Below are positions 1 through 56,829 of a stretch of DNA of 56,829 nucleotides, piece after piece. Positions within the stretch are counted from its first letter, which is position 1; the number at the start of each line of letters is the position of its first letter. The stretch is from Pararcticibacter amylolyticus (lineage in GTDB: Bacteria; Bacteroidota; Bacteroidia; Sphingobacteriales; Sphingobacteriaceae): positions 13,303 to 70,131 of the forward strand of contig NZ_QEAS01000027.1 in assembly GCF_003130405.1 (NCBI RefSeq). The letters are read 5' to 3'. The notes under the pieces are model-generated. The model saw nothing but the letters and a program-made list of their open reading frames with translations, was not told the DNA's origin and ran no database searches. Both the position numbers and the translations under genes were made by a program.

Positions 1-260
1 GAACCATCCTGCCCGTTTGGTACCCCGTTGTGATCCCTGTCCCGGGTGAATGCCCGGTGAGTGAACGTTGAGAGCACGGTGAGTGCACCCTTTGCCAGGA
101 AAGGGTGCACTCACCGTGCTCTCACTGTGCTGTCATCCTGCTCTCGTCTCCCATCGTAATCCACTGGGGTTCACACAGTAATCACATAATTCTATAACCT
201 TTCTTCCTTTGAAATTGTTTATCACTATATATTCAGTTATTTAACTAAACATTTAAAATT
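1..260. other. Intergenic region at the left window edge
   Basis: No convincing ORF lies here. The region holds a perfect 24-bp inverted repeat (listed separately) and several copies of the word CGGTGAGTG or its complement between about 55 and 122. The last 80 bases before the ATG at 261 are AT-rich and probably hold the promoter and leader of the following gene pair, but I see no clear TAnnTTTG box with a matching upstream TTG. Confidence 0.6.
70..123. repeat. Perfect 24-bp inverted repeat (long hairpin)
   Basis: Arms at 70-93 and 100-123 are exact reverse complements (GAGAGCACGGTG...CACCCTTT), separated by a 6-base loop GCCAGG. The stem is GC-rich. Neither side carries a T-run, so it does not look like a standard intrinsic terminator. 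It lies 138 bases upstream of the first gene. It may end transcription from an unseen upstream gene, be a protein-binding palindrome, or be a dispersed palindromic repeat. Confidence 0.9.
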
Positions 261-1142
261 ATGGCAGTCAGAGACAGGCAGGGAAATCTGAGGGGCCGTG
301 CAGGGGATAAAATTAACAGGGTGCTGGGCGGCAAAAACATTGTGCAGGCAATTCCGGACGAGGTCAACCAAACCGAAGCTACAAAAAAGTGCAGCGGCGA
401 GTGGGGGCTTGTCAGCACCACGGGGAAAGTTATTCGCAAAGCGATGAGCTATATCTGTGATTTTTACGACAGCGACATCACTAACCGCCTCACGGCGGTC
501 GTAAAAAAGTCTATCACTGCAAGTGATAAAAAGATCCTGCACCGGGATCTTCATGACGGGGATACGGATGTGTTTGCCGGTTTCCAGTTCAATATCAAGT
601 CGCCCGTTGACAGGGCCCTGAAAGTAAAGCCGGAAGTCTCTGTAGATGAAAACTATCGTGTTTCCTTCTTCCTGCCGGCTTTTTCCGGTAAGCAGGATGT
701 AGTTTATCCTAAATTTCCGTCGCAGCTGCGCTGTTCCATTTCTGTGCATATTACTGCTTTCAACCTCAGGAAAGATTATTTTATCAGGCTGGAACGGAGG
801 AATGCCGATGTCAGGATAACAGAAAACGAGCCCCTGGAATGGTATTTTTCACCGCTGATCCCCGAAGGGGGTATAGTGTTCGTTTGTTTGTCTCTGGCTT
901 ACTTCACAGATGACAACAAGTCGGGCAGAAGGTATGTAAACGGAAAGGACTGGTGTCCTGCCACGATTTTGACAGCCTTTCATGCTGGCCCCGGAAATAC
1001 GGATGAGGCTTCGTCAGGAGCATTGGATAAGGAGGCTCTCAATGGTTACATGGGAAATGAGCTGATCCGTAATTTTTTGCTGGTGGAAGAAGAGGATGAA
1101 ACGGAGGTACAGCAGGGGGTTGAAATGATTATATATTCATAA
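261..1142 (+). CDS. Hypothetical protein, DUF6266-like, first of a tandem pair
   Basis: A 293-residue protein without signal peptide or membrane segment. Its N-terminus (residues 8-60) has the same layout as that of the next gene: a glycine-rich G-x-x-x-G-K/R-A-G-D/S start, then a basic stretch, a proline, and a segment around T-E-A-T-K-K / A-Q-T-A-Q. I therefore regard it as a diverged relative of the DUF6266 proteins common in Pedobacter and related genera; their function is unknown. The gene ends nine bases before the next ATG and the two are surely co-transcribed. The C-terminus is acidic (EEEDETE). I assign no function. Confidence 0.7.
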   Translation: MAVRDRQGNLRGRAGDKINRVLGGKNIVQAIPDEVNQTEATKKCSGEWGLVSTTGKVIRKAMSYICDFYDSDITNRLTAVVKKSITASDKKILHRDLHDGDTDVFAGFQFNIKSPVDRALKVKPEVSVDENYRVSFFLPAFSGKQDVVYPKFPSQLRCSISVHITAFNLRKDYFIRLERRNADVRITENEPLEWYFSPLIPEGGIVFVCLSLAYFTDDNKSGRRYVNGKDWCPATILTAFHAGPGNTDEASSGALDKEALNGYMGNELIRNFLLVEEEDETEVQQGVEMIIYS

Positions 1143-1151
1143 AGGAACAGC

Positions 1152-1793
1152 ATGGGAGTATATAAAAAAGGGATTAATGGCCCTTTCTCCGGCAAAGCCG
1201 GAAGTGTAATCGGAAGCAAGTGGCGGAAGGTTGATTATATGCGGGGAATTTCAAAACCCACTCATAAACCCGCCAGCGAAGCACAGACTGCCCAGCGCGA
1301 GAAGTTCAGAATACTGTCGGCATTTCTTTATCCTATGGCTAAGCTGCTTAAAATCGGATATAGCAATGAAGACGTTCGTTTCAAGACTGCCTATAATATT
1401 GCATTTGGATATAACCTGAAGTGGGCAGTTGTCCTGAAAGATGGTAAATGGAAAATTGACTACAGCAGGATAGCGCTCAGCCGCGGCAGCCTTCCCAAGC
1501 CTGTAGAGGCAACTGTTGAAGTTACGCCGGAGAAAAAGTTTCTTGTAAGATGGTCTGCTGAAATAAAAAATTCCTTTATTTCTCCCGAAGATAAAGTGAA
1601 CCTGGTGTTCTATCATGAGAACACTGTTTCTCATTTCCTCAGCACCGGTTGCCTCGAAAGGAGGGAGGGACAGGCGCTTTTAGATCCTCCTGACATCCCG
1701 GAGCCCGGAACATGGCAGTGCTTTATGTTTTACACATCACCATATGGGGATAATTCGCAAACGCAGTACCTGGGAGAAATACAGACAAACTGA
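1152..1793 (+). CDS. DUF6266 family protein
   Basis: A 213-residue protein with the typical DUF6266 start: a short lead, GPFSGKAGSVIGSKWR, then a segment around KPASEAQTAQREKF. These proteins are small, soluble and of unknown function, and often occur in tandem in Sphingobacteriaceae. The ribosome-binding region AAAGGAACAG lies directly before the ATG and overlaps the stop of the preceding gene's last codons, which supports translational coupling. No catalytic motif is evident. The family call is from memory of the N-terminal signature, not a search. Confidence 0.75.
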   Translation: MGVYKKGINGPFSGKAGSVIGSKWRKVDYMRGISKPTHKPASEAQTAQREKFRILSAFLYPMAKLLKIGYSNEDVRFKTAYNIAFGYNLKWAVVLKDGKWKIDYSRIALSRGSLPKPVEATVEVTPEKKFLVRWSAEIKNSFISPEDKVNLVFYHENTVSHFLSTGCLERREGQALLDPPDIPEPGTWQCFMFYTSPYGDNSQTQYLGEIQTN

Positions 1794-1857
1794 AGATTGG
1801 CTACATCTGAAAGAACTGACGTTCACTTCCCGGCAATAGTGGTTATATGCGTGTATG

Positions 1858-2949
1858 CTACCACTTAATCGTTTTCTCGATAAACCCGATTAAATCGTTG
1901 GCCATGGCCTGCTGTTCATTCTTTTTAGGATGGCCGGGGGTATTTTTATATGGAAAGAAAATAGTGTGGATCTTGTTGTCGTGGAGGTTAGATACTGCTT
2001 GTTTAATATAGCCAGGCCATTTTGAAATTTGCTCAGTGGCATTCATGTTTCCCAGGGCACAGATGATATGGGCTTTGGGATATTTTTTACGAATGCTTGC
2101 AACGAAACTCTGATAGGACTGGATAATAAAGTCCTCTGTCGGCTTTTTTGTGCCGAAGCGGGCTTTAAACTGCGGGTGTTCGGGCATGTTTGAGAGCCAG
2201 TAATCGTTTTGGAAGAGATTGATCACCACGATGTCCGGGGTATATTGATTAAAATCCCATTTGCTGCGGGGATCGGCGGGGTCTAGACGGTCGTAGATTT
2301 CGGGCATGATCTCGGGGAACCAGCTCAGCATAATACCGATGCCGCTACGGGCTATGCAGGAATACTGAGCGTTGAAGTGACGGGCGGTTAACGCCGCGTA
2401 CGTGTAATAGTTGTTAAAGTATTTGGCTAAGCCCGAGTCATCCATTCCTGCAGGAACGTCTACGCCGTGTCCTGCAGTGATCGAATTTCCGTAGAACTCT
2501 ATCTTCCTTTTCGGAAGCTTTTCCGGTTCGGAGATACTGGCATTGCCTTCAATTTCAAGTCCATACAGAATATTTTCAGAGGTGTTATTAGAAACCTTAA
2601 AAAGTTCCAAAGTATGCTTCCCCTGCGGCAGGCCTTTGGCCAGCGTAAAGTCTTGCCTGGAGCTGTTTGACCCGAATTTAAGTGCGTTGGAAGCATCTCC
2701 GTCGATGATGGCATAGAAAAAGCCCTCTTCGCCGAGTGATTTCATGTCTGCTATAATGCCGGTACCTGTAAAGTTCAGCGTAGCGGAAGAGCCCGGCCAG
2801 TAAAATGATACGGAATCTTCGTTTACTTTTATTCTTCCCATATAGGAGATGTTTTTATTACCGGGTTTTACCGATAGTTGGGCAAAGCAGGTAAGGGAAA
2901 GAACTGCTAAAAGAAAAGATGACAGGCTGTGCTTTAAAAGCGTATTCAT
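1858..2949 (-). CDS. Secreted SGNH/GDSL esterase, CE2-like acetylesterase
   Basis: A 363-residue protein with a cleavable signal peptide (residues 1-23, ending SLTCFAQ). Residues 30-135 form a beta-rich N-terminal domain like the jelly-roll of carbohydrate esterase family 2. The SGNH domain follows: block I is FYGNSITAGHG with the nucleophile Ser, and the histidine block is TPGHPKKNEQ near the C-terminus. CE2 enzymes often use a Ser-His dyad, which fits the absence of the usual DxxH aspartate. Likely role is removal of acetyl groups from xylan, mannan or oligosaccharides in the periplasm or outside. It is monocistronic on the minus strand but close to the hemicellulose genes further right. 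Confidence 0.85.
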   Translation of the reverse strand: MNTLLKHSLSSFLLAVLSLTCFAQLSVKPGNKNISYMGRIKVNEDSVSFYWPGSSATLNFTGTGIIADMKSLGEEGFFYAIIDGDASNALKFGSNSSRQDFTLAKGLPQGKHTLELFKVSNNTSENILYGLEIEGNASISEPEKLPKRKIEFYGNSITAGHGVDVPAGMDDSGLAKYFNNYYTYAALTARHFNAQYSCIARSGIGIMLSWFPEIMPEIYDRLDPADPRSKWDFNQYTPDIVVINLFQNDYWLSNMPEHPQFKARFGTKKPTEDFIIQSYQSFVASIRKKYPKAHIICALGNMNATEQISKWPGYIKQAVSNLHDNKIHTIFFPYKNTPGHPKKNEQQAMANDLIGFIEKTIKW

Positions 2950-3043
2950 GTTTGTGATATTTCAGGTTAGCAATATAGTAAGTGTAATGCGATTTTTTTG
3001 GATAAATCTGTGATTATGCAGGTTCGTATCGAGTGCTTCCATC

Positions 3044-3068
3044 TGTTTTTCTATTGAACAGAAAAACA
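3044..3068. terminator. AT-rich hairpin between fic and the esterase gene
   Basis: TGTTTTTCT at 3044-3052 and AGAAAAACA at 3060-3068 form a perfect 9-bp stem with a 7-base loop. It lies 73 bases beyond the stop codon of the minus-strand Fic gene and about 95 bases before the esterase start. It may end fic transcription. The stem is weak, so confidence is modest. Confidence 0.4.
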
Positions 3069-3141
3069 AATACCATGAAAAGCTGGATAAAAAAGAATTC
3101 TTTATGAGAAAGCACAGGTTCCGGGTTGATAGCTGATCGTG

Positions 3142-4233
3142 CTAATGAGAGGACAATAGATCCATTAATCTGTGATTAACGTAGTAAGTTGTCCTCCCCG
3201 TTTTTTGTGGTTTTACAATGTCTGAATCTGTTAGTTTTTTTAGCCAGGCAGATGCGGTCTGCCGGTGCGCCAGACCTTTTTTCTCCAGTAAATCAATTTT
3301 CAGATAGGGCAGCGTAAACATCAATTGTAACAGATCGTAGCTAAAGGATGCTCCTAAGGCCTGTTTTATTTTTTCTTCTGTCTCATCTTTTAAGGCAAGC
3401 AGGTGTCTTATCTTTTTGGTAGTCAGTTGTGCCGTTTCCGTTACCGCTGTAAGCATATACATGATCCAGTTATGCCAGTTGTTTTTTTCGGTCACTTCTC
3501 TCAGTAGCTGGTAATATTCGGGCTTGTGCTTTACAATGTATGAGCTGAGATATAAGACCGGTTGAGATAATAGTTCCTGTTGTACAAGATAAAGTGCATT
3601 CACAATACGTCCTGTACGGCCGTTACCATCAGAAAAAGGGTGAATAGCTTCGAACTGATAGTGAATAAAAGCCATCTTGATGAGAGGATCGAAGATGGAA
3701 GAACCCGGATCATTTATAAAATTCTCTAAATCAGTTAATTTTTCTCTTAATATGTCTTCGCAGCATGGCGGGGTATAGATCACTTCGCCGGTAATGGCAT
3801 TTTTTAGTGCCGTACCCGGAGTTTTCCTGACTCCCGAATCGTTTTTTTTGATCGTTTGTACTATTTCAACCATTGTGTTGGCAAGTAAAAGGTTTTTTTG
3901 CCCTTTCATCTTTTCAAGGCCTTTGTATAGTGCTTCTCTATAATTTAATACTTCTTTTGCTGCAGTACTGCCAGATTCTTCTTCTATCGTTGCTTTATAT
4001 AACTCGTCTTGTGTGGTGACAATATTCTCAATGGCAGAGCTGTCTTTACTTTCCTGGAGGACGATGGTGTTGATTAATAGTTGAGGATCAGGTAAGGATG
4101 CGCAAAGTCCATTTAGCTCGCCTAAATGCCGGGACGCTTTTATGAGATGCCTGAGTATTTCCGGTGACTCTGTAAAGTCCGGAGGGGGCAGATTGGGCAG
4201 ATCATTATAGGGAATATCCTTGTTATAAGACAT
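3142..4233 (-). CDS. Fic family protein (class II) with C-terminal winged helix
   Basis: A 363-residue Fic protein. The catalytic motif HPFSDGNGRTGR begins at His198 and is intact, so AMP (or other nucleotide) transfer to a protein hydroxyl is expected. The self-inhibiting motif (S/T)xxxE(G/N) is present in the N-terminal helix as S65-SAI-E69-N70, which places it in the class II Fic proteins, regulated by release of that glutamate. Residues 290-363 look like a winged helix-turn-helix (SYDLLQLMFTLPYLKIDLLEKK...ASAWLKKL), as in Shewanella and Bacteroides Fic proteins. No toxin-antitoxin partner is adjacent. The target is unknown. An unusual inverted-repeat array lies directly upstream. Confidence 0.92.
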   Translation of the reverse strand: MSYNKDIPYNDLPNLPPPDFTESPEILRHLIKASRHLGELNGLCASLPDPQLLINTIVLQESKDSSAIENIVTTQDELYKATIEEESGSTAAKEVLNYREALYKGLEKMKGQKNLLLANTMVEIVQTIKKNDSGVRKTPGTALKNAITGEVIYTPPCCEDILREKLTDLENFINDPGSSIFDPLIKMAFIHYQFEAIHPFSDGNGRTGRIVNALYLVQQELLSQPVLYLSSYIVKHKPEYYQLLREVTEKNNWHNWIMYMLTAVTETAQLTTKKIRHLLALKDETEEKIKQALGASFSYDLLQLMFTLPYLKIDLLEKKGLAHRQTASAWLKKLTDSDIVKPQKTGRTTYYVNHRLMDLLSSH

Positions 4234-4260
4234 GGTGAATCTCCGATACTATTTTGATTC

Positions 4261-4399
4261 GTGTCGAATTGATCGACATGAATTTTATTTCATGTCGAAT
4301 TTAATGCTTTTTTTCGACATGAACATTTTTTCATGTCGAAGCGTTCGACATGAATTTTGTTTCATGTCGAATTTAATGCTTTTTTTCGACATGAACATT
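4261..4399. repeat. Array of alternating inverted 11-mers upstream of fic
   Basis: The word TTCGACATGAA and its complement TTCATGTCGAA alternate: exact copies start at 4289, 4313, 4330, 4344, 4361 and 4385, and a 10-base match (TCGACATGAA) at 4273. A decayed half copy (GTGTCGAATT) is at 4261. At a larger scale, 4273-4327 and 4345-4399 are a 55-bp direct repeat with a 72-bp period and one mismatch (A4287/G4359). The array fills the space between the fic start (4233) and the end of the TerB-like gene (4423). It could be a multi-site operator or a set of hairpins in the fic leader. Confidence 0.93.
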
Positions 4400-4422
4400 C
4401 TTCAACACTTTCACATCTTTAA

Positions 4423-4809
4423 TCAGGACGGGTTCTCTGAAAACTGTGCGATCATATCATCCAGGATCTCTTTGCTGTAACCGATACGGTGAGCATAGTC
4501 CAGGCAGAGGGCGTATTCTGTGTCGTGGATTTCGCCGTCCTGTATCATCATCTGTACCAGGGTTTGCAGTTCGAGGGTCTTTTGAAGACCATCTTGGGGG
4601 ATGATGAAACTGAGTACGCCGAGGTTATCGGCAATTGGCATCACATCATCCGGGCTTAAACCTAATTTGTCTCCTATGAAAAGCAGGAAATTGCTTTCAT
4701 TTTCGTCGAGTACCTTATCTGCTGCGGCAACCAGTATTACATTTTGGAAGAAGGCTAATTTTTTTTGCTTTGTATCGAGGACTTCTTCAATAGATAGTTT
4801 CTTTTGCAT
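4423..4809 (-). CDS. TerB-like small protein
   Basis: A 128-residue, mostly helical, acidic, soluble protein. The pattern AAADKVLDENESNFL ... IQDGEIHDTEYALCLDYAHRIGYSKEILDDMI matches the TerB/tellurite-resistance-like helical fold, where paired acidic turns (DKVLDENE and DGEIHDTE) resemble metal-binding loops. TerB-like proteins occur in stress and phage-defence contexts, but here there are no other ter genes. It sits upstream of fic in the same direction, separated by the inverted-repeat array, so it may or may not share a transcript. No catalytic function is proposed. Confidence 0.7.
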   Translation of the reverse strand: MQKKLSIEEVLDTKQKKLAFFQNVILVAAADKVLDENESNFLLFIGDKLGLSPDDVMPIADNLGVLSFIIPQDGLQKTLELQTLVQMMIQDGEIHDTEYALCLDYAHRIGYSKEILDDMIAQFSENPS

Positions 4810-4869
4810 ACTTATATTTGTTGACTAGAGGAAGTGAATTAAGGGCATTTTTGTTTTATTTTCGTTGTC

Positions 4870-6477
4870 ATGCACGATAGAATACTGTTTGTACTGAGCC
4901 TGTTATTTGTCGTTTTTTTACTGGTGATGCTGGCGAAGCGGGTGAAGATCGCTTATCCCATTTTTCTGGTTATCGCCGGTCTGGCGATCAGTCTTGTTCC
5001 GGGACTGCCCCGTTTACATCTTGACCCGGAGCTGGTGTTTCTGATCTTTTTGCCGCCTCTGCTCTACGAAGCAGCCTGGTATACCTCCTGGAATGATTTC
5101 TGGAAGTGGAAAAGGCCGATCATCCTTCTTGCCTTCGGGCTTGTCTTTTTTACATCCAGTATTGTTGCCTGGGTAACATCTTCCATGATTCCGGGGTTCA
5201 CCCTCGCCTTAGGCTTCTTGCTCGGAGGAATTGTATCTCCTCCGGATGCAGTAGCTGCCACCACGGTTCTGAAAGGGATGCGTGTCCCGAAAAGGCTGCT
5301 TGCTATACTCGAAGGGGAGAGCCTGGTGAACGATGCTTCCTCCCTGATCGTTTTCAGGTTTGCTCTGGCGGCTGTACTTACCGGCACCTTTTCTGTTCAG
5401 GATGCATCTTTGCAATTTGTACTGGTTACCGGGATGGGAATAGTAGTGGGCCTCGCCGGAGCTCACATTTTGTACGTCATCCACCGGTTTTTGCCGACAA
5501 CACCTGCTATAGATGCGGCCCTGACTGTCATGACACCTTATATTCTCTTTCTTGCTGCCGAGCACTTTCACTTCTCCGGGGTGATGGCAGTTGTTTCGGG
5601 AGGACTGTTTTTATCCTGGCGGTCGCATGAGGTTTTTCGTACCGGTAACACCCGGCTGAACATGCTCGGAGTGTGGACGACGATGATCTTCGTGATGAAC
5701 GCGCTGGTCTTTATCCTGATCGGACTGGCCTTGCCTGAGATCATAGAGGGCCTTGGCGACTATTCCATCGCCGAAGGGATTAAATACGGGCTGCTGGTCA
5801 GTGCGCTTGCTATTATCGTCAGGATCGCCTGGATCTATCCTACAGCCTTCGTGCCCCGCTGGCTGAGTGCATCTGTCAGGCGCGACCCTCCTCCCGGATG
5901 GAAGGGCCCGCTGGTGATCGGCTGGGCGGGGATGAGAGGAGTGGTTTCTCTGGCGACCGCACTTTCTATCCCGCTCTACATGGCGAACGGAAGCCCTTTC
6001 CCGCACCGGAACCTGATCGTTTTTATCACGTTTGTGGTGATCTTTGTGACGCTCGTATTCCAGGGGCTCACCCTTCCTTTTTTGATCAAACTGATCCGTC
6101 TCCGTGAGATTGATCCCATCGTCCGCCAGGAAGAACAGGAAACCGGGATCCAGCTAAACCTCGACCGGGTGGCATTCCGCTACATTAAAGATCATTGCAG
6201 CAAGCGCGTGGAAGAAAATGAATTGCTGGCTTTATATAAAAACGGGTTGGAACGCGATATTGCCGCAAATGAACAGCGCCTTGAATCTCTGGAGTGTGAT
6301 ATTACCGAAATGGATCAGATCCGGTCTTACCGCAAGGCATTGTCTGAAGTGTATGCGGAACAACGCAAAGAATTATTCAGACTTCGGAAGTATAATCTTT
6401 TTAGCGATGAAGAGATCAGGAAAGCGGAACTTCAGCTTGACCTGAATGATCTGAAGATTAACGGGAGCGGACATTAA
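4870..6477 (+). CDS. Na+/H+ antiporter, CPA1 family
   Basis: A 535-residue integral membrane protein with about twelve hydrophobic segments between residues 5 and 410, then a soluble, charged and probably coiled-coil tail (about 415-535). Family signatures are LIFLPPLLYEAAW in an early helix, GGIVSPPDAVAAT, EGESLVNDASSLIVFR carrying the ion-binding Asn-Asp pair, and GWAGMRGVVSLATALS. It would exchange cytoplasmic Na+ (or K+) for protons in the inner membrane, serving pH and salt homeostasis. It is divergent from the TerB-like gene, and a strong terminator follows the stop codon. Confidence 0.93.
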   Translation: MHDRILFVLSLLFVVFLLVMLAKRVKIAYPIFLVIAGLAISLVPGLPRLHLDPELVFLIFLPPLLYEAAWYTSWNDFWKWKRPIILLAFGLVFFTSSIVAWVTSSMIPGFTLALGFLLGGIVSPPDAVAATTVLKGMRVPKRLLAILEGESLVNDASSLIVFRFALAAVLTGTFSVQDASLQFVLVTGMGIVVGLAGAHILYVIHRFLPTTPAIDAALTVMTPYILFLAAEHFHFSGVMAVVSGGLFLSWRSHEVFRTGNTRLNMLGVWTTMIFVMNALVFILIGLALPEIIEGLGDYSIAEGIKYGLLVSALAIIVRIAWIYPTAFVPRWLSASVRRDPPPGWKGPLVIGWAGMRGVVSLATALSIPLYMANGSPFPHRNLIVFITFVVIFVTLVFQGLTLPFLIKLIRLREIDPIVRQEEQETGIQLNLDRVAFRYIKDHCSKRVEENELLALYKNGLERDIAANEQRLESLECDITEMDQIRSYRKALSEVYAEQRKELFRLRKYNLFSDEEIRKAELQLDLNDLKINGSGH

Positions 6478-6478
6478 G

Positions 6479-6511
6479 CCGGGAGGGATCCATTCAACGG
6501 ATTCCTCCCGG
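6479..6511. terminator. Terminator between antiporter and GH51 genes
   Basis: CCGGGAGGGATCC (6479-6491) pairs with GGATTCCTCCCGG (6499-6511), a 13-bp stem with one G-T pair and a 7-base loop ATTCAAC. It lies between two convergent genes (stops at 6477 and 6536) and probably serves both directions. No long T-run follows on either strand. Confidence 0.75.
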
Positions 6512-6535
6512 GGAGAACTTATGTAAGAGATCGTT

Positions 6536-9124
6536 TTAGTTTTTGACCCTGAATCTCAAAACCGTGAAAGAGTAGGGAGCCAGCTCAAGGGTAGTTTTTC
6601 CGCCGATGTCTGTTTGGCTTATAACCGGACGAACATCCCTGTCTGCCGGGTTTCCGCTGATCACTGTTTTTCCTGCTTTCCCGGATTCCGGCCTGTACGT
6701 TTGAAGATCGAGGGATGTGTTTACCGGTACCGGGAGGATATTCACCAGCTTTACCACTATCTCGTTTGTTTTGCTGTCTTTCACAACTGAACAGGCAATG
6801 CGTTTCTTTACCGGGGTGTTGGTGTTGGATAACGATACTGATGAGGGAATATATTGGTCTCCCGCGTTTTGGCCATAAAGCTGCTGCACATAATAGCCAG
6901 TTGTGGGCTTAACTTCTGTATTGTTGAAATAGATCAAATCGGGGTTCCATTGCGTATGATTTTCCCTGGCTAAAAGAGGGGCATAAGAAGCCATCTCTAC
7001 CACGTCACCGTTTCTTTCTAAAGAAGTGAGATAAAGTGCTTCTGCAAGGGCAGTTTCGAGGTTGGTTTTGTTCCCGCCGGGTAGGCTTGCTGCATATTCT
7101 CCGAGGTAAACCTTGGATTTGGAGCGGTCGTAGCGGTCATAGAAGTCCTGGTTGTTGATAAACCATCCGGGCGACTGATAGTAATGTTCATCCATTACCG
7201 GGATATTCAGTTCTGAAGCTATCTTCCAGCCTTCTACGTAATCTGATCCTTCAAAGAACGGGCCTGCCGTGCCGATCACGGTAATTTCCGGATGTGCTTT
7301 TTTCAATGCCTTGTAGATCATCTCAAAACGCTCGCGGAAAACATCAGTGATCATATCTTCATTTCCAATCCCGATGTACTTAAGATTAAAGGGCTTGGGG
7401 TGCCCGGCTTCTGCACGTTTTCTGCCCCAGACCGTATTCGGGGCGCCATTAGCATACTCCACGAGATCTATAATATCCTGGATATAGGCTCCCATTTCGT
7501 CCATTGGAATGCCTCCCTGCTGTCCGCCCCCACCCGTGGAAGAGTTCTGGCAGGGAACTCCTGCAGCAATAATAGGTACAGCTTCAGCTCCTATATCTTC
7601 ACAAAACTGGAAATATTCAAAATATCCAAGTCCCATGCTCTGGTGGTAGTTCCAGATATTGCGGTCGCCTTTGCGGCTCTCGAGCGGACCGATGCTGTTT
7701 TTCCATTTATAGATGTTGGCGATGCCGTCGCCATGGGCCACACAGCCTCCGGGAAAGCGAACAAACCGGGGATGTATATCGGCGATGGTTTGTGCGAGGT
7801 CGGCACGGAGACCGTTTTTCCTGCCTTTAAATGTTTTTTGGGGGAACAGCGATACCATGTCGAGTGCTATGCCGCCGGAACTGAGGGGTTGTATTTCCAG
7901 ACGGGCATCGGATGCATCGGCAGAGGGTATCAGGGTACTCTTTAGAGATTTCCAGCCAGATGCTGAAACTGTTATGGTGTTGCCGGCAAGAACTCCCCTG
8001 CTGTCGCTGACAAGCTTTATCGCCAGTTTGTTTCCTTTTCCCTGTAGCAACCCGGTGAATGCCGAAAAGATATAGGGATCGCCTTTCTTTACAGCGATAC
8101 CATCGTATCCTGTGTTTACGAGTGATGCGCCGGGCTTTTCCACCGTCAGCACCGCATAATGAAGATTATTTGGATGTACAGGCTTCACAGAGTCGATTCT
8201 GAAGCTGGCATTTTCTCCCTTCAGGCTCCAGCAAGAGCTGCTGTTCCATTCCTTGTCCGAATATTTCTTATCCCGGGGGTGATATTCAAAATCCCGGTTC
8301 TGGATCAGTTCTGCATACAGACCACCGTCTGCCCCGTAGTTAATATCTTCAAAAAACACACCTGTCAACATTGTACTAATTTTTTTTGCTTCGCCAGGAT
8401 GAAGCATGATCTCTGCATCTACCGTTTTCAATCCCGCGAAGCGGATTGCATCGTCTTTGGTTGTTTCAGCGTTTTGGATGGCTTTGTATTGCTGAAGGTC
8501 ATACGCTTTTATCAGACCCTCAACAAGGGCCCACGCCACGCGGTGAACCTGACCCTCCACCTTCTCACCCTGAAGAGAAACGGTTGTTCCCAGGTTTGTA
8601 TAAGCTGAGGCTGTTATTTTTTCAACAGGCGTATAGCTTTTGAAATCCTTCGTTTCCGTGCGGAAGTATTCATTTCCTGAATCGGCATAAACAATGGTAT
8701 ACTTACCTGTGCTTTTGCTGTAAGAAATTACGGGGCGAAGTACATTCCTGCCCTTTTGCACATAAGGATAATTCTGAGGCCGCCAGTTAATGAGATCTGC
8801 GGAACTGGCGTGCGCAAACTGCAATGCCCGGTCATTGACGCTCCAAACGATCTGCCAGGTGTCGTTTGCTCCCCTGATCAGGTAAGGGGTATACATCTTT
8901 TTCTCTGCTCCCCAGGTACCGTAGTCGCTCCTGAGAAAAGGGTATCCATTGCCGATTGCAGTCCAGTTCTGCTTGTCAATGCTCCAGGCAAAGCGTAAGC
9001 CATTAGTTCCGTAAGAGAAAAGGTAAAGCGAGTCGGGCTGATCAAGTGCTTTATGGTTGGCGGCAAATACGCACTGGATGAAAGCGGGTAAAAGGAAGCT
9101 GATTATCAGAAATTTCTTCGTCAT
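6536..9124 (-). CDS. Alpha-L-arabinofuranosidase, GH51, with GH43-like N-terminal region
   Basis: An 862-residue secreted protein (signal peptide 1-21). Residues 30-175 resemble a beta-propeller of the GH43 type (LRFAWSIDKQNW, TPYLIRGANDTW, HASSADLINW). From about 245 comes a GH51 module: GVFFEDINYGADGGLYAELIQNRDFEY at its start, a carbohydrate-binding-like insert, the barrel with acid/base Glu589 in IGIGNED and nucleophile Glu676 in YLGEYAA, and the C-terminal beta domain. It should release terminal arabinofuranose from arabinan or arabinoxylan. Its promoter faces away from the SAM-riboswitch operon. The propeller could be a binding or relict catalytic domain. Confidence 0.9.
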   Translation of the reverse strand: MTKKFLIISFLLPAFIQCVFAANHKALDQPDSLYLFSYGTNGLRFAWSIDKQNWTAIGNGYPFLRSDYGTWGAEKKMYTPYLIRGANDTWQIVWSVNDRALQFAHASSADLINWRPQNYPYVQKGRNVLRPVISYSKSTGKYTIVYADSGNEYFRTETKDFKSYTPVEKITASAYTNLGTTVSLQGEKVEGQVHRVAWALVEGLIKAYDLQQYKAIQNAETTKDDAIRFAGLKTVDAEIMLHPGEAKKISTMLTGVFFEDINYGADGGLYAELIQNRDFEYHPRDKKYSDKEWNSSSCWSLKGENASFRIDSVKPVHPNNLHYAVLTVEKPGASLVNTGYDGIAVKKGDPYIFSAFTGLLQGKGNKLAIKLVSDSRGVLAGNTITVSASGWKSLKSTLIPSADASDARLEIQPLSSGGIALDMVSLFPQKTFKGRKNGLRADLAQTIADIHPRFVRFPGGCVAHGDGIANIYKWKNSIGPLESRKGDRNIWNYHQSMGLGYFEYFQFCEDIGAEAVPIIAAGVPCQNSSTGGGGQQGGIPMDEMGAYIQDIIDLVEYANGAPNTVWGRKRAEAGHPKPFNLKYIGIGNEDMITDVFRERFEMIYKALKKAHPEITVIGTAGPFFEGSDYVEGWKIASELNIPVMDEHYYQSPGWFINNQDFYDRYDRSKSKVYLGEYAASLPGGNKTNLETALAEALYLTSLERNGDVVEMASYAPLLARENHTQWNPDLIYFNNTEVKPTTGYYVQQLYGQNAGDQYIPSSVSLSNTNTPVKKRIACSVVKDSKTNEIVVKLVNILPVPVNTSLDLQTYRPESGKAGKTVISGNPADRDVRPVISQTDIGGKTTLELAPYSFTVLRFRVKN

Positions 9125-9171
9125 GGTTTACTATCAGGGATTGGTTAACTGGTTCTGTGTGTTGAAGAAAA

Positions 9172-9201
9172 CAAAAATAATATTAAATGTCAATTTTACA
9201 A
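9172..9201 (-). promoter_or_regulatory. Candidate promoter of the GH51 gene
   Basis: Read on the minus strand, TTG (9201-9199) is followed after exactly 19 bases by TATTTTTG (9179-9172), a good match to the Bacteroidetes housekeeping pattern TTG-N19-TAnnTTTG. The start codon is at 9124, giving a leader of roughly 40 bases. Confidence 0.6.
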
Positions 9202-9316
9202 TTAGTAGATGTAAATTAAAAGCAGACCGGATGGGGCAGAGCGTTGCAGAGTTTCGCCTCTATTTAACCCTGGCATTCCTGCTTTTTAGTTTTAATAGAA
9301 TATTTTAAATAGTCTA

Positions 9317-9346
9317 TTGACTTTGTAGATTATTGTTTTACCTTTG
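9317..9346 (+). promoter_or_regulatory. Candidate promoter of the SAM-riboswitch operon
   Basis: TTG at 9317-9319 and TACCTTTG at 9339-9346 are separated by 19 bases and match the Bacteroidetes promoter pattern. Transcription would begin about 9352, just before the riboswitch, so the RNA would carry a structured leader of about 500 nucleotides before the peptidase start at 9852. Confidence 0.65.
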
Positions 9347-9364
9347 TCCAGTGTTCTTTTAATA

Positions 9365-9461
9365 CTTATCCAGAAAGACGGAGGGAAAGGCCCTGTGAAG
9401 TCTTAGCAACCTGTAAATATTCAAGGTGCTAATTCCTGTCCGCAACAGCGGAAGAGATAAG
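9365..9461 (+). ncRNA. SAM-I riboswitch (S-box)
   Basis: The P1 stem is CTTATC (9365-9370) with GATAAG (9456-9461). Between them are the S-box core elements in order: AGACGGAGGGAAAGGCCCTGTGAAG (kink-turn and P2 region), TTAGCAACC, AAGGTGCTAATTCC, and a small P4 hairpin around GTCCGCAACAGCGGAA. These are the conserved features of the S-adenosylmethionine-binding class I riboswitch. AGGTTG at 9460-9465, overlapping the 3' strand of P1, is fully complementary to CAACCT at 9407-9412 inside the aptamer, so ligand-free RNA could refold there; this switch mechanism is inference. No T-run terminator follows directly. Confidence 0.93.
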
Positions 9462-9506
9462 GTTGGTATGTCAATCTGAATAAGTTTAGTATAAATCAAA
9501 ACAGTT

Positions 9507-9656
9507 ATGGAAATTTATTTAGACATTGTTGCAAATGAACGTTCAGCCTCCGGGCGACAGTCTGCCGCTTACCGGCTTTTTGTAGATCATCAGACCTCTT
9601 CCTCTAAAACCTCTATCTCTCCAGTCAGCTGTTGTAAGCGAATGTGTTGTTGCTAA
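9507..9656 (+). CDS. 49-residue leader ORF with Cys-rich end, after the SAM riboswitch
   Basis: A short ORF in the leader, starting ATG at 9507 and ending TAA at 9654-9656. The peptide starts MEIYLDIVANERSASG, has a Ser/Thr-rich middle (TSSSKTSIS) and ends in SCCKRMCCC: five cysteines in the last eight residues. There is no signal peptide. A 7-bp hairpin starts at the last Cys codon and contains the stop codon, and a second, stronger hairpin follows 30 bases later. That layout resembles an amino-acid-sensing leader peptide, where ribosome pausing on Cys codons would decide the downstream RNA fold. It could instead be a small metal-binding protein or chance. The known precedent for cysteine leader ORFs is in mycobacteria; for this group it is inference. 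Confidence 0.55.
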   Translation: MEIYLDIVANERSASGRQSAAYRLFVDHQTSSSKTSISPVSCCKRMCCC

Positions 9657-9668
9657 TCACTATTAGCA
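9651..9668 (+). promoter_or_regulatory. Small hairpin overlapping the leader-ORF stop codon
   Basis: TGCTAAT (9651-9657), loop CACT, ATTAGCA (9662-9668): a perfect 7-bp stem whose first arm is the final Cys codon plus the stop codon. A ribosome paused on the CysCysCys run would prevent it from forming. A role as the first element of an attenuator is inferred. Confidence 0.5.
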
Positions 9669-9685
9669 TACTTTAATTTCTGCAA

Positions 9686-9714
9686 TGCCTGTCCCCGTTC
9701 GGGACGTTCAGGCA
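9686..9714 (+). terminator. Attenuator-like hairpin upstream of the M28 peptidase gene
   Basis: TGCCTGTCCC (9686-9695) pairs with GGGAC (9701-9705) and, after a 4-base bulge, AGGCA (9710-9714): 10 bp in two blocks with loop CGTTC. The following stretch CTACTTGTACATTTTATT is T-rich but broken, so it is a weak intrinsic terminator or a processing or translational control hairpin. Confidence 0.5.
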
Positions 9715-9740
9715 CTACTTGTACATTTTATTAATATCAG

Positions 9741-9829
9741 AGCAGGATTGTCCGGTTGCGGATAGGTATACTCCTGTCGTATGCATGGTATTTTATATCA
9801 AGTCTCCGTGCTGCACCTGTAATCCTGCT
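9741..9829 (+). repeat. Long-range inverted repeat before the peptidase start codon
   Basis: AGCAGGATT (9741-9749) and AATCCTGCT (9821-9829) are perfect complements 71 bases apart, ending 22 bases before the ATG at 9852. In the mRNA they could close a large stem next to the translation start. The function is unknown. Confidence 0.55.
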
Positions 9830-9851
9830 GTTCACAACATTTAAACTTTCG

Positions 9852-12095
9852 ATGAAAAGAAGTATATACACACTTTTATTTTGTTTTGCCCTGTCATTCA
9901 CCTCATTCGGACAGAGTCATATAAACGGATTTCCGGGCCAGTCATCACAGGCGCAGCTGCAACTGGAAGACAAGTTCGATAAACTGTTAAGTAAGAAAAA
10001 CATCGGAGAAGCTATCAGGGAGTATTCGGCAAAGCCCCACCATCTCGGATCTGCACAGGGAAAGATCGTTGCTGAATCTATACGCAGGCGGTTTGCAAGC
10101 TACGGATGGGATGCCAGGATCGAAACCTACCAGGTTCTTTTTCCCACGCCGAAGAACCGTTTGCTGGAGCTTATTGCACCCACGAAGTTCACAGCTCTCC
10201 TGAAGGAGCCGGCATTCCCGGAAGATGCGACTTCGGGGCAGGAAGGGCAGTTGCCTACCTACAATGCCTGGGGAGCAGATGGCGACGTCACCGGTCAACT
10301 GGTATTTGTAAATTTTGGATTGCCGGAAGATTACGAAGTCTTGAAGCGTTACGGCATCGACATAAAAGGGAAAATTGTGATTGCCCGTTATGGACGCTCC
10401 TGGAGGGGAATAAAGCCTAAGATTGCATGGGAGCACGGAGCAATTGGCTGTATCATCTATTCAGACCCGAAAGAGGACGGGTATTACCAGGGAGACGTGT
10501 ATCCAAAAGGACCGTTTAAGAACGAACATACGGTGCAGAGAGGGTCGGTAATGGATATGGTGGTTTACCCCGGAGATCCTCTTACCCCGAACGAAGGAGC
10601 GACAGAAAAGGCAAAACGGATCGACCGGAGTGAAGCCCCTACGATTCTTAAGATTCCCGTTCTGCCCATCAGTTATCACGATGCACAGCCTCTTCTGGCA
10701 GCCCTGGGCGGCCCCGTTGCTCCGGCTGAATGGCGCGGAGCCCTTCCGCTCACCTACAGGATCGGGCCGGGACAGGCACAGGTGCATCTGAAAGTAGAGT
10801 CGAACTGGGATATTGTACCTGCTTATAATGTGATAGCGAAGATTAAAGGTTCTGTTTATCCCGATGAGTGGGTGATTCGCGGGAATCATCACGATGCCTG
10901 GGTAAACGGCGCCGATGATCCTGTAAGCGGTCTTGCTGCTTTACTGGAAGAGGCGAAAGCGATAGGAACCCTTTACAAATCGGGGATCAGGCCTAAAAGG
11001 ACATTGGTCTATTGCGCCTGGGACGGAGAGGAACAGTCATTACTAGGCTCCACCGAATGGGCAGAGTATCATGCTGCGGAATTGCAGAAAAAAGCAGTTG
11101 CGTATATTAATTCGGACGGGAACAGCAGGGGCTTCCTCGGTGCCGGAGGTTCGCATGCCCTGGAAAACCTGGTAGACGGAATTTCCCGTAGTGTCAAAGA
11201 TCCGCAGACAGGAGCAACGGTGTACGAGCGGCTGAAAGCAAGGGATATCGTAAGAGCAGGCACCGCTAAGCAGAAAAAAGAGCTCATAAAGAAGGATACC
11301 CTGGCCTTGTCGGCCCTGGGAACGGGCTCTGATTATTCCGCATTTCTTCAGCATCTTGGCATCCCTTCTCTTAACCTGGGCTATGGAGGAGAAGATGAAG
11401 GGGGCGACTACCATTCCATTTATGATTCCTATGATGATTACGTCAGGTTCAAAGATTCAGATTTCAGTTATGGGGTGACATTATCTCAGACTGCGGGCCG
11501 TGCAGCTCTGCGCCTCGCAAACGCGGATGTGCTTCCTTTCGACTTTACAAGTCTTCGCCGCCGGATTTCAGGGTATGTGCAGGAGCTTAGCCAACTGGCT
11601 GATCAGCTCCGTGAAAGTTATGCTGTTCAGAATACCCTGGTCAGCGATAAGTATTACCAGCTTGCTGCTGACCCGCGTGAGAAGCTGCAAATTCCGGAAC
11701 TTAAACCGGAAGTACCAAAGTTTGAGTTCGGGAGCCTGAAGAGTGCCCTGGACAGCCTTGATGCCGCGGCCATTGCATTGTCCGGCAAGACACAGGCCGC
11801 CGGAGGGAACCCAAGAGCGCGGGCAGCCCTTAACCAGCTTCTGTTCCAGGCGGAGAAAAGCCTTTTAAGCGATGAAGGCCTGCCTCATCGTCCATGGTAC
11901 CGCCATACTATTTACGCACCGGGTTTCTACACAGGTTATGGGGTTAAAACACTGCCCGGTATCAGGGAAGCTATTGAGCAGGGGAAATGGGATGAAGCCA
12001 AACATCAAACCGAAGTAGTGACCGCAGCCATTCTGCGTTTAGCGCGTCAGCTTGGTAAAATCAATCAACAGCAATACTTATCACAAGTAAAATGA
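9852..12095 (+). CDS. PSMA-like M28 peptidase (glutamate carboxypeptidase II family)
   Basis: The ATG at 9852 is chosen because it gives a clean signal peptide (MKRSIYTLLFCFALSFTSFGQ); an in-frame upstream extension does not. The roughly 747-residue product has all three parts of the human PSMA type: a protease-associated domain (around GKIVIARYGRSWRGIK), the M28 zinc-peptidase domain, and a C-terminal transferrin-receptor-like dimerization domain. Zinc-site segments are GNHHDAWVNGADDP, WDGEE with the catalytic Glu, NSDG and DYHS. The family removes C-terminal glutamate or other acidic residues from small peptides. It overlaps susC by four bases (ATGA) and stands under the SAM riboswitch, suggesting it trims sulfur-containing or gamma-glutamyl peptides. 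Confidence 0.9.
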   Translation: MKRSIYTLLFCFALSFTSFGQSHINGFPGQSSQAQLQLEDKFDKLLSKKNIGEAIREYSAKPHHLGSAQGKIVAESIRRRFASYGWDARIETYQVLFPTPKNRLLELIAPTKFTALLKEPAFPEDATSGQEGQLPTYNAWGADGDVTGQLVFVNFGLPEDYEVLKRYGIDIKGKIVIARYGRSWRGIKPKIAWEHGAIGCIIYSDPKEDGYYQGDVYPKGPFKNEHTVQRGSVMDMVVYPGDPLTPNEGATEKAKRIDRSEAPTILKIPVLPISYHDAQPLLAALGGPVAPAEWRGALPLTYRIGPGQAQVHLKVESNWDIVPAYNVIAKIKGSVYPDEWVIRGNHHDAWVNGADDPVSGLAALLEEAKAIGTLYKSGIRPKRTLVYCAWDGEEQSLLGSTEWAEYHAAELQKKAVAYINSDGNSRGFLGAGGSHALENLVDGISRSVKDPQTGATVYERLKARDIVRAGTAKQKKELIKKDTLALSALGTGSDYSAFLQHLGIPSLNLGYGGEDEGGDYHSIYDSYDDYVRFKDSDFSYGVTLSQTAGRAALRLANADVLPFDFTSLRRRISGYVQELSQLADQLRESYAVQNTLVSDKYYQLAADPREKLQIPELKPEVPKFEFGSLKSALDSLDAAAIALSGKTQAAGGNPRARAALNQLLFQAEKSLLSDEGLPHRPWYRHTIYAPGFYTGYGVKTLPGIREAIEQGKWDEAKHQTEVVTAAILRLARQLGKINQQQYLSQVK

Positions 12096-15000
12096 AATTT
12101 CTTTATCTATTCATATTGCTATCGTTTGCCATCCGGGTGCAAACGTATGGCCAGCAGCGCCGTATTACAGGCGTTGTCACACAGGAAGGAACCGGGCAGA
12201 CATTGCCGGGCGTGAGCGTTTCGGTAAAGGGGCAGAAAAAGGGGACCTCTACAGCGCCCGACGGGCGGTATTCCATAACGGTCAACAATGATGCAGCAAC
12301 GCTTGTCTTTTCTTTTATTGGCTTTGAAGCAAAGCAGGTGCCGGCCGGAACAGGGGTACTGAATGTACAGCTGAAGTCGCAGGCCAATGCACTGAATGAA
12401 GTGGTCGTTGTAGCCTACGGAACCGCCAATAAAGCAACCTATACGGGATCGGCTTCGGTCGTGAGCGCCGCAGATATTGCCAAACAGCCGGTATCGAATA
12501 TCAGCAGGACGTTGCAGGGAACAGTTCCAGGAGTCCAGTCCATCGCAAGTGCCGGGCAGCCCGGGAGCGAAGCGACGATCCGCCTGAGGGGAATAGGTTC
12601 GGTGAATGCATCCAGTGATCCGCTGTATGTCGTGGACGGGATTCCCTATTCAGGGAATATCAATTCGATCAACCCGGCGGATGTTCAGTCCATCTCTGTG
12701 CTGAAGGATGCCGCTGCCAGTGCCCTCTACGGAAGCCGTGGCGCCAATGGGGTGATCATTGTCACCACCAAGCAGGGAAAACTTAATGCGAAGCCGGTGG
12801 TGTCGCTGAATGCCAGTACAGGCGTAGCATCGCGGGCAGTAGACGACTATGATTACGTGAACACCGGCCAGTATTTCGAACTGGAATGGGAAGCTATCCG
12901 GAATCAGCAGCTTGACCAGGGAAAGACTGCCCAGCAGGCTGCCGAATATGCCAGCCGGGAACTGGTGGGTACCCTGAAGGTAAACCCGTATGGCCCGGAT
13001 TATTCGCAGCCGGTGGGAACAGATGGAAAGCTGGTTGCAGGCGCCGTTCCATTGTGGAATGACGACTGGAACGAGTCGCTGAACAGGACGGGAGTAAGAC
13101 GGCAGGTAGACCTGGGTATAAACGGGGGCGGTAACGAAAGCCGGTATTTCGTATCCGGCGGATATCTCCAGGACAAGGGTTTTATTATTGGTTCCCAGTT
13201 TGAGCGGTTTAACGCGAGGGTGAACTACAATACCCGTGTGAATAAATGGTTTGAAGCTGGCCTGAACATCGCGGCCTCTTCCACAGATCAGGATGCGCCA
13301 CCCCAGACAGACAGTAACCAGGGCAACTTTGCGAACTTTGGCCGCCTGGTTTCGAATATTTACCCGGTATACGAACGGAATGCCGACGGCACCTATAAGC
13401 TGGATTCGCAGGGTCAAAGGATATATGATTTTGGAAATTACCGTCCCAGTGCCGCGGCAACGGGAAATAATCTTCTCGGGGGAGCAGACCTGAATAAATA
13501 TAAGAATAAGCTGGACGCTCTTTTAATGCGCGCGAACCTGCAATTTAACCTGCTGCCAGGTTTAAAGCTTAAAAGCAGCGTGAACACGGACTATAACAAC
13601 CGGCTTAACCATTCATATACCAATCCGCTTTTTGGCGGGGGCATCAGTACGGGAGGTTCCGTATCAAAAAGCAGTGCCCGCACAGTGGCATACACGGTGA
13701 ACAACCTGCTGGACTATACTTTTACCTTCGGCAACCGCAACAACGTGAATTTGCTGGGAGGGCAGGAAGTGTATGTATTTAATGTATCCTCTCTTTCAGG
13801 CAGCCGCAGTAACTTTGGTTTTGGCGGAAAAGATGAGCCATCAGCGGCTTCGCTGCTCAACAGTTTCACCGGCAGTGCCGATAATTACAAGCTGTCGAGC
13901 TTCCTCGGGAAGCTGGAGTATAATTTTGACCACCGCTATTTCCTGTCTGCCAGTTTCAGGCGTGATGGTTCGTCGCGCTTTAGTCCCGACTCGAGGTGGG
14001 GTAATTTCTGGTCGGTCGGAGCATCGTGGAATGCCACATCAGAGACCTTTCTGAAAGATTCGGACTGGCTCAGCAACCTGACGCTGAGGAGCAGCTATGG
14101 TGCGCAGGGCAACGATAACCTTGGAAGTTACTATGCTTACCAGGGGCTCTATTCTATTTATAACAGCCTTGGGCAGGCTGGTTTGATTACGTCCAGGCTT
14201 CCTACTCCCGGGTTAAAATGGGAAAGTAACCTGAATTTTAATGCGGGACTTGATTTCGGACTCTTCAGCAACCGCGTTACTGGTACTTTCGAAGTATACC
14301 AGAGAAAGTCGAAGGATCTGTTGTTCAGCCGCCCGCTTGCACCTTCGCTTGGCTTCGGCGCTATCGACGATAATATCGGTACTCTTACCAATAAGGGTTT
14401 TGAAGGATCGCTGCAGGTGACACCGGTGTTGTCTGAGAAGTTCCGCTGGGACCTGGGCGTTAATTTCTCCCACTTTAAGAACAAGATCACCAGGCTGCCG
14501 CAGAAAGAGATCACGACAGGCGCCATCGGGCAGCTGGGGTCAACGAAGAAGCTGACTGTCGGAAGTTCGGTATACGACTTTTACATCCGTGAATGGGCAG
14601 GAGTGGACCCTGCAACAGGAAGCCCGCTCTGGTACAAGAACGTATATGAAACAGACGCTCAGGGGAATAAGGTGATTACCGGCCGCACCACGGTTAAAAC
14701 GACTGCTGACGCAGACATTTATTATTCAGGAAGCGCTTTGCCCGATCTTACCGGCGGTATCACCAATACGTTCCGGTTCAGCGGGTTAGAGCTTTCTTTT
14801 CTCCTGGCCTATAATCTCGGCGGAAAGATCCTCGACCTGGATGAGCTGATGGTGGTGCATGTGGGTGAAAATACCGGCCGCACCTGGGGAACACAGGTGC
14901 TGAACCGGTGGACGCCGGAGAACACTGCCACCGATGTTCCGAGACTGACCACCAATCCGGCTACAACGTGGAACAGCATCTCCACCCGGTTCCTGTACGA

Positions 15001-15226
15001 TGCCACGTATGCGAGACTGAAAAATCTGAGCCTCAGCTACCAGCTTCCGAAGGGTTTTATTAAAAAGACCGGGCTGGCAGACGTGAGAGTGTATACCAGG
15101 GGCGAGAACCTCCTGACATTTTACGGGCACAAGGGGATGGATCCCGAACAGGCGGTTGACGGAGTGACGTATTACCGTTACCCGGCTCAGAAAACAATAA
15201 CTTTTGGATTTGATGTTTCATTTTAA
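12092..15226 (+). CDS. SusC-type TonB-dependent outer-membrane transporter (sulfur operon)
   Basis: A 1044-residue transporter with signal peptide (1-21), an N-terminal carboxypeptidase-regulatory-like domain (about 25-105, ITGVVTQEGTGQTLPGVSV), a TonB-box-like stretch NEVVVVAYGT, a plug domain with PLYVVDGIPYSG and VLKDAAASALYGSRGANGVI, and a beta-barrel ending in a phenylalanine (FGFDVSF). There is no STN domain, so it is not expected to signal to FecR. The start overlaps the peptidase stop and the SusD gene follows within 10 bases. Being under SAM control, it probably imports a sulfur-bearing peptide or similar ligand rather than a glycan. Confidence 0.95.
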   Translation: MKFLYLFILLSFAIRVQTYGQQRRITGVVTQEGTGQTLPGVSVSVKGQKKGTSTAPDGRYSITVNNDAATLVFSFIGFEAKQVPAGTGVLNVQLKSQANALNEVVVVAYGTANKATYTGSASVVSAADIAKQPVSNISRTLQGTVPGVQSIASAGQPGSEATIRLRGIGSVNASSDPLYVVDGIPYSGNINSINPADVQSISVLKDAAASALYGSRGANGVIIVTTKQGKLNAKPVVSLNASTGVASRAVDDYDYVNTGQYFELEWEAIRNQQLDQGKTAQQAAEYASRELVGTLKVNPYGPDYSQPVGTDGKLVAGAVPLWNDDWNESLNRTGVRRQVDLGINGGGNESRYFVSGGYLQDKGFIIGSQFERFNARVNYNTRVNKWFEAGLNIAASSTDQDAPPQTDSNQGNFANFGRLVSNIYPVYERNADGTYKLDSQGQRIYDFGNYRPSAAATGNNLLGGADLNKYKNKLDALLMRANLQFNLLPGLKLKSSVNTDYNNRLNHSYTNPLFGGGISTGGSVSKSSARTVAYTVNNLLDYTFTFGNRNNVNLLGGQEVYVFNVSSLSGSRSNFGFGGKDEPSAASLLNSFTGSADNYKLSSFLGKLEYNFDHRYFLSASFRRDGSSRFSPDSRWGNFWSVGASWNATSETFLKDSDWLSNLTLRSSYGAQGNDNLGSYYAYQGLYSIYNSLGQAGLITSRLPTPGLKWESNLNFNAGLDFGLFSNRVTGTFEVYQRKSKDLLFSRPLAPSLGFGAIDDNIGTLTNKGFEGSLQVTPVLSEKFRWDLGVNFSHFKNKITRLPQKEITTGAIGQLGSTKKLTVGSSVYDFYIREWAGVDPATGSPLWYKNVYETDAQGNKVITGRTTVKTTADADIYYSGSALPDLTGGITNTFRFSGLELSFLLAYNLGGKILDLDELMVVHVGENTGRTWGTQVLNRWTPENTATDVPRLTTNPATTWNSISTRFLYDATYARLKNLSLSYQLPKGFIKKTGLADVRVYTRGENLLTFYGHKGMDPEQAVDGVTYYRYPAQKTITFGFDVSF

Positions 15227-15236
15227 TTCCAGCGAG

Positions 15237-16715
15237 ATGAAAGCTTTTAAAATATTTCTTTATTCTGCCCTTATCACCTTATCGCTCTCAGTAAGCTCCT
15301 GCAGCGACTCTTTCTTCGAGACGTCGCCTGCGGGGGACCTTACAGGAGATGAAACTTTTGCTTCCACCAAGAACATCGATGCCCTGGTGAACGGTACCCT
15401 CCGCTACCTGATGGAGTCGAGCACTTCGCAGGACAATCCGGGTCTGGGGGCTATCATTCTTACTCAGGAGGTAATGGGCGATGACGCCATTGCCCGCGAT
15501 GGCGTGTATGGCTTCCGCGATTCTTATCCTTATAAGGATCCCTACGATAATACTACCAGGAGGGCTTTGTTTTTCTGGACACTCCAGTATAAGGTGATCG
15601 ACAACTGTAATAATATCCTGGCGAATACCGATGCTGCTGTGGGAACGGATGCCGAGAAGAACTATCTGAAAGGGCAGGCCCTGGCTCTAAGGGGATTTGT
15701 GTATCTCAATCTTGTACGGCAATACCAGTTTACGTATGCAAAAGATAAAAATGCAAAGGCCGTGCCGGTATATACCGAGCCAACCAGCCCGGCTTCCCAG
15801 CCGAAGCCGAGGGCTACTGTGGAACAGGTGTACCAGCAGGTGATCTCAGACCTTACCCAGGCAGAAAGTCTGCTGAATGGCTTTGTCAGGTCGGTGAAGA
15901 ACCGCCCGGATGTAAATGTCGTGAGGGGGCTTCTCGCCCGTACTTACCTGACGATGGAGAACTGGACCGCCGCCGCGGAAAAAGCGCGCCAGGCCAGGAC
16001 CGGCTACCCGATCATGGAGGCACAGCAGTATCTGCAAGGTTTCAACGATGTGTCGAACACAGAATGGATCTGGGGACATCCGCAGACGGCAGATCAAAAC
16101 CTGGGCGGCGCCTCCTACTTTGCTTACATCGACGTTACGCCAAGCACCGGCTACCGCAGCATCATGCCGGATCCTTATTTCCGGAACCTTTTCGCCGACG
16201 GAGATATCAGGAAGAGTTTATTCGAGGTGGTAACCAGTTCCTCCGACCCTATGTACCGCTGGATCAAATACAAGAAGTTTGTGAACAAGACGGACAAGTC
16301 CGCCCACATCGTTTTGATGAGATCTTCTGAAATGGCGTTGATAGAAGCGGAAAGCAAGGCGCGGCTTCATGATCCTCAGGGAGCAGTATCGGCCCTCAAC
16401 GAACTTCGCGTGAAGAGAGGCCTGGCTACCCTGTCAGCCGCAGACTTTACTGAAACTGCACTCATAGAGGAGATCCTGACCGAACGGCGCCGGGAATTAT
16501 GGGGAGAAGGCTTCCGTCTGCCCGACCTGCTCCGCCTGCAAAGGGCCCCGGTACGGAAGGAATCGACAGAGACCTTTCTTGTAAATGGAACGAATGTACT
16601 GATCAAGGGGCACTACGTTATCAAGTTTACCGACGGAACCAGCCTCGTTCCTAATAGTCCCTATTATTTGTTCCCGATCCCTGATAATGAAATTAAGACA
16701 AACCCCAATCTATAA
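15237..16715 (+). CDS. SusD/RagB family outer-membrane lipoprotein (sulfur operon)
   Basis: The ATG at 15237 gives a lipoprotein signal (MKAFKIFLYSALITLSLSVSSC) with the lipobox Cys; an earlier in-frame start lies within susC. The mature part has the SusD pattern: ETSPAGDLTGDETFAS near the start, helical TPR-like repeats, the segment LKGQALALRGFVYLNLVRQY, and a C-terminal region EERRRELWGEGFRLPDLLRLQ. It forms the surface lid over its SusC partner and captures the ligand. It is the third gene of the SAM-riboswitch operon. Confidence 0.93.
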   Translation: MKAFKIFLYSALITLSLSVSSCSDSFFETSPAGDLTGDETFASTKNIDALVNGTLRYLMESSTSQDNPGLGAIILTQEVMGDDAIARDGVYGFRDSYPYKDPYDNTTRRALFFWTLQYKVIDNCNNILANTDAAVGTDAEKNYLKGQALALRGFVYLNLVRQYQFTYAKDKNAKAVPVYTEPTSPASQPKPRATVEQVYQQVISDLTQAESLLNGFVRSVKNRPDVNVVRGLLARTYLTMENWTAAAEKARQARTGYPIMEAQQYLQGFNDVSNTEWIWGHPQTADQNLGGASYFAYIDVTPSTGYRSIMPDPYFRNLFADGDIRKSLFEVVTSSSDPMYRWIKYKKFVNKTDKSAHIVLMRSSEMALIEAESKARLHDPQGAVSALNELRVKRGLATLSAADFTETALIEEILTERRRELWGEGFRLPDLLRLQRAPVRKESTETFLVNGTNVLIKGHYVIKFTDGTSLVPNSPYYLFPIPDNEIKTNPNL

Positions 16716-16724
16716 GTAAAAGAG

Positions 16725-17744
16725 ATGAAATCTTTCGTATTATTCACGACAGCCGTTTTGCTTGGCACTACCGTATCTGGCCAAACAAGCAGTCCCCTTC
16801 AGCTTAAGGGGACCACTTTGGGTATAAAAGAGGGTAAAGTATACCTTCAGAAATTTGAGAATAAAATGTTCTTCACAATCGATTCTGCCAGCATTAAAGA
16901 CGGCAGGTTCAGCTTCGCAACTAAGGTGAAGCTGCCGGAGCTTTACGGACTGACGCTGGACAGGAACAAAAACCCTTTCTATATTTTTCTTGAGAACGTT
17001 CCTGTGTCTGTCAGTCTCGATTCTGCATCTTACTACAGGAATTCTAAAGTAAGCGGATCAAAAGCCCAGGATATCTTTACTGCATACAAAGAGAACCAGA
17101 GGGAGGTAAAGATCGATGAGTTTATTAAGCAGAACCCCTCGTCCATTGTCTCTGCATATGTTTTGTACCGCGATTTTTCTTACCGGCTGACGGCTGACCA
17201 GATCCAGTCGAATATCAATTTGCTGGCTCCGGCGCTTCAGAAAACACAATATGTGTCGGTATTGAAAGAGCTGATCCCTGTATTGAGCAGGGTAGGAGTG
17301 GGCAATAAAGCGATTGATTTTACAGCGAACGATCCGGACGGAAAGCCGGTGAAGCTGTCGGATCATTTCGGTAAATACCTTCTTGTTGACTTCTGGGCCG
17401 GTTGGTGCGGTCCATGCCGCCGGGAGAACCCCCATGTTGTAGCTGCCTATAACAAATACAAAGACAAGGGATTTGATGTGCTGGGTGTTTCACTGGATAA
17501 AACGAAGGAAAGCTGGGTAAAGGCCATTGCGGATGATCAATTGACCTGGACGCATGTTTCAGACCTGGCTTTCTGGAACAGCGCCCCTGCAAAGCTGTAT
17601 GGCGTGAGGGCTATTCCTGCCAACTTTCTGATTGACCCGAAAGGAGTCATCATCGCCCGGAACCTGAGGGGGAAGGATCTGGATGAAAAGCTTGCGGAGC
17701 TTCTGAGTGGTTCGGCTTCAGTGGGAAGCGGGGCTTCTCAATAG
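16725..17744 (+). CDS. Periplasmic TlpA-like thioredoxin with DUF4369-like N-terminus
   Basis: A 339-residue secreted protein (signal peptide 1-19). Residues 22-130 resemble the DUF4369 domain found before thioredoxins in Bacteroidetes, and residues 195-330 are an AhpC/TSA-TlpA-type thioredoxin fold with the active site Cys228-Gly-Pro-Cys231 in WAGWCGPCRRENP and the cis-proline segment AIPANFLID. It starts nine bases after the SusD stop, the last gene of the riboswitch operon. A periplasmic reductant next to a peptidase and importer could reduce disulfides of cystine or glutathione-like peptides. That link is inference. Confidence 0.92.
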   Translation: MKSFVLFTTAVLLGTTVSGQTSSPLQLKGTTLGIKEGKVYLQKFENKMFFTIDSASIKDGRFSFATKVKLPELYGLTLDRNKNPFYIFLENVPVSVSLDSASYYRNSKVSGSKAQDIFTAYKENQREVKIDEFIKQNPSSIVSAYVLYRDFSYRLTADQIQSNINLLAPALQKTQYVSVLKELIPVLSRVGVGNKAIDFTANDPDGKPVKLSDHFGKYLLVDFWAGWCGPCRRENPHVVAAYNKYKDKGFDVLGVSLDKTKESWVKAIADDQLTWTHVSDLAFWNSAPAKLYGVRAIPANFLIDPKGVIIARNLRGKDLDEKLAELLSGSASVGSGASQ

Positions 17745-17813
17745 GAAGTATGACAAGGCATCACCAACCAGTCCACCCCGGAAATTCATCGGCTGTAGGA
17801 TTGGTGAATGTCA

Positions 17814-17872
17814 TGATCAAACACAGGGTGTCCCGGGAAAAGTGGATTACGCTCATCCTGACACCCTCTGTT
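17814..17872. terminator. Weak convergent terminator candidate
   Basis: AGGGTGTC and GACACCCT form an 8-bp inverted repeat with a loop of roughly 25 bases in the 146-base gap between the thioredoxin and the DUF1349 genes, which converge. A T-rich stretch (GTTTAATTT) follows on the plus strand. The large loop makes this uncertain. Confidence 0.35.
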
Positions 17873-17890
17873 ATCGTTTAATTTAAAAAC

Positions 17891-18544
17891 TTACTGATGC
17901 GCCTTCAGCCATTCCAGCCTGCGCTGATCCGGTAAATGTTTTACAGTAAAGTTCTCGAATTTGGCAACAAAGCCGTCGCCATCAGGACAGGCAGCCATTA
18001 AACCCACCATTACAGGAGTATTGTCCTGGAGGGGGGCATTCCTGGTCATGATATAGTTTTTGTCGTCCAGCGAATAGAAGATCTCGATGGCATCGAGGCG
18101 GCGGACTACTTTGATCCAGATGAATGGAGGCGCCTTGTCGAGTGTCGTTACACTCCAGTCGCTCTTTTCGTGAGTGACGACGGTGCTGACGTTAAACTTC
18201 CCGTCTACAAATTCTACCCCGGTCTTGATATAGTTCTTATGGTCAGTCCTGATCATCAGACCCATCTGGTCAAAACGGGCTTTATAAGCTCCTGTAAGTT
18301 TTACTTTTGCTTCAAACTCTCCGCCGTAAGTGGTGTAATAGAAGGGGGCGTCATCGACTGTGAAGCCATAATGGGATATGCGCCAGTAATCGCTTTTGGG
18401 CGTAACGGTCATGGTCAGTGCGTTGTTTTTCACTTCCCATTTTTCCGGTTCATTGTACCATTGCATTTTTTCTAAAGTCTGGGCCTTTACTGTGTTAAGA
18501 TGAAGAGAAACAGCAATGCTGAAGAGAAAGAAGAGTGGTTTCAT
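17891..18544 (-). CDS. Secreted DUF1349 (concanavalin-like) protein
   Basis: A 217-residue protein with a signal peptide (1-21) followed by a single beta-sandwich domain of the DUF1349 type: KSDYWRISHYGFTVDDAPFYY, FEAKVKLTGAYKARFDQMGLMIR, ACPDGDGFVAKFENFTV. The family has a concanavalin A-like fold and is common next to glycan-degradation genes; it is probably a carbohydrate-binding or accessory protein. It lies beyond a terminator from the GH3 gene, so it is likely transcribed on its own. Confidence 0.85.
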   Translation of the reverse strand: MKPLFFLFSIAVSLHLNTVKAQTLEKMQWYNEPEKWEVKNNALTMTVTPKSDYWRISHYGFTVDDAPFYYTTYGGEFEAKVKLTGAYKARFDQMGLMIRTDHKNYIKTGVEFVDGKFNVSTVVTHEKSDWSVTTLDKAPPFIWIKVVRRLDAIEIFYSLDDKNYIMTRNAPLQDNTPVMVGLMAACPDGDGFVAKFENFTVKHLPDQRRLEWLKAHQ

Positions 18545-18603
18545 TCTGATATATTTAGCTTTTTTGATGTGCAGTGAAGGTAATAAAATGACGCTGACAA
18601 AAA

Positions 18604-18630
18604 AAGCCGGGTGATGTTTTCACCCGGCTT
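18604..18630 (-). terminator. Strong terminator after the GH3 gene
   Basis: AAGCCGGGTGA (18604-18614) pairs with TCACCCGGCTT (18620-18630), 11 bp with a 5-base loop. On the minus strand it is followed by a run of T residues (A-run at 18598-18605 on the plus strand). It lies five bases past the GH3 stop. Confidence 0.9.
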
Positions 18631-18635
18631 CTTCT

Positions 18636-20873
18636 TTAATTTAGCCTGAACCCTGTTTTGGTTCTGACATCGGAGGATGATGCTCCGATGACGGCTTCAA
18701 AATCTCCTGGTTCGGCTACCCATTCGTGTTTAGCGGCATCAAAGAAGCTTAATGCAGATTTGTCTATCGTGAAAGACACTGTTTTCTGCTCGCCTGGTTT
18801 GAGGGATACTTTCTCAAATCCTTTCAGTTCTTTTACCGGGCGGGCGACGCTTGATTTAAGGTCGCTGATATAAAGCTGTACAATTTCTTCTCCTTCCCTT
18901 GATCCGGTATTTTTCACATCTACAGAGAAGGTGATTTTATCGGAAGGGGAGATGGTGTTTTTATCAGCTTTCACTTTTCCGTACTGGAACGATGTGTAGC
19001 TCAGGCCGTGGCCGAAGGCAAACAAAGGCTTCACCTTTTTTGCTTCAGCCCAGCGGTATCCAACAAAAATTCCTTCTTTATAGGTGATTTCCTTGTCGCC
19101 GGGGAATTCGCCTGCGTTGTGAGCGCCATTATCTGTTAATTTTACAGGGAATGTGAAAGGCAGTTTTCCGGAAGGATTTACATCGCCTGTCAGTACCGAA
19201 GCAATGGCGTTTCCGGTTTCGGAGCCAAGGAACCAGCCCTGTACAATGGCAGGAACTTTGTCAACCCATGGCATTGCTACTGCATTTCCCGAAATGTTCA
19301 CTACGACCAGGTTCTTGTTCACCTTCGCCAATTCGCTGATCACGGCGTCCTGGTTGTAAGGCAGTCCGAGGCTCTTGCGGTCATTGCCTTCAGAATCCTG
19401 GAAGTCGCTTTTGTTGAGACCTCCGAAGAATATTACCAGATCAGCATTTTTTGCTGTGGCAACGGCTTCTGCCAGGATTTCGGAAGCAGGGCGCTTATCT
19501 GCCAGGTTTTGCCCGGTAGCTACCCCGTTATAGTTGCCGGTAGTATCTCCTACATAACCCCGTGCAAAGACGATCTCAGCTTGCTTGCCAATTCTGTTTT
19601 TTAAGCCTTCAAGCGGTGAAATTTCGTAGCGGGCCTTCAGTGAAGAACTCCCTCCGCCAACGGTCATCATTTTTATGGCGTTTTCACCGATTACTGCGAT
19701 CCTTTTTACTTTACTTAAATTCACTGGCAGTACGTTGCCTTTGTTCTTCAGCAGGACAATTCCTTCAGCCGCTATTTTGCGTGCTGCCAGTGCGTGTTCT
19801 TCCGTTGCGAAAGATCCGTAAGGGCGGTTCTTATTCATGGTGGTGAGGAACGACAAGCGGAGGAGACGACGTACTTTTTCATCCAGTTCTTTGGTGCCTA
19901 CCTGGCCTGAATTGATGAGCTTCAGGTAAGGATTGGCGAGGTAATAGTTGTCGTAAGCGCTGCTCTTTCCTTCGGTGAGCCCGTTTGTCCAGGATCCGAA
20001 TTCAAGGTCGAGGCCATTGAATATCGCCTGGCGTGTATCGTGAACACCACCCCAGTCGGATACCACAACCCCCTTAAAGCCCCATTCCTTGCGCAGGATG
20101 TCATTCAGCAGGTATTCATTGTGGCAGCAATGCTGTCCTTTATACAGGTTGTAAGACCCCATGATAGACCATGCATCTCCTTCCTGTACGGCTGCTTTGA
20201 AAGCGGGCAGGTAAATTTCGTAAAGAGTGCGGTCGTCGACGTTTACATTATAGCCGTGACGGTTTGTTTCCTGGTTGTTGAGAGCAAAATGCTTTACGCA
20301 GGCAGCTACGCCGTTTTGCTGTACCCCTTTAATGTAGGGAACGACCATCTTCGAAGAGAGGAAGGGATCTTCTCCCATATATTCAAAGTTACGGCCGTTG
20401 AGAGGACTCCGGTAGATGTTTACACCGGGCCCCAGCAGGATATTCTTGTTCCGGTACCGGGCTTCTTCCCCCAGTGATTTTCCATACAGGCCCGCCATAT
20501 CCTTATTCCAGGTAGCGGCCAGGCAGGTAAGTGCAGGGAATGCTGTACATGAGTCATTCGTCCAGCCAGCCTGAGACCATTCGTCCCACAATACTTCAGG
20601 ACGGATGCCATGAGGCCCGTCGGTTGCCCAGTTATCAGGGATGCCGAGCCGGGGTACTCCGGGAGAACTGAATTTCGATTGAGCATGGATAATGGCAATC
20701 TTTTCTTTGAGTGTCATTTTACTCAGTGCGTCCTCAATTCGGGCATCGATGGGTTTACTGTCATCAAGATAAACAGGGAGCTGGCTTTGAGCAGTTGCCT
20801 GCTGGAAACTTAGCGTGATGGTGACGACAAGGAGACTGCAGATGGTGCAGGCTCTGGCGTACATTTTTTTCAT
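18636..20873 (-). CDS. Beta-glucosidase-like enzyme, GH3
   Basis: Start taken at 20873, five codons inside the longest ORF, because it begins MKKMYARACTICSLL and gives a standard signal peptide ending QQATAQ. About 745 residues. The GH3 barrel has the nucleophile Asp273 in VVSDWGGVH, with KHFALNNQETNRHGYNV preceding. The second alpha/beta domain follows (GEGIVLLKNKGNVLP-like), and a C-terminal fibronectin III-like domain ends the protein. It should cleave terminal beta-linked glucose or xylose from oligosaccharides in the periplasm. It follows the DUF6377 regulator gene on the same strand. Confidence 0.93.
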   Translation of the reverse strand: MKKMYARACTICSLLVVTITLSFQQATAQSQLPVYLDDSKPIDARIEDALSKMTLKEKIAIIHAQSKFSSPGVPRLGIPDNWATDGPHGIRPEVLWDEWSQAGWTNDSCTAFPALTCLAATWNKDMAGLYGKSLGEEARYRNKNILLGPGVNIYRSPLNGRNFEYMGEDPFLSSKMVVPYIKGVQQNGVAACVKHFALNNQETNRHGYNVNVDDRTLYEIYLPAFKAAVQEGDAWSIMGSYNLYKGQHCCHNEYLLNDILRKEWGFKGVVVSDWGGVHDTRQAIFNGLDLEFGSWTNGLTEGKSSAYDNYYLANPYLKLINSGQVGTKELDEKVRRLLRLSFLTTMNKNRPYGSFATEEHALAARKIAAEGIVLLKNKGNVLPVNLSKVKRIAVIGENAIKMMTVGGGSSSLKARYEISPLEGLKNRIGKQAEIVFARGYVGDTTGNYNGVATGQNLADKRPASEILAEAVATAKNADLVIFFGGLNKSDFQDSEGNDRKSLGLPYNQDAVISELAKVNKNLVVVNISGNAVAMPWVDKVPAIVQGWFLGSETGNAIASVLTGDVNPSGKLPFTFPVKLTDNGAHNAGEFPGDKEITYKEGIFVGYRWAEAKKVKPLFAFGHGLSYTSFQYGKVKADKNTISPSDKITFSVDVKNTGSREGEEIVQLYISDLKSSVARPVKELKGFEKVSLKPGEQKTVSFTIDKSALSFFDAAKHEWVAEPGDFEAVIGASSSDVRTKTGFRLN

Positions 20874-21020
20874 AATTGAACAGTACATGATTTATAGATT
20901 TACATATTTGGCCGGCTAAACAAGCCGTTTATTCTTTCAGAATGTAAAGTTAACAGGAGCGGGGGATCAGAAAATGTGAAGTATGAAAAAAGTAGTGTTT
21001 TTAAGTTGTAGTGTGTTGTT

Positions 21021-22721
21021 TTACAGTGGTTTATTGTTGTTTGTTTCAGTGGAAAAAGTAGTGGATTTGTGAGCGGAATCAACGCTTTCTGATAGTGATC
21101 CGATGGTCATTACCCGTTTCTCAAAGTCTTCACGGGGTACCCTGGCCCTGTTCCTCGCCTTTGTTCTGTAGTTATAAATTGTACTGAGAGAATAGCGGAG
21201 GAATGCAGCGATTTTGACACTGTCTGTAATACCCAGACGGACGAGGGCGAATATCCGGAGTTCGGTATTGAGCAGTTCTCCCGGTTTTGGAGCGACCTGT
21301 TCGTCAGGAAGCAGAAGATTATTGAATTCGCGGATAAATTGAGGATAGAGATTGAGGAAGATATTGTCAAATACCTGGTAGAGTTCTTCAATCTCGTTCT
21401 CGACAAGGGTATTCGAGCGAAGCATCTTTAAAAGAGTCTCCATCCGCCTTTCTGTTGCTACTTTATTGAGTGTTTTCCGGTAATCTTCCAGCTTATTGAT
21501 ATAAGTGGAGCAGAGGTCAAAGAATTGAGCAATGTACACCTCTTTCACCTGGTTGGATTCAGATAACTGGGCATTTACCTCGCTGAGGTGCAGGTTCGTC
21601 TGACTTAGCTGCCGGTTCAGATCTGCCAGCTGCAGACCGGTAGCATGCAGTTCTTCTTTTATACGGGATACCTTTTTCATCTGAAGGTATACATAGATGA
21701 TGGCAGCGGTGAGAATGGCAGACAGTATGCTGATCAGTACAAGATAGAGCTGAAGCTGGTTCTTTTGCTTTGCTTCTTTTTCCAGATATGCGGTGTTGAT
21801 GATGGTGTATAATTCTGACATCCTGAGGGTGCGGAATTTAACATCACAAAAGATTGCGTCGTCAATGGCCGAACGGGTGTAGGCAGACGCGCGGTCTATA
21901 TCGCCGTTGTAATAAAATATGATTGCCAGGTTTTGCAGGGATGCATGATCTTTGATCGCGTTTTTAATATCTGTAATAGCCGATATAGCATAATAATGAT
22001 TCGCACTATCCATCTTTCCCTTTGTGTGATAGATGGTGGCAAGCACATAGGTGGCCATTGCGTAGTCTGCATAGTTTCTTTTAGCTTCGCCCAGCAGCTT
22101 ACGGATCTGGTCCTGAGCTTCTTCCAGCTTTTTATCTGAGATGTATTTCTGAACCGTGTTCAGCTTAAATTTTACCGAAGAAGGATTCAGTACGCTAAGG
22201 AGAGAATCCCGGTATTGGCCTATCCGGTCAATATATGCCTTATTATAATTATTCGTGGTGTAGTGCTCAAGGAAAAGGATCTTTGATTCGTAATACCGGA
22301 CCAGCAAGGTCTTTGACAGCGTGTTCCTTTTAATATTTTCTAAGATATTCTGCGATTCGAGAAACTTCCCGGTGGAGGAATACAGGTTGGACTGCTGTAA
22401 CAGGCTGGCAGTGATCAGATCATCCCTTTTCAGTGTCTGTGCAATCCGGAGGCATGAATCTGCATACGCAATGGCGGCAGTAAGCTGATATTTCTGGTAT
22501 TCCTCAGCCAGGCTTTTGCTGATATTATATCGTTCGAGCGGTGGGAGAGAGCCTGAAAGAAGCTTTTTTAGAGCGGTAATCCGTTTTTCCTTAATCCGGG
22601 AGTAGATCTCTTTATGCTGAAGTACCTTGTTCAGTTCGATGATAGCTGGTTGATTATCTTCGGCAAGTGCTGCTTTTCCCAGAGAAAACAAGAGAATAAG
22701 TACGAATCGGACGGTCTTCAC
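21021..22721 (-). CDS. DUF6377-type membrane regulator with TPR-like sensor and HTH
   Basis: The start is GTG at 22721; an in-frame stop precedes it and no ATG lies near. The 566-residue protein has a signal peptide, a helical TPR-like periplasmic region (about 30-315), one membrane segment (about 322-345), a short coiled coil (LHATGLQLADLNRQLSQTN) and a cytoplasmic C-terminal helix-turn-helix (about 485-526, LRIFALVRLGITDSVKIAAFLRYSLSTIYNYR). This layout matches DUF6377 proteins beside SUS-type loci, thought to sense glycans and bind DNA directly. It lies between the SusC/D operon and GH3 and probably controls them. A TATCTTTG box stands about 25 bases upstream. Confidence 0.85.
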   Translation of the reverse strand: MKTVRFVLILLFSLGKAALAEDNQPAIIELNKVLQHKEIYSRIKEKRITALKKLLSGSLPPLERYNISKSLAEEYQKYQLTAAIAYADSCLRIAQTLKRDDLITASLLQQSNLYSSTGKFLESQNILENIKRNTLSKTLLVRYYESKILFLEHYTTNNYNKAYIDRIGQYRDSLLSVLNPSSVKFKLNTVQKYISDKKLEEAQDQIRKLLGEAKRNYADYAMATYVLATIYHTKGKMDSANHYYAISAITDIKNAIKDHASLQNLAIIFYYNGDIDRASAYTRSAIDDAIFCDVKFRTLRMSELYTIINTAYLEKEAKQKNQLQLYLVLISILSAILTAAIIYVYLQMKKVSRIKEELHATGLQLADLNRQLSQTNLHLSEVNAQLSESNQVKEVYIAQFFDLCSTYINKLEDYRKTLNKVATERRMETLLKMLRSNTLVENEIEELYQVFDNIFLNLYPQFIREFNNLLLPDEQVAPKPGELLNTELRIFALVRLGITDSVKIAAFLRYSLSTIYNYRTKARNRARVPREDFEKRVMTIGSLSESVDSAHKSTTFSTETNNNKPL

Positions 22722-22770
22722 TATGCATCATAATCAGGTGGAAAGGCAAAGATAATAAAATACAAATAAG

Positions 22771-22794
22771 CCGGCAGGGTAAAGCCCCTGCCGG
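22771..22794 (-). terminator. Terminator of the double SusC/D operon
   Basis: CCGGCAGGG (22771-22779) pairs with CCCTGCCGG (22786-22794), 9 perfect base pairs with a 6-base loop. On the minus strand a T-rich tract (CTTATTTGTATTTTATT) follows. It lies between the lipoprotein stop (22818) and the regulator start. Confidence 0.88.
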
Positions 22795-22817
22795 CCGGGC
22801 ATGTTTTGAGAAACCAG

Positions 22818-24305
22818 TTAATCAACCCTCCGGAAATCGATATCAGATATGCTGATGCCACCTGTTCCCAGGTTTCCACCACCGCTTCTGATTACCAGGT
22901 AGACCGTTCCGCTTGTGCTGAACTTCACAATGTTGCTGCTTCCTGAGCACTTAATAGTTGAAAGCATCCCATTAAAAGGTGTATTGCCGCATCCGGACCA
23001 GGTGTTGAGCCCCATCCGGTTGCCTCCGTCGTTATACTCAGCTCCCTGTGAGGGAACCGTTGCACCCACGTATACTTCAAGCCAGGTATCGGCAGCCCCG
23101 CTGCCAGCCACTCTCATATCAATCTTATAATTCTTGTTGGCTTTTACCTGGATAGGCTGGAATACTCCGGCATGGCCCCAGCTTCCCCCTTCTGCCAGGA
23201 TACTTCCATTGGAATTGACCGTAAAGGTAACGCCTGCAGAGATATTTAACACCTGCCAGGCCGAATGAACAAGGAGGTTGGTTGGCGGAACAACCTCATC
23301 CAGTAAAGAATCTACGTCGAAGTAAACGACTGTCCTGCCTTTTGCCGGATCGACAGCAAACTGGGATGGATTGGCCAGCTTCAGCCCGATTGCGGCCTTT
23401 TTGCCCGAATACTGATTAAGCTGAGCAATCTTGATCCTGGGCAGAGCATTGCCGGTTATGACGTTTCCAAGTTTGGAAAGCGATACCTTCGTTTCAAGGG
23501 TATAATCATTGGCGGTCAGAGCCACTGTATTTGCAGGAAGTTTACCCGACTGCATTAAATCCGTAACGGCGCTGTTATCTGTCTGTACATCCACGGTGAA
23601 TGTGCCCAGGTTGGCAGAGCCTTCACGTTCTACCGCTACAGGGAGATCTACAGTGCCCGCTGTGCGGTTGACTGTATATCCCGCTGAGAGCAGATTGATC
23701 TTGCCGTTGTTCGATGCAGACGAAGGGAAGCCTACCAGTCCTGCAACAGAACTGACGTTGAAGTAAAGGACCACTTTATTCATACTTTCATTAATAGAAT
23801 AGCGTGATGTGCCGGCTATTTTCAGCCCTACGGCTACATTCTTGCCTGCATATTGTCCCAGGCTCTCAATTTTAACCTTCAGCACTGCATTCCCTTTCAT
23901 CATATCATGTTCTACCATGAGAGTATCTTTTGGTGCAAGGGTGAATGCACCGGCATCCAGTACGACAGTATTGGCTGGCAGATCTCCCGATTGAATCAGC
24001 GGGGAAACAGCACTGTTGTCTACTGCTATATCAACTGTGAAGGGTTCTGAGCCTGCCTGGCCACCGCGAAAAACCGGTACCGGGAAATTGGCTGTTCTGG
24101 CAGCAACATCTATTTCCATCTTTGTATCCTGGATACCATTGATAACGCCCTTGTCTTCCCCGTTAAGGAAATAAACTTTGAACGGCTCATTTCCTGTTGC
24201 CTCAGCGCCTTCTATCGTTTCCTGTTTGCAGGCTGAACTGATCATCAGCAGACCGGCAAACAGTATGGATATGGAATATCTCTGAATTTTCATGTCTGTA
24301 TTCAT
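22818..24305 (-). CDS. Surface lipoprotein with two tandem DUF1735-like domains
   Basis: A 495-residue lipoprotein (lipobox LLMISSAC). It has two homologous domains of about 130 residues (roughly 40-185 and 195-335), each with VDNSAV..L.QSG.LPANTV and a following GLK segment ending in a beta-strand with VVxYFxV; they belong to the DUF1735/BT_3987-like type. The C-terminal part (about 345-495) is beta-rich and aromatic, like a carbohydrate-binding module. It takes the place that SusE/SusF hold in the starch system and probably binds glycan on the cell surface. It follows the second SusD by 18 bases. Confidence 0.82.
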   Translation of the reverse strand: MNTDMKIQRYSISILFAGLLMISSACKQETIEGAEATGNEPFKVYFLNGEDKGVINGIQDTKMEIDVAARTANFPVPVFRGGQAGSEPFTVDIAVDNSAVSPLIQSGDLPANTVVLDAGAFTLAPKDTLMVEHDMMKGNAVLKVKIESLGQYAGKNVAVGLKIAGTSRYSINESMNKVVLYFNVSSVAGLVGFPSSASNNGKINLLSAGYTVNRTAGTVDLPVAVEREGSANLGTFTVDVQTDNSAVTDLMQSGKLPANTVALTANDYTLETKVSLSKLGNVITGNALPRIKIAQLNQYSGKKAAIGLKLANPSQFAVDPAKGRTVVYFDVDSLLDEVVPPTNLLVHSAWQVLNISAGVTFTVNSNGSILAEGGSWGHAGVFQPIQVKANKNYKIDMRVAGSGAADTWLEVYVGATVPSQGAEYNDGGNRMGLNTWSGCGNTPFNGMLSTIKCSGSSNIVKFSTSGTVYLVIRSGGGNLGTGGISISDIDFRRVD

Positions 24306-24323
24306 TTTATCGTGCTACTTATG

Positions 24324-26030
24324 TTACCATCCTGCATTTTGTGCCCATCCTGTCTTGTTGATCTCTGCCTGAGGGATCGGGTACCAGTTCATCTTTTCTT
24401 CAAAGATCCTGTCTTCCAGTTTTTTTACCGTGTAAGTAAATGTTACTGCGCTTCCGGAAGTACTCTTTGTGATATCGATCCGGTTAAGCGGGGCTTTAAA
24501 GTAGGTGGTACCTTTGTTCCAGCGGCGTACATCCCAGAAGCGATGGTTTTCGAAGCTCAGTTCGACGTTCCTCTCTCTTTCGATTGCAGCCTGGTTAAGC
24601 TGGGCGGCTGTCAGTGCCGGAACGCCGGCTCTTGTTCTTACCATGTTAATGGCCTGTAAAGCGGTCATCCCGAAATTTCCCGGGTCCGACTGAGCCCCGT
24701 AGGCATTAAACATGGCTTCAGCGTAATTTAACAGAACTTCTCCATACCGGAAGTAAATCCAGTTATGATCGGAAGTGGTGTTGGTTACCAGGTTCAGTGC
24801 AGAATTGCTCCATTTAGCCAGGTAGTAGCCGGTCTTAGTGGCATTCAGCCTGGGAAGCCCGCTGTTTCCGCCATAGAATGTTTCTATCGTGGTGGATTGA
24901 TAGGACGAGTTATTGGTGATGACAGTAGCCGCCAGCCTGGGGTCCCTGTTTGCGTATGGATTAGCTGTATGGGCAGGATTGTTCCAATTGAACGGAACAG
25001 AGCCGGTCACCGTGCCTGCACCATCCTTCTCGAGTACTTCGAATGCATCCACAAAATTCTGGGAAGGCGTGACACTGCGTCCGTTACTGTTTTCAAACAC
25101 GATAGGGAAATTGTTCTTTTCAATCCAGTTCAGGGCGCCATACCTTCTGTAGAAGATCAGCTCGGCGGTGCCGGCATTGTCTTTACTGAATACCTTCGTA
25201 TACGAAGCATCGAGGCTGTACCTGGCAAGCTGGATCACCTCATTGGCTGCACTTGCCGCCTGTGCCCAGGTTATGCTGGATCCGTTGGCCTTGTAAAGGG
25301 GACTTGCGCCGTACAACAGTACCCTGGCTTTCAGTGCCCGGATGGCCCCGTGTCTCACCCTTCCGTCTTCATACCAGGAGGCAGTAAGATTTGCCGGGAT
25401 AATGGCGGCAGCCTTATCGCACAATGAGGCAATATATTTCAGGGATTCATCCAGCGAGCTTCTTTGAACGTTTTTCCAGGTTGCTGCATCTTCCGGATCA
25501 AGCGGTTCCTCCAGAAGGGGTACTCCTCCGTATCTTTTCACCAGTTCGAAGTAAAAGAATGCCTTGAGGAAAAGCGCTTCACCTTCCATGTACTTTACAT
25601 TATCACGGGCATTGAAGTAGTTCGAAGAGTCGACTCCCACGACACCGTTCTTGATGTAGGCGATATCAATTTTTTCCTTGTTTTTAAGAAAAAGGTTCGC
25701 ATTCCTGATCCCATTAAAGTTAATGTTCCACCTGCCATCAGGATTGGTATACTGGTTCCATATCCCCAGGTTAAACGCCTGCGATATAGCGTCGACACTG
25801 GTGCTCTCCGCATTATCTGTAGCGGCTTCCATATCTAAATTTGCGAAACCGTCGGGGAGATAACTATAGATATTCCAGAGAGCGGTCTGTGCATATGGAT
25901 AATTCCTGTATAGCTGTTCCACTGATATGTTGGCGTCAATCTTTCTGACATCTAAATAGTCATCCTTACAGGCACACAAAGCCGAAGCTAATGTCAACAA
26001 GGAGATTATTATATAATGATTTCTTTTCAT
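24324..26030 (-). CDS. SusD/RagB family lipoprotein (second pair)
   Basis: A 568-residue lipoprotein (signal MKRNHYIIISLLTLASALCAC). SusD features are the DDYLDVRKID start of the mature part, YMEGEALFLKAFFYFELVKRYGGVPLLEEPL, a TPR-like helical body, and the C-terminal RERNVELSFENHRFWDVRRW and WYPIPQAEI. It pairs with the SusC 24 bases upstream and binds oligosaccharide at the cell surface. Confidence 0.95.
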   Translation of the reverse strand: MKRNHYIIISLLTLASALCACKDDYLDVRKIDANISVEQLYRNYPYAQTALWNIYSYLPDGFANLDMEAATDNAESTSVDAISQAFNLGIWNQYTNPDGRWNINFNGIRNANLFLKNKEKIDIAYIKNGVVGVDSSNYFNARDNVKYMEGEALFLKAFFYFELVKRYGGVPLLEEPLDPEDAATWKNVQRSSLDESLKYIASLCDKAAAIIPANLTASWYEDGRVRHGAIRALKARVLLYGASPLYKANGSSITWAQAASAANEVIQLARYSLDASYTKVFSKDNAGTAELIFYRRYGALNWIEKNNFPIVFENSNGRSVTPSQNFVDAFEVLEKDGAGTVTGSVPFNWNNPAHTANPYANRDPRLAATVITNNSSYQSTTIETFYGGNSGLPRLNATKTGYYLAKWSNSALNLVTNTTSDHNWIYFRYGEVLLNYAEAMFNAYGAQSDPGNFGMTALQAINMVRTRAGVPALTAAQLNQAAIERERNVELSFENHRFWDVRRWNKGTTYFKAPLNRIDITKSTSGSAVTFTYTVKKLEDRIFEEKMNWYPIPQAEINKTGWAQNAGW

Positions 26031-26054
26031 TGTCTATGCTGTTACAGATTATTA

Positions 26055-28859
26055 TTAAAACCGCGCTTTCATTCCGAAGGTCACCGCCTTCATCAGCGGA
26101 TAACCCATTGACAAACGTTCTGCTTCCAGGTCCTCCAGCTTATCCCATGTAAACAGGTTGGTGCCGTTTACGAAGATCCTGACATTGTCGAGCCTTTTAA
26201 CCGAGCTGATCTTCGGTAAGGTATATCCCAGTTCGATGCTCCTCAGTTTAAAGAAATTCCCATTGCGCAGCCAGAAGTCGGACTGCTGATCATTGTTTTT
26301 ATTGCTGAGAGTGGACAACCTCGGGTAGTCAGCTGTTCCGGCATTCTCCGGTGTCCAGTTGTTGAGCGAGAAAGCCGTCATGTTGTTATTGTTTACGAAC
26401 GGGTGGCTATAGATGTAAGCATCGCTCAGCAAACTTACTGTACGGTTGAGCACTCCCTGCATGTAGGCATCGAAGTCGAATCCCTTAAATTTGAATCCAA
26501 GATTAAAGCCTAATGTTACTTCAGGCAGCCTGGCGTAATCAAAGGGTACCATGTCATAGTCATTGATCACTCCATTATTATCCTGATCTTTAAATTTCAG
26601 GTCTCCGGGCTTTACGGTTGCATAGGATGATACCACAATGCCCTGTTTTAAAGCTCCGTTTGCATCAAAATCACTTTCCTGGTAAAACCCATCGGACGCG
26701 AGGCCCTTAAACTGGTCGAGTCTATATCCCCTGGTGTATAAACGATCAAAGGGCTGGGCTTCTTCCGATCGTTTGGTGATCTCATTGCGGGCAAATGCTG
26801 CGGAGCCTCTCAGGTAGTACTTGAAATTATGATCGTTGTTGTCGAACGAAAGGGATGCTTCGAATCCTTTGTTCTTTACTTCCCCTGTATTCAGATACTG
26901 AAGCGAGAACCCGGTAAAGGCCGGGATATCAGCGCTGGGGATTTCGAGAATGCCCGATCGCTTTTCGCTGAACACATCGATGTTGGCTGTCAGCCTCTTA
27001 AATAATTGCAGGTCGAGTCCGATGTTCAGTGTCGTTTTTTCTTCCCATGTTGCAGCCGGATTGGCAATGGCTCCCTCTTTTCTGCCGTCTCTGTATGAAT
27101 TGCCGGTGCCGAGTATCCAGCCGCCGCCGCCTGTAGCCCATTGCTGATACAGGAAGCGCAGGTCTTCATTCGTGTTGCCGACTTTCCCGTAGGTGGCCCG
27201 GAGCTTCAGATAATTAACCGCTTTGCTTTTATCGAAGAAATCTTCGTTGGACAACACCCAGCCGAGGCCTGCTGCCGGAAAGAAACCATACCGTTTGCCG
27301 GGGGCGAAGTCTGTCGACCCGATATACGAGCCAACGAAATCAAACAGATACGTCTTTTTATAGTCGTAAGACACATTTCCCGATAATCCCTGGTTTCGAA
27401 GCTCATAGACCACCCCGTTTTTCGAGTAGTTCTGCCGCTTTGCCAAAATGCTTCCCGACCAGGTGTTATTGCCAAAAGTCCTGCTGTATTCAAGTCCTAC
27501 CTGGCCGGTCGTCCTGTTCCAGTGACTGGTTTCGCCCTCATTGATATTTTCACTGATAGTACCCCTCTGGATGTAGATTACCTCGCCGCTGCCGTTTAGA
27601 AGAGGTTCATCATTTGCTCCCTTGCTGATCTCGTATGCCGGCTGGCCGAACTGCTTTTGGTAGAACCCTACATACTGGTTGCTGAATGAAAGCCCTCCTT
27701 TTAGTGCCAGACCTTTTGTGATAGCATCCAGTTTTTCTGTAAAGGAGACGTTGGTCTGCAGGTTCCGGGTATGGGAGTTCCAGATCCCGAAGCGCTGCAG
27801 CCGCTGCACCGGGTTAAAGTTATAAGCTGAACTGGTACCCCAGGACCCGTTTGGATTACGAACAGGGAAGGCTGCTGCCGGGATCTTCAGCAAATTGTCA
27901 AACAGCTCAGTAGCTGTAAAACCGGCAGGAGTATTCTTATCTTCTGTGATAGCCGAGATATTGGCAGTGATCGAAAGGCTTTTGCTTAGCTGCAGATCAA
28001 CATTGCCCCTCAGATTGATCTTGTTGTAACGTGCGTTTGTACCAAAGTCTTTATCAATGGCGTCTGCATTCTTATACAGGCCGGTAAAGTCGGTATAATT
28101 CATCAGGACGAAGTACCTTGTTTTTGGACTTCCGCCCCTGAATGAAACGTTATAGTCCTGGATTTTTGAGGTGTTTTTCAGGGTTTCCTTATACCAGTCT
28201 ACATTTGGATGAAAAGGATCGTCGGTCGCTTTATACAGTTCGGGGTTGGTATATTTCAGAGGCAGCCCATCATTGGCCAGCGCTTTGTTATAATTGCTTG
28301 TAAAGTCGAAAGCATTCACCGCAGAAGGCAGTTCAATCGCACTTTGTATCCCGTAACGGGCATTAGCCGAAATCCGGACTTTCTCATTATTGCCCGATAT
28401 TGTTTTAATCCAGAGCACACCTGCGCCACCCTGCAGTCCGAACGGAGCGAGGGCGATGGCATCTTTAAGGAGGGTGACGGATTCGATCTCATAGGCCGAC
28501 AATGAACTGATTGCATTCATGTCCACCTCGTATCCGTCGAGGTAAATAAGCACTTTATTCCCGGTAATATTCCAGCTGCTTTGTCCCCTTAAATAGAGGG
28601 TCGGGTTGTCATAGCCGGGTTCTCCTGAGCCTGTCATAACTGTGAGTCCTGGGATCCTTCCCTGGAGAGTGTTCAGGAGGTTTCCTGCCATCATTCTCTG
28701 GATCTCTTCACCGGTTAATGTGAAACTTGCACCTGTTCTGTATTTCACAACAGAAACAGAAGTGGTATCGGAGCCAGGCTGAGCCCGGGCGGCGAGAAAG
28801 CAGAAGAATGAAAAAATACAGGCAAAAAGTTTGATATATTCTTTTCTTATATGTTTCAT
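26055..28859 (-). CDS. SusC-type transporter without N-terminal extension (second pair)
   Basis: A 934-residue SusC-like protein. After the signal peptide (ends FLAARAQ) it goes almost directly into the plug (GEEIQRMMAGNLLNTLQGRIPGLTV, PTLYLRGQSSW, SVTLLKDAIALAPFG), so it lacks both the carboxypeptidase-regulatory-like domain and the usual VVxGYGT motif before the plug. The usual VVDG loop is changed to IYLDGYEVD. The barrel ends in FGMKARF. The sequence is open throughout, so this is a short variant and not a broken gene. It is the third gene of the operon. Confidence 0.93.
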   Translation of the reverse strand: MKHIRKEYIKLFACIFSFFCFLAARAQPGSDTTSVSVVKYRTGASFTLTGEEIQRMMAGNLLNTLQGRIPGLTVMTGSGEPGYDNPTLYLRGQSSWNITGNKVLIYLDGYEVDMNAISSLSAYEIESVTLLKDAIALAPFGLQGGAGVLWIKTISGNNEKVRISANARYGIQSAIELPSAVNAFDFTSNYNKALANDGLPLKYTNPELYKATDDPFHPNVDWYKETLKNTSKIQDYNVSFRGGSPKTRYFVLMNYTDFTGLYKNADAIDKDFGTNARYNKINLRGNVDLQLSKSLSITANISAITEDKNTPAGFTATELFDNLLKIPAAAFPVRNPNGSWGTSSAYNFNPVQRLQRFGIWNSHTRNLQTNVSFTEKLDAITKGLALKGGLSFSNQYVGFYQKQFGQPAYEISKGANDEPLLNGSGEVIYIQRGTISENINEGETSHWNRTTGQVGLEYSRTFGNNTWSGSILAKRQNYSKNGVVYELRNQGLSGNVSYDYKKTYLFDFVGSYIGSTDFAPGKRYGFFPAAGLGWVLSNEDFFDKSKAVNYLKLRATYGKVGNTNEDLRFLYQQWATGGGGWILGTGNSYRDGRKEGAIANPAATWEEKTTLNIGLDLQLFKRLTANIDVFSEKRSGILEIPSADIPAFTGFSLQYLNTGEVKNKGFEASLSFDNNDHNFKYYLRGSAAFARNEITKRSEEAQPFDRLYTRGYRLDQFKGLASDGFYQESDFDANGALKQGIVVSSYATVKPGDLKFKDQDNNGVINDYDMVPFDYARLPEVTLGFNLGFKFKGFDFDAYMQGVLNRTVSLLSDAYIYSHPFVNNNNMTAFSLNNWTPENAGTADYPRLSTLSNKNNDQQSDFWLRNGNFFKLRSIELGYTLPKISSVKRLDNVRIFVNGTNLFTWDKLEDLEAERLSMGYPLMKAVTFGMKARF

Positions 28860-28926
28860 TTGAATAAATATTGATCCATGTACCCCCGAAACAAGGTGTC
28901 AGTGAGTACACTTAGTTTATAAATGA

Positions 28927-30825
28927 TTACCAGCCCGGGTTTTGTCCATTCCATGAGACTCCGTCTCCCAGATATTTCTTGCTGACTTCAGAAGAAACGA
29001 AGGGGAGGTAGTAGTACTTAACCGGAAATACCTGCGTCATGAAAGGAACTATTGTCCACGATCTCTTCAGGCTGCCGTCGGCACCTTTTCTGGCGGTGGT
29101 AGCGATACCCCTTAGCTCGGTGTTCAAGACCGTATGTGCCTTCAGCCATCTGAGAAGGTCGTTGTAACGATGTCCTTCGTAGGCGAGTTCAATGGTCCTT
29201 TCGTTTTGAACAGCAGCCTGGAATCCCTGGTAGTCCAGTCCTGATTTATCGGGCATGCCGGCTCTGCTTCTTATTTCATTCAAATACTTGTAGGCATCAG
29301 TATTCGGCCCGTTGTTGTATTCATTCAGAGCTTCTGCGTAACTTAAATAGAATTCAGCCAGGCGGAATACCGGCCATGCAAAATGATTCCAGTTTCCATT
29401 ATCCACCCTTGCCACAAACTTGTAAACATCTAATGCATATCCATCGGGGCCCACATCACTTTTGGAGAGTGCGCCTTCGGGGAAACCATCACCCGCTTTG
29501 TAGAAGGGGATTGTCCCGTATTTACCCCCGCTGGCAGATCTGAAAAACATTCCGTCATAGGCAACTGTCTGGTAAAAGCGCGGATCGAGGTTGAAGTTGC
29601 GGATATCTACGGGAAGGTCGTTCCCTGAAGAAGGGAGCGTGAATTTGGTGCCGTCCCTTTTTTCATAGAGCTGCATAAATTCTATCGGCATATTGTTTTT
29701 TGCTCCCCATTCCCAGGCGCCTACTTTGGATGAAAGAAACTTTCCCCAGGCAGTCAGATTTTCGCCCCAGTCGTCGCCGTTCTGATTGCGGGTGCTCACT
29801 AATATCAATTCTTTATTGGCATATACATTCCAGACCGCTTCATAATCACCAAGCCCGGCGTAGTTGTCGGTTCCGATATCTGTCTGTGCTTTGCCTGTAT
29901 TATAAATTCCAACTCCCGCAGCAGAGGCGTTCTGAATAACATCCCATGCAGCTTCATAGGCTTTTTTCCACCTTTCCTTATCATAGCCTGGATAGCAGAG
30001 CACAGTATCTCTCTGATCGCCGAACCTTGCAGCCGATATAACGGATTTCAGATTGTCGGGCGTGTTGTAAAGGGGACTTGCAGCATACAGCAGGATACGC
30101 GATTTGAGCGCAAGAGCAGCCAGCCTGGTGATCATTCCATAATCAGAGCTGGGGCGGGTAACAGGCAACAGGCCTGCAGCCTGATCGCACCATTTTACAA
30201 CACTGTCTACTACCGACTGAACAGAGCTTCTGCGAATATTGATATTGCCATCGCCGGCTAACGCATTCGGCAGAATGGGAATGCCGCCATAATGCCGGAA
30301 CAGTTCATAATGTTGTAAGGCCCTGCAAAAGATGGCCTGACCTTTTACGTCGTCTTTCCATCCCTGGTCGGCATCCACTACCATATCAATATTCTTCAGC
30401 ACCAGGTTTGCCTGCCTGATCCCTTTGTAGTGCCAGCCGAAGGCTCCGCCGGTTACGGCGGCGTCGCGGCCAGCCCCCCAGCCATAGTCGACATTGCTGT
30501 TCGCTCCCATATTTCCCTTTTTAAAACTTGGCGCGTTAATACCGGCGTTAGTCCAGTCATATCCGGGAGTGATAATGTAGAGGGCATCGGTGAGGATCTC
30601 CGGTCTCGCGAGGTCTGTCGACCCCTGCGGAAGGTAGCTTCTTACACACCATGAGTACATTCGTGCCACAGCAAACCGTGCCTGGTCTTTGGTATGAAAT
30701 ATGGTGTCGACAGTAACGGCACCACCTTTGGGTTTCTGCAGGAAATCCTTTGTACAGCTGGTTGCCATGATCAAAAGCAGCAAGCCTGCAAAAAGCGAAA
30801 TATTTAAGTTTGATCTCTTCTCCAT
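28927..30825 (-). CDS. SusD/RagB family lipoprotein (first pair)
   Basis: A 632-residue lipoprotein (lipobox LLLIMATSC). SusD hallmarks are FLQKPKGGAVTVDTIF at the mature N-terminus, GQAIFCRALQHYELFRHYGGIPIL, and C-terminal NERTIELAYEGHRYNDLLRWLKA with YYLPFVSSEV. It is longer than the other two SusD proteins here. It starts 12 bases after the STN-bearing SusC ends and would form the surface-binding partner of that transporter. Confidence 0.95.
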   Translation of the reverse strand: MEKRSNLNISLFAGLLLLIMATSCTKDFLQKPKGGAVTVDTIFHTKDQARFAVARMYSWCVRSYLPQGSTDLARPEILTDALYIITPGYDWTNAGINAPSFKKGNMGANSNVDYGWGAGRDAAVTGGAFGWHYKGIRQANLVLKNIDMVVDADQGWKDDVKGQAIFCRALQHYELFRHYGGIPILPNALAGDGNINIRRSSVQSVVDSVVKWCDQAAGLLPVTRPSSDYGMITRLAALALKSRILLYAASPLYNTPDNLKSVISAARFGDQRDTVLCYPGYDKERWKKAYEAAWDVIQNASAAGVGIYNTGKAQTDIGTDNYAGLGDYEAVWNVYANKELILVSTRNQNGDDWGENLTAWGKFLSSKVGAWEWGAKNNMPIEFMQLYEKRDGTKFTLPSSGNDLPVDIRNFNLDPRFYQTVAYDGMFFRSASGGKYGTIPFYKAGDGFPEGALSKSDVGPDGYALDVYKFVARVDNGNWNHFAWPVFRLAEFYLSYAEALNEYNNGPNTDAYKYLNEIRSRAGMPDKSGLDYQGFQAAVQNERTIELAYEGHRYNDLLRWLKAHTVLNTELRGIATTARKGADGSLKRSWTIVPFMTQVFPVKYYYLPFVSSEVSKKYLGDGVSWNGQNPGW

Positions 30826-30837
30826 AACAATATCAGG

Positions 30838-33800
30838 TTAGAAATTAATATTGAGCCCGAGGTTATAAGTCCTTGTCAGGGGATATCCTATGTAGGCCAG
30901 GTTCTCCGGGTCTCCCCATATTTCGTTCGGAGACCAGGTAGTCAGATTGTTCCCGTTGGCATATATTCGTGCCGAACGGATGCCTATGCGCTGAAGGAAT
31001 TCTGGTTTTACCGTATAGCCAATTTCGAGGTTCTTTAACCTCATGTAAGATGTATTCTTCAGGAAGTATGTGTTTTCTGCACCCGTGTGGTCATACGCCG
31101 CCAGTGGAAAGTAGATCTTTTCTCCGTTGTTATAACGTTCCTGGGTGAAACGGTGAAGGTCTACTTCAAATAGTGATTCCTGCTTGTTGAAATGCCGCTG
31201 GCTCATCGCGAATTTGGCGACTCCGCCAACGCCCTGCAGCAGGGTGGAAAAATCAAATCCTTTCCAGTTAAATCCGAAGGCAATCCCGTAAGTGATCTTA
31301 GGTATCGTAGTATTTCCGGTCCGGATGTAGTCCTTTTCGTTTACAACGCCATCTTCATTTACATCTTTCAGCCGTACCTCTCCAGGTTGAACGGCAACCC
31401 CTCCGTAACCCAGATCCTTTTGATAAACCGGAAGTCCCTGCCCGTTTGTATAAGGCTGTCCGTCTTTATTGAGAGCCCTTACCGGCTCTGCCAGAACCGG
31501 GTCGCCGTTTGTATCTATATTATAAAGATCGGCCCATGAGGTATATAAACCGTCAGCCTGGAGATAGAGCCCCTGGCCGATCGGCCTTCCTGTTTCCGCC
31601 TGGTATTCCAGTCCGTCTGATATAGCCTCATCCCTGAAAATGATCTTATTCTCATTATTGGCAATATTGCCCTTTATCCAGTAGTCAAATTTTCCAGCCC
31701 TGCTTCTGAAGTTCACTTCCAGTTCGTTCCCCCAGTTCTTTACTTCTCCCAGGTTATAAGGGGGAAGAGTTGCCTGTACGATGGCGGGTACTGTACCCCG
31801 GTAAGACAGGATGTCGACACGTTTTTCGGAAAAGTGGTCGTATGTGACCGAGAGCTTGTCTTTGAGAAAGTGTGCCTCAAATCCAATATTGGCCTTGGTG
31901 GCGGTTTCCCATGTGACATTAGGATTTCCTAATGTCCCTTCCTGTGATCCTTTAACATTATTACGGTCGCTGATGGTTCCGAATGTGTAGTCCATGTAAG
32001 GGTAGCCGGTACCCCCGTAAGTCCATACGTCAGGCAGGTAAAGGTAGCGTGCGCCACCGATGTTGTCATTTCCGACTTTTCCGAGTGAGCCTCTGAACTT
32101 TAAATAGGTGACGAGGTCGTTCTTAGGAAAGAAGCTTTCGTTGGAAGCAACCCAGCCCAGGGAATAAGCAGGTAAGAGGCCAAACCGCTTTCCTTCGGGA
32201 AAGTTCTCCGAACCGTTATATCCCATGTTAAATTCGGCGAGGTAGCGGCTTTTGTATCCGTAAGTAAAGCGGGTAGCCAGTCCGGTGTACGATTTCGGCA
32301 AATGATACGCCAGACCAGGATCATAGAATCTTTCGAGGTTATAGAGGAATAATCCGGAAACGGCATGGTTTCCAAAAGACCTGTTATAGTTTAAAGAAAA
32401 CTCACCGTATATTTTCCGCCATTTTCCGTTGTGCCAGGGCGACCATCTTTCGGGAGGTGTTTCTTCCCGTAACTGTGAGAATACCGGATCGAGCACATCC
32501 CCGTTGGGGTTAGGACTGATCCCGTAATATACGGGGTTATATCTGCCGCCTGTCCGGCTTGAGAAATAACTGTCGTAAGCCCCTCTTGCATTAACAGAAA
32601 GCCCGTTAGTTATAAAATCGAGCTTGTGTGAGAGCTTCACGGAAGAATTTAAAGTACTGTTGTCTGTCAGATTATAATCTGTTGCATTGGCAATCTCATA
32701 TAAAGGGTTGAGGGATGCCTGGGGATTGGAGTATGGAACCACGAACTTGCCGTCGATGATCCCGGCGGAGGACATTGGGTTGGACCACAGGATCCTTTTT
32801 TCCCAAATGAAACCGTCGTTGCTCATTCCGCTGATGTTGACGAACTGGGTTCCCACATCCACGGAGATCCTGAAGTTTTTATTGACATCAAAGTCAAAGT
32901 TCCCCCTCACATTATAGCGTTTCTTTCTGAAGTCCATTTCATCAGAAAACTTCATGTAATCTGTTTTAAACAAGCCTCCCTGGGTGAGATACCCCAGGGA
33001 CACGAAGTATTTAAGGGCTTCAGTACCGCCGGAGATATTGGCATTCACCTGGCTTTGCGGTGCGAAATTTTTAAAGATCTGGTCTGTCCAGTTTACGTCG
33101 GGGTAGAAGTAGGGATTATAGTAAGGGTTTTTTTCGCCGCTTGAGAGGGTGGGAGTGTGCGCGTTCTTATAGAACAACAACTGTTCAGGAGTGTAATATA
33201 AACTCGCCTCTTTTACCCAGTTAGCCTCTCTTTTTATGAGGAAATCATTCCAGGTCTTTATATCAGCGTCCTTTGCATGATTCACCCAGTAAAGCTGAAA
33301 ACTCTTTTCATTCTGAAGGCTTGCGTATTCATAGGAATTTACAAATTTTGGCTCTCTTGTAAATTCGGAAACTGCTGTCTGAGAGGATACTGCGATCTTA
33401 GGTTCCCCTTGCTGCCCGCGTTTGGTCGTGATCAGTATTACTCCGTTTGCACCCCGCACGCCATATACGGCAGTTGCAGATGCGTCTTTAAGCATACTGA
33501 CAGACTCAATTTCATTAGCGTCAATTTCGTTGTAGCTTGTTCTGGCAACCCCGTCGACCATAATTAACGGTGAGGTTTGATCGGTATACGTCCCGATGCC
33601 CCGGATATACAGTGTCGACTTATCGTCGCCCGGCTTGCCGCTCGTTTGAATAGCCGTTAGTCCGGATAATCTTCCTGCAAGGGCGTTGCTGATATTCGCG
33701 ACGGGAGACTGAACGAGGTCCTTCGTTCCGATGGTCGATATTGCAGCAGTAACAGATTCCTTTTTTTGCTGGCCGTAGCCTACGATTACGACTTCATCGA

Positions 33801-34425
33801 CGCTGAACGACTGGCTCTTGAGCACGACATTGATTTCGGAACGACCGTTGACAGCGATTTCACGGGTTTGCATCCCGATGAAAGTGATCACCAGGGTCGC
33901 ATTCGAGGGTACATTTGTCAGGGTGAAATTCCCGTTCACGTCTGTCGAAGTTCCCCTTCCTGCACCTTTGATGGTAACTGAAGCACCGGGTAGGGCTTCT
34001 CCGTTCTCATCTGATACCTTCCCCCGTACCCGGCTTTGCATCAGGGGTAGGGAAGATGCTGTGCGGCTTTTAATGACCACGGATTCACTCTCATTAAATA
34101 AGAATTCAAATTTTTCCGGGTCGAAGCATTTTTCAAGAACGTCCTTCAGTTGTTCGTTCTTTACCTTTAGTGTCACGGGCTTCAGCTTTTCCAGTAACGC
34201 TGCGTCTGCTATAAAGCTGTAGCCGGTTTTCCGGGTGAGCTGGTAGAGCACATCTTTCACCTGCGCATTGGAGACACTAATGCTAACCTTTTGTGCAAAG
34301 CTGGCTGCTGTGGTTTGCAGGATGCCCACCACAATTAAGATAGCAGTAAGTTTCATAGCTATTAAGTATTTTTTAAGACAGTACCTCCCTGCCCCGCAAG
34401 ATCTTGCAGAATATTTTTTATACAT
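30838..34425 (-). CDS. SusC-type transporter with STN signalling domain (first pair)
   Basis: A 1195-residue transporter. The long start (MYKKYSARSCGAGRYCLKKYL before the hydrophobic core) is usual for this class, so the first ATG is kept. After the signal come an STN domain (about 45-115, VSISVSNAQVKDVLYQLTRKTGYSF), a carboxypeptidase-regulatory-like domain (about 130-205), the VVIVGYGQQ motif, the plug (LIMVDGVAR, MLKDASATAVYGVRGANGVIL) and a barrel ending in LGLNINF. The STN domain contacts the periplasmic part of FecR and signals substrate binding to the ECF sigma factor. It heads the five-gene operon down to the duplicated-domain lipoprotein. Confidence 0.95.
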   Translation of the reverse strand: MYKKYSARSCGAGRYCLKKYLIAMKLTAILIVVGILQTTAASFAQKVSISVSNAQVKDVLYQLTRKTGYSFIADAALLEKLKPVTLKVKNEQLKDVLEKCFDPEKFEFLFNESESVVIKSRTASSLPLMQSRVRGKVSDENGEALPGASVTIKGAGRGTSTDVNGNFTLTNVPSNATLVITFIGMQTREIAVNGRSEINVVLKSQSFSVDEVVIVGYGQQKKESVTAAISTIGTKDLVQSPVANISNALAGRLSGLTAIQTSGKPGDDKSTLYIRGIGTYTDQTSPLIMVDGVARTSYNEIDANEIESVSMLKDASATAVYGVRGANGVILITTKRGQQGEPKIAVSSQTAVSEFTREPKFVNSYEYASLQNEKSFQLYWVNHAKDADIKTWNDFLIKREANWVKEASLYYTPEQLLFYKNAHTPTLSSGEKNPYYNPYFYPDVNWTDQIFKNFAPQSQVNANISGGTEALKYFVSLGYLTQGGLFKTDYMKFSDEMDFRKKRYNVRGNFDFDVNKNFRISVDVGTQFVNISGMSNDGFIWEKRILWSNPMSSAGIIDGKFVVPYSNPQASLNPLYEIANATDYNLTDNSTLNSSVKLSHKLDFITNGLSVNARGAYDSYFSSRTGGRYNPVYYGISPNPNGDVLDPVFSQLREETPPERWSPWHNGKWRKIYGEFSLNYNRSFGNHAVSGLFLYNLERFYDPGLAYHLPKSYTGLATRFTYGYKSRYLAEFNMGYNGSENFPEGKRFGLLPAYSLGWVASNESFFPKNDLVTYLKFRGSLGKVGNDNIGGARYLYLPDVWTYGGTGYPYMDYTFGTISDRNNVKGSQEGTLGNPNVTWETATKANIGFEAHFLKDKLSVTYDHFSEKRVDILSYRGTVPAIVQATLPPYNLGEVKNWGNELEVNFRSRAGKFDYWIKGNIANNENKIIFRDEAISDGLEYQAETGRPIGQGLYLQADGLYTSWADLYNIDTNGDPVLAEPVRALNKDGQPYTNGQGLPVYQKDLGYGGVAVQPGEVRLKDVNEDGVVNEKDYIRTGNTTIPKITYGIAFGFNWKGFDFSTLLQGVGGVAKFAMSQRHFNKQESLFEVDLHRFTQERYNNGEKIYFPLAAYDHTGAENTYFLKNTSYMRLKNLEIGYTVKPEFLQRIGIRSARIYANGNNLTTWSPNEIWGDPENLAYIGYPLTRTYNLGLNINF

Positions 34426-34472
34426 TTGAAATGGGTTAATGAAGTTTTATGCTTAATTAGTTTTGTTATCCC

Positions 34473-34493
34473 GGCAATTATGAAATAATTGCC
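34473..34493. terminator. Hairpin 2 between fecR and susC
   Basis: GGCAATTAT (34473-34481), loop GAA, ATAATTGCC (34485-34493): a perfect 9-bp stem. It lies next to a second hairpin in the 119-base gap between fecR and susC on the minus strand. The pair may end or attenuate fecR transcripts. Confidence 0.6.
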
Positions 34494-34495
34494 CG

Positions 34496-34522
34496 TTCAG
34501 GAGTGCTGCCAACACTCCTGAA
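34496..34522. terminator. Hairpin 1 between fecR and susC
   Basis: TTCAGGAGTG (34496-34505), loop CTGCCAA, CACTCCTGAA (34513-34522): a perfect 10-bp stem directly after the fecR stop (34545) on the minus strand. The T-run (AATTTT) is on the plus-strand 3' side, so its fit as a minus-strand intrinsic terminator is imperfect. Confidence 0.65.
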
Positions 34523-34544
34523 TTTTCGTTCCTTTCAAATAGAC

Positions 34545-35738
34545 TTAGTAATTAGCTGTTACGATAATCCTCCTTTCTTTTCCGTTCGTACCTTCTTCTG
34601 TTCTAAAGCGCGCTTTTCCAATTTGCTCTATATTTTTCAGTAAATTGTTTAAACCCTTGCTCCTGTGGTGAGTACCTGTGAAGCGGATGTCATCAACATT
34701 GCCTTCGTATACGACGTCTATATTATACCAATGCGAGAGGCGGTTCATGATGCTTTTCAATGATTCGTTATTGAAAAGGAAGAGCCCGTCTTTCCAGTCC
34801 ATCGTTTCCTCTATACTTACCTGGTTCACATATATCCGGCTCTCTCCTGAAATGCTGCGAGCCTGCTGTCCGGGAGAGAGGATGACCGGCTTCCCGGCGC
34901 CGGGATCTGTGTTATTGCTCACCCTGACCTTACCCTCCAAAAGTGTTGTTTTTACGAAGTTTTCATCCCTGTAAGCATTTACATTGAAATGAGTACCCAG
35001 AACCTCGATCTTTTGCCCTGCTGACTCTACAATGAAGGGATGACGGCTGTCGCCCGCTACTTCAAAATATCCTTCTCCTTCCAGTTCTACCGTCCTGCTG
35101 TCGCGGTTGAATTCTACAGGATAACGGAGCCTGCTTTCAGCATTCAGCCAAACTTTTGTACCGTCGGAAAGGGTGATCTGGTATTGCCCGCCCGCAGGGG
35201 TGGAAAGAGTGGCAGTCTGGCTGGCAGCTGCCTGGTCTGATGCCCCGGCGGTAGTGCCGTCGTTGTACACAAATTTATTACCAGTTACGACAATCCCGTT
35301 CTTTTCAGACTTTAAGGTGATCGTCCGGCCGCCTGCAAGTGTCAGAACGGCTTTGTTCACTCCCGGAAGAATATCCTTTGTGATCTTGGCATGCACTTCT
35401 TTTTCCGTATTCCCGCTTTCGCGGTTCCTGATCAGGAAAGAAATACTCAGAGCGAGAAGTACAGTGGCTGCGGCTATAAGCGGGATCCGGAGTTTAAGCG
35501 GAAGTCCCTTTTTCCGGGGCGCCGATACAATCTGACCGAATATCCTGTCAGACCGGTCACTCTTCATATCAACTAGTTCCCCGGGTTGTATCTCTGTCCA
35601 GCTTTCATCCAGCAGATCATGAAATATTGTTTCATGATCCTGGTCGGTAAGAGCATCTTTCAGTTCCTGAAACTCCTCTTCCGAACAGTTGTTATCCAGG
35701 TATTTTTTATATAGATATCGAATGCGGTCTTTTGTCAT
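34545..35738 (-). CDS. FecR family anti-sigma factor
   Basis: A 397-residue inner-membrane protein. Residues 1-80 are the cytoplasmic sigma-binding part (YLYKKYLDNNCSEEEFQELKDAL), one membrane segment is at about 83-103 (LRIPLIAAATVLLALSISFLI), then the periplasmic FecR domain (LPGVNKAVLTLAGGRTITL, LSTPAGGQYQITLSDGTKVWLNAESRLRYP, FNVNAY) and a C-terminal DUF4974-like domain (SIMNRLSHWYNIDVVYEG, FTGTHHR). It receives the signal from the STN domain of the adjacent SusC and releases or activates the sigma factor. The sigma gene is divergent, not upstream in the same direction as usual. Confidence 0.94.
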   Translation of the reverse strand: MTKDRIRYLYKKYLDNNCSEEEFQELKDALTDQDHETIFHDLLDESWTEIQPGELVDMKSDRSDRIFGQIVSAPRKKGLPLKLRIPLIAAATVLLALSISFLIRNRESGNTEKEVHAKITKDILPGVNKAVLTLAGGRTITLKSEKNGIVVTGNKFVYNDGTTAGASDQAAASQTATLSTPAGGQYQITLSDGTKVWLNAESRLRYPVEFNRDSRTVELEGEGYFEVAGDSRHPFIVESAGQKIEVLGTHFNVNAYRDENFVKTTLLEGKVRVSNNTDPGAGKPVILSPGQQARSISGESRIYVNQVSIEETMDWKDGLFLFNNESLKSIMNRLSHWYNIDVVYEGNVDDIRFTGTHHRSKGLNNLLKNIEQIGKARFRTEEGTNGKERRIIVTANY

Positions 35739-36063
35739 TGGTTAATTGGTCGGCTATCAATCTGCAATCCTTCTGCGTTCTTTCTTATTAAAGATGCTTG
35801 AGAAAAAAGAAAGGAGTAGTGCGATGAAATTTTTTTTTATGCCAACCAGTGTTTATTTTTATTTACCGGGATTTGCAAAAGAGAATCGAATAATTATGTT
35901 TGTATTTTTATTTGTTCGCCGGGAAAGGATGGCGGTATAAATAGAACCTGAATTATAAACCTGAGAAATTAACGGAAATGCATTAATCAGATTGGCTGTT
36001 TAGCCGTCGAATTGCGGTATTGGTCATGACTGTTGTTTCGTTAAGGCGTCCAGGGTTAGAAAG
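35739..36063. other. Intergenic region between fecR and the ECF sigma gene
   Basis: A 325-base gap between divergent genes. It holds one good housekeeping promoter candidate for the sigma gene (listed separately). A 64-codon plus-strand ORF here lacks any recognisable feature and overlaps the promoter; I do not call it. I could not identify a promoter for fecR. Confidence 0.6.
35873..35902 (+). promoter_or_regulatory. Candidate promoter of the ECF sigma gene
   Basis: TTG (35873-35875), 19 bases, then TATGTTTG (35895-35902) match the Bacteroidetes housekeeping promoter pattern. The sigma gene starts at 36064, so the leader would be about 155 bases. Confidence 0.55.
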
Positions 36064-36672
36064 ATGTTAATGAACTCGGCAGATATACACAAGATCGATG
36101 AAAAGTTGCTGGCTGAAAGGATAGCTGCGAGAGATGAGCAGGCTTTCAGGTGGCTTTATGACCGTTACCGAAAGAAGATCTATACATACGCTTTAAGGAT
36201 CCTCAAATTCGAAGACAGGGCGGAAGACGTTGTGCATGAAGTGTTCCTGAGTATATGGCAGCACGATCATTTAGAGCAGATCGACAATCTGGAGAGCTAC
36301 CTTCATGTGGTAGCCCGTAACAGTACGCTTCGCCTGCTGAGAAGACAGCAACTGGAAATGAAAGCCAGCCGCGAACTCGCGCTTAACTGGAAGGAAACTC
36401 ATGACGAAACCGAACAGACTATCATTACCCACGATGCTCAGAAACTGCTTCAGAGAGCTATTGACTTTTTGCCGCCCCAGCAAAGAACCGTTTTCCGTCT
36501 CTGCCGGGAGGAAGGTTTGAAATATAAAGAGGTGGCAGAACGGATGTCCATATCACAGCTGACTGTTAAGACCCACATGCAACAGGCATTGCGGTCTTTA
36601 AGGCTGAGCCTTCAGAAGCATAATGATCTGGCTGTCGTTTTTATGTTATTAAACATATTCTTCAAAAGATAA
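36064..36672 (+). CDS. ECF RNA polymerase sigma factor
   Basis: A 202-residue sigma-70 family ECF factor. Region 2 spans about residues 25-95 (FRWLYDRYRKKIYTYALRILKFEDRAEDVVHEVFLSIW) and region 4 about 135-195 (LPPQQRTVFRLCREEGLKYKEVAERMSISQLTVKTHMQQALRSL) with a helix-turn-helix for the -35 element. With FecR and the STN-bearing SusC it forms a trans-envelope signalling set that should induce the SusC/D operon and perhaps the GH9-ThuA genes that follow it. The GH9 gene begins 79 bases downstream in the same direction. Confidence 0.94.
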   Translation: MLMNSADIHKIDEKLLAERIAARDEQAFRWLYDRYRKKIYTYALRILKFEDRAEDVVHEVFLSIWQHDHLEQIDNLESYLHVVARNSTLRLLRRQQLEMKASRELALNWKETHDETEQTIITHDAQKLLQRAIDFLPPQQRTVFRLCREEGLKYKEVAERMSISQLTVKTHMQQALRSLRLSLQKHNDLAVVFMLLNIFFKR

Positions 36673-36751
36673 TTTCAACCAAACTACTCCTGTTCCCTTT
36701 TTCATGGATCTATACTAGTAAGTCCCGCAAAATTGCAGGACGTGAACAACC

Positions 36752-38551
36752 ATGAAACGAACCTGGCACCGCCTGTGTGCAATACAGTTTATTCTTTTTG
36801 CAGTGAGCATACAAACGGTACGACCGCAGTCTGCAGTTCCCGAGGTCGCGATTTTATCCAACCAGGTAGTTTATAATTCGTCAGGACCTAAGCTGGCGGT
36901 GCTGAAAAGTTCAACTCCGCTTCCTGAAGGTCTGGAAATTCAGCTGAAAGAAGCGAAACATTCGCAGACAGTCTTTACAACCAGATCAGGGAAGGCAGAA
37001 GAGGTGTCCGGCTGGGAGAAAGGCATCTGGTATAGCAGGGGGGATTTTTCAGGATTTTCCGGAGAAGGCGAATTTCAACTGGAAATACAGTACCGGGGAT
37101 CTGTTTCCCGCTCACATGTTTTTCGGATAGAAAGGAATGGCCTTGCATGTGTGGCCTTACCTGCTATTGTGAGTTTCTTTCATCATCAGAGAGCCGATTC
37201 AAAGGAAGAACTTGAAGCGGATAAGAAGGTGCTTCTTTTTGGAAGTACCAGGACCGTCGACCTGAGGGGAGGATGGTGTGATGCTTCGGGTGATGTGAGC
37301 AAGTACTTCTCTCATCTTGCCTATACCAATTTTATGCTTCCTCAGCAGATTCCCATGGTCACCTGGGCGATGGTCAACACTGCCGAACGCATTCCATCCC
37401 TTCTTGAGCAAACCGGAACAAAGGATGCTTTGGCTACTGAAGCTGTTTATGGTGCAGATTATATCATGCGTTCTCTCTCCCCCGAAGGCTATTTCTATAT
37501 GACGGTGTTCAGCTATTTTAACCCGGATCCGGGCGCGAGGAGGGTAGTCGGACTTCTTGCCGACAGCAAAACGACTTCCGACTACCAGTGTGCATATCGC
37601 GAAGGAGGAGGGATGGCCATTGCCGCCCTTGCCCGCGTCTCAGGCTGGAAAATGGATGGCGAATTCTCTCACAAACAATATCTGGCAGCTGCAGAACGGG
37701 CTTTTGCTCACCTGCAGCAGTTCAGCCTAAAGTATGCAGATGACGGAAAGGACAATATTATTGACGATTATTGCGCGCTAATGGCATCTTCCGAATTGTG
37801 GATGGCTACAGGTAAGCCCGTTTACAGGGATGAGGCCAGAAAGAGGGCCGGCAACCTTTGCGGCCGTCTTTCAGATAAAGGATATTTTATAGCCAATGAT
37901 GCAGACCGCCCTTTCTGGCATGCGGCAGATGCCGGATTACCCCTTATTGCTCTTGCGCGGTACCTGGATAAGGAAACCGACCCGGGACTACGGGAGAGAG
38001 CACTCCTGACCATCCGGAAATCTCTGGATTACAACCTCGTAATCACACAGGCTGTGACAAACCCGTTCGGTTATCCACGTCAGAGCTTTTTGTTCAGGGG
38101 AAAGGTGCAGGACGCATTCTTCATTCCTCACGAAAACGAAAGCGGCTGGTGGTGGCAGGGTGAAGATGCCAGGCTGGGTTCTCTTGCCGCAGCCGTATTA
38201 ACAGGGGGCCGTCTGGTTTATCCGGATGCCGGTACAGCTTCCGGGGTAAAGCCTGAACTTGAACAGTTTGCCGGGAACCTGGTCTCCTGGATACTGGGAT
38301 GCAATCCCTACGATATGTGCATGATGTATGGATATGGCCGCAACAATGTACCCTATATGAAATCCATGTACGGGCATGGATCCGGAAAGGGAGGCATTTC
38401 TAATGGTATCACGGGAAAGGATGGAATGCCGGACGGGTCGGGGATCGACTTCAAGGTGGAAGATAACGGGAACGAGTGGCGCTGGAGTGAACAGTGGATT
38501 CCCCATACGGCATGGTTCCTTCAGGCGGTAACGGCCTTTTCTACACATTAA
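36752..38551 (+). CDS. GH9 endoglucanase-like enzyme with N-terminal Ig domain
   Basis: A 599-residue secreted enzyme (signal peptide 1-25). Residues 28-125 fit the cellulase N-terminal Ig-like domain (LSNQVVYNSSGPKLAVL, GDFSGFSGEGEFQLEI), followed by the (alpha/alpha)6 GH9 domain. The catalytic-base motif, classically DAGD, is here Asp177-Ala-Ser-Gly-Asp181 with SKYFSHLAYTNFMLPQQIP after it, a subfamily variant. The C-terminal segment NEWRWSEQWIPHTAWFL carries the candidate acid Glu. It probably acts on beta-glucans or related hemicellulose, but the variant motif makes the exact specificity unclear. It is co-directional with the sigma gene and the ThuA genes. Confidence 0.85.
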   Translation: MKRTWHRLCAIQFILFAVSIQTVRPQSAVPEVAILSNQVVYNSSGPKLAVLKSSTPLPEGLEIQLKEAKHSQTVFTTRSGKAEEVSGWEKGIWYSRGDFSGFSGEGEFQLEIQYRGSVSRSHVFRIERNGLACVALPAIVSFFHHQRADSKEELEADKKVLLFGSTRTVDLRGGWCDASGDVSKYFSHLAYTNFMLPQQIPMVTWAMVNTAERIPSLLEQTGTKDALATEAVYGADYIMRSLSPEGYFYMTVFSYFNPDPGARRVVGLLADSKTTSDYQCAYREGGGMAIAALARVSGWKMDGEFSHKQYLAAAERAFAHLQQFSLKYADDGKDNIIDDYCALMASSELWMATGKPVYRDEARKRAGNLCGRLSDKGYFIANDADRPFWHAADAGLPLIALARYLDKETDPGLRERALLTIRKSLDYNLVITQAVTNPFGYPRQSFLFRGKVQDAFFIPHENESGWWWQGEDARLGSLAAAVLTGGRLVYPDAGTASGVKPELEQFAGNLVSWILGCNPYDMCMMYGYGRNNVPYMKSMYGHGSGKGGISNGITGKDGMPDGSGIDFKVEDNGNEWRWSEQWIPHTAWFLQAVTAFSTH

Positions 38552-38573
38552 GTGAACGATAAGCTCATAAGAA

Positions 38574-39356
38574 ATGAAGATGCAACTCAATCCTGTTCTT
38601 TTCTTTAGAATCAGCATGGTGACAGTCATGATGCTGATCACGATTCCTGTATGTTACGCTCAAAAACCCTCCTTTAAGGCACTGGTCCTTACAGAGCGGG
38701 GCGGCCTGCATGAGGGATTTGTAGCGGCGTCACTCAGGTGGCTTGATTCTCTCGCTGAAAAGCATAATTTTAAGCTGACTGTGATTAACAGTACGGAGCC
38801 TGTTGACGATGCTTATTTGTCAAACTACCAGGTTTTTATACAGCTAAACTATCCTCCTTATAATTGGACTGACAAAGCTAAAGCGGCATTCGAAAAGTAC
38901 ATCAGCGAAGGCAGGGGAGGCTGGGTTGGTTTTCACCATGCCACATTGCTTGGTGAATTCGACGGATTTGCGATGTGGGACTGGTTTTCTGAGTTCATGG
39001 GAAGGATCCGGTTTAAGAATTATATAGCCGCAAAAGCAAGCGGGACTGTTCACAAAGAAGATAGCAAACATCCGGTAATGAAGGGACTCCCTCCTTCTTT
39101 CGTAATCCCGGACGATGAATGGTATACCTTCGATAAAAATCCGCGGCCTAATGTTCACGTGCTAGCCACCGTAGACGAATCAAGTTACCAGCCAGCCTCA
39201 GATATTAAAATGGGGGACCATCCTGTAATATGGACCAACCCTAAGATGAAAGCCCGCAATGTATATTTCCTTATGGGCCACGACGCTAAACTGCTTGGCT
39301 CAAAAGAGTTTAAAACAATGTTTACCAATGCTCTCTTGTGGGCTTCCAGGAATTAA
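38574..39356 (+). CDS. Secreted ThuA-like protein, first copy
   Basis: A 260-residue protein with a signal peptide (ends ITIPVCYAQ). It belongs to the ThuA (trehalose-utilization) group with a glutamine-amidotransferase-like fold: LTERGGLHEGF near the start, LSNYQVFIQLNYPP, GRGGWVGFHHATLLGEF, HPVMKGLPPSFVIPDDEWYTFDKNPR and GDHPVIWTNPKMKARNVYFLMGHDA. Secreted ThuA proteins of Bacteroidetes occur in polysaccharide loci and their biochemical role is unsettled. It follows GH9 by 22 bases. Confidence 0.88.
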   Translation: MKMQLNPVLFFRISMVTVMMLITIPVCYAQKPSFKALVLTERGGLHEGFVAASLRWLDSLAEKHNFKLTVINSTEPVDDAYLSNYQVFIQLNYPPYNWTDKAKAAFEKYISEGRGGWVGFHHATLLGEFDGFAMWDWFSEFMGRIRFKNYIAAKASGTVHKEDSKHPVMKGLPPSFVIPDDEWYTFDKNPRPNVHVLATVDESSYQPASDIKMGDHPVIWTNPKMKARNVYFLMGHDAKLLGSKEFKTMFTNALLWASRN

Positions 39357-39411
39357 GCTGCAGGTATATTTTTATATTCAATTGTCACCACTTAACTAAT
39401 TAATTTTATCC

Positions 39412-40206
39412 ATGAATTCAAAGCGATCAATTCTCCTTGCCGTAACGGTTTTTCTCCTGGTACTTATTCAGTCATCTTCGCTGCATGCTCAGTTTCCCCG
39501 GTTTAAAGTCCTGGCATTTTACAACCCGCACGTAGAGCCGGCTCATACAGACTTTTCCAGGGATGCCATTAAATTTTTTAAAGAACTGACTATCGGGAAT
39601 GGTTTTGTTTTCGATACGACGAGCACGATGAACGACCTGAATGAGACAAAGTTGAAGGATTATCAACTGGTGATGATGCTGAACGACTTTCCTCACTCGG
39701 ACGCCCAGCGCAAGGCATTTGAGAACTATATGGAGAACGGCGGAGGCTGGTACGGGTTTCACGTGGCTGCTTATAACGATCGCACCACTAACTGGCCCTG
39801 GTTTGTCAAATTCCTGGGCGGAGGAGTCTTTTACAGGAATAACTGGCCTCCTATGCCGGCAAAAGTAGTGGTCGACGGTAAAGATCATCCCGTTACAAAG
39901 GGGCTGCCGGGTACTTTTATTGCTCCTGTTAATGAATGGTATCAGTGGAAACCCAGTCCCCGTGAAAATAAAGACGTAAAGGTTTTGGTTTCACTGTCTC
40001 CTGAGAATTATCCTTTCGGACTTAAGGATATTATCCCTGACGGGGATGTTCCGGTGGTGTGGACGAATACCAAATACCGGATGGTATATCTGAATATGGG
40101 ACACGGACCCTATATATTCTCAGATGCAACCCAGAACAAGCTGATCATAGCCGCATTACGCTGGGTGATCGCGACCGACAAGCGGGGAAATGTTTTTGGC
40201 GATTAG
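39412..40206 (+). CDS. Secreted ThuA-like protein, second copy
   Basis: A 264-residue paralogue of the preceding gene: signal peptide (ends SSSLHAQ), LAFYNPHVEPAHTDF, LKDYQLVMMLNDFP, GGGWYGFHVAAYND, HPVTKGLPGTFIAPVNEWYQWKPSPRE and VPVVWTNTKYRMVYLNMGHGP. The two copies share the layout but are clearly diverged, especially at the N-terminal motif where HEGF is replaced by HTDF. It is the last gene of the sigma-GH9-ThuA cluster and is followed by a terminator. The product may bind or modify a sugar; activity is unknown. Confidence 0.88.
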   Translation: MNSKRSILLAVTVFLLVLIQSSSLHAQFPRFKVLAFYNPHVEPAHTDFSRDAIKFFKELTIGNGFVFDTTSTMNDLNETKLKDYQLVMMLNDFPHSDAQRKAFENYMENGGGWYGFHVAAYNDRTTNWPWFVKFLGGGVFYRNNWPPMPAKVVVDGKDHPVTKGLPGTFIAPVNEWYQWKPSPRENKDVKVLVSLSPENYPFGLKDIIPDGDVPVVWTNTKYRMVYLNMGHGPYIFSDATQNKLIIAALRWVIATDKRGNVFGD

Positions 40207-40216
40207 GATGTTAGAA

Positions 40217-40251
40217 AAATACAGGTAAATGGAAAGTTTTTACCTGTATTT
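40217..40251 (+). terminator. Terminator after the second ThuA gene
   Basis: AAATACAGGTAAA (40217-40229) pairs perfectly with TTTACCTGTATTT (40239-40251), a 13-bp stem with a 9-base loop, 11 bases after the stop codon. The T-rich 3' arm fits an intrinsic terminator. Confidence 0.85.
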
Positions 40252-40299
40252 GATAGTCGTAAGAGTATAATTTTGTTTTTGTAATCAACGCATACGAAA

Positions 40300-41244
40300 A
40301 TGAAAGCAATCGTCTTAGAAAATCCCGGAGCTGCCGGTCAGCTGGAGTACCGTGAAGTAGCGGTCCCAACAATATCAGAAAATGAAGTTTTAGTCCGTGT
40401 AAAGGCTATCAGCATCAATCCTGTAGATGCAAAAACCAGGTCGGGGCACGGTGTATACGGACGAATAAAGGACCAGTCCCCCTTGATTATCGGCTGGGAC
40501 ATTGCAGGGATAGTGACCGGAACAGGCCCCGGGGTGACCAGGTTTAAAGCCGGCGACGAGGTTTTCGGCATGGTCAACTTTCCCGGTCACGGTCAGGCAT
40601 ATGCCGAATTCGCTGCAGCCCCGGAATCCCATCTGGCATTGAAGCCCGCAAATATATCCTTTGAACAGGCCGCCGCGTCTACACTGGCAGCCCTTACAGC
40701 CTGGCAGGCATTTACAAAGCAAGGTAAACTGGAAAAAGGACAAAAAGTACTGATCCATGCCGCTGCCGGTGGAGTCGGCCATTTTGCCGTACAGCTTGCC
40801 CGTTATCTGGGAGCCTATGTAGTAGGTACTTCTTCCGCAGCTAACCGGGACTTCGTCATCACCCTCGGTGCCGACGCTCATATTGACTATACCAGACAGG
40901 ATCTCAAAGATGTCATTCAGGATGCCGACTTTGTCCTTGATACCATAGGAGGCGACAATATCGACCGTTCCCTCGACGTCGTAAAACCCGGCGGAACCCT
41001 GATCAGCATTCCCTCCGGCCTCAACGAGCACGTGACAGAAAAGGCCAAAGCCAAGGGCGTAAACGGCTTTTTCTTCCTGGTTTCTTCAAACGGCGAGGAT
41101 ATGGAACAGGTTGCCCGGCTGCTTGAGGAAGGAATCATCCGCCCCTACGTTTCCCGAATCTATGAATTTGACGAGATGAAGGCAGCCCATGAGCACCAGG
41201 AAACAGGAAGAGTGAGAGGAAAGCTTGTGGTGAGGGGAGTTTAA
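40300..41244 (+). CDS. NADP-dependent quinone-oxidoreductase-like MDR protein
   Basis: A 314-residue cytoplasmic medium-chain dehydrogenase/reductase. The N-terminal catalytic domain has GAAGQLEYREVAVP, ISINPVDAKTRSG and GWDIAGIVTGTGPGVTRFKAGDEVFG; the nucleotide-binding domain has KVLIHAAAGGVGHFAVQLARYLGA and ends with HEHQETGRVRGKLVV. The zinc-ligand pattern of true alcohol dehydrogenases is not seen, so it is more like the zeta-crystallin/quinone reductase branch. It is single-gene, between a terminator and a convergent toxin-antitoxin pair. Confidence 0.9.
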   Translation: MKAIVLENPGAAGQLEYREVAVPTISENEVLVRVKAISINPVDAKTRSGHGVYGRIKDQSPLIIGWDIAGIVTGTGPGVTRFKAGDEVFGMVNFPGHGQAYAEFAAAPESHLALKPANISFEQAAASTLAALTAWQAFTKQGKLEKGQKVLIHAAAGGVGHFAVQLARYLGAYVVGTSSAANRDFVITLGADAHIDYTRQDLKDVIQDADFVLDTIGGDNIDRSLDVVKPGGTLISIPSGLNEHVTEKAKAKGVNGFFFLVSSNGEDMEQVARLLEEGIIRPYVSRIYEFDEMKAAHEHQETGRVRGKLVVRGV

Positions 41245-41296
41245 AGTTAAGAGTTTAGGGCAGAAGTATGGGCAATGAATTGGGGTTGACTGGAAG

Positions 41297-41731
41297 TTAA
41301 TTAGGACTAGTATTTATAACTGAATTAATGAAATATTCAGGCGGGACAACTGGTAAAGATGGAATTGCTAATTTCTGAAATTTTTTATCGCTGGAGATGA
41401 AGTAATCCAACTTATTTGCAAGTGCTGAATAATACTGTAGAGCGTCTTCGATGTCGTCAATCTTTGAATTGAGTGCCATAATCGTCATGTCATGCGAAAT
41501 ATCAATGACGCGTATGTCTGTTAACAAGGTCAGCAACAATTCTTTTGTTTTTTTGCTACCATAAGCTTTTGTTAGCCAATAGCCTACAATATGGATGATC
41601 GCTGGTGTGACGTAGGCAACAATCCTTCCCTCAACGGCCAGTGCTACGACTTTTCTTGAAACGGAATAGTTTTCTCTTTTTAACAGAAAGTCAAGCAGAA
41701 TATTAGCATCAAGAAATGCTTTAAGCGCCAT
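41297..41731 (-). CDS. PIN-domain toxin (VapC-like RNase)
   Basis: Start taken at 41731, where MALKAFLDANILLDFLL gives the usual PIN-domain beginning; an earlier in-frame start would lie inside the antitoxin gene. About 144 residues. Acidic positions expected for a metal-dependent RNase are visible in FLDANILLD, in IDDIEDALQYYSA and in DYFISSDKKF. The gene overlaps the antitoxin stop by 11 bases, the standard toxin-antitoxin arrangement. Its target RNA is unknown. Confidence 0.88.
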   Translation of the reverse strand: MALKAFLDANILLDFLLKRENYSVSRKVVALAVEGRIVAYVTPAIIHIVGYWLTKAYGSKKTKELLLTLLTDIRVIDISHDMTIMALNSKIDDIEDALQYYSALANKLDYFISSDKKFQKLAIPSLPVVPPEYFINSVINTSPN

Positions 41732-41963
41732 ATTTTTCAGCCTGGTCTTCGTAAAAAGCATTTTTTAAATCGATATTCACATCGAATGAAGAGGCAGGCA
41801 GGTCGTCTACCATCTCAAAAATGTTTTTCTGTTTTTCAGGTTTGGACAAGCTTTTAAAATATCGCTCTACTAATTCTGAGATGCTGATCTTTTTACTTTC
41901 AGCATAGGACTTTACCCGTGCCAATACAGATTCATCTATTGTTAGATTCAATCGCGTCTTCAT
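41721..41963 (-). CDS. RHH antitoxin of the PIN toxin (DUF6364-like)
   Basis: An 80-residue protein. Residues 1-45 (KTRLNLTIDESVLARVKSYAESKKISISELVERYFKSL) form a ribbon-helix-helix DNA-binding domain, and the acidic C-terminus should bind and neutralise the toxin. It precedes the toxin gene and is expected to repress the operon. A perfect 10-bp palindrome lies 10 bases before its start codon. Confidence 0.88.
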   Translation of the reverse strand: MKTRLNLTIDESVLARVKSYAESKKISISELVERYFKSLSKPEKQKNIFEMVDDLPASSFDVNIDLKNAFYEDQAEKYGA

Positions 41964-41968
41964 ATAAA

Positions 41969-41982
41969 CAAATATACGTATA
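41969..41982 (-). promoter_or_regulatory. Putative TA promoter -7 box overlapping a palindromic operator
   Basis: CAAATATA (41969-41976), read on the minus strand as TATATTTG, fits the TAnnTTTG box; TATACGTATA (41973-41982) is a perfect palindrome overlapping it. The box is six bases from the antitoxin ATG at 41963, so the transcript could be nearly leaderless and RHH binding would block it. The -33 match at 41996-41998 is weak. Confidence 0.5.
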
Positions 41983-42082
41983 AAAATAAATTATACATCT
42001 GTTGTTGGATCTGAAGTGCTTCACAGAATGAACAGCGTTTCTATTAACGCTTTACGGGAAGCTAACAACTAATCGCCAACAG

Positions 42083-42931
42083 CTAAAAGCCATTTGTTCT
42101 CCTCATTCCCCTATACTCCTTCGGACTCCGCCCTGCCTGTTTCCTGAAGAACCTGTTGAAGTGACTTTCGTCGGTGAAGTTAAACTCACCAGCGATCTCG
42201 CGGATGCGTTTATCACTAAACTCGAGGCGGTGGCAAATGAGCTTCAGCTTATAGTCCGATACGTATTGCCGAATTGTACTGCCAGTGTGTGTTTTGAAAT
42301 AAGTGCCGAGATAGGCGGTGGACATATTGAAGTGTTTGCACAGCTGTTTAGTCCGCAGCTTTGCAGGTTGATAGATATTCGCCTGGAGATAGTGGAGGAT
42401 GTCCAGCGCCTTTTCTTCCGTGTATTCGGATATCTCTACCTGCTGATATTTGGAAATGTTGCGGGCTACTATAATGATCAGGGTATTGACCAACTGTTTG
42501 ATTAGCTCCTGACTATAGATATCGTTACCGGAGTGCTCTCGTATTATCGCTTCAATGACCGGTGCTGCCAGCAGTTTATCCGTTTGGTTTCTGAGAATGC
42601 AGCCAGGCCTGTGATTAGCATTCTGAAGAATGAATTCCAGCCGCCGGATGTTTTCCTGCGGTAGGCCTCCGCTCTTCAGGTAGAAGTTGCTGAACCTCAG
42701 GAAAAAGAAAGTCGTTGTAGTTTGTACCTCAAAAGAATGGCAGTCATCGGGAGTGATCAGGAACATATGCCCTTCATGGTAATTGAACTGATTTTTATTG
42801 ATACACTGCAGCCCTGTGCCGGAAACGATATATACCAGTTCAAAGAAGGTATGCTGATGTGCTTCTTTAGGACATTCGTCTATCGTTTTATACGTAATAG
42901 AGTAGGGTTCAAAAAGATTCTCCCGGATCAT
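42083..42931 (-). CDS. AraC family transcriptional regulator
   Basis: The ATG at 42931 is preferred over a TTG two codons earlier. About 282 residues: an N-terminal cupin-like sensing domain (KEAHQHTFFELVYIVSGTGLQCINKNQFNYHEGHMFLITPDDCHSF) and a C-terminal double helix-turn-helix (about 185-282, KLRTKQLCKHFNMSTAYLGTYFKTHTGSTIRQYV and IREIAGEFNFTDESHFNRFFRKQAGRSPKEYR). It is divergent from the DoxX gene with about 100 bases between, and so is a candidate regulator of it. The effector is unknown. Confidence 0.93.
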   Translation of the reverse strand: MIRENLFEPYSITYKTIDECPKEAHQHTFFELVYIVSGTGLQCINKNQFNYHEGHMFLITPDDCHSFEVQTTTTFFFLRFSNFYLKSGGLPQENIRRLEFILQNANHRPGCILRNQTDKLLAAPVIEAIIREHSGNDIYSQELIKQLVNTLIIIVARNISKYQQVEISEYTEEKALDILHYLQANIYQPAKLRTKQLCKHFNMSTAYLGTYFKTHTGSTIRQYVSDYKLKLICHRLEFSDKRIREIAGEFNFTDESHFNRFFRKQAGRSPKEYRGMRRTNGF

Positions 42932-42987
42932 ATTCAAATATACAGGTTATGGAATATTTTTACGTTTTAAGAAGGTTGTTAATTGTA

Positions 42988-42995
42988 TACTTTTG
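42988..42995 (+). promoter_or_regulatory. Candidate -7 box of the DoxX gene
   Basis: TACTTTTG at 42988-42995 matches TAnnTTTG and lies 39 bases before the DoxX start. A T-run but no clear TTG is found 19-20 bases upstream, which may mean activator dependence, for example on the divergent AraC protein. Confidence 0.4.
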
Positions 42996-43034
42996 TTTTA
43001 GCAACTCAACAGATAATAAGCAAAACCGATTTCA

Positions 43035-43433
43035 ATGAACAAATATAGTTATCTTTTAATCCGCCTTGGCATTGGCATCAGCATGTTCGGCCACGGGTTG
43101 GTTCGGCTCCCAAAATTGCAGGGCTTTAGCAGCTGGATGATGAAAAGCTTTGAAAAATCTATGCTTCCCGCACCTTTTGTGGAAGCGTTTAGTTACCTCC
43201 TTCCTTTTGCAGAATTTTTAACAGGATTGCTGCTGCTGATCGGGCTCTTCACAAGGCAGGCACTCCTGGCAGGCGGTATTATCATGCTTGTCCTGTTATT
43301 CGGCACGGCTATGATAGAAAATTGGGAGGCTATTCCCTCCCAACTGCTGCACCTGGTTATCTTCGCAGTGCTTTTGCACTTTGCTGAAAGTAATAGTTAT
43401 GCTGTTGATGAAATAAAAGGACGTTCTATTTAA
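43035..43433 (+). CDS. DoxX family membrane protein
   Basis: A 132-residue protein with four hydrophobic segments and the DoxX pattern LLIRLGIGISMFGHGLVRLPKL ... LLPFAEFLTGLLLLIGLFTRQALLAGGIIML. DoxX-like proteins are small inner-membrane proteins linked to redox and oxidative-stress responses, with no firmly known reaction. The gene overlaps the 3' end of the convergent macroglobulin gene by eight bases. Confidence 0.88.
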   Translation: MNKYSYLLIRLGIGISMFGHGLVRLPKLQGFSSWMMKSFEKSMLPAPFVEAFSYLLPFAEFLTGLLLLIGLFTRQALLAGGIIMLVLLFGTAMIENWEAIPSQLLHLVIFAVLLHFAESNSYAVDEIKGRSI

Positions 43434-46400
43434 TCAACACCTGCTTCATCTCCTCTCTTCCGAAGAATACAGGGAAGTACATCATTTCCGCTTTTGCCGG
43501 GTTGAGTGTGTATGTTCCGCTATAGCGGGGAATCAGCCGGATATCATACTGGTAAGATCCCTGTTTTAATTTACTGCAGAATATGCTTACCTTATTTTTA
43601 AAGTGTTCCCGGTGTACTTCGCCCGATGAATAAGAAGCCTGATGTTTTGATTCGTAGGAACAACCTGCCGGGATAGGGACTTCAATCATCACGTAATCAG
43701 CATCGGCCCTGGCTGTCACGTTCACCTTCAGGGCGACCGGCTCACCGGCTTTGAGCGTTGTGACGTTATCTCCACGTTTCACGAAAGATGTATTCACTAT
43801 AAAGTCATTACTTACTTTCTGAGTATCTGAGTTGAAGAATTGCTGATACGCTGTAATGTAAACAGGGAAATCACCCTTCTTCGAAATGGTGAACGCGCTT
43901 TCCGGATCAAGTGTTGTTTCATAGGGAAATGAGGTCACTGTTTCATTCTTAGCTCCTGATAGAGTCAGAGAAGCCGGCTGAGGCTGCGTACCTTGTTTGA
44001 GGATGTCGGGCAGGATGGCTTCCAGGATCAACGCAGACTCGTAGGTATTGCGCCACTGGCCGTCTTTACGCTGTTCCAGGAAATAGTTGCGTATTTTTTC
44101 AAGTAACTGCGGATGTTTGCCTTCCTCTTTCAGAATCTTATAGGCCAGGATCGTTAACTGCACCGAGTTATCAAAAAAACGATAACCGGGGTCTCCCCAG
44201 TAGACATTGCCGAACATGGTATAACGCCGGGCGGCGAGAATACTGTCGGTCCTCACCGGCAGCCCCGCATGAAGAGCGGTTAAGACGGCCTGCATCTTCT
44301 CGTACTGCGACTGCTTCTTCACCGGCTGGGCTTCCTTCTGATAGGCTGCAAACAGAGCCTTGAAGTCAGCCTTTGCTCCAAGGTGCTGAAGTGTTTCAAT
44401 AGCGAAGAGTTTATCCGTTCCCTTCAGCCGGTCAGTTTCATAGATCAGGTATCCAATCATTTTTTGCTTGTCAAGATTGGTTTTATAGCCCAGGGATTCG
44501 GCCTGAAGTAAAGCCCCGGCAGCGTGAAGGCTGATCCACAGTTCCTCCCTGGTGTCTTTCCACCATCCCCATATACCGTTTTGTTGCCTGCCTTCTTCAA
44601 GCTTTCTTATGAGGTCCCGGATATTCTTTTCATATTTAAAAGGCTCGTTCAGATAGGTCCGGATCTTCTTTTCAGCCAGCAGGGCCTTCAATTTAGAAGC
44701 AAGCTGCTCGTTGCACAGGTATTCATATTCCCTTAAGCGTTTAGTCTCGCTCAGCAATACCGGAAGGAGCGAGGCTTCTGCGCGGAATGTTACTTTTTTC
44801 AGTTGCGGGTCAAATGAAAGAGTCAATGCTGTGTCTCTCTCCAGGCTTTTAAAGATGCCTTTCGTTTCCATCACTCCTTTTTCGAAAAGAGGGATAGCCC
44901 GTTTCTCTCCGTCGAAGTAGCCATTTTCACGGTGGATAGAATACTCAAAATGGAGGCTGTCTTTTCCCGTGGCTTCGATCCTGAAGGTATCTATCCTGGA
45001 ATTGAGCAGCGTGAGAGGGCTGTCTTCCAGCACCGTTCCGTTGTATGTAAATTTCCGCTTCAGGGCAACGGTATCGGTGGTGTAGTTCATGAGCTTGCCG
45101 ATTGGCTGAAATTTATCGCCTTTAACGGCGAAGAGCGGAGAGGTAAATGATGCGCTAAGAGGTCTGAATGATTTTATCTGCCCTTCAGCTGCACCGCTTT
45201 GCTTATTGCCGGTCATGCCCACAAAGAAGGTTCGCCAGCTGGTAATATCGTCCGGGAAAGTCACGGTAAAAGATGCATTCCCCTGTTCGTTGGTTTTCAG
45301 TGCGGGTTGCCAGAAGGCATAGTCGGAGAAATTCTTGCGGAAGCTCTGTTGCTGGTCGGCGCCTTCAGCCCCTGGAGATTGAGGAGTTTCTCCCGTAACT
45401 TTCTTTTTTGTACTCACAAGAATGACTCCGTTCGCTGCTTTTGTTCCGTAAATGGCAGTAGCAGCTGCATCTTTCAGTATCGCGACCTCACCGATCACAG
45501 AAGGATCCAGGCTTTCAATGGATCCATCAAAAGGAACTCCGTCGACCACGACCAATGGTTTTGCAGGCGGCATGGAAGTGGTGCCCCGGATTTGTACGCC
45601 GGCGGCCACTCCCTGCACAGCACCTGTGAGCGCTATTGCAGATGTTAACGTTCGTTTATCCCGGGTTCCATATCCAACCACCACAATTTCCTGTAAGGCA
45701 TTTGATGCGGGAGTAAGCTTAATCCGCATAGCAGCACCCTGACGAATACTAACCTCCTCCGTTTCATAGCCAATGAATTGAATGACCAGTTTGCCGGACT
45801 GGGGGACCCTGATTGAAAAGTTTCCGTTTATATCGGTGGCAACTCCCGTCTTCATACCCTTTACTCTTACGCTCACACCGGGCAGTGGGGATTGGTCACC
45901 TCCGTCGTAAACAGTTCCGGACATCTCGCCTGTCAGTTTGTTGCTGTCGAAATACTTCTCATTAAATGTTTCTTTGATGGTCTGCACAGTGTGCGATGCC
46001 CTTTTTGGGTTCCGGTCATTTGAATAGTTTTCGATGATCCCTGCGATCTTTAAGCTGACGGAATCACGTTTCAATACCGGCAGACCAATGGTTCTGTAAA
46101 GGTTCGTACCATACTCTCTGATCTTTAAATTTTCCTGCAGCATATAGCTGTTTTCCTTCAGCAGATAAAATATGCGGTATTTACTGGCAGCGAAGCGTTG
46201 AAGATTAGTGGTATTTCCAGGGTATATCCTGATAAAATCAGGGTCATCGTATTTATACACGATGATGTTCTTAACAAAAGGAAACGTTTTGTCCGGAAGA
46301 GAGTCTATCTTCACGACCAGCTTGCCTGTATTCCTGTCGTCCGGATTTTCATTTTGAAACAGCGAAGTTGTTCTGCTCCGGAGATCGAGGTAGTCCTGCC

Positions 46401-49251
46401 ACATAGAATCAACTTCCTTCGTGGTTAAAGGATATTGCGTATAATCATTGTTGGTGCGGGGAGTAAAATCGTTCAAAGATGTGCTGAATGGAAATTCAGT
46501 AAACCGCGGTAAAGATGTTTGTTTCAGCAGCCCCGGCCTGAACTCAAACCTGTAGTCCGGTTCAGGATCAAAATAAACCGGTTTTTCTCCTTTCAGGTCA
46601 AATTTGGCAGTAAACCCGGAGTGCGGCCCCGTTAGAATTGGTGCCCGGGAGTAGCCGTAATAGCCATTCCGGTCAGCAGGGTTCAGGAGAAATATGTTAT
46701 CGCCCTGTTCAATGGTGGCAAAAGCTCCGTTGAAATTATCGGTTACTGTGAGAAGATATTTATTAATCAGTCTTGCCTCATCTTGAGATAGTATCGGTTT
46801 CTGTTTGATAAAATGAGCCTGGATGTTTTGTCTCTGATCCAGGTTAACCGATAAAATACATTTGTTGCCTTTGCTAACTTTTATGGAATCAAGCGTAACT
46901 GAGAAATCCCTTGTCCGGAGAGAGACTTTATGGGGTCCCGGATTTACCCTGAAAGAATATCTCTGAAGATGAGTGGTCTGGCTAAAGTAAACAGGTTTTT
47001 CATCAATATAGAGAATATGAACAGGGATGATCCTTCCTTTGTTCACCACAAAGGGGGCGATTTGCGTGATACTGTCAGGCGCTGGTTCTTCGACACGGAA
47101 TATGTTTGGTGTGTGGGTAAACTGGTAATACCTGATGCTGTCAAGCCCCATTTCCTGACTCCATCTACCCCAGTTCAACAGCCAGGCACCGCTGCTCTTC
47201 GGCAAGTTTATGGTAAACGGAGCCTGAACTTTCCTGTAGGGATAGGCTTTGCCCAGGTATGGAACAAAAGGAGCTTGTCCGTTCTCAAACTTTTTTGTGA
47301 AGGAATAAGCACTGATATCTGCGTTTTCCACGGGCTTGCCTGCTGCATCTTTTACATGCACATTGATGGTCACCTGCTGGCCGGGATAGATGGTGAGAGG
47401 TTGCTCCGCCTGTATATTCAGGAGTTTATCCTGGTAAGGAACGTTAATCTCTTCGTGGCGGGATTCCCCTCCCCATATATAGTCAAACACGACCGACACA
47501 TTTGCTTTTTGAGAAAAAGCTCTTGCACGCCTGAGTGTCCCTGACCTTCCTTTTTCAATGATCTTTTTACCCGCAAATACCGTATACCAGAAATCGAGCC
47601 GGCGCGGATTGGAAACCTGTATGAAGACGGAATCGCGATCGCGGTAGGCCGATGGTGAAAGCTCTGCGGGGAAACTATTAATCAGGAAGGCTTTTGTCAG
47701 TTTGCCTGTTCTGATCACGTATTTGTAATCATTTTGAGCTACCTTCTCGATTAACGGAAGGGAAACTTCTTTCGCAGATATCGTATCGCCGGTGGTATTT
47801 ACTACAAAGAGATGTGCCCGTACCGGAGTTTCTTTACCCCTGTACCGGTGACTGACGGCAAGCGTGTCTTTTGTCAGTTCTCCTGTGATTTCATATTCAG
47901 CAGGGGAGAAGGACAGGTAGCGCGATTGTACATGCATTTCATTATTGCTATTACGAAAAACCGCCTCCGCTTTAAACTGTATTTCCGGACCGGGAAATAT
48001 CGAGTCAGGCAAAACCAGTTTTGTTTCCCCGGTTGGTTCAAGTGCGATGGTATGATTCCAGAGGGTATCCGGAACAAAGGTGTAAGGAGCGTTGAAATCA
48101 GGGATGTGATTTGTGGTAAGAGTCAGCTCCACCCGCCCGTCCTGAACGTTCAGGTCGTTCTCATCCGTGGCCTTAAAATAGATAGAGACCGGAGCACCGG
48201 GAGTGTGTACGTCCTTATCCGTCCTCACCGCGAAGTGATTTGCTTTTAACTCATAGTCTTCAAAATGAAAGCTTTTGGACTGGTAGACCGTTCGTTTTAG
48301 CAAATATTCCCTGTCCCCCAGATCTCCCTCATATTTGTCAAGGTCGTATTTCGCACTGTTCAGAGGTTCGAGGCTCAGGATATAATCGTCGTCAAGGTCG
48401 AGATCAAGGCTGTCCGTTAATTTGAACTGATATTCAAACGCCCCGGGCCGGTAGGCACTTACCCGGCCGATAATTTTGCCGTTATCCCACATATCATCTT
48501 TTAGACGAATCAGCAACTCTTTATCCGTTACAGGTTTGCCCGGACCTCTGGCCAGAATAAAGGCTTTAAACTTTATTGTGTCGCCGGGCCTGTAAACAGG
48601 TTTGTTGAAGACCATGTAGCCCGGATTCTCAGGAATGTTATATTGATACCGGGGTTTATCCTTTTTGAATACATTCTTTAGCCGTCCGAAGGCATTCTTC
48701 CTCTTCATCCAGGATCGCGAGGGAAGAGATACCCCGGGGTGCGATATGCGGTAAAAGTTATTTATCCCTCCATAATTTACCTGCAAAAGAGCATGGTCCC
48801 CCCATTTTTTGGTGTGATAGAGCTGTCTTTCCGGATCGTAACCTACCTTGCGGTGCCCGATGTAAACCGGGAGGTCTTTTAATTCCTCTCCCTTCTTATT
48901 CATCAGGATGAACTGTTTGCCGTCCGTGTTCGACAGCAGGACGAGGCTGGCCGTTTTATTCTCGACGAGCTTATATTCGAGCTGATTCTCTACCGCTCTG
49001 ACCTGAAGATAATAGCCTGGCTTCAGACGGAGCTCCCGCGGATGGTCAGTTAAGAAGGAGTCGATGGGATTTGTGAGAACATAGTCGGTCATCCTGCGAT
49101 CCTTCGATTGGTAAAGGAGTTTGACATGTTCATCTTTTAATGGATAGATATAAGTGTAATAACTGTTCTTACGGCTGTTGGTCAGTGGTTTCTGGCTGAA
49201 CACCGCTGTTGAAAAAATCAGCAGACCCAGGAGGGATATGATTAGTTTCAT
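43426..49251 (-). CDS. Alpha-2-macroglobulin-like protein with inserted SusC-type regulatory and TonB-plug domains
   Basis: A 1941-residue secreted protein (signal peptide ends TAVFSQ). An MG2 domain starts near 212 (YMVFNKPVYRPGDTIKFKAF), followed by further macroglobulin-like beta domains. At about 1104-1281 lie, in order, a carboxypeptidase-regulatory-like domain (MSGTVYDGGDQSPLPGVSV), the motif IVVVGYGT and a SusC-type plug (PLVVVDGVPFDG, ILKDAAATAIYGTKAANGVI). The A2M domain follows (about 1305-1395, TFPDDITSWRTFFVGMTG), then a thioester-type helical domain with Cys1513-Asn-Glu1515-Gln1516, and a C-terminal domain to 1941. No beta-barrel is present. Bacterial A2M proteins trap attacking proteases; what the plug does here is unknown. 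Confidence 0.9.
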   Translation of the reverse strand: MKLIISLLGLLIFSTAVFSQKPLTNSRKNSYYTYIYPLKDEHVKLLYQSKDRRMTDYVLTNPIDSFLTDHPRELRLKPGYYLQVRAVENQLEYKLVENKTASLVLLSNTDGKQFILMNKKGEELKDLPVYIGHRKVGYDPERQLYHTKKWGDHALLQVNYGGINNFYRISHPGVSLPSRSWMKRKNAFGRLKNVFKKDKPRYQYNIPENPGYMVFNKPVYRPGDTIKFKAFILARGPGKPVTDKELLIRLKDDMWDNGKIIGRVSAYRPGAFEYQFKLTDSLDLDLDDDYILSLEPLNSAKYDLDKYEGDLGDREYLLKRTVYQSKSFHFEDYELKANHFAVRTDKDVHTPGAPVSIYFKATDENDLNVQDGRVELTLTTNHIPDFNAPYTFVPDTLWNHTIALEPTGETKLVLPDSIFPGPEIQFKAEAVFRNSNNEMHVQSRYLSFSPAEYEITGELTKDTLAVSHRYRGKETPVRAHLFVVNTTGDTISAKEVSLPLIEKVAQNDYKYVIRTGKLTKAFLINSFPAELSPSAYRDRDSVFIQVSNPRRLDFWYTVFAGKKIIEKGRSGTLRRARAFSQKANVSVVFDYIWGGESRHEEINVPYQDKLLNIQAEQPLTIYPGQQVTINVHVKDAAGKPVENADISAYSFTKKFENGQAPFVPYLGKAYPYRKVQAPFTINLPKSSGAWLLNWGRWSQEMGLDSIRYYQFTHTPNIFRVEEPAPDSITQIAPFVVNKGRIIPVHILYIDEKPVYFSQTTHLQRYSFRVNPGPHKVSLRTRDFSVTLDSIKVSKGNKCILSVNLDQRQNIQAHFIKQKPILSQDEARLINKYLLTVTDNFNGAFATIEQGDNIFLLNPADRNGYYGYSRAPILTGPHSGFTAKFDLKGEKPVYFDPEPDYRFEFRPGLLKQTSLPRFTEFPFSTSLNDFTPRTNNDYTQYPLTTKEVDSMWQDYLDLRSRTTSLFQNENPDDRNTGKLVVKIDSLPDKTFPFVKNIIVYKYDDPDFIRIYPGNTTNLQRFAASKYRIFYLLKENSYMLQENLKIREYGTNLYRTIGLPVLKRDSVSLKIAGIIENYSNDRNPKRASHTVQTIKETFNEKYFDSNKLTGEMSGTVYDGGDQSPLPGVSVRVKGMKTGVATDINGNFSIRVPQSGKLVIQFIGYETEEVSIRQGAAMRIKLTPASNALQEIVVVGYGTRDKRTLTSAIALTGAVQGVAAGVQIRGTTSMPPAKPLVVVDGVPFDGSIESLDPSVIGEVAILKDAAATAIYGTKAANGVILVSTKKKVTGETPQSPGAEGADQQQSFRKNFSDYAFWQPALKTNEQGNASFTVTFPDDITSWRTFFVGMTGNKQSGAAEGQIKSFRPLSASFTSPLFAVKGDKFQPIGKLMNYTTDTVALKRKFTYNGTVLEDSPLTLLNSRIDTFRIEATGKDSLHFEYSIHRENGYFDGEKRAIPLFEKGVMETKGIFKSLERDTALTLSFDPQLKKVTFRAEASLLPVLLSETKRLREYEYLCNEQLASKLKALLAEKKIRTYLNEPFKYEKNIRDLIRKLEEGRQQNGIWGWWKDTREELWISLHAAGALLQAESLGYKTNLDKQKMIGYLIYETDRLKGTDKLFAIETLQHLGAKADFKALFAAYQKEAQPVKKQSQYEKMQAVLTALHAGLPVRTDSILAARRYTMFGNVYWGDPGYRFFDNSVQLTILAYKILKEEGKHPQLLEKIRNYFLEQRKDGQWRNTYESALILEAILPDILKQGTQPQPASLTLSGAKNETVTSFPYETTLDPESAFTISKKGDFPVYITAYQQFFNSDTQKVSNDFIVNTSFVKRGDNVTTLKAGEPVALKVNVTARADADYVMIEVPIPAGCSYESKHQASYSSGEVHREHFKNKVSIFCSKLKQGSYQYDIRLIPRYSGTYTLNPAKAEMMYFPVFFGREEMKQVLIK

Positions 49252-49261
49252 TTTTTAATTT

Positions 49262-49279
49262 ATCACCGGATGCGGTGAT
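49262..49279. repeat. Inverted repeat in the macroglobulin gene leader
   Basis: ATCACCG (49262-49268), loop GATG, CGGTGAT (49273-49279): a perfect 7-bp inverted repeat 11 bases upstream of the macroglobulin start codon at 49251. It could be an operator or an RNA hairpin affecting translation. The gap to the divergent glycosylase gene is only 103 bases. Confidence 0.45.
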
Positions 49280-49354
49280 GCAATTTATTCCATACAGAGG
49301 AAATAAAAAATTTATTTATACACCGGCTGCATTCTGTTCTTAACTTGCAGCATC

Positions 49355-50056
49355 ATGACGTTTGCCGATAAAATCATTCATTTTAACACGCATATAGAGT
49401 TTCACGGTACTTTACCCGGAGGAATCAGAATGATGAATCCTTACCGGGAGAGTGAGACTGCTTTGGCTGCCTCTACGGCGTTTTACCGGAAATATTACGA
49501 TGATCGGAATCCGCGGCATCTGATCCTTGGCATTAACCCCGGCCGTTTCGGTTCAGGAACGACGGGAGTGTCATTTACAGACCCGAAGCGCCTGGCCGGT
49601 AAGTGTGGAATTCCTTTTCCCGGACCGGTGACTCATGAACCTTCATCTGAGTTCATTTATGATATGATTGATGCTTATGGTGGTCCGGAACAGTTTTATC
49701 ACGGTTTTTATATCCATTCGGTCTGTCCCCTGGGTCTTACCATTAAAGGACTGAATGGAAAGGAGACGAACTATAACTACTACGACAGTAAGGAACTTCA
49801 GAATGCCCTGATGCCTTTTATTCTGGATAACATTCATCAGCTCATCAGCATGGGCTTTGAAACGGACGTTTGCTTCTGCTTTGGGACAGGGAAGAATGAG
49901 TCGTTCCTGAGAAAGTTGAATGCTCAACACGGGTTCTTCGGTTCCATTGTAGCTCTTGAACACCCGCGGTTTATTATGCAGTATAAGTCGAAGTCCAAAC
50001 AGGATTATATTGCAAAATACCTGGAGGCTTTTTCTTCGGTGAGGAAAGAACCTTAA
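49355..50056 (+). CDS. SMUG2-like uracil-DNA glycosylase family protein
   Basis: A 233-residue cytoplasmic protein of the uracil-DNA-glycosylase superfamily, SMUG2-type. The motif-1 region is LILGINPGRFGSGTTGVSFTDPKRL; the following PFPGPVTHEPSSEFIYDMI is characteristic of this group; the DNA-intercalating motif is represented by ALEHPRFIMQY near residue 205. It should remove damaged or deaminated pyrimidines in base excision repair. It is a single gene, divergent from the macroglobulin gene. Confidence 0.87.
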   Translation: MTFADKIIHFNTHIEFHGTLPGGIRMMNPYRESETALAASTAFYRKYYDDRNPRHLILGINPGRFGSGTTGVSFTDPKRLAGKCGIPFPGPVTHEPSSEFIYDMIDAYGGPEQFYHGFYIHSVCPLGLTIKGLNGKETNYNYYDSKELQNALMPFILDNIHQLISMGFETDVCFCFGTGKNESFLRKLNAQHGFFGSIVALEHPRFIMQYKSKSKQDYIAKYLEAFSSVRKEP

Positions 50057-50094
50057 CGCGTATTCCTGACAGCCTTTACCGGTATGTGCAGAAT

Positions 50095-50703
50095 TTATCG
50101 GGATTTTTCCTTTTCGCTTTTCAGAAGCCCGTTTTTCAATCCTTCTTTCAGCAGATCTTCAGTGAATTCCCACAAGTGCTTTGATCCGTATTGGATAAGC
50201 TTTTTCTTTTCTACCACGGTTTCATAACTGACATTGAATTCTTCCCAGGTGCCACCCCCGTTTGATATATTCTGCAAAATAGGCTCAAGGTTATCAATAG
50301 CACGCGCGAACAGGGATTCCGGGGTTTCTGCAGCCTCAAATTCCTGCCAGAGTTCTATGAGTTCAGCCGCCTGATCTGCGGGCAATAAACCAAAGATCCT
50401 TTCAGCTGCTTTGGATTCAGCCACTGAGTTATTTTGCCGGATCACGGAATCAAAAAGAAACACATCTCCGGCATCGATCTCTACGATGTCGTGAATGAGC
50501 AGCATTTTAAGGACTTTCAGAACATCCACCGGCTCGTTGGCATAGTCTGCCAGTATAATAGCCATCATAGCCAGGTGCCAGCTGTGCTCAGCGTCGTTTT
50601 CATGCCGGTCACTTGAAAAAAGCCTGCTTTTACGGAAAATATATTTGATCTTATCTATCTCATGGATAAATGACATTTGCTTTAAAAGAACGTCGAATTT
50701 CAT
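50095..50703 (-). CDS. HD-domain hydrolase (HDDC2/YfbR-like)
   Basis: A 202-residue soluble protein. Metal ligands of the HD superfamily are visible as His40 in NDAEHSWHLAMMA and His71-Asp72 in LLIHDIVEIDAGD. Relatives (YfbR, HDDC2) are 5'-deoxynucleotidases acting on dNMPs, so a nucleotide clean-up role is likely but the substrate is inferred. It is followed after 97 bases (upstream on this strand) by the HAD phosphatase gene. Confidence 0.85.
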   Translation of the reverse strand: MKFDVLLKQMSFIHEIDKIKYIFRKSRLFSSDRHENDAEHSWHLAMMAIILADYANEPVDVLKVLKMLLIHDIVEIDAGDVFLFDSVIRQNNSVAESKAAERIFGLLPADQAAELIELWQEFEAAETPESLFARAIDNLEPILQNISNGGGTWEEFNVSYETVVEKKKLIQYGSKHLWEFTEDLLKEGLKNGLLKSEKEKSR

Positions 50704-50800
50704 ATTCCGGATTTTTCAGACAAAGTAGGTGATTATATTACAGAATGGCAAACAGGGTTTGCATCCAAATGAAGGAAACAGCTCCGGAGGAGTCAAATCA

Positions 50801-51448
50801 TTAAATGTTCTGATCGATCCATTTTCTGAATTCTTCAATAGACGTAAAAAGATAGTCAGGCTCCAGTGCTTTCAATTCTTCAGGCTGAGCGGTGGATGCC
50901 CATGCTGCTGAAATGACAGGTATGCCCGCTTCCCTGCAATATCTGATATCAGAAGGTGCATCGCCGATATAGATGCTTTCACTCAACGGGATGTTTAGTC
51001 TTGGGGCAATCCTCCGGATGCCGTTGACCTTATCCGGACCGTCCGGAGTGCCCGTTTCGCAGATTTTGAAATATTGATCGATCCCAAATTTCCTGAGAGA
51101 TATCTCTGTGCTGTACTTGCCTTTACCCGTGACCATGCCAAGTTTGATCTCTTTGCGGGTGAGTTCTTCCAGGATCTCCTGTATACCAGGAAAAACTGCC
51201 GGGCACATCGAATGCAGGTGTTCATAGTGGACTAGATATTGTTTAGTTCCTTCTTCATGATGATCAGGGACCAGTTGACGGATAGTTCCTTCCTCTGATG
51301 GGCCAAACGTAGCGATAATCTGTTCGTCGGTGAGAGATTGCTTTAACAGCGGTTCGATGCTTTTTTTAAATGCACTAATACATAAGGGGAGTGTGTCTCC
51401 GACGGTTCCGTCGAGATCAAATATAAAGGCTTTAAATTTGGTGGACAT
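50801..51448 (-). CDS. HAD family phosphatase (phosphoglycolate phosphatase-like)
   Basis: A 215-residue HAD hydrolase. Motif I is Asp11-Leu-Asp13-Gly-Thr in FIFDLDGTVGDTLP, motif II the Thr-Gly in LGMVTGKGK, motif IV the GDAPSDIRYC stretch near the C-terminus. The helical cap between motifs I and II places it with the Gph/PpaX-type small-molecule phosphatases. The substrate cannot be read from the sequence. Confidence 0.9.
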   Translation of the reverse strand: MSTKFKAFIFDLDGTVGDTLPLCISAFKKSIEPLLKQSLTDEQIIATFGPSEEGTIRQLVPDHHEEGTKQYLVHYEHLHSMCPAVFPGIQEILEELTRKEIKLGMVTGKGKYSTEISLRKFGIDQYFKICETGTPDGPDKVNGIRRIAPRLNIPLSESIYIGDAPSDIRYCREAGIPVISAAWASTAQPEELKALEPDYLFTSIEEFRKWIDQNI

Positions 51449-51617
51449 TGCTTTGGATTTTTACAAAGTAAAATAAAATCTCCGGGAACCTGAAACCCAC
51501 TGTCGTTTCTGGAAATTTTTTTGAACACAAAAATAATTTCCAGATGTATTAGCAATAGGGGATTTGTTAAGGAGCATTTAAAAGAACTCCTGACTTAAAT
51601 AATATAGAAAGGGTTTT

Positions 51618-52088
51618 ATGGCACGTTTTATTCTTAGTACGCGAATAAATGCTCCGGCAGGTATCTGTTTTGATCTCGCCCGCAGTATCGATCTTCATTT
51701 AATGTCTATGCGTTCAAATGGTGAAAGAGCGATCGCAGGAGTCAGGAGCGGGCTGATAGGCTTGAATGAGACGGTCACCTGGCAGGCCAGGCATTTTGGG
51801 ATGTTTATTAAGTTAACAAGCAAAATTACGGAGTTTCGTTATCCTGATATCTTTTCGGATGAAATGGTGTCGGGGCCGTTTAAACTGCTGGCTCACCGCC
51901 ACCAGTTCCTGCCGGTAAATGGCTATACTCTGATGATTGATGAGTTTGTTTACACACCGCCGTTTGGTATACTTGGAAGACTGGCAGATAGCTTGTTTCT
52001 CAAAAGATACATGCTCCGCCTGATCCGGCACCGGAATCAAACGATAAAAGACGAGGCAGAGATGTCTCCCGGAGCTTCGTCCATATAG
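51618..52088 (+). CDS. SRPBCC family protein
   Basis: A 156-residue protein of the START-like SRPBCC fold (cyclase/dehydrase type). It starts FILSTRINAPAGICFDLARSIDLHL, includes GLIGLNETVTWQARHFGMFIKLTSKITEF in the middle, and ends with the amphipathic helix FGILGRLADSLFLKRYMLRLI RHRN region. Such proteins bind small hydrophobic ligands in a cavity. The AT-rich 168-base gap before it holds no other gene. Function unknown. Confidence 0.85.
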   Translation: MARFILSTRINAPAGICFDLARSIDLHLMSMRSNGERAIAGVRSGLIGLNETVTWQARHFGMFIKLTSKITEFRYPDIFSDEMVSGPFKLLAHRHQFLPVNGYTLMIDEFVYTPPFGILGRLADSLFLKRYMLRLIRHRNQTIKDEAEMSPGASSI

Positions 52089-52143
52089 GCTGCATGTCTG
52101 CCGTTACTTTCTTTAAACCGCCGGGGCACATTTGAGAGGGCGC

Positions 52144-52554
52144 TTATACCGCCTCTACATCGTATACCAATACCTTTTCCCAGAGATGGCTGCAGTTTTT
52201 AATAAACTCGAGGTGCAGGGGATGCGACTGGTAACTTGCCTGTGCTTTCAAATCGTCGAAGAACATGAGTTCCGACACTGACCAGGTATCATCGATAACA
52301 TCTCTTTTTTCCGTATCTGCCACGACACCGACCCTCAGTTCCTTTATCGCTTCAATTTTCGAAAGCGTTTTTAGCCCGTCGATAAGTTTGTCCCTGTCTT
52401 CTTTCGATCCCGGATTTTTCAGCCAGAAAAATACATGATGGCTGACCGGATGTTTTGGTGCTGGTGCAGAGAGCGGTACCGATCCAAGAGCTGTTGTTCC
52501 GATAGCTAAACTGGTGGAGGTTACGAGGAATTTCCTTCTGCTTGTTCTGTTCAT
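52144..52554 (-). CDS. Tat-exported Dabb (stress-responsive A/B barrel) protein
   Basis: A 136-residue protein. The N-terminus TSRRKFLVTSTSLAIGTTALG is a twin-arginine signal, so it is probably exported folded. The mature part has the Dabb pattern: HHVFFWLKNPGSKEDRDKLIDGLKTLSKI, SELMFFDDLKAQASYQSHPLHLEFI. Dabb proteins are small dimeric barrels, some of them enzymes; Tat export of one is a Bacteroidetes variant and the role is unknown. A terminator separates it from the dsbD gene upstream. Confidence 0.85.
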   Translation of the reverse strand: MNRTSRRKFLVTSTSLAIGTTALGSVPLSAPAPKHPVSHHVFFWLKNPGSKEDRDKLIDGLKTLSKIEAIKELRVGVVADTEKRDVIDDTWSVSELMFFDDLKAQASYQSHPLHLEFIKNCSHLWEKVLVYDVEAV

Positions 52555-52588
52555 AGCTGGATAAATTTCAGGTTAAGTTAAAAAAAAA

Positions 52589-52613
52589 CCGGCATCTCAT
52601 GGGGAGATACCGG
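52589..52613 (-). terminator. Terminator after dsbD
   Basis: CCGGCATCTC (52589-52598) pairs with GAGATACCGG (52604-52613), 10 bp including one G-T pair on the minus-strand RNA, with a 5-base loop. A run of nine or more A residues at 52580-52588 gives a T-run on the minus strand. It lies 45 bases past the dsbD stop. Confidence 0.92.
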
Positions 52614-52657
52614 ATCATTAATCAAAAATTATGGAACATATGAAGGAGTTAAACTCA

Positions 52658-54352
52658 CTATGGCCTGAAAGCGGAAAGTCCGCTCTGTAAAAATTCAGCA
52701 TACGCTGCAGGATCGTAATCGGCTCCCTGTGGCGTTACCAGAACTTGTTCTGTATTTGGATCAAGCAGTACATAGAATGGCTGAGAGTTGCTGTTAAACC
52801 TCGATGCCTGAATGTCGCTGTTCTGCTTTCCAATAGTGTTTATCAGTTTGCCGCTAAACTTACTTGTATACTGATCGTGCTCGTTCAATTCTGTTTTATC
52901 ATCCACATATAACTGGATGAGGATATATTGATCTCTTATAAGAGGCAGAACAGTTTTGTCTGTCCATACATTTGCTTCCATCTTTCTGCAGTTTACGCAG
53001 GCGTGGCCTGTAAAGTCAAGCATTACCGGTTTCCCTGCTTTCTTTGCCATTGCAATCCCTTCGGCATAATCGAAGTAAGGATTTAAGCCCGGAGGCTTTT
53101 CAAAAAGATCTGCAAACTTGTGGGGGGTATTGTCTTGTCCGGCCCCGGCTGCAGGCGCTGTGCTGTTGAGGCTTGCGCTGTAGAGATCAAAGTCCTGGGT
53201 TGCCTGCGGCGGCAGGAACGCGCTGATCGATTTAAGCGGGGCACCCCATAAGCCGGGAACCATATATATAGTAAATGACAGTACAATGATTGCCAGGAAT
53301 AACCTGAAGACGGAGATACCGTTCGAAGGGCTATCGTGACTGAGCCTGAGCTTTCCTAATAAGTATATTCCCATTAAACCAAAGATCACAATCCAGAGCA
53401 CAAGGAATACTTCCCGGTCAAACAGGTGCCAGTGATAAGCCAGATCCACATTGCTGAGGAATTTTAATCCCAATGCTAACTCAAGGAATCCAAGGACCAC
53501 CTTGACGCTATTCAGCCAGCCTCCGGATTTTGGAAGGGCATTAAGCCAGGAAGGGAACATGGCGAACAAAGCAAACGGGATGGCCAGGGCTATGGAGAAG
53601 CCCAGCATACCTATGGCCGGCCCGAGGAGAGCGCCGCTCACTGCAGCCTGTACAAGCAGGGTTCCGATGATAGGACCAGTACAGCTGAAAGATACCAGGG
53701 ACAGTGTTGCCGCCATGAAGAATATACCCGCAAGCCCGCTTTTATCCGATTTCTCGTCCATTTTGTTTACCCAGGAACTCGGAAGTGTGATTTCAAATGC
53801 ACCCAGGAAAGATGCGGCGAAAACAACGAGCAGCAGGAAGAAGACAAAATTGAACACACCGTTCGTGGACAGGCTGTTTAATGCATCGGCACCAAATATG
53901 ACGGTGATGAGCAGACCCAGCACTACATAGATACAGACAATGCTGATGCCATAGAGAACGGCAGTACGAACGGCCTGTGATTTATTATGAGCCTTTTTGG
54001 TGAAAAAGCTGACTGTAAACGGGAGCATGGGGAAGATACAGGGCATAAACAAAGCTGCCAGTCCCCCTAAAAATCCTGCAATGAAAATTGCCCAAAGGGT
54101 TGTTTGCTGTTCTCCTGTTTTTCCTGAAGATGCAGCTGTTGCTTTAATTTCCTGGCTGGTGCCGGGAGCAGCGACTGTTGCTTTGTCTGGTGTATCGGTG
54201 GAGACTGAGTCCTGTGCGGCTTCGCTTTCAACCGGACTGAACTCGATGCCGTCAGTTGATACCGTGTCCTGGCGTGCGTCAGCTCTGTTGTAGGAGAGTA
54301 AGCTGAAGCATGTTAACAGGACTGTTAAGAAGAGTTTAATTGATTTTTGCAC
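52658..54352 (-). CDS. dsbD: DsbD-type thiol:disulfide interchange protein, membrane and thioredoxin parts
   Basis: The start is GTG at 54352; no ATG is available before the first membrane segment. The 564-residue protein has a signal peptide, a Ser/Thr-rich linker (27-80), a CcdA/DsbD-like membrane domain of about eight segments (85-365) with the cysteine-proline signatures FMPCIFPM and SFSCTGPI, and a C-terminal periplasmic thioredoxin domain (about 425-564) with Cys452-Val-Asn-Cys455. It moves electrons from cytoplasmic thioredoxin to periplasmic partners. The N-terminal alpha domain of classical DsbD is absent and is encoded by the preceding gene, 14 bases upstream. Confidence 0.92.
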   Translation of the reverse strand: MQKSIKLFLTVLLTCFSLLSYNRADARQDTVSTDGIEFSPVESEAAQDSVSTDTPDKATVAAPGTSQEIKATAASSGKTGEQQTTLWAIFIAGFLGGLAALFMPCIFPMLPFTVSFFTKKAHNKSQAVRTAVLYGISIVCIYVVLGLLITVIFGADALNSLSTNGVFNFVFFLLLVVFAASFLGAFEITLPSSWVNKMDEKSDKSGLAGIFFMAATLSLVSFSCTGPIIGTLLVQAAVSGALLGPAIGMLGFSIALAIPFALFAMFPSWLNALPKSGGWLNSVKVVLGFLELALGLKFLSNVDLAYHWHLFDREVFLVLWIVIFGLMGIYLLGKLRLSHDSPSNGISVFRLFLAIIVLSFTIYMVPGLWGAPLKSISAFLPPQATQDFDLYSASLNSTAPAAGAGQDNTPHKFADLFEKPPGLNPYFDYAEGIAMAKKAGKPVMLDFTGHACVNCRKMEANVWTDKTVLPLIRDQYILIQLYVDDKTELNEHDQYTSKFSGKLINTIGKQNSDIQASRFNSNSQPFYVLLDPNTEQVLVTPQGADYDPAAYAEFLQSGLSAFRP

Positions 54353-54366
54353 CTTAAACGGATTGA

Positions 54367-54816
54367 CTATTTAACAGGAATGCTGAATTCAACTTCGTCC
54401 GGCGGCAGGCATTGCTGGTCATTGCAGACCATATATTCAAATTTTCCCTTTACGGTTGCCGGGCCGGTACCTTTGAGTTTGATCTTCTGCTGGAACACCA
54501 CCGATTTCTCAAAGTAGCTTACGTTCATATTGAAAGTTTTTTCAAAGCGGGTGATGGGCTTGGGCTCGATAGTGCTTCCGGTAAGGGAATATGCACCTGA
54601 AGGAGAAAACGTGAAAGTGGTCTTTACTGGGCCTCCATCAGCTACGTTTTGCGAATACAAATGCCATCCTGCATCGATAGTCGCCTTTAGGAATACTACA
54701 GCTTCTGTTTTGCTGAGTCTTTTGGCTGCATAACTCCATTTTACAGGCTGAAGGATCTGAGCTTTTGTATTAAATGCTACAAACAGCAGAAACGCTGCGA
54801 CTATTAACTTTTTCAT
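54367..54816 (-). CDS. DsbD alpha-domain-like periplasmic protein
   Basis: A 149-residue secreted protein (signal peptide ends LFVAFNTKAQ). Its mature domain is the immunoglobulin-like N-terminal domain of DsbD: VKWSYAAKRLSKTEAVVFLKATIDAGWHLYSQ and the C-terminal YMVCNDQQCLPPDEVEFSIP, where the two cysteines are those that accept electrons from DsbD's gamma domain. It sits between a cysteine-synthase-like gene and dsbD in one operon. Confidence 0.92.
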   Translation of the reverse strand: MKKLIVAAFLLFVAFNTKAQILQPVKWSYAAKRLSKTEAVVFLKATIDAGWHLYSQNVADGGPVKTTFTFSPSGAYSLTGSTIEPKPITRFEKTFNMNVSYFEKSVVFQQKIKLKGTGPATVKGKFEYMVCNDQQCLPPDEVEFSIPVK

Positions 54817-54832
54817 CTTTATGTGTATACGA

Positions 54833-55918
54833 TTAAAAACTAAATTCTTCTTTGATATGCATAGCCGGGCTGGTTAGCCGGCAGATCGGGCGGTATGTCT
54901 GGAAAACGACATCGGTAGAAATGTAGCCTTCTTTCACCGGTTCTTCTTTCACCAGGTCTGTACTGAGGTACTTCTTATTGCTATCGCAAAGGAGAGTGAC
55001 CACTACTGCATCTTCGCCCAGCTTGTCTTTTAACATGATCGCGCCGGCAACATTTGCACCCGAGGATATTCCAACAGCGAGGCCAAGCTCTTTTGCCAGT
55101 TTTTGTGCCATGATAATGGCGTCGCCGTCATGTGCCTGAACCACAGAGTCAAGTTCGTTCAGTCTGATGATTGAAGGAATGAATTCGTCGGTAAGACCCT
55201 GGATCCTGTGTTTTCCGCATTTGTAGCCGGTAGTCAGAATGGGTGATTCAGCTGGTTCAAGCGGGTGAACTTCAACGGATGGATTCTTTGACCGTAAGAA
55301 TTTTCCTACGCCCATCACTGTTCCTCCGGTACCCACTCCTGCAACAAATGCAGTTGGCTTCAGTCCGGTTTCGTTTAATTGTTCCCAGATCTCGCGTCCG
55401 GTTGTACAGGCGTTTGCCTCTACATTGTATTCGTTATCGAATTGCTTTGGCAAAAATACGTTGGGGTCGTTTTCGGCCATTTCTTTTGACAGCCTTAAGC
55501 ATCCCGAAAAACCGCCGTCTTCCTGGCTTACCAGGATCACTTCAGCCCCCAGGCTTTTTACGATATCTATACGTTCCTGGCTGACTTTGTCAGGCATGAT
55601 AATCTTGACGGGATGGCCAAGCGACCGCCCTATGGCGCTGAAGGAAATTCCGGTACTCCCGCTTGTCGCTTCTACAATCGTATCGCCCGGTTTTATCTTA
55701 CCCTGGAGATAAGCCTGGTTGAGGATGTAAAGGGCCATCCGGTCTTTTGTGCTGCCGGTCAGGTTATAATGTTCGCATTTGACAAAAATGTTCCCTGGTT
55801 TACCCCGGTATGTGTACCGCAGTTCGACCATCGGAGTATTTCCCACCATGTACCACAAGTTCTCAAACATGTTTTCAACTGTGTTGGCGACCGGAGGCTT
55901 GCTTATATACGTATCCAT
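54833..55918 (-). CDS. Cysteine synthase/cystathionine beta-synthase family PLP enzyme
   Basis: The ATG at 55918 is chosen over a GTG one codon earlier. About 361 residues of the fold-type II PLP family. The lysine that binds PLP is Lys58 in [11 protein letters not shown]; the phosphate/substrate loop is TSGSTGISF; the cofactor phosphate loop is [13 protein letters not shown]; and the C-terminal part has [11 protein letters not shown] and [14 protein letters not shown]. Expected reactions are cysteine synthesis from O-acetylserine and sulfide or a related beta-replacement. It is followed by the split-DsbD genes at 16-base spacing and is divergent from an AsnC-type regulator that could control it. 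Confidence 0.92.
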
Positions 55919-56083
55919 CACTTGTTTTTATTTCAGTCAAAAATGCTTCTATCTGAAATAAATTTCAATACTTTTCATAAAAGCTGAAAATATTATGGAT
56001 TTTGTCGGGATATTTGAATGTTTTTACAGAATTTTGAAGCTTTATATTTAAATAATTGATGCTTTTTTCATTCATGCATTTTT

Positions 56084-56551
56084 ATGGCTTCCACAGAACT
56101 AGATAAGGCGGATCTTGAGATACTTAGACTATTGCAGAAAGATGCCTCCTTAACCAACAAAGAGATTGCTTTTAAAATACGGAAATCTATAGCGACGGTT
56201 CATGACCGGGTCCGGCGATTGAAGGAGCAAGGGTATATCCAACGTGTGGTGGCTATTTTAGACCGCCGGAAAATTAACAGAAGCCTGATCGCCTTTAGTC
56301 ATGTTCTCCTGAATGACCATACCGCTGAAACTCTCAGTGCTTTCGAGCGGGAGGTTTCGAAATTTCCGGAGGTGATGGAGTGTTATCAAATGACGGGTAC
56401 TTTTGATTTCATCCTCCGGATTGCTACCAGTGACATTGACACCTACCACGATTTTTACCGGAACAAGCTGGCGACTCTTCCGAATATTACCACTGTGCAA
56501 AGTTTTTTTGTGCTCTCGGAGACTAAGAGTGACACGGCGTATCCGTTATAA
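56084..56551 (+). CDS. Lrp/AsnC family transcriptional regulator
   Basis: A 155-residue protein with an N-terminal helix-turn-helix (about 4-60, DKADLEILRLLQKDASLTNKEIAFKIRKSIATVHDRVRRL) and a C-terminal RAM ligand-binding domain (about 65-145, SHVLLNDHTAETLSAFEREVSKFPEVMECYQMTGTFDFILRIATSDIDTYHDFY). It is a likely amino-acid-responsive regulator. The 165-base AT-rich gap to the divergent cysteine-synthase-like gene should hold the promoters of both. Confidence 0.93.
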   Translation: MASTELDKADLEILRLLQKDASLTNKEIAFKIRKSIATVHDRVRRLKEQGYIQRVVAILDRRKINRSLIAFSHVLLNDHTAETLSAFEREVSKFPEVMECYQMTGTFDFILRIATSDIDTYHDFYRNKLATLPNITTVQSFFVLSETKSDTAYPL

Positions 56552-56829
56552 GCCCGGATAATGAGAAATGATGGAAGCGGGGCTATGGTGTTTTTTCTTT
56601 AATATGAGTGACACACAAAAAAAGAAAAATAGTGGCTCACTGATTATGTGGCACACTAGTATATAGAAAGAGCAGGGCAGGTAACCTCATCTATCTCATG
56701 CAATCTTCAGGGGGGCTTCGGGCCGGCTGCCGACACTCTCCTGACTGGCGTCTGAGCTGTAACGCTACAGCGTCGCTCACCCGACGCCGCGGCGTCGCCA
56801 AAATTCCGAATCGAAAGCGTCGCAAGAGC
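56552..56829. other. Right-edge region with GC-rich palindromes and a partial minus-strand frame
   Basis: The first half is AT-rich and holds related words GTGACACAC, GTGGCTCAC and GTGGCACAC between about 56606 and 56655. From about 56700 the composition turns GC-rich. A minus-strand frame is open from the window edge to a TGA at 56709-56707 (about 40 codons, rich in Ala, Arg and Pro); it has no recognisable domain and may be the tail of a gene, a degenerate repeat or chance. Confidence 0.3.
56756..56797. repeat. Two adjacent palindromes in the GC-rich tail
   Basis: GCTGTA (56756-56761), loop ACGC, TACAGC (56766-56771) forms a 6-bp hairpin. CGACGCCGCGGCGTCG (56782-56797) is a perfect 16-bp palindrome. 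The word GCGTCGC occurs beside both. The stretch may be the edge of a dispersed repeat. Confidence 0.7.

Follow-up and report, generated by a model that had tools for sequence, protein, structure and literature searches.

RagAB of Porphyromonas is a peptide importer with the same SusC/SusD architecture as the locus described here; we know of no case in which it is controlled by an S-box or a cysteine leader. A riboswitch-type RNA and a leader peptide are combined in the mgtA leader, which couples Mg2+ sensing to the MgtL peptide. In relatives of the organism studied here, metH, metY, metX and metE are targets of the S-box (SAM-I) regulon and are preceded by the same RF00162 aptamer as the present operon. 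Cysteine leader peptides, in turn, are attributed to Actinobacteria (Canestrari et al. 2020, as cited in PMC9094748). The sections of PMC1262725 that treat them describe short ORFs with runs of Cys codons by the stop in front of sulfur genes; these sections mention no riboswitch in front, and according to them the mycobacterial leaders lack conserved terminators. Tandem Cys codons, here together with a terminator, are likewise found in the leader uORFC-8-2 upstream of cysS in Rhodobacterales, as outlined in the pertinent part of PMC8632094.

A SAM-I riboswitch precedes four genes that likely form an operon

The window, i.e. the whole stretch of 56,829 nucleotides from Pararcticibacter amylolyticus that was analyzed, contains a single Rfam match above threshold. 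This is a full-length SAM-I riboswitch aptamer (S-box, RF00162) at positions 9363–9463 of the plus strand (85.1 bits, E = 9.1e-19; gathering score 44.4), which bears out the clear riboswitch of the original prediction. The aptamer was also matched by the S-box model built in this analysis, whose training set included the window copy, and five S-box matches were detected in the organism's own genome. By analogy with its family, the aptamer is expected to bind SAM and to repress at high SAM. Directly upstream, a promoter-like element was read by eye (9317–9346, plus strand), which consists of TTG at 9317–9319 and the TAnnTTTG box TACCTTTG at 9339–9346; this box is given as the sigma-A consensus of flavobacteria in the relevant passage of PMC9723704.

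ORF analysis and domain searches identified four genes behind the S-box, all on the plus strand, and thereby confirmed each member of the anticipated set of peptidase, SusC/D pair and exported thiol reductase. The first gene (9852–12095) encodes an M28B (GCPII-like) metallopeptidase of 747 aa with PA, Peptidase_M28 and TFR_dimer domains and a signal peptide recognized by eye. It is followed by genes for a SusC/RagA-type TonB-dependent outer-membrane transporter (12092–15226), identified by its domains and by TIGR04056 (827 bits versus a cut-off of 368), and for a SusD/RagB-type surface lipoprotein (15237–16715), in which PF07980 and PF14322 exceed their cut-offs. The last gene (16725–17744) codes for a TlpA/ResA-like thiol-disulfide reductase of the periplasm with DUF4369 and AhpC-TSA/thioredoxin domains; it carries a signal peptide, again judged by eye, and one CxxC motif (CGPC at 228), and scores 89 bits with the NCBIfam ResA model, short of the required 170. 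Because the peptidase and SusC genes share 4 nt and the remaining two intergenic gaps measure about 10 nt each, the four genes likely constitute a single operon. Glycoside hydrolase genes located by domain search in the window neighbor this set on the other strand (arabinofuranosidase, 6536–9124; GH3, 18636–20888). The genome also possesses PAPS-reductase-type and sulfite-reductase-type genes, and organic sulfur is therefore probably not obligatory for the organism.

Among solved structures the top match of SusC is RagA, nearly tied with the SusC homolog 8aa4, a match that does not fix the cargo. For SusD, the nearest solved structures were deposited under names that refer to carbohydrate binding. 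We infer that the cargo consists of sulfur-containing peptides. The peptidase had been predicted to cut C-terminal acidic residues, an assignment that was rejected on the residues of its pocket. All zinc ligands as well as Arg210, Tyr552 and Tyr700 of GCPII are retained in the 12 peptidases compared (residue places were assigned by hand from the alignment), and Asn257 is replaced by Ser here, an exchange regarded as conservative in the section of PMC10794815 concerned with these residues. The same section ties the acidic specificity of GCPII to Lys699 and an arginine patch; the place of Lys699 is taken by Gly in 12/12 peptidases, and neither Lys nor Arg occurs in any of them at the places of Arg463, Arg534 and Arg536.

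A cysteine-ended ORF lies between S-box and peptidase gene

The 388-nt leader between riboswitch and peptidase gene contains an ORF that had escaped the original prediction (9507–9656, plus strand). It encodes 49 aa plus stop, ending SCCKRMCCC*. Five of its last eight residues are Cys, which was equalled in 0 of 3000 shuffles. No family for this leader was found in Rfam (above threshold), NCBIfam or Pfam. Its last Cys codon and its stop codon are included in a small hairpin (9651–9668, plus strand; 7 bp, loop of 4) followed by a T-rich tract, a candidate attenuator stem that is weak (p = 0.055 against shuffles) and whose surrounding fold is not unusual locally (z = −0.70). Folding revealed a GC-rich hairpin with a poor T tail 3' of the leader stop (9686–9714, plus strand), and no terminator-like site was found in positions 9200–9900 of the window. 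Upstream of the sulfur-assimilation matches of the same genome (L325, L327 and L328), no Cys leader was seen within 1.5 kb.

Cysteine leaders are associated with S-boxes of metY in relatives

ORFs with at least two Cys among the last six residues were counted over the S-box places of relatives. Of these, 74 out of 76 were used; the two left out were G004:C1, which scored 31 bits and was later covered by L225, and G025:C16, later represented by L291 and L373. When sorted by the next gene, Cys-ended ORFs were present at 14/16 metY places (0.44 expected by shuffle) and at 2/4 metX places. They were absent from all 31 metH places, whose leaders are shorter than those of metY, a difference allowed for in the shuffle expectation, and likewise from places next to cysteine-desulfurase-like genes (0/4), metE (0/2), homoserine dehydrogenase genes (0/3) or no gene (0/1). 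The class of other genes yielded 3/13 and includes L025, a metY locus with leader, as well as L033, a metH fragment.

With two or more Cys in the last eight residues as the rule, 26/27 S-box metY loci have a leader, and another five families of the class likewise have such leaders upstream of metY. These metY and class-wide loci partly repeat genes of the 74-place count, related genomes contribute sites that are not independent of one another, and L035 and L211 are apparently the same record. In 25 of the 26 leaders the start codon lies 7–11 nt 3' of the aptamer. The tails consist of Cys to 48% and of Met to 14%, with Cys runs of 4–6 codons, mixed codon usage (TGT:TGC = 72:67) and varied neighbors. 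A codon test for translation on 11 homologous leaders of relatives gave a weak signal: base changes were distributed 379/326/329 over the codon positions, with no excess at the third position, and the synonymous fraction was 0.34 versus 0.21 expected. In one of these leaders (L346) the frame is shifted over the N-terminal part. Through the poly-Cys pattern TGYTGYTGYTGYTRA, the leaders of L281 and L291 came to light among the matches listed. As a genome-wide leader finder the pattern was discarded, since most of its hits in the 20 stretches fetched look like background and several have no in-frame ATG.

S-boxes and leaders recur at two families of SusCD importers

The gene set was looked for behind S-boxes in relatives, and it recurs: among the ORFs assigned to families by similarity, those that share the S-box block in 12 orthologs code for peptidase, M20-type hydrolase, reductase, SusC and SusD. 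In three orthologous operons the M20-type gene replaces the peptidase (Pfam was run on one, L214). The peptidase was rejected as a marker of the system, as S-boxes occur at 4 of 80 peptidase loci, these being the best 80 of at least 583 confirmed relatives from a pattern search. A Cys-ended leader is present in 6 of 13 window-type SusCD operons with an S-box and absent from the other seven, as well as from L225 and L239, S-box loci that are more distantly related. Four of these six leaders have a reductase-like gene upstream and the peptidase gene downstream. Shuffles equalled the leader Cys counts of L208 (246/3000) and L210 (191/3000) near chance level and that of L003 at chance level (818/3000).

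In a second SusCD family, an S-box is present at 24 of 30 loci and a leader with two or more Cys in the last eight residues at 18/30 loci and 13/24 S-box loci, a set counted without shuffle control. One locus of this family, L018, carries a GH43-like gene (by look) some 1.3 kb behind SusD. Both importer families are accompanied by thiol-reductase genes. Where a reductase-like gene separates S-box and leader (L205–L208, L332, L333, L336, L344 and L358), the leader still precedes peptidase or SusC.

In 11/11 leaders of the Pedobacter type (genus g14; the name is inferred) in this second family, the ORF ends inside a hairpin with a T-rich tail, whose 5' arm contains both the final Cys codon and the stop; nine of the 11 also satisfy a stricter hairpin rule. 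On the S-box side, 8 of 17 leaders of the family have a terminator-like hairpin (no shuffle control), and an independent scan of L342 returned one terminator-like site, on the S-box side, versus 0.4 expected. As a general leader feature, the stop-overlapping terminator was rejected, since only 3/26 metY leaders and 1/14 other SusC/peptidase leaders reach p = 0.05.

Discussion

We propose, with somewhat better than even confidence, that the window carries a sulfur-scavenging import operon governed by two RNA sensors in series, the S-box and a cysteine-codon leader. When SAM is plentiful, the S-box would bind it, as expected from its family, and the operon would be off. If the transcript extends past the S-box, a ribosome would translate the short leader up to its terminal Cys codons. 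Scarcity of Cys-tRNA could then stall the ribosome, which would cover the 5' arm of the downstream hairpin and allow transcription or translation to continue, whereas with plentiful cysteine leader translation would be completed and the operon would be off. Importer, hydrolase and reductase would thus be produced only when SAM and cysteine, perhaps also methionine, are both low. SusD may bind peptides at the surface and SusC may carry them across the outer membrane; the TlpA-like protein would reduce disulfides and the M28 peptidase, or the M20-type hydrolase in some relatives, would trim the peptides for cysteine and methionine uptake. The earlier idea that the operon responds to sulfur shortage gains strength from the leader with its Cys codons and from the fact that relatives, too, have this gene set behind S-boxes. 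For the class as a whole, we hold it to be moderately probable that S-boxes before metY and several SusCD families are coupled to Cys/Met-codon leaders as a serial AND gate for SAM and amino acids, which would mark uncharted importers of organic sulfur.

It is conceivable, though rather unlikely, that the leaders act by nascent-chain arrest at an Arg-Met motif near their end and sense SAM, Met or another small molecule instead of Cys-tRNA shortage. Arg-Met does occur near the end of many leaders (CCKRMCCC in the window, FRMRMPC in L342, FRMPRFICCCCCYC in L297), Met is enriched in the tails although it was not a selection criterion, and several Pedobacter-type leaders have a single Cys. However, the long Cys runs of mixed codons with varied neighbors have the look of codon-count sensing. 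That the S-box is the sole regulator and the Cys-ended ORF of the window fortuitous or a relic appears quite unlikely. The seven leaderless window-type operons and the weak hairpin of the window agree with it, but the Cys tail was not matched by shuffles, leaders are strongly associated with S-boxes of metY and SusC and absent at metH, and at several loci they precede peptidase or SusC although a reductase-like gene stands between them and the S-box.

Two further readings concern the substrate. We regard it as unlikely that the cargo of SusCD is a glycan or some other nutrient that is not a peptide, and that the S-box reports on methylation or growth state instead of sulfur. The names of the closest solved SusD proteins, the GH43-like gene of L018 and the glycoside hydrolase neighbors in the window would fit; yet these neighbors lie on the opposite strand, on which ground the argument from them was set aside, and the S-box-block genes of the 12 orthologs speak against it. 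Stripping of C-terminal Glu or Asp from glutathione-like or acidic peptides by a PSMA-like enzyme is very improbable: membership in the GCPII family, the conserved residues and the mild exchange at Asn257 are in its favor, but the Gly at the place of Lys699 and the lost patch arginines are against it, as is the M20-type gene in the peptidase's place.

Every single part of the operon and its leader belongs to a known kind. The claim that no system of this exact make-up has been described stands insofar as none was found in the literature covered here, but the set is not unique: it occurs repeatedly, and its hydrolase and reductase genes can be exchanged. In the literature covered, with supplements and most subscription papers outside its scope, we found neither the stacking of a cysteine leader behind a riboswitch nor, within the same limits, S-box control of SusCD importers. 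If the serial arrangement of S-box and leader is true, the RNA reveals the class of substrate for importers in which the cargo is otherwise a matter of guesswork, the two sensors constitute a way in which these bacteria combine two sulfur signals, and their sequence signature can be used to locate sulfur-scavenging loci. A peptide cargo is likely common to RagAB and the present importer. The mgtA leader differs in ligands, codons and phylum. Compared with the S-box regulon, targets here include SusCD importers, peptidase and reductase, and the aptamer is followed by a candidate translational sensor. uORFC-8-2 has two Cys codons, is a single sensor and targets a tRNA synthetase gene, as far as the cited part of PMC8632094 describes it. 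In contrast to the actinobacterial leaders, those described here are stacked behind an S-box, belong to another phylum and also precede outer-membrane importers.

Cysteine-ended leader downstream of the S-box in the window operon

The element at 9363-9463 (+ strand) is almost certainly an S-box, i.e. a SAM-I riboswitch aptamer, and is directly preceded by a TAnnTTTG box recognized by eye (9339-9346, +), a motif quoted in a passage of PMC9723704. As the original prediction held, the S-box lies at the start of the leader of an operon of four genes on the same strand, which encodes an M28B peptidase (9852-12095), SusC (12092-15226), SusD (15237-16715) and a DUF4369-thioredoxin protein (16725-17744), and which is flanked by genes on the opposite strand (6536-9124 and 17891-18544). 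By eye, all four proteins carry signal-peptide-like N-termini, that of SusD being of the lipoprotein type (SSC).

The aptamer is separated by 388 nt from the peptidase start, and this spacing accommodates a leader ORF that had been overlooked (9507-9656, +; ATG, 49 codons plus stop). Its product ends with SCCKRMCCC, and none of 3000 dinucleotide-shuffled versions of the leader reached its five Cys among the last eight residues. A 7-bp hairpin (TGCTAAT-CACT-ATTAGCA, 9651-9668, +) includes the last Cys codon together with the stop and is followed by TACTTTAATTT. Comparison with shuffles yielded p 0.055 for this hairpin, the local fold was not unusual (z -0.70), and a terminator scan of positions 9200-9900 found no site. 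Folding 3' of the leader stop scored z -2.38 vs shuffles, and the leader ORF itself z 0.38. Besides Cys, many leaders carry Arg-Met near their ends, e.g. at 9636-9653 in the window, a possible sign of arrest by the nascent chain or of methionine sensing.

The host genome, a 6.3-Mb draft in which the window lies on contig C80, has five S-box matches. It harbors a second S-box SusCD locus (L003/L156, G000:C2:112757) with a weak leader ending ...ACCKSPQASPMIC and a DUF1684 gene 3' of SusD.

Related S-box importer operons

Relatives of the window SusD are present in 77 of 399 family genomes, and 14 of the 40 loci fetched have an S-box, which is weak in L225 (38 bits). S-boxes precede 12 of the 19 loci with a SusD identity of ~61% or more (L205-L223); no Cys leader was found at the S-box loci L225 and L239, whose SusD is more distant (44-46%). 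Together with the window, the 12 relatives make up 13 S-box operons with four layouts: peptidase-susC-susD-reductase (window, L211, L213), reductase-peptidase-susC-susD (L205-L208, L215), susC-susD-reductase (L210, L212) and M20-type hydrolase-reductase-susC-susD (L214, L221, L222). Pfam assignments were confined to L205 (its first-gene reductase) and L214 (its M20 gene), the counterparts being labelled by resemblance. The search for the same gene set behind S-boxes elsewhere, proposed in the original prediction, returned two operons of identical layout and further variants. L209 has the order reductase-peptidase-susC-susD without an S-box match. In three Pedobacter loci (L090, L102, L113), the S-box is followed by a peptidase, a different SusC with a further outer-membrane gene, and a reductase, for which Pfam was run on L090.

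Cys-ended leaders occur in 6 of the 13 operons (window, L205-L208, L210) and are located between reductase and peptidase in L205-L208. Out of 3000 shuffles, the counts were 5 for L205, 36 and 34 for the closely related L206 and L207, 246 for L208 and 191 for L210. Because of these last two counts, the leaders of L208 and L210 are unconvincing taken alone.

A second importer family provides the clearest view of a proposed two-step switch

We propose that S-box and Cys-leader attenuator act in series, sensing SAM and then cysteine, and Pedobacter-type leaders of a second SusCD family show this arrangement most plainly. The SusC of locus L125, used as query, is present in 49 of 201 family genomes, and 30 of these loci were fetched. 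An S-box was detected in 24 of the 30, and 18 (13 of the 24 with S-box) have a leader whose last eight residues include two or more Cys. Shuffle controls at three loci gave counts of 0 (L125), 0 (L009) and 14 (L018) of 3000. At five loci (L332, L333, L336, L344, L358), the S-box is followed by a reductase-like gene, then by the Cys leader and SusC, the reductase-like gene being Pfam-tested for L344 (as L162).

Eleven loci share a 24-residue leader, e.g. MKKTDELKAIDANLSAYFRMRMPC in L342, which in some cases has a single Cys, at its end. In each of the eleven, a hairpin with a T-rich tail (CCTGTTA...TAACAGG; TAACGGG in one variant) has the last Cys codon plus the stop as its 5' arm and beats shuffles at p 0.05 or less, and nine of the eleven also satisfy a stricter terminator rule (25 leaders examined). 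The stop-overlapping hairpin anatomy passes in 1 of 14 other SusC/peptidase leaders. Of the 17 leaders that start no more than 160 nt from the S-box, 8 have a terminator-like hairpin in this interval, and that of L342 was found by a separate scan too.

Near the L125 importer, a region devoid of S-box matches (L281, G001:C4:124000-136000, both strands) contains two more poly-Cys leaders, one 5' of a TonB receptor and the other 5' of a PhyH-type dioxygenase. At L122 (G009:C35:164000-173700), an S-box lies 5' of a gene resembling a PLP enzyme; the next gene, a TonB receptor, is preceded at ~80 nt by four consecutive Cys codons plus stop.

Cys leaders accompany S-boxes of metY

In an S-box collection from 41 genomes, 74 of 76 places were analysed, with gene classes assigned by sequence motifs and a leader defined as an ORF between S-box and gene whose last six residues include two or more Cys. 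Such leaders precede metY in 14 of 16 places (0.44 expected from shuffles) and metX in 2 of 4. None was found at metH (0/31), cysteine-desulfurase-like genes (0/4), homoserine dehydrogenase (0/3) or metE (0/2); the remaining places gave 3/13 for other genes and 0/1 without a gene.

Of 91 family genomes, 63 have a close metY. Among the best 30 of these 63 loci, 26 carry an S-box, L298-L301 having none. With L291 from a different family, 27 S-box metY loci were obtained, and in 26 of them two or more of the leader's last eight residues are Cys; the exception, L318, has one. In all but one of these 26, the leader start codon lies 7-11 nt 3' of the aptamer. The last ten residues of the 27 peptides, which were selected on Cys and not on Met, comprise 48% Cys and 14% Met, vs 1.9% and 1.2% in the remainder; the Cys codons TGT and TGC are used 72:67. 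Folding 3' of the leader stops is stronger than in shuffles (mean z -1.54, 26 leaders), the leader ORFs themselves also lean to stronger folding (mean z -0.82), and the stop-overlapping hairpin anatomy reaches significance in 3 of the 26.

A class-wide sample of 149 genomes contains 21 with a close metY. Among 19 newly fetched loci, 14 have an S-box, and metY could be placed in 13 of these. Nine of the 13 have a clear Cys-ended leader, a count including four genes already present in the earlier metY sets (L359, L360, L364, L373); leader loci fall in families f1, f2, f15, f31, f41 and f49. The leader is borderline at the S-box loci L362 and L372, and no Cys-ended leader was found at L363 and L367.

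At one locus (L117, G006:C54), an S-box (495-592) is directly followed by a tRNA-Cys(GCA) gene (651-722). Since three other tRNA-Cys genes from two genomes of the same genus (L380, L384, L385) lack an S-box, this is a single case so far.

Function of the operon and comparison with known systems

Taken together, the leader is very probably a real cysteine sensor, and ribosome stalling is its likely mechanism. The predicted SusC/D pair and periplasmic dithiol reductase were confirmed: SusC scores above the TIGR04056 cut-off with SusD adjacent, and the last gene encodes a TlpA/ResA-like reductase with a CGPC motif. Among solved structures, SusC matches RagA best (E 2.4e-114), nearly equalled by the SusC homolog 8aa4 (E 7.5e-114). 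RagAB is a peptide importer.

The nearest matches of the peptidase are GCPIII and GCPII (E ~1e-98 to 1e-96), and GCPII residue positions were assigned by hand from the alignment. The 12 peptidases compared (window, L205-L209, L211, L213, L215, L090, L102, L113) all retain Arg210, Tyr552 and Tyr700 as well as the catalytic Glu and the zinc ligands; in each, Asn257 is replaced by Ser and Lys699 by Gly, and all three patch arginines are missing. Passages of PMC10794815 link Lys699 and the arginine patch to acidic specificity and rate Asn257-to-Ser a conservative change; in GCPII, these residues lie in the S1' and S1 pockets, according to passages of PMC9976286. The claim that the enzyme cuts C-terminal acidic residues is therefore not upheld; the enzyme is nevertheless expected to be a metallo-hydrolase acting on small peptides with a different specificity.

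Control, hydrolase and reductase considered jointly give sulfur-bearing peptides about an even chance of being the cargo. The genome encodes two PAPS-reductase-family proteins and, on two contigs, NIR_SIR-family proteins, and therefore the operon probably supplements rather than replaces sulfate use.

The combination of S-box and Cys leader in Bacteroidota was not found in the PMC literature listings consulted, a scope including portions of PMC1262725, PMC8632094, PMC2965389, PMC7366714 and PMC9094748. Leader-peptide attenuators ahead of amino-acid operons are mentioned for a flavobacterium in part of PMC9723704, the supplementary lists of which may hold such leaders.
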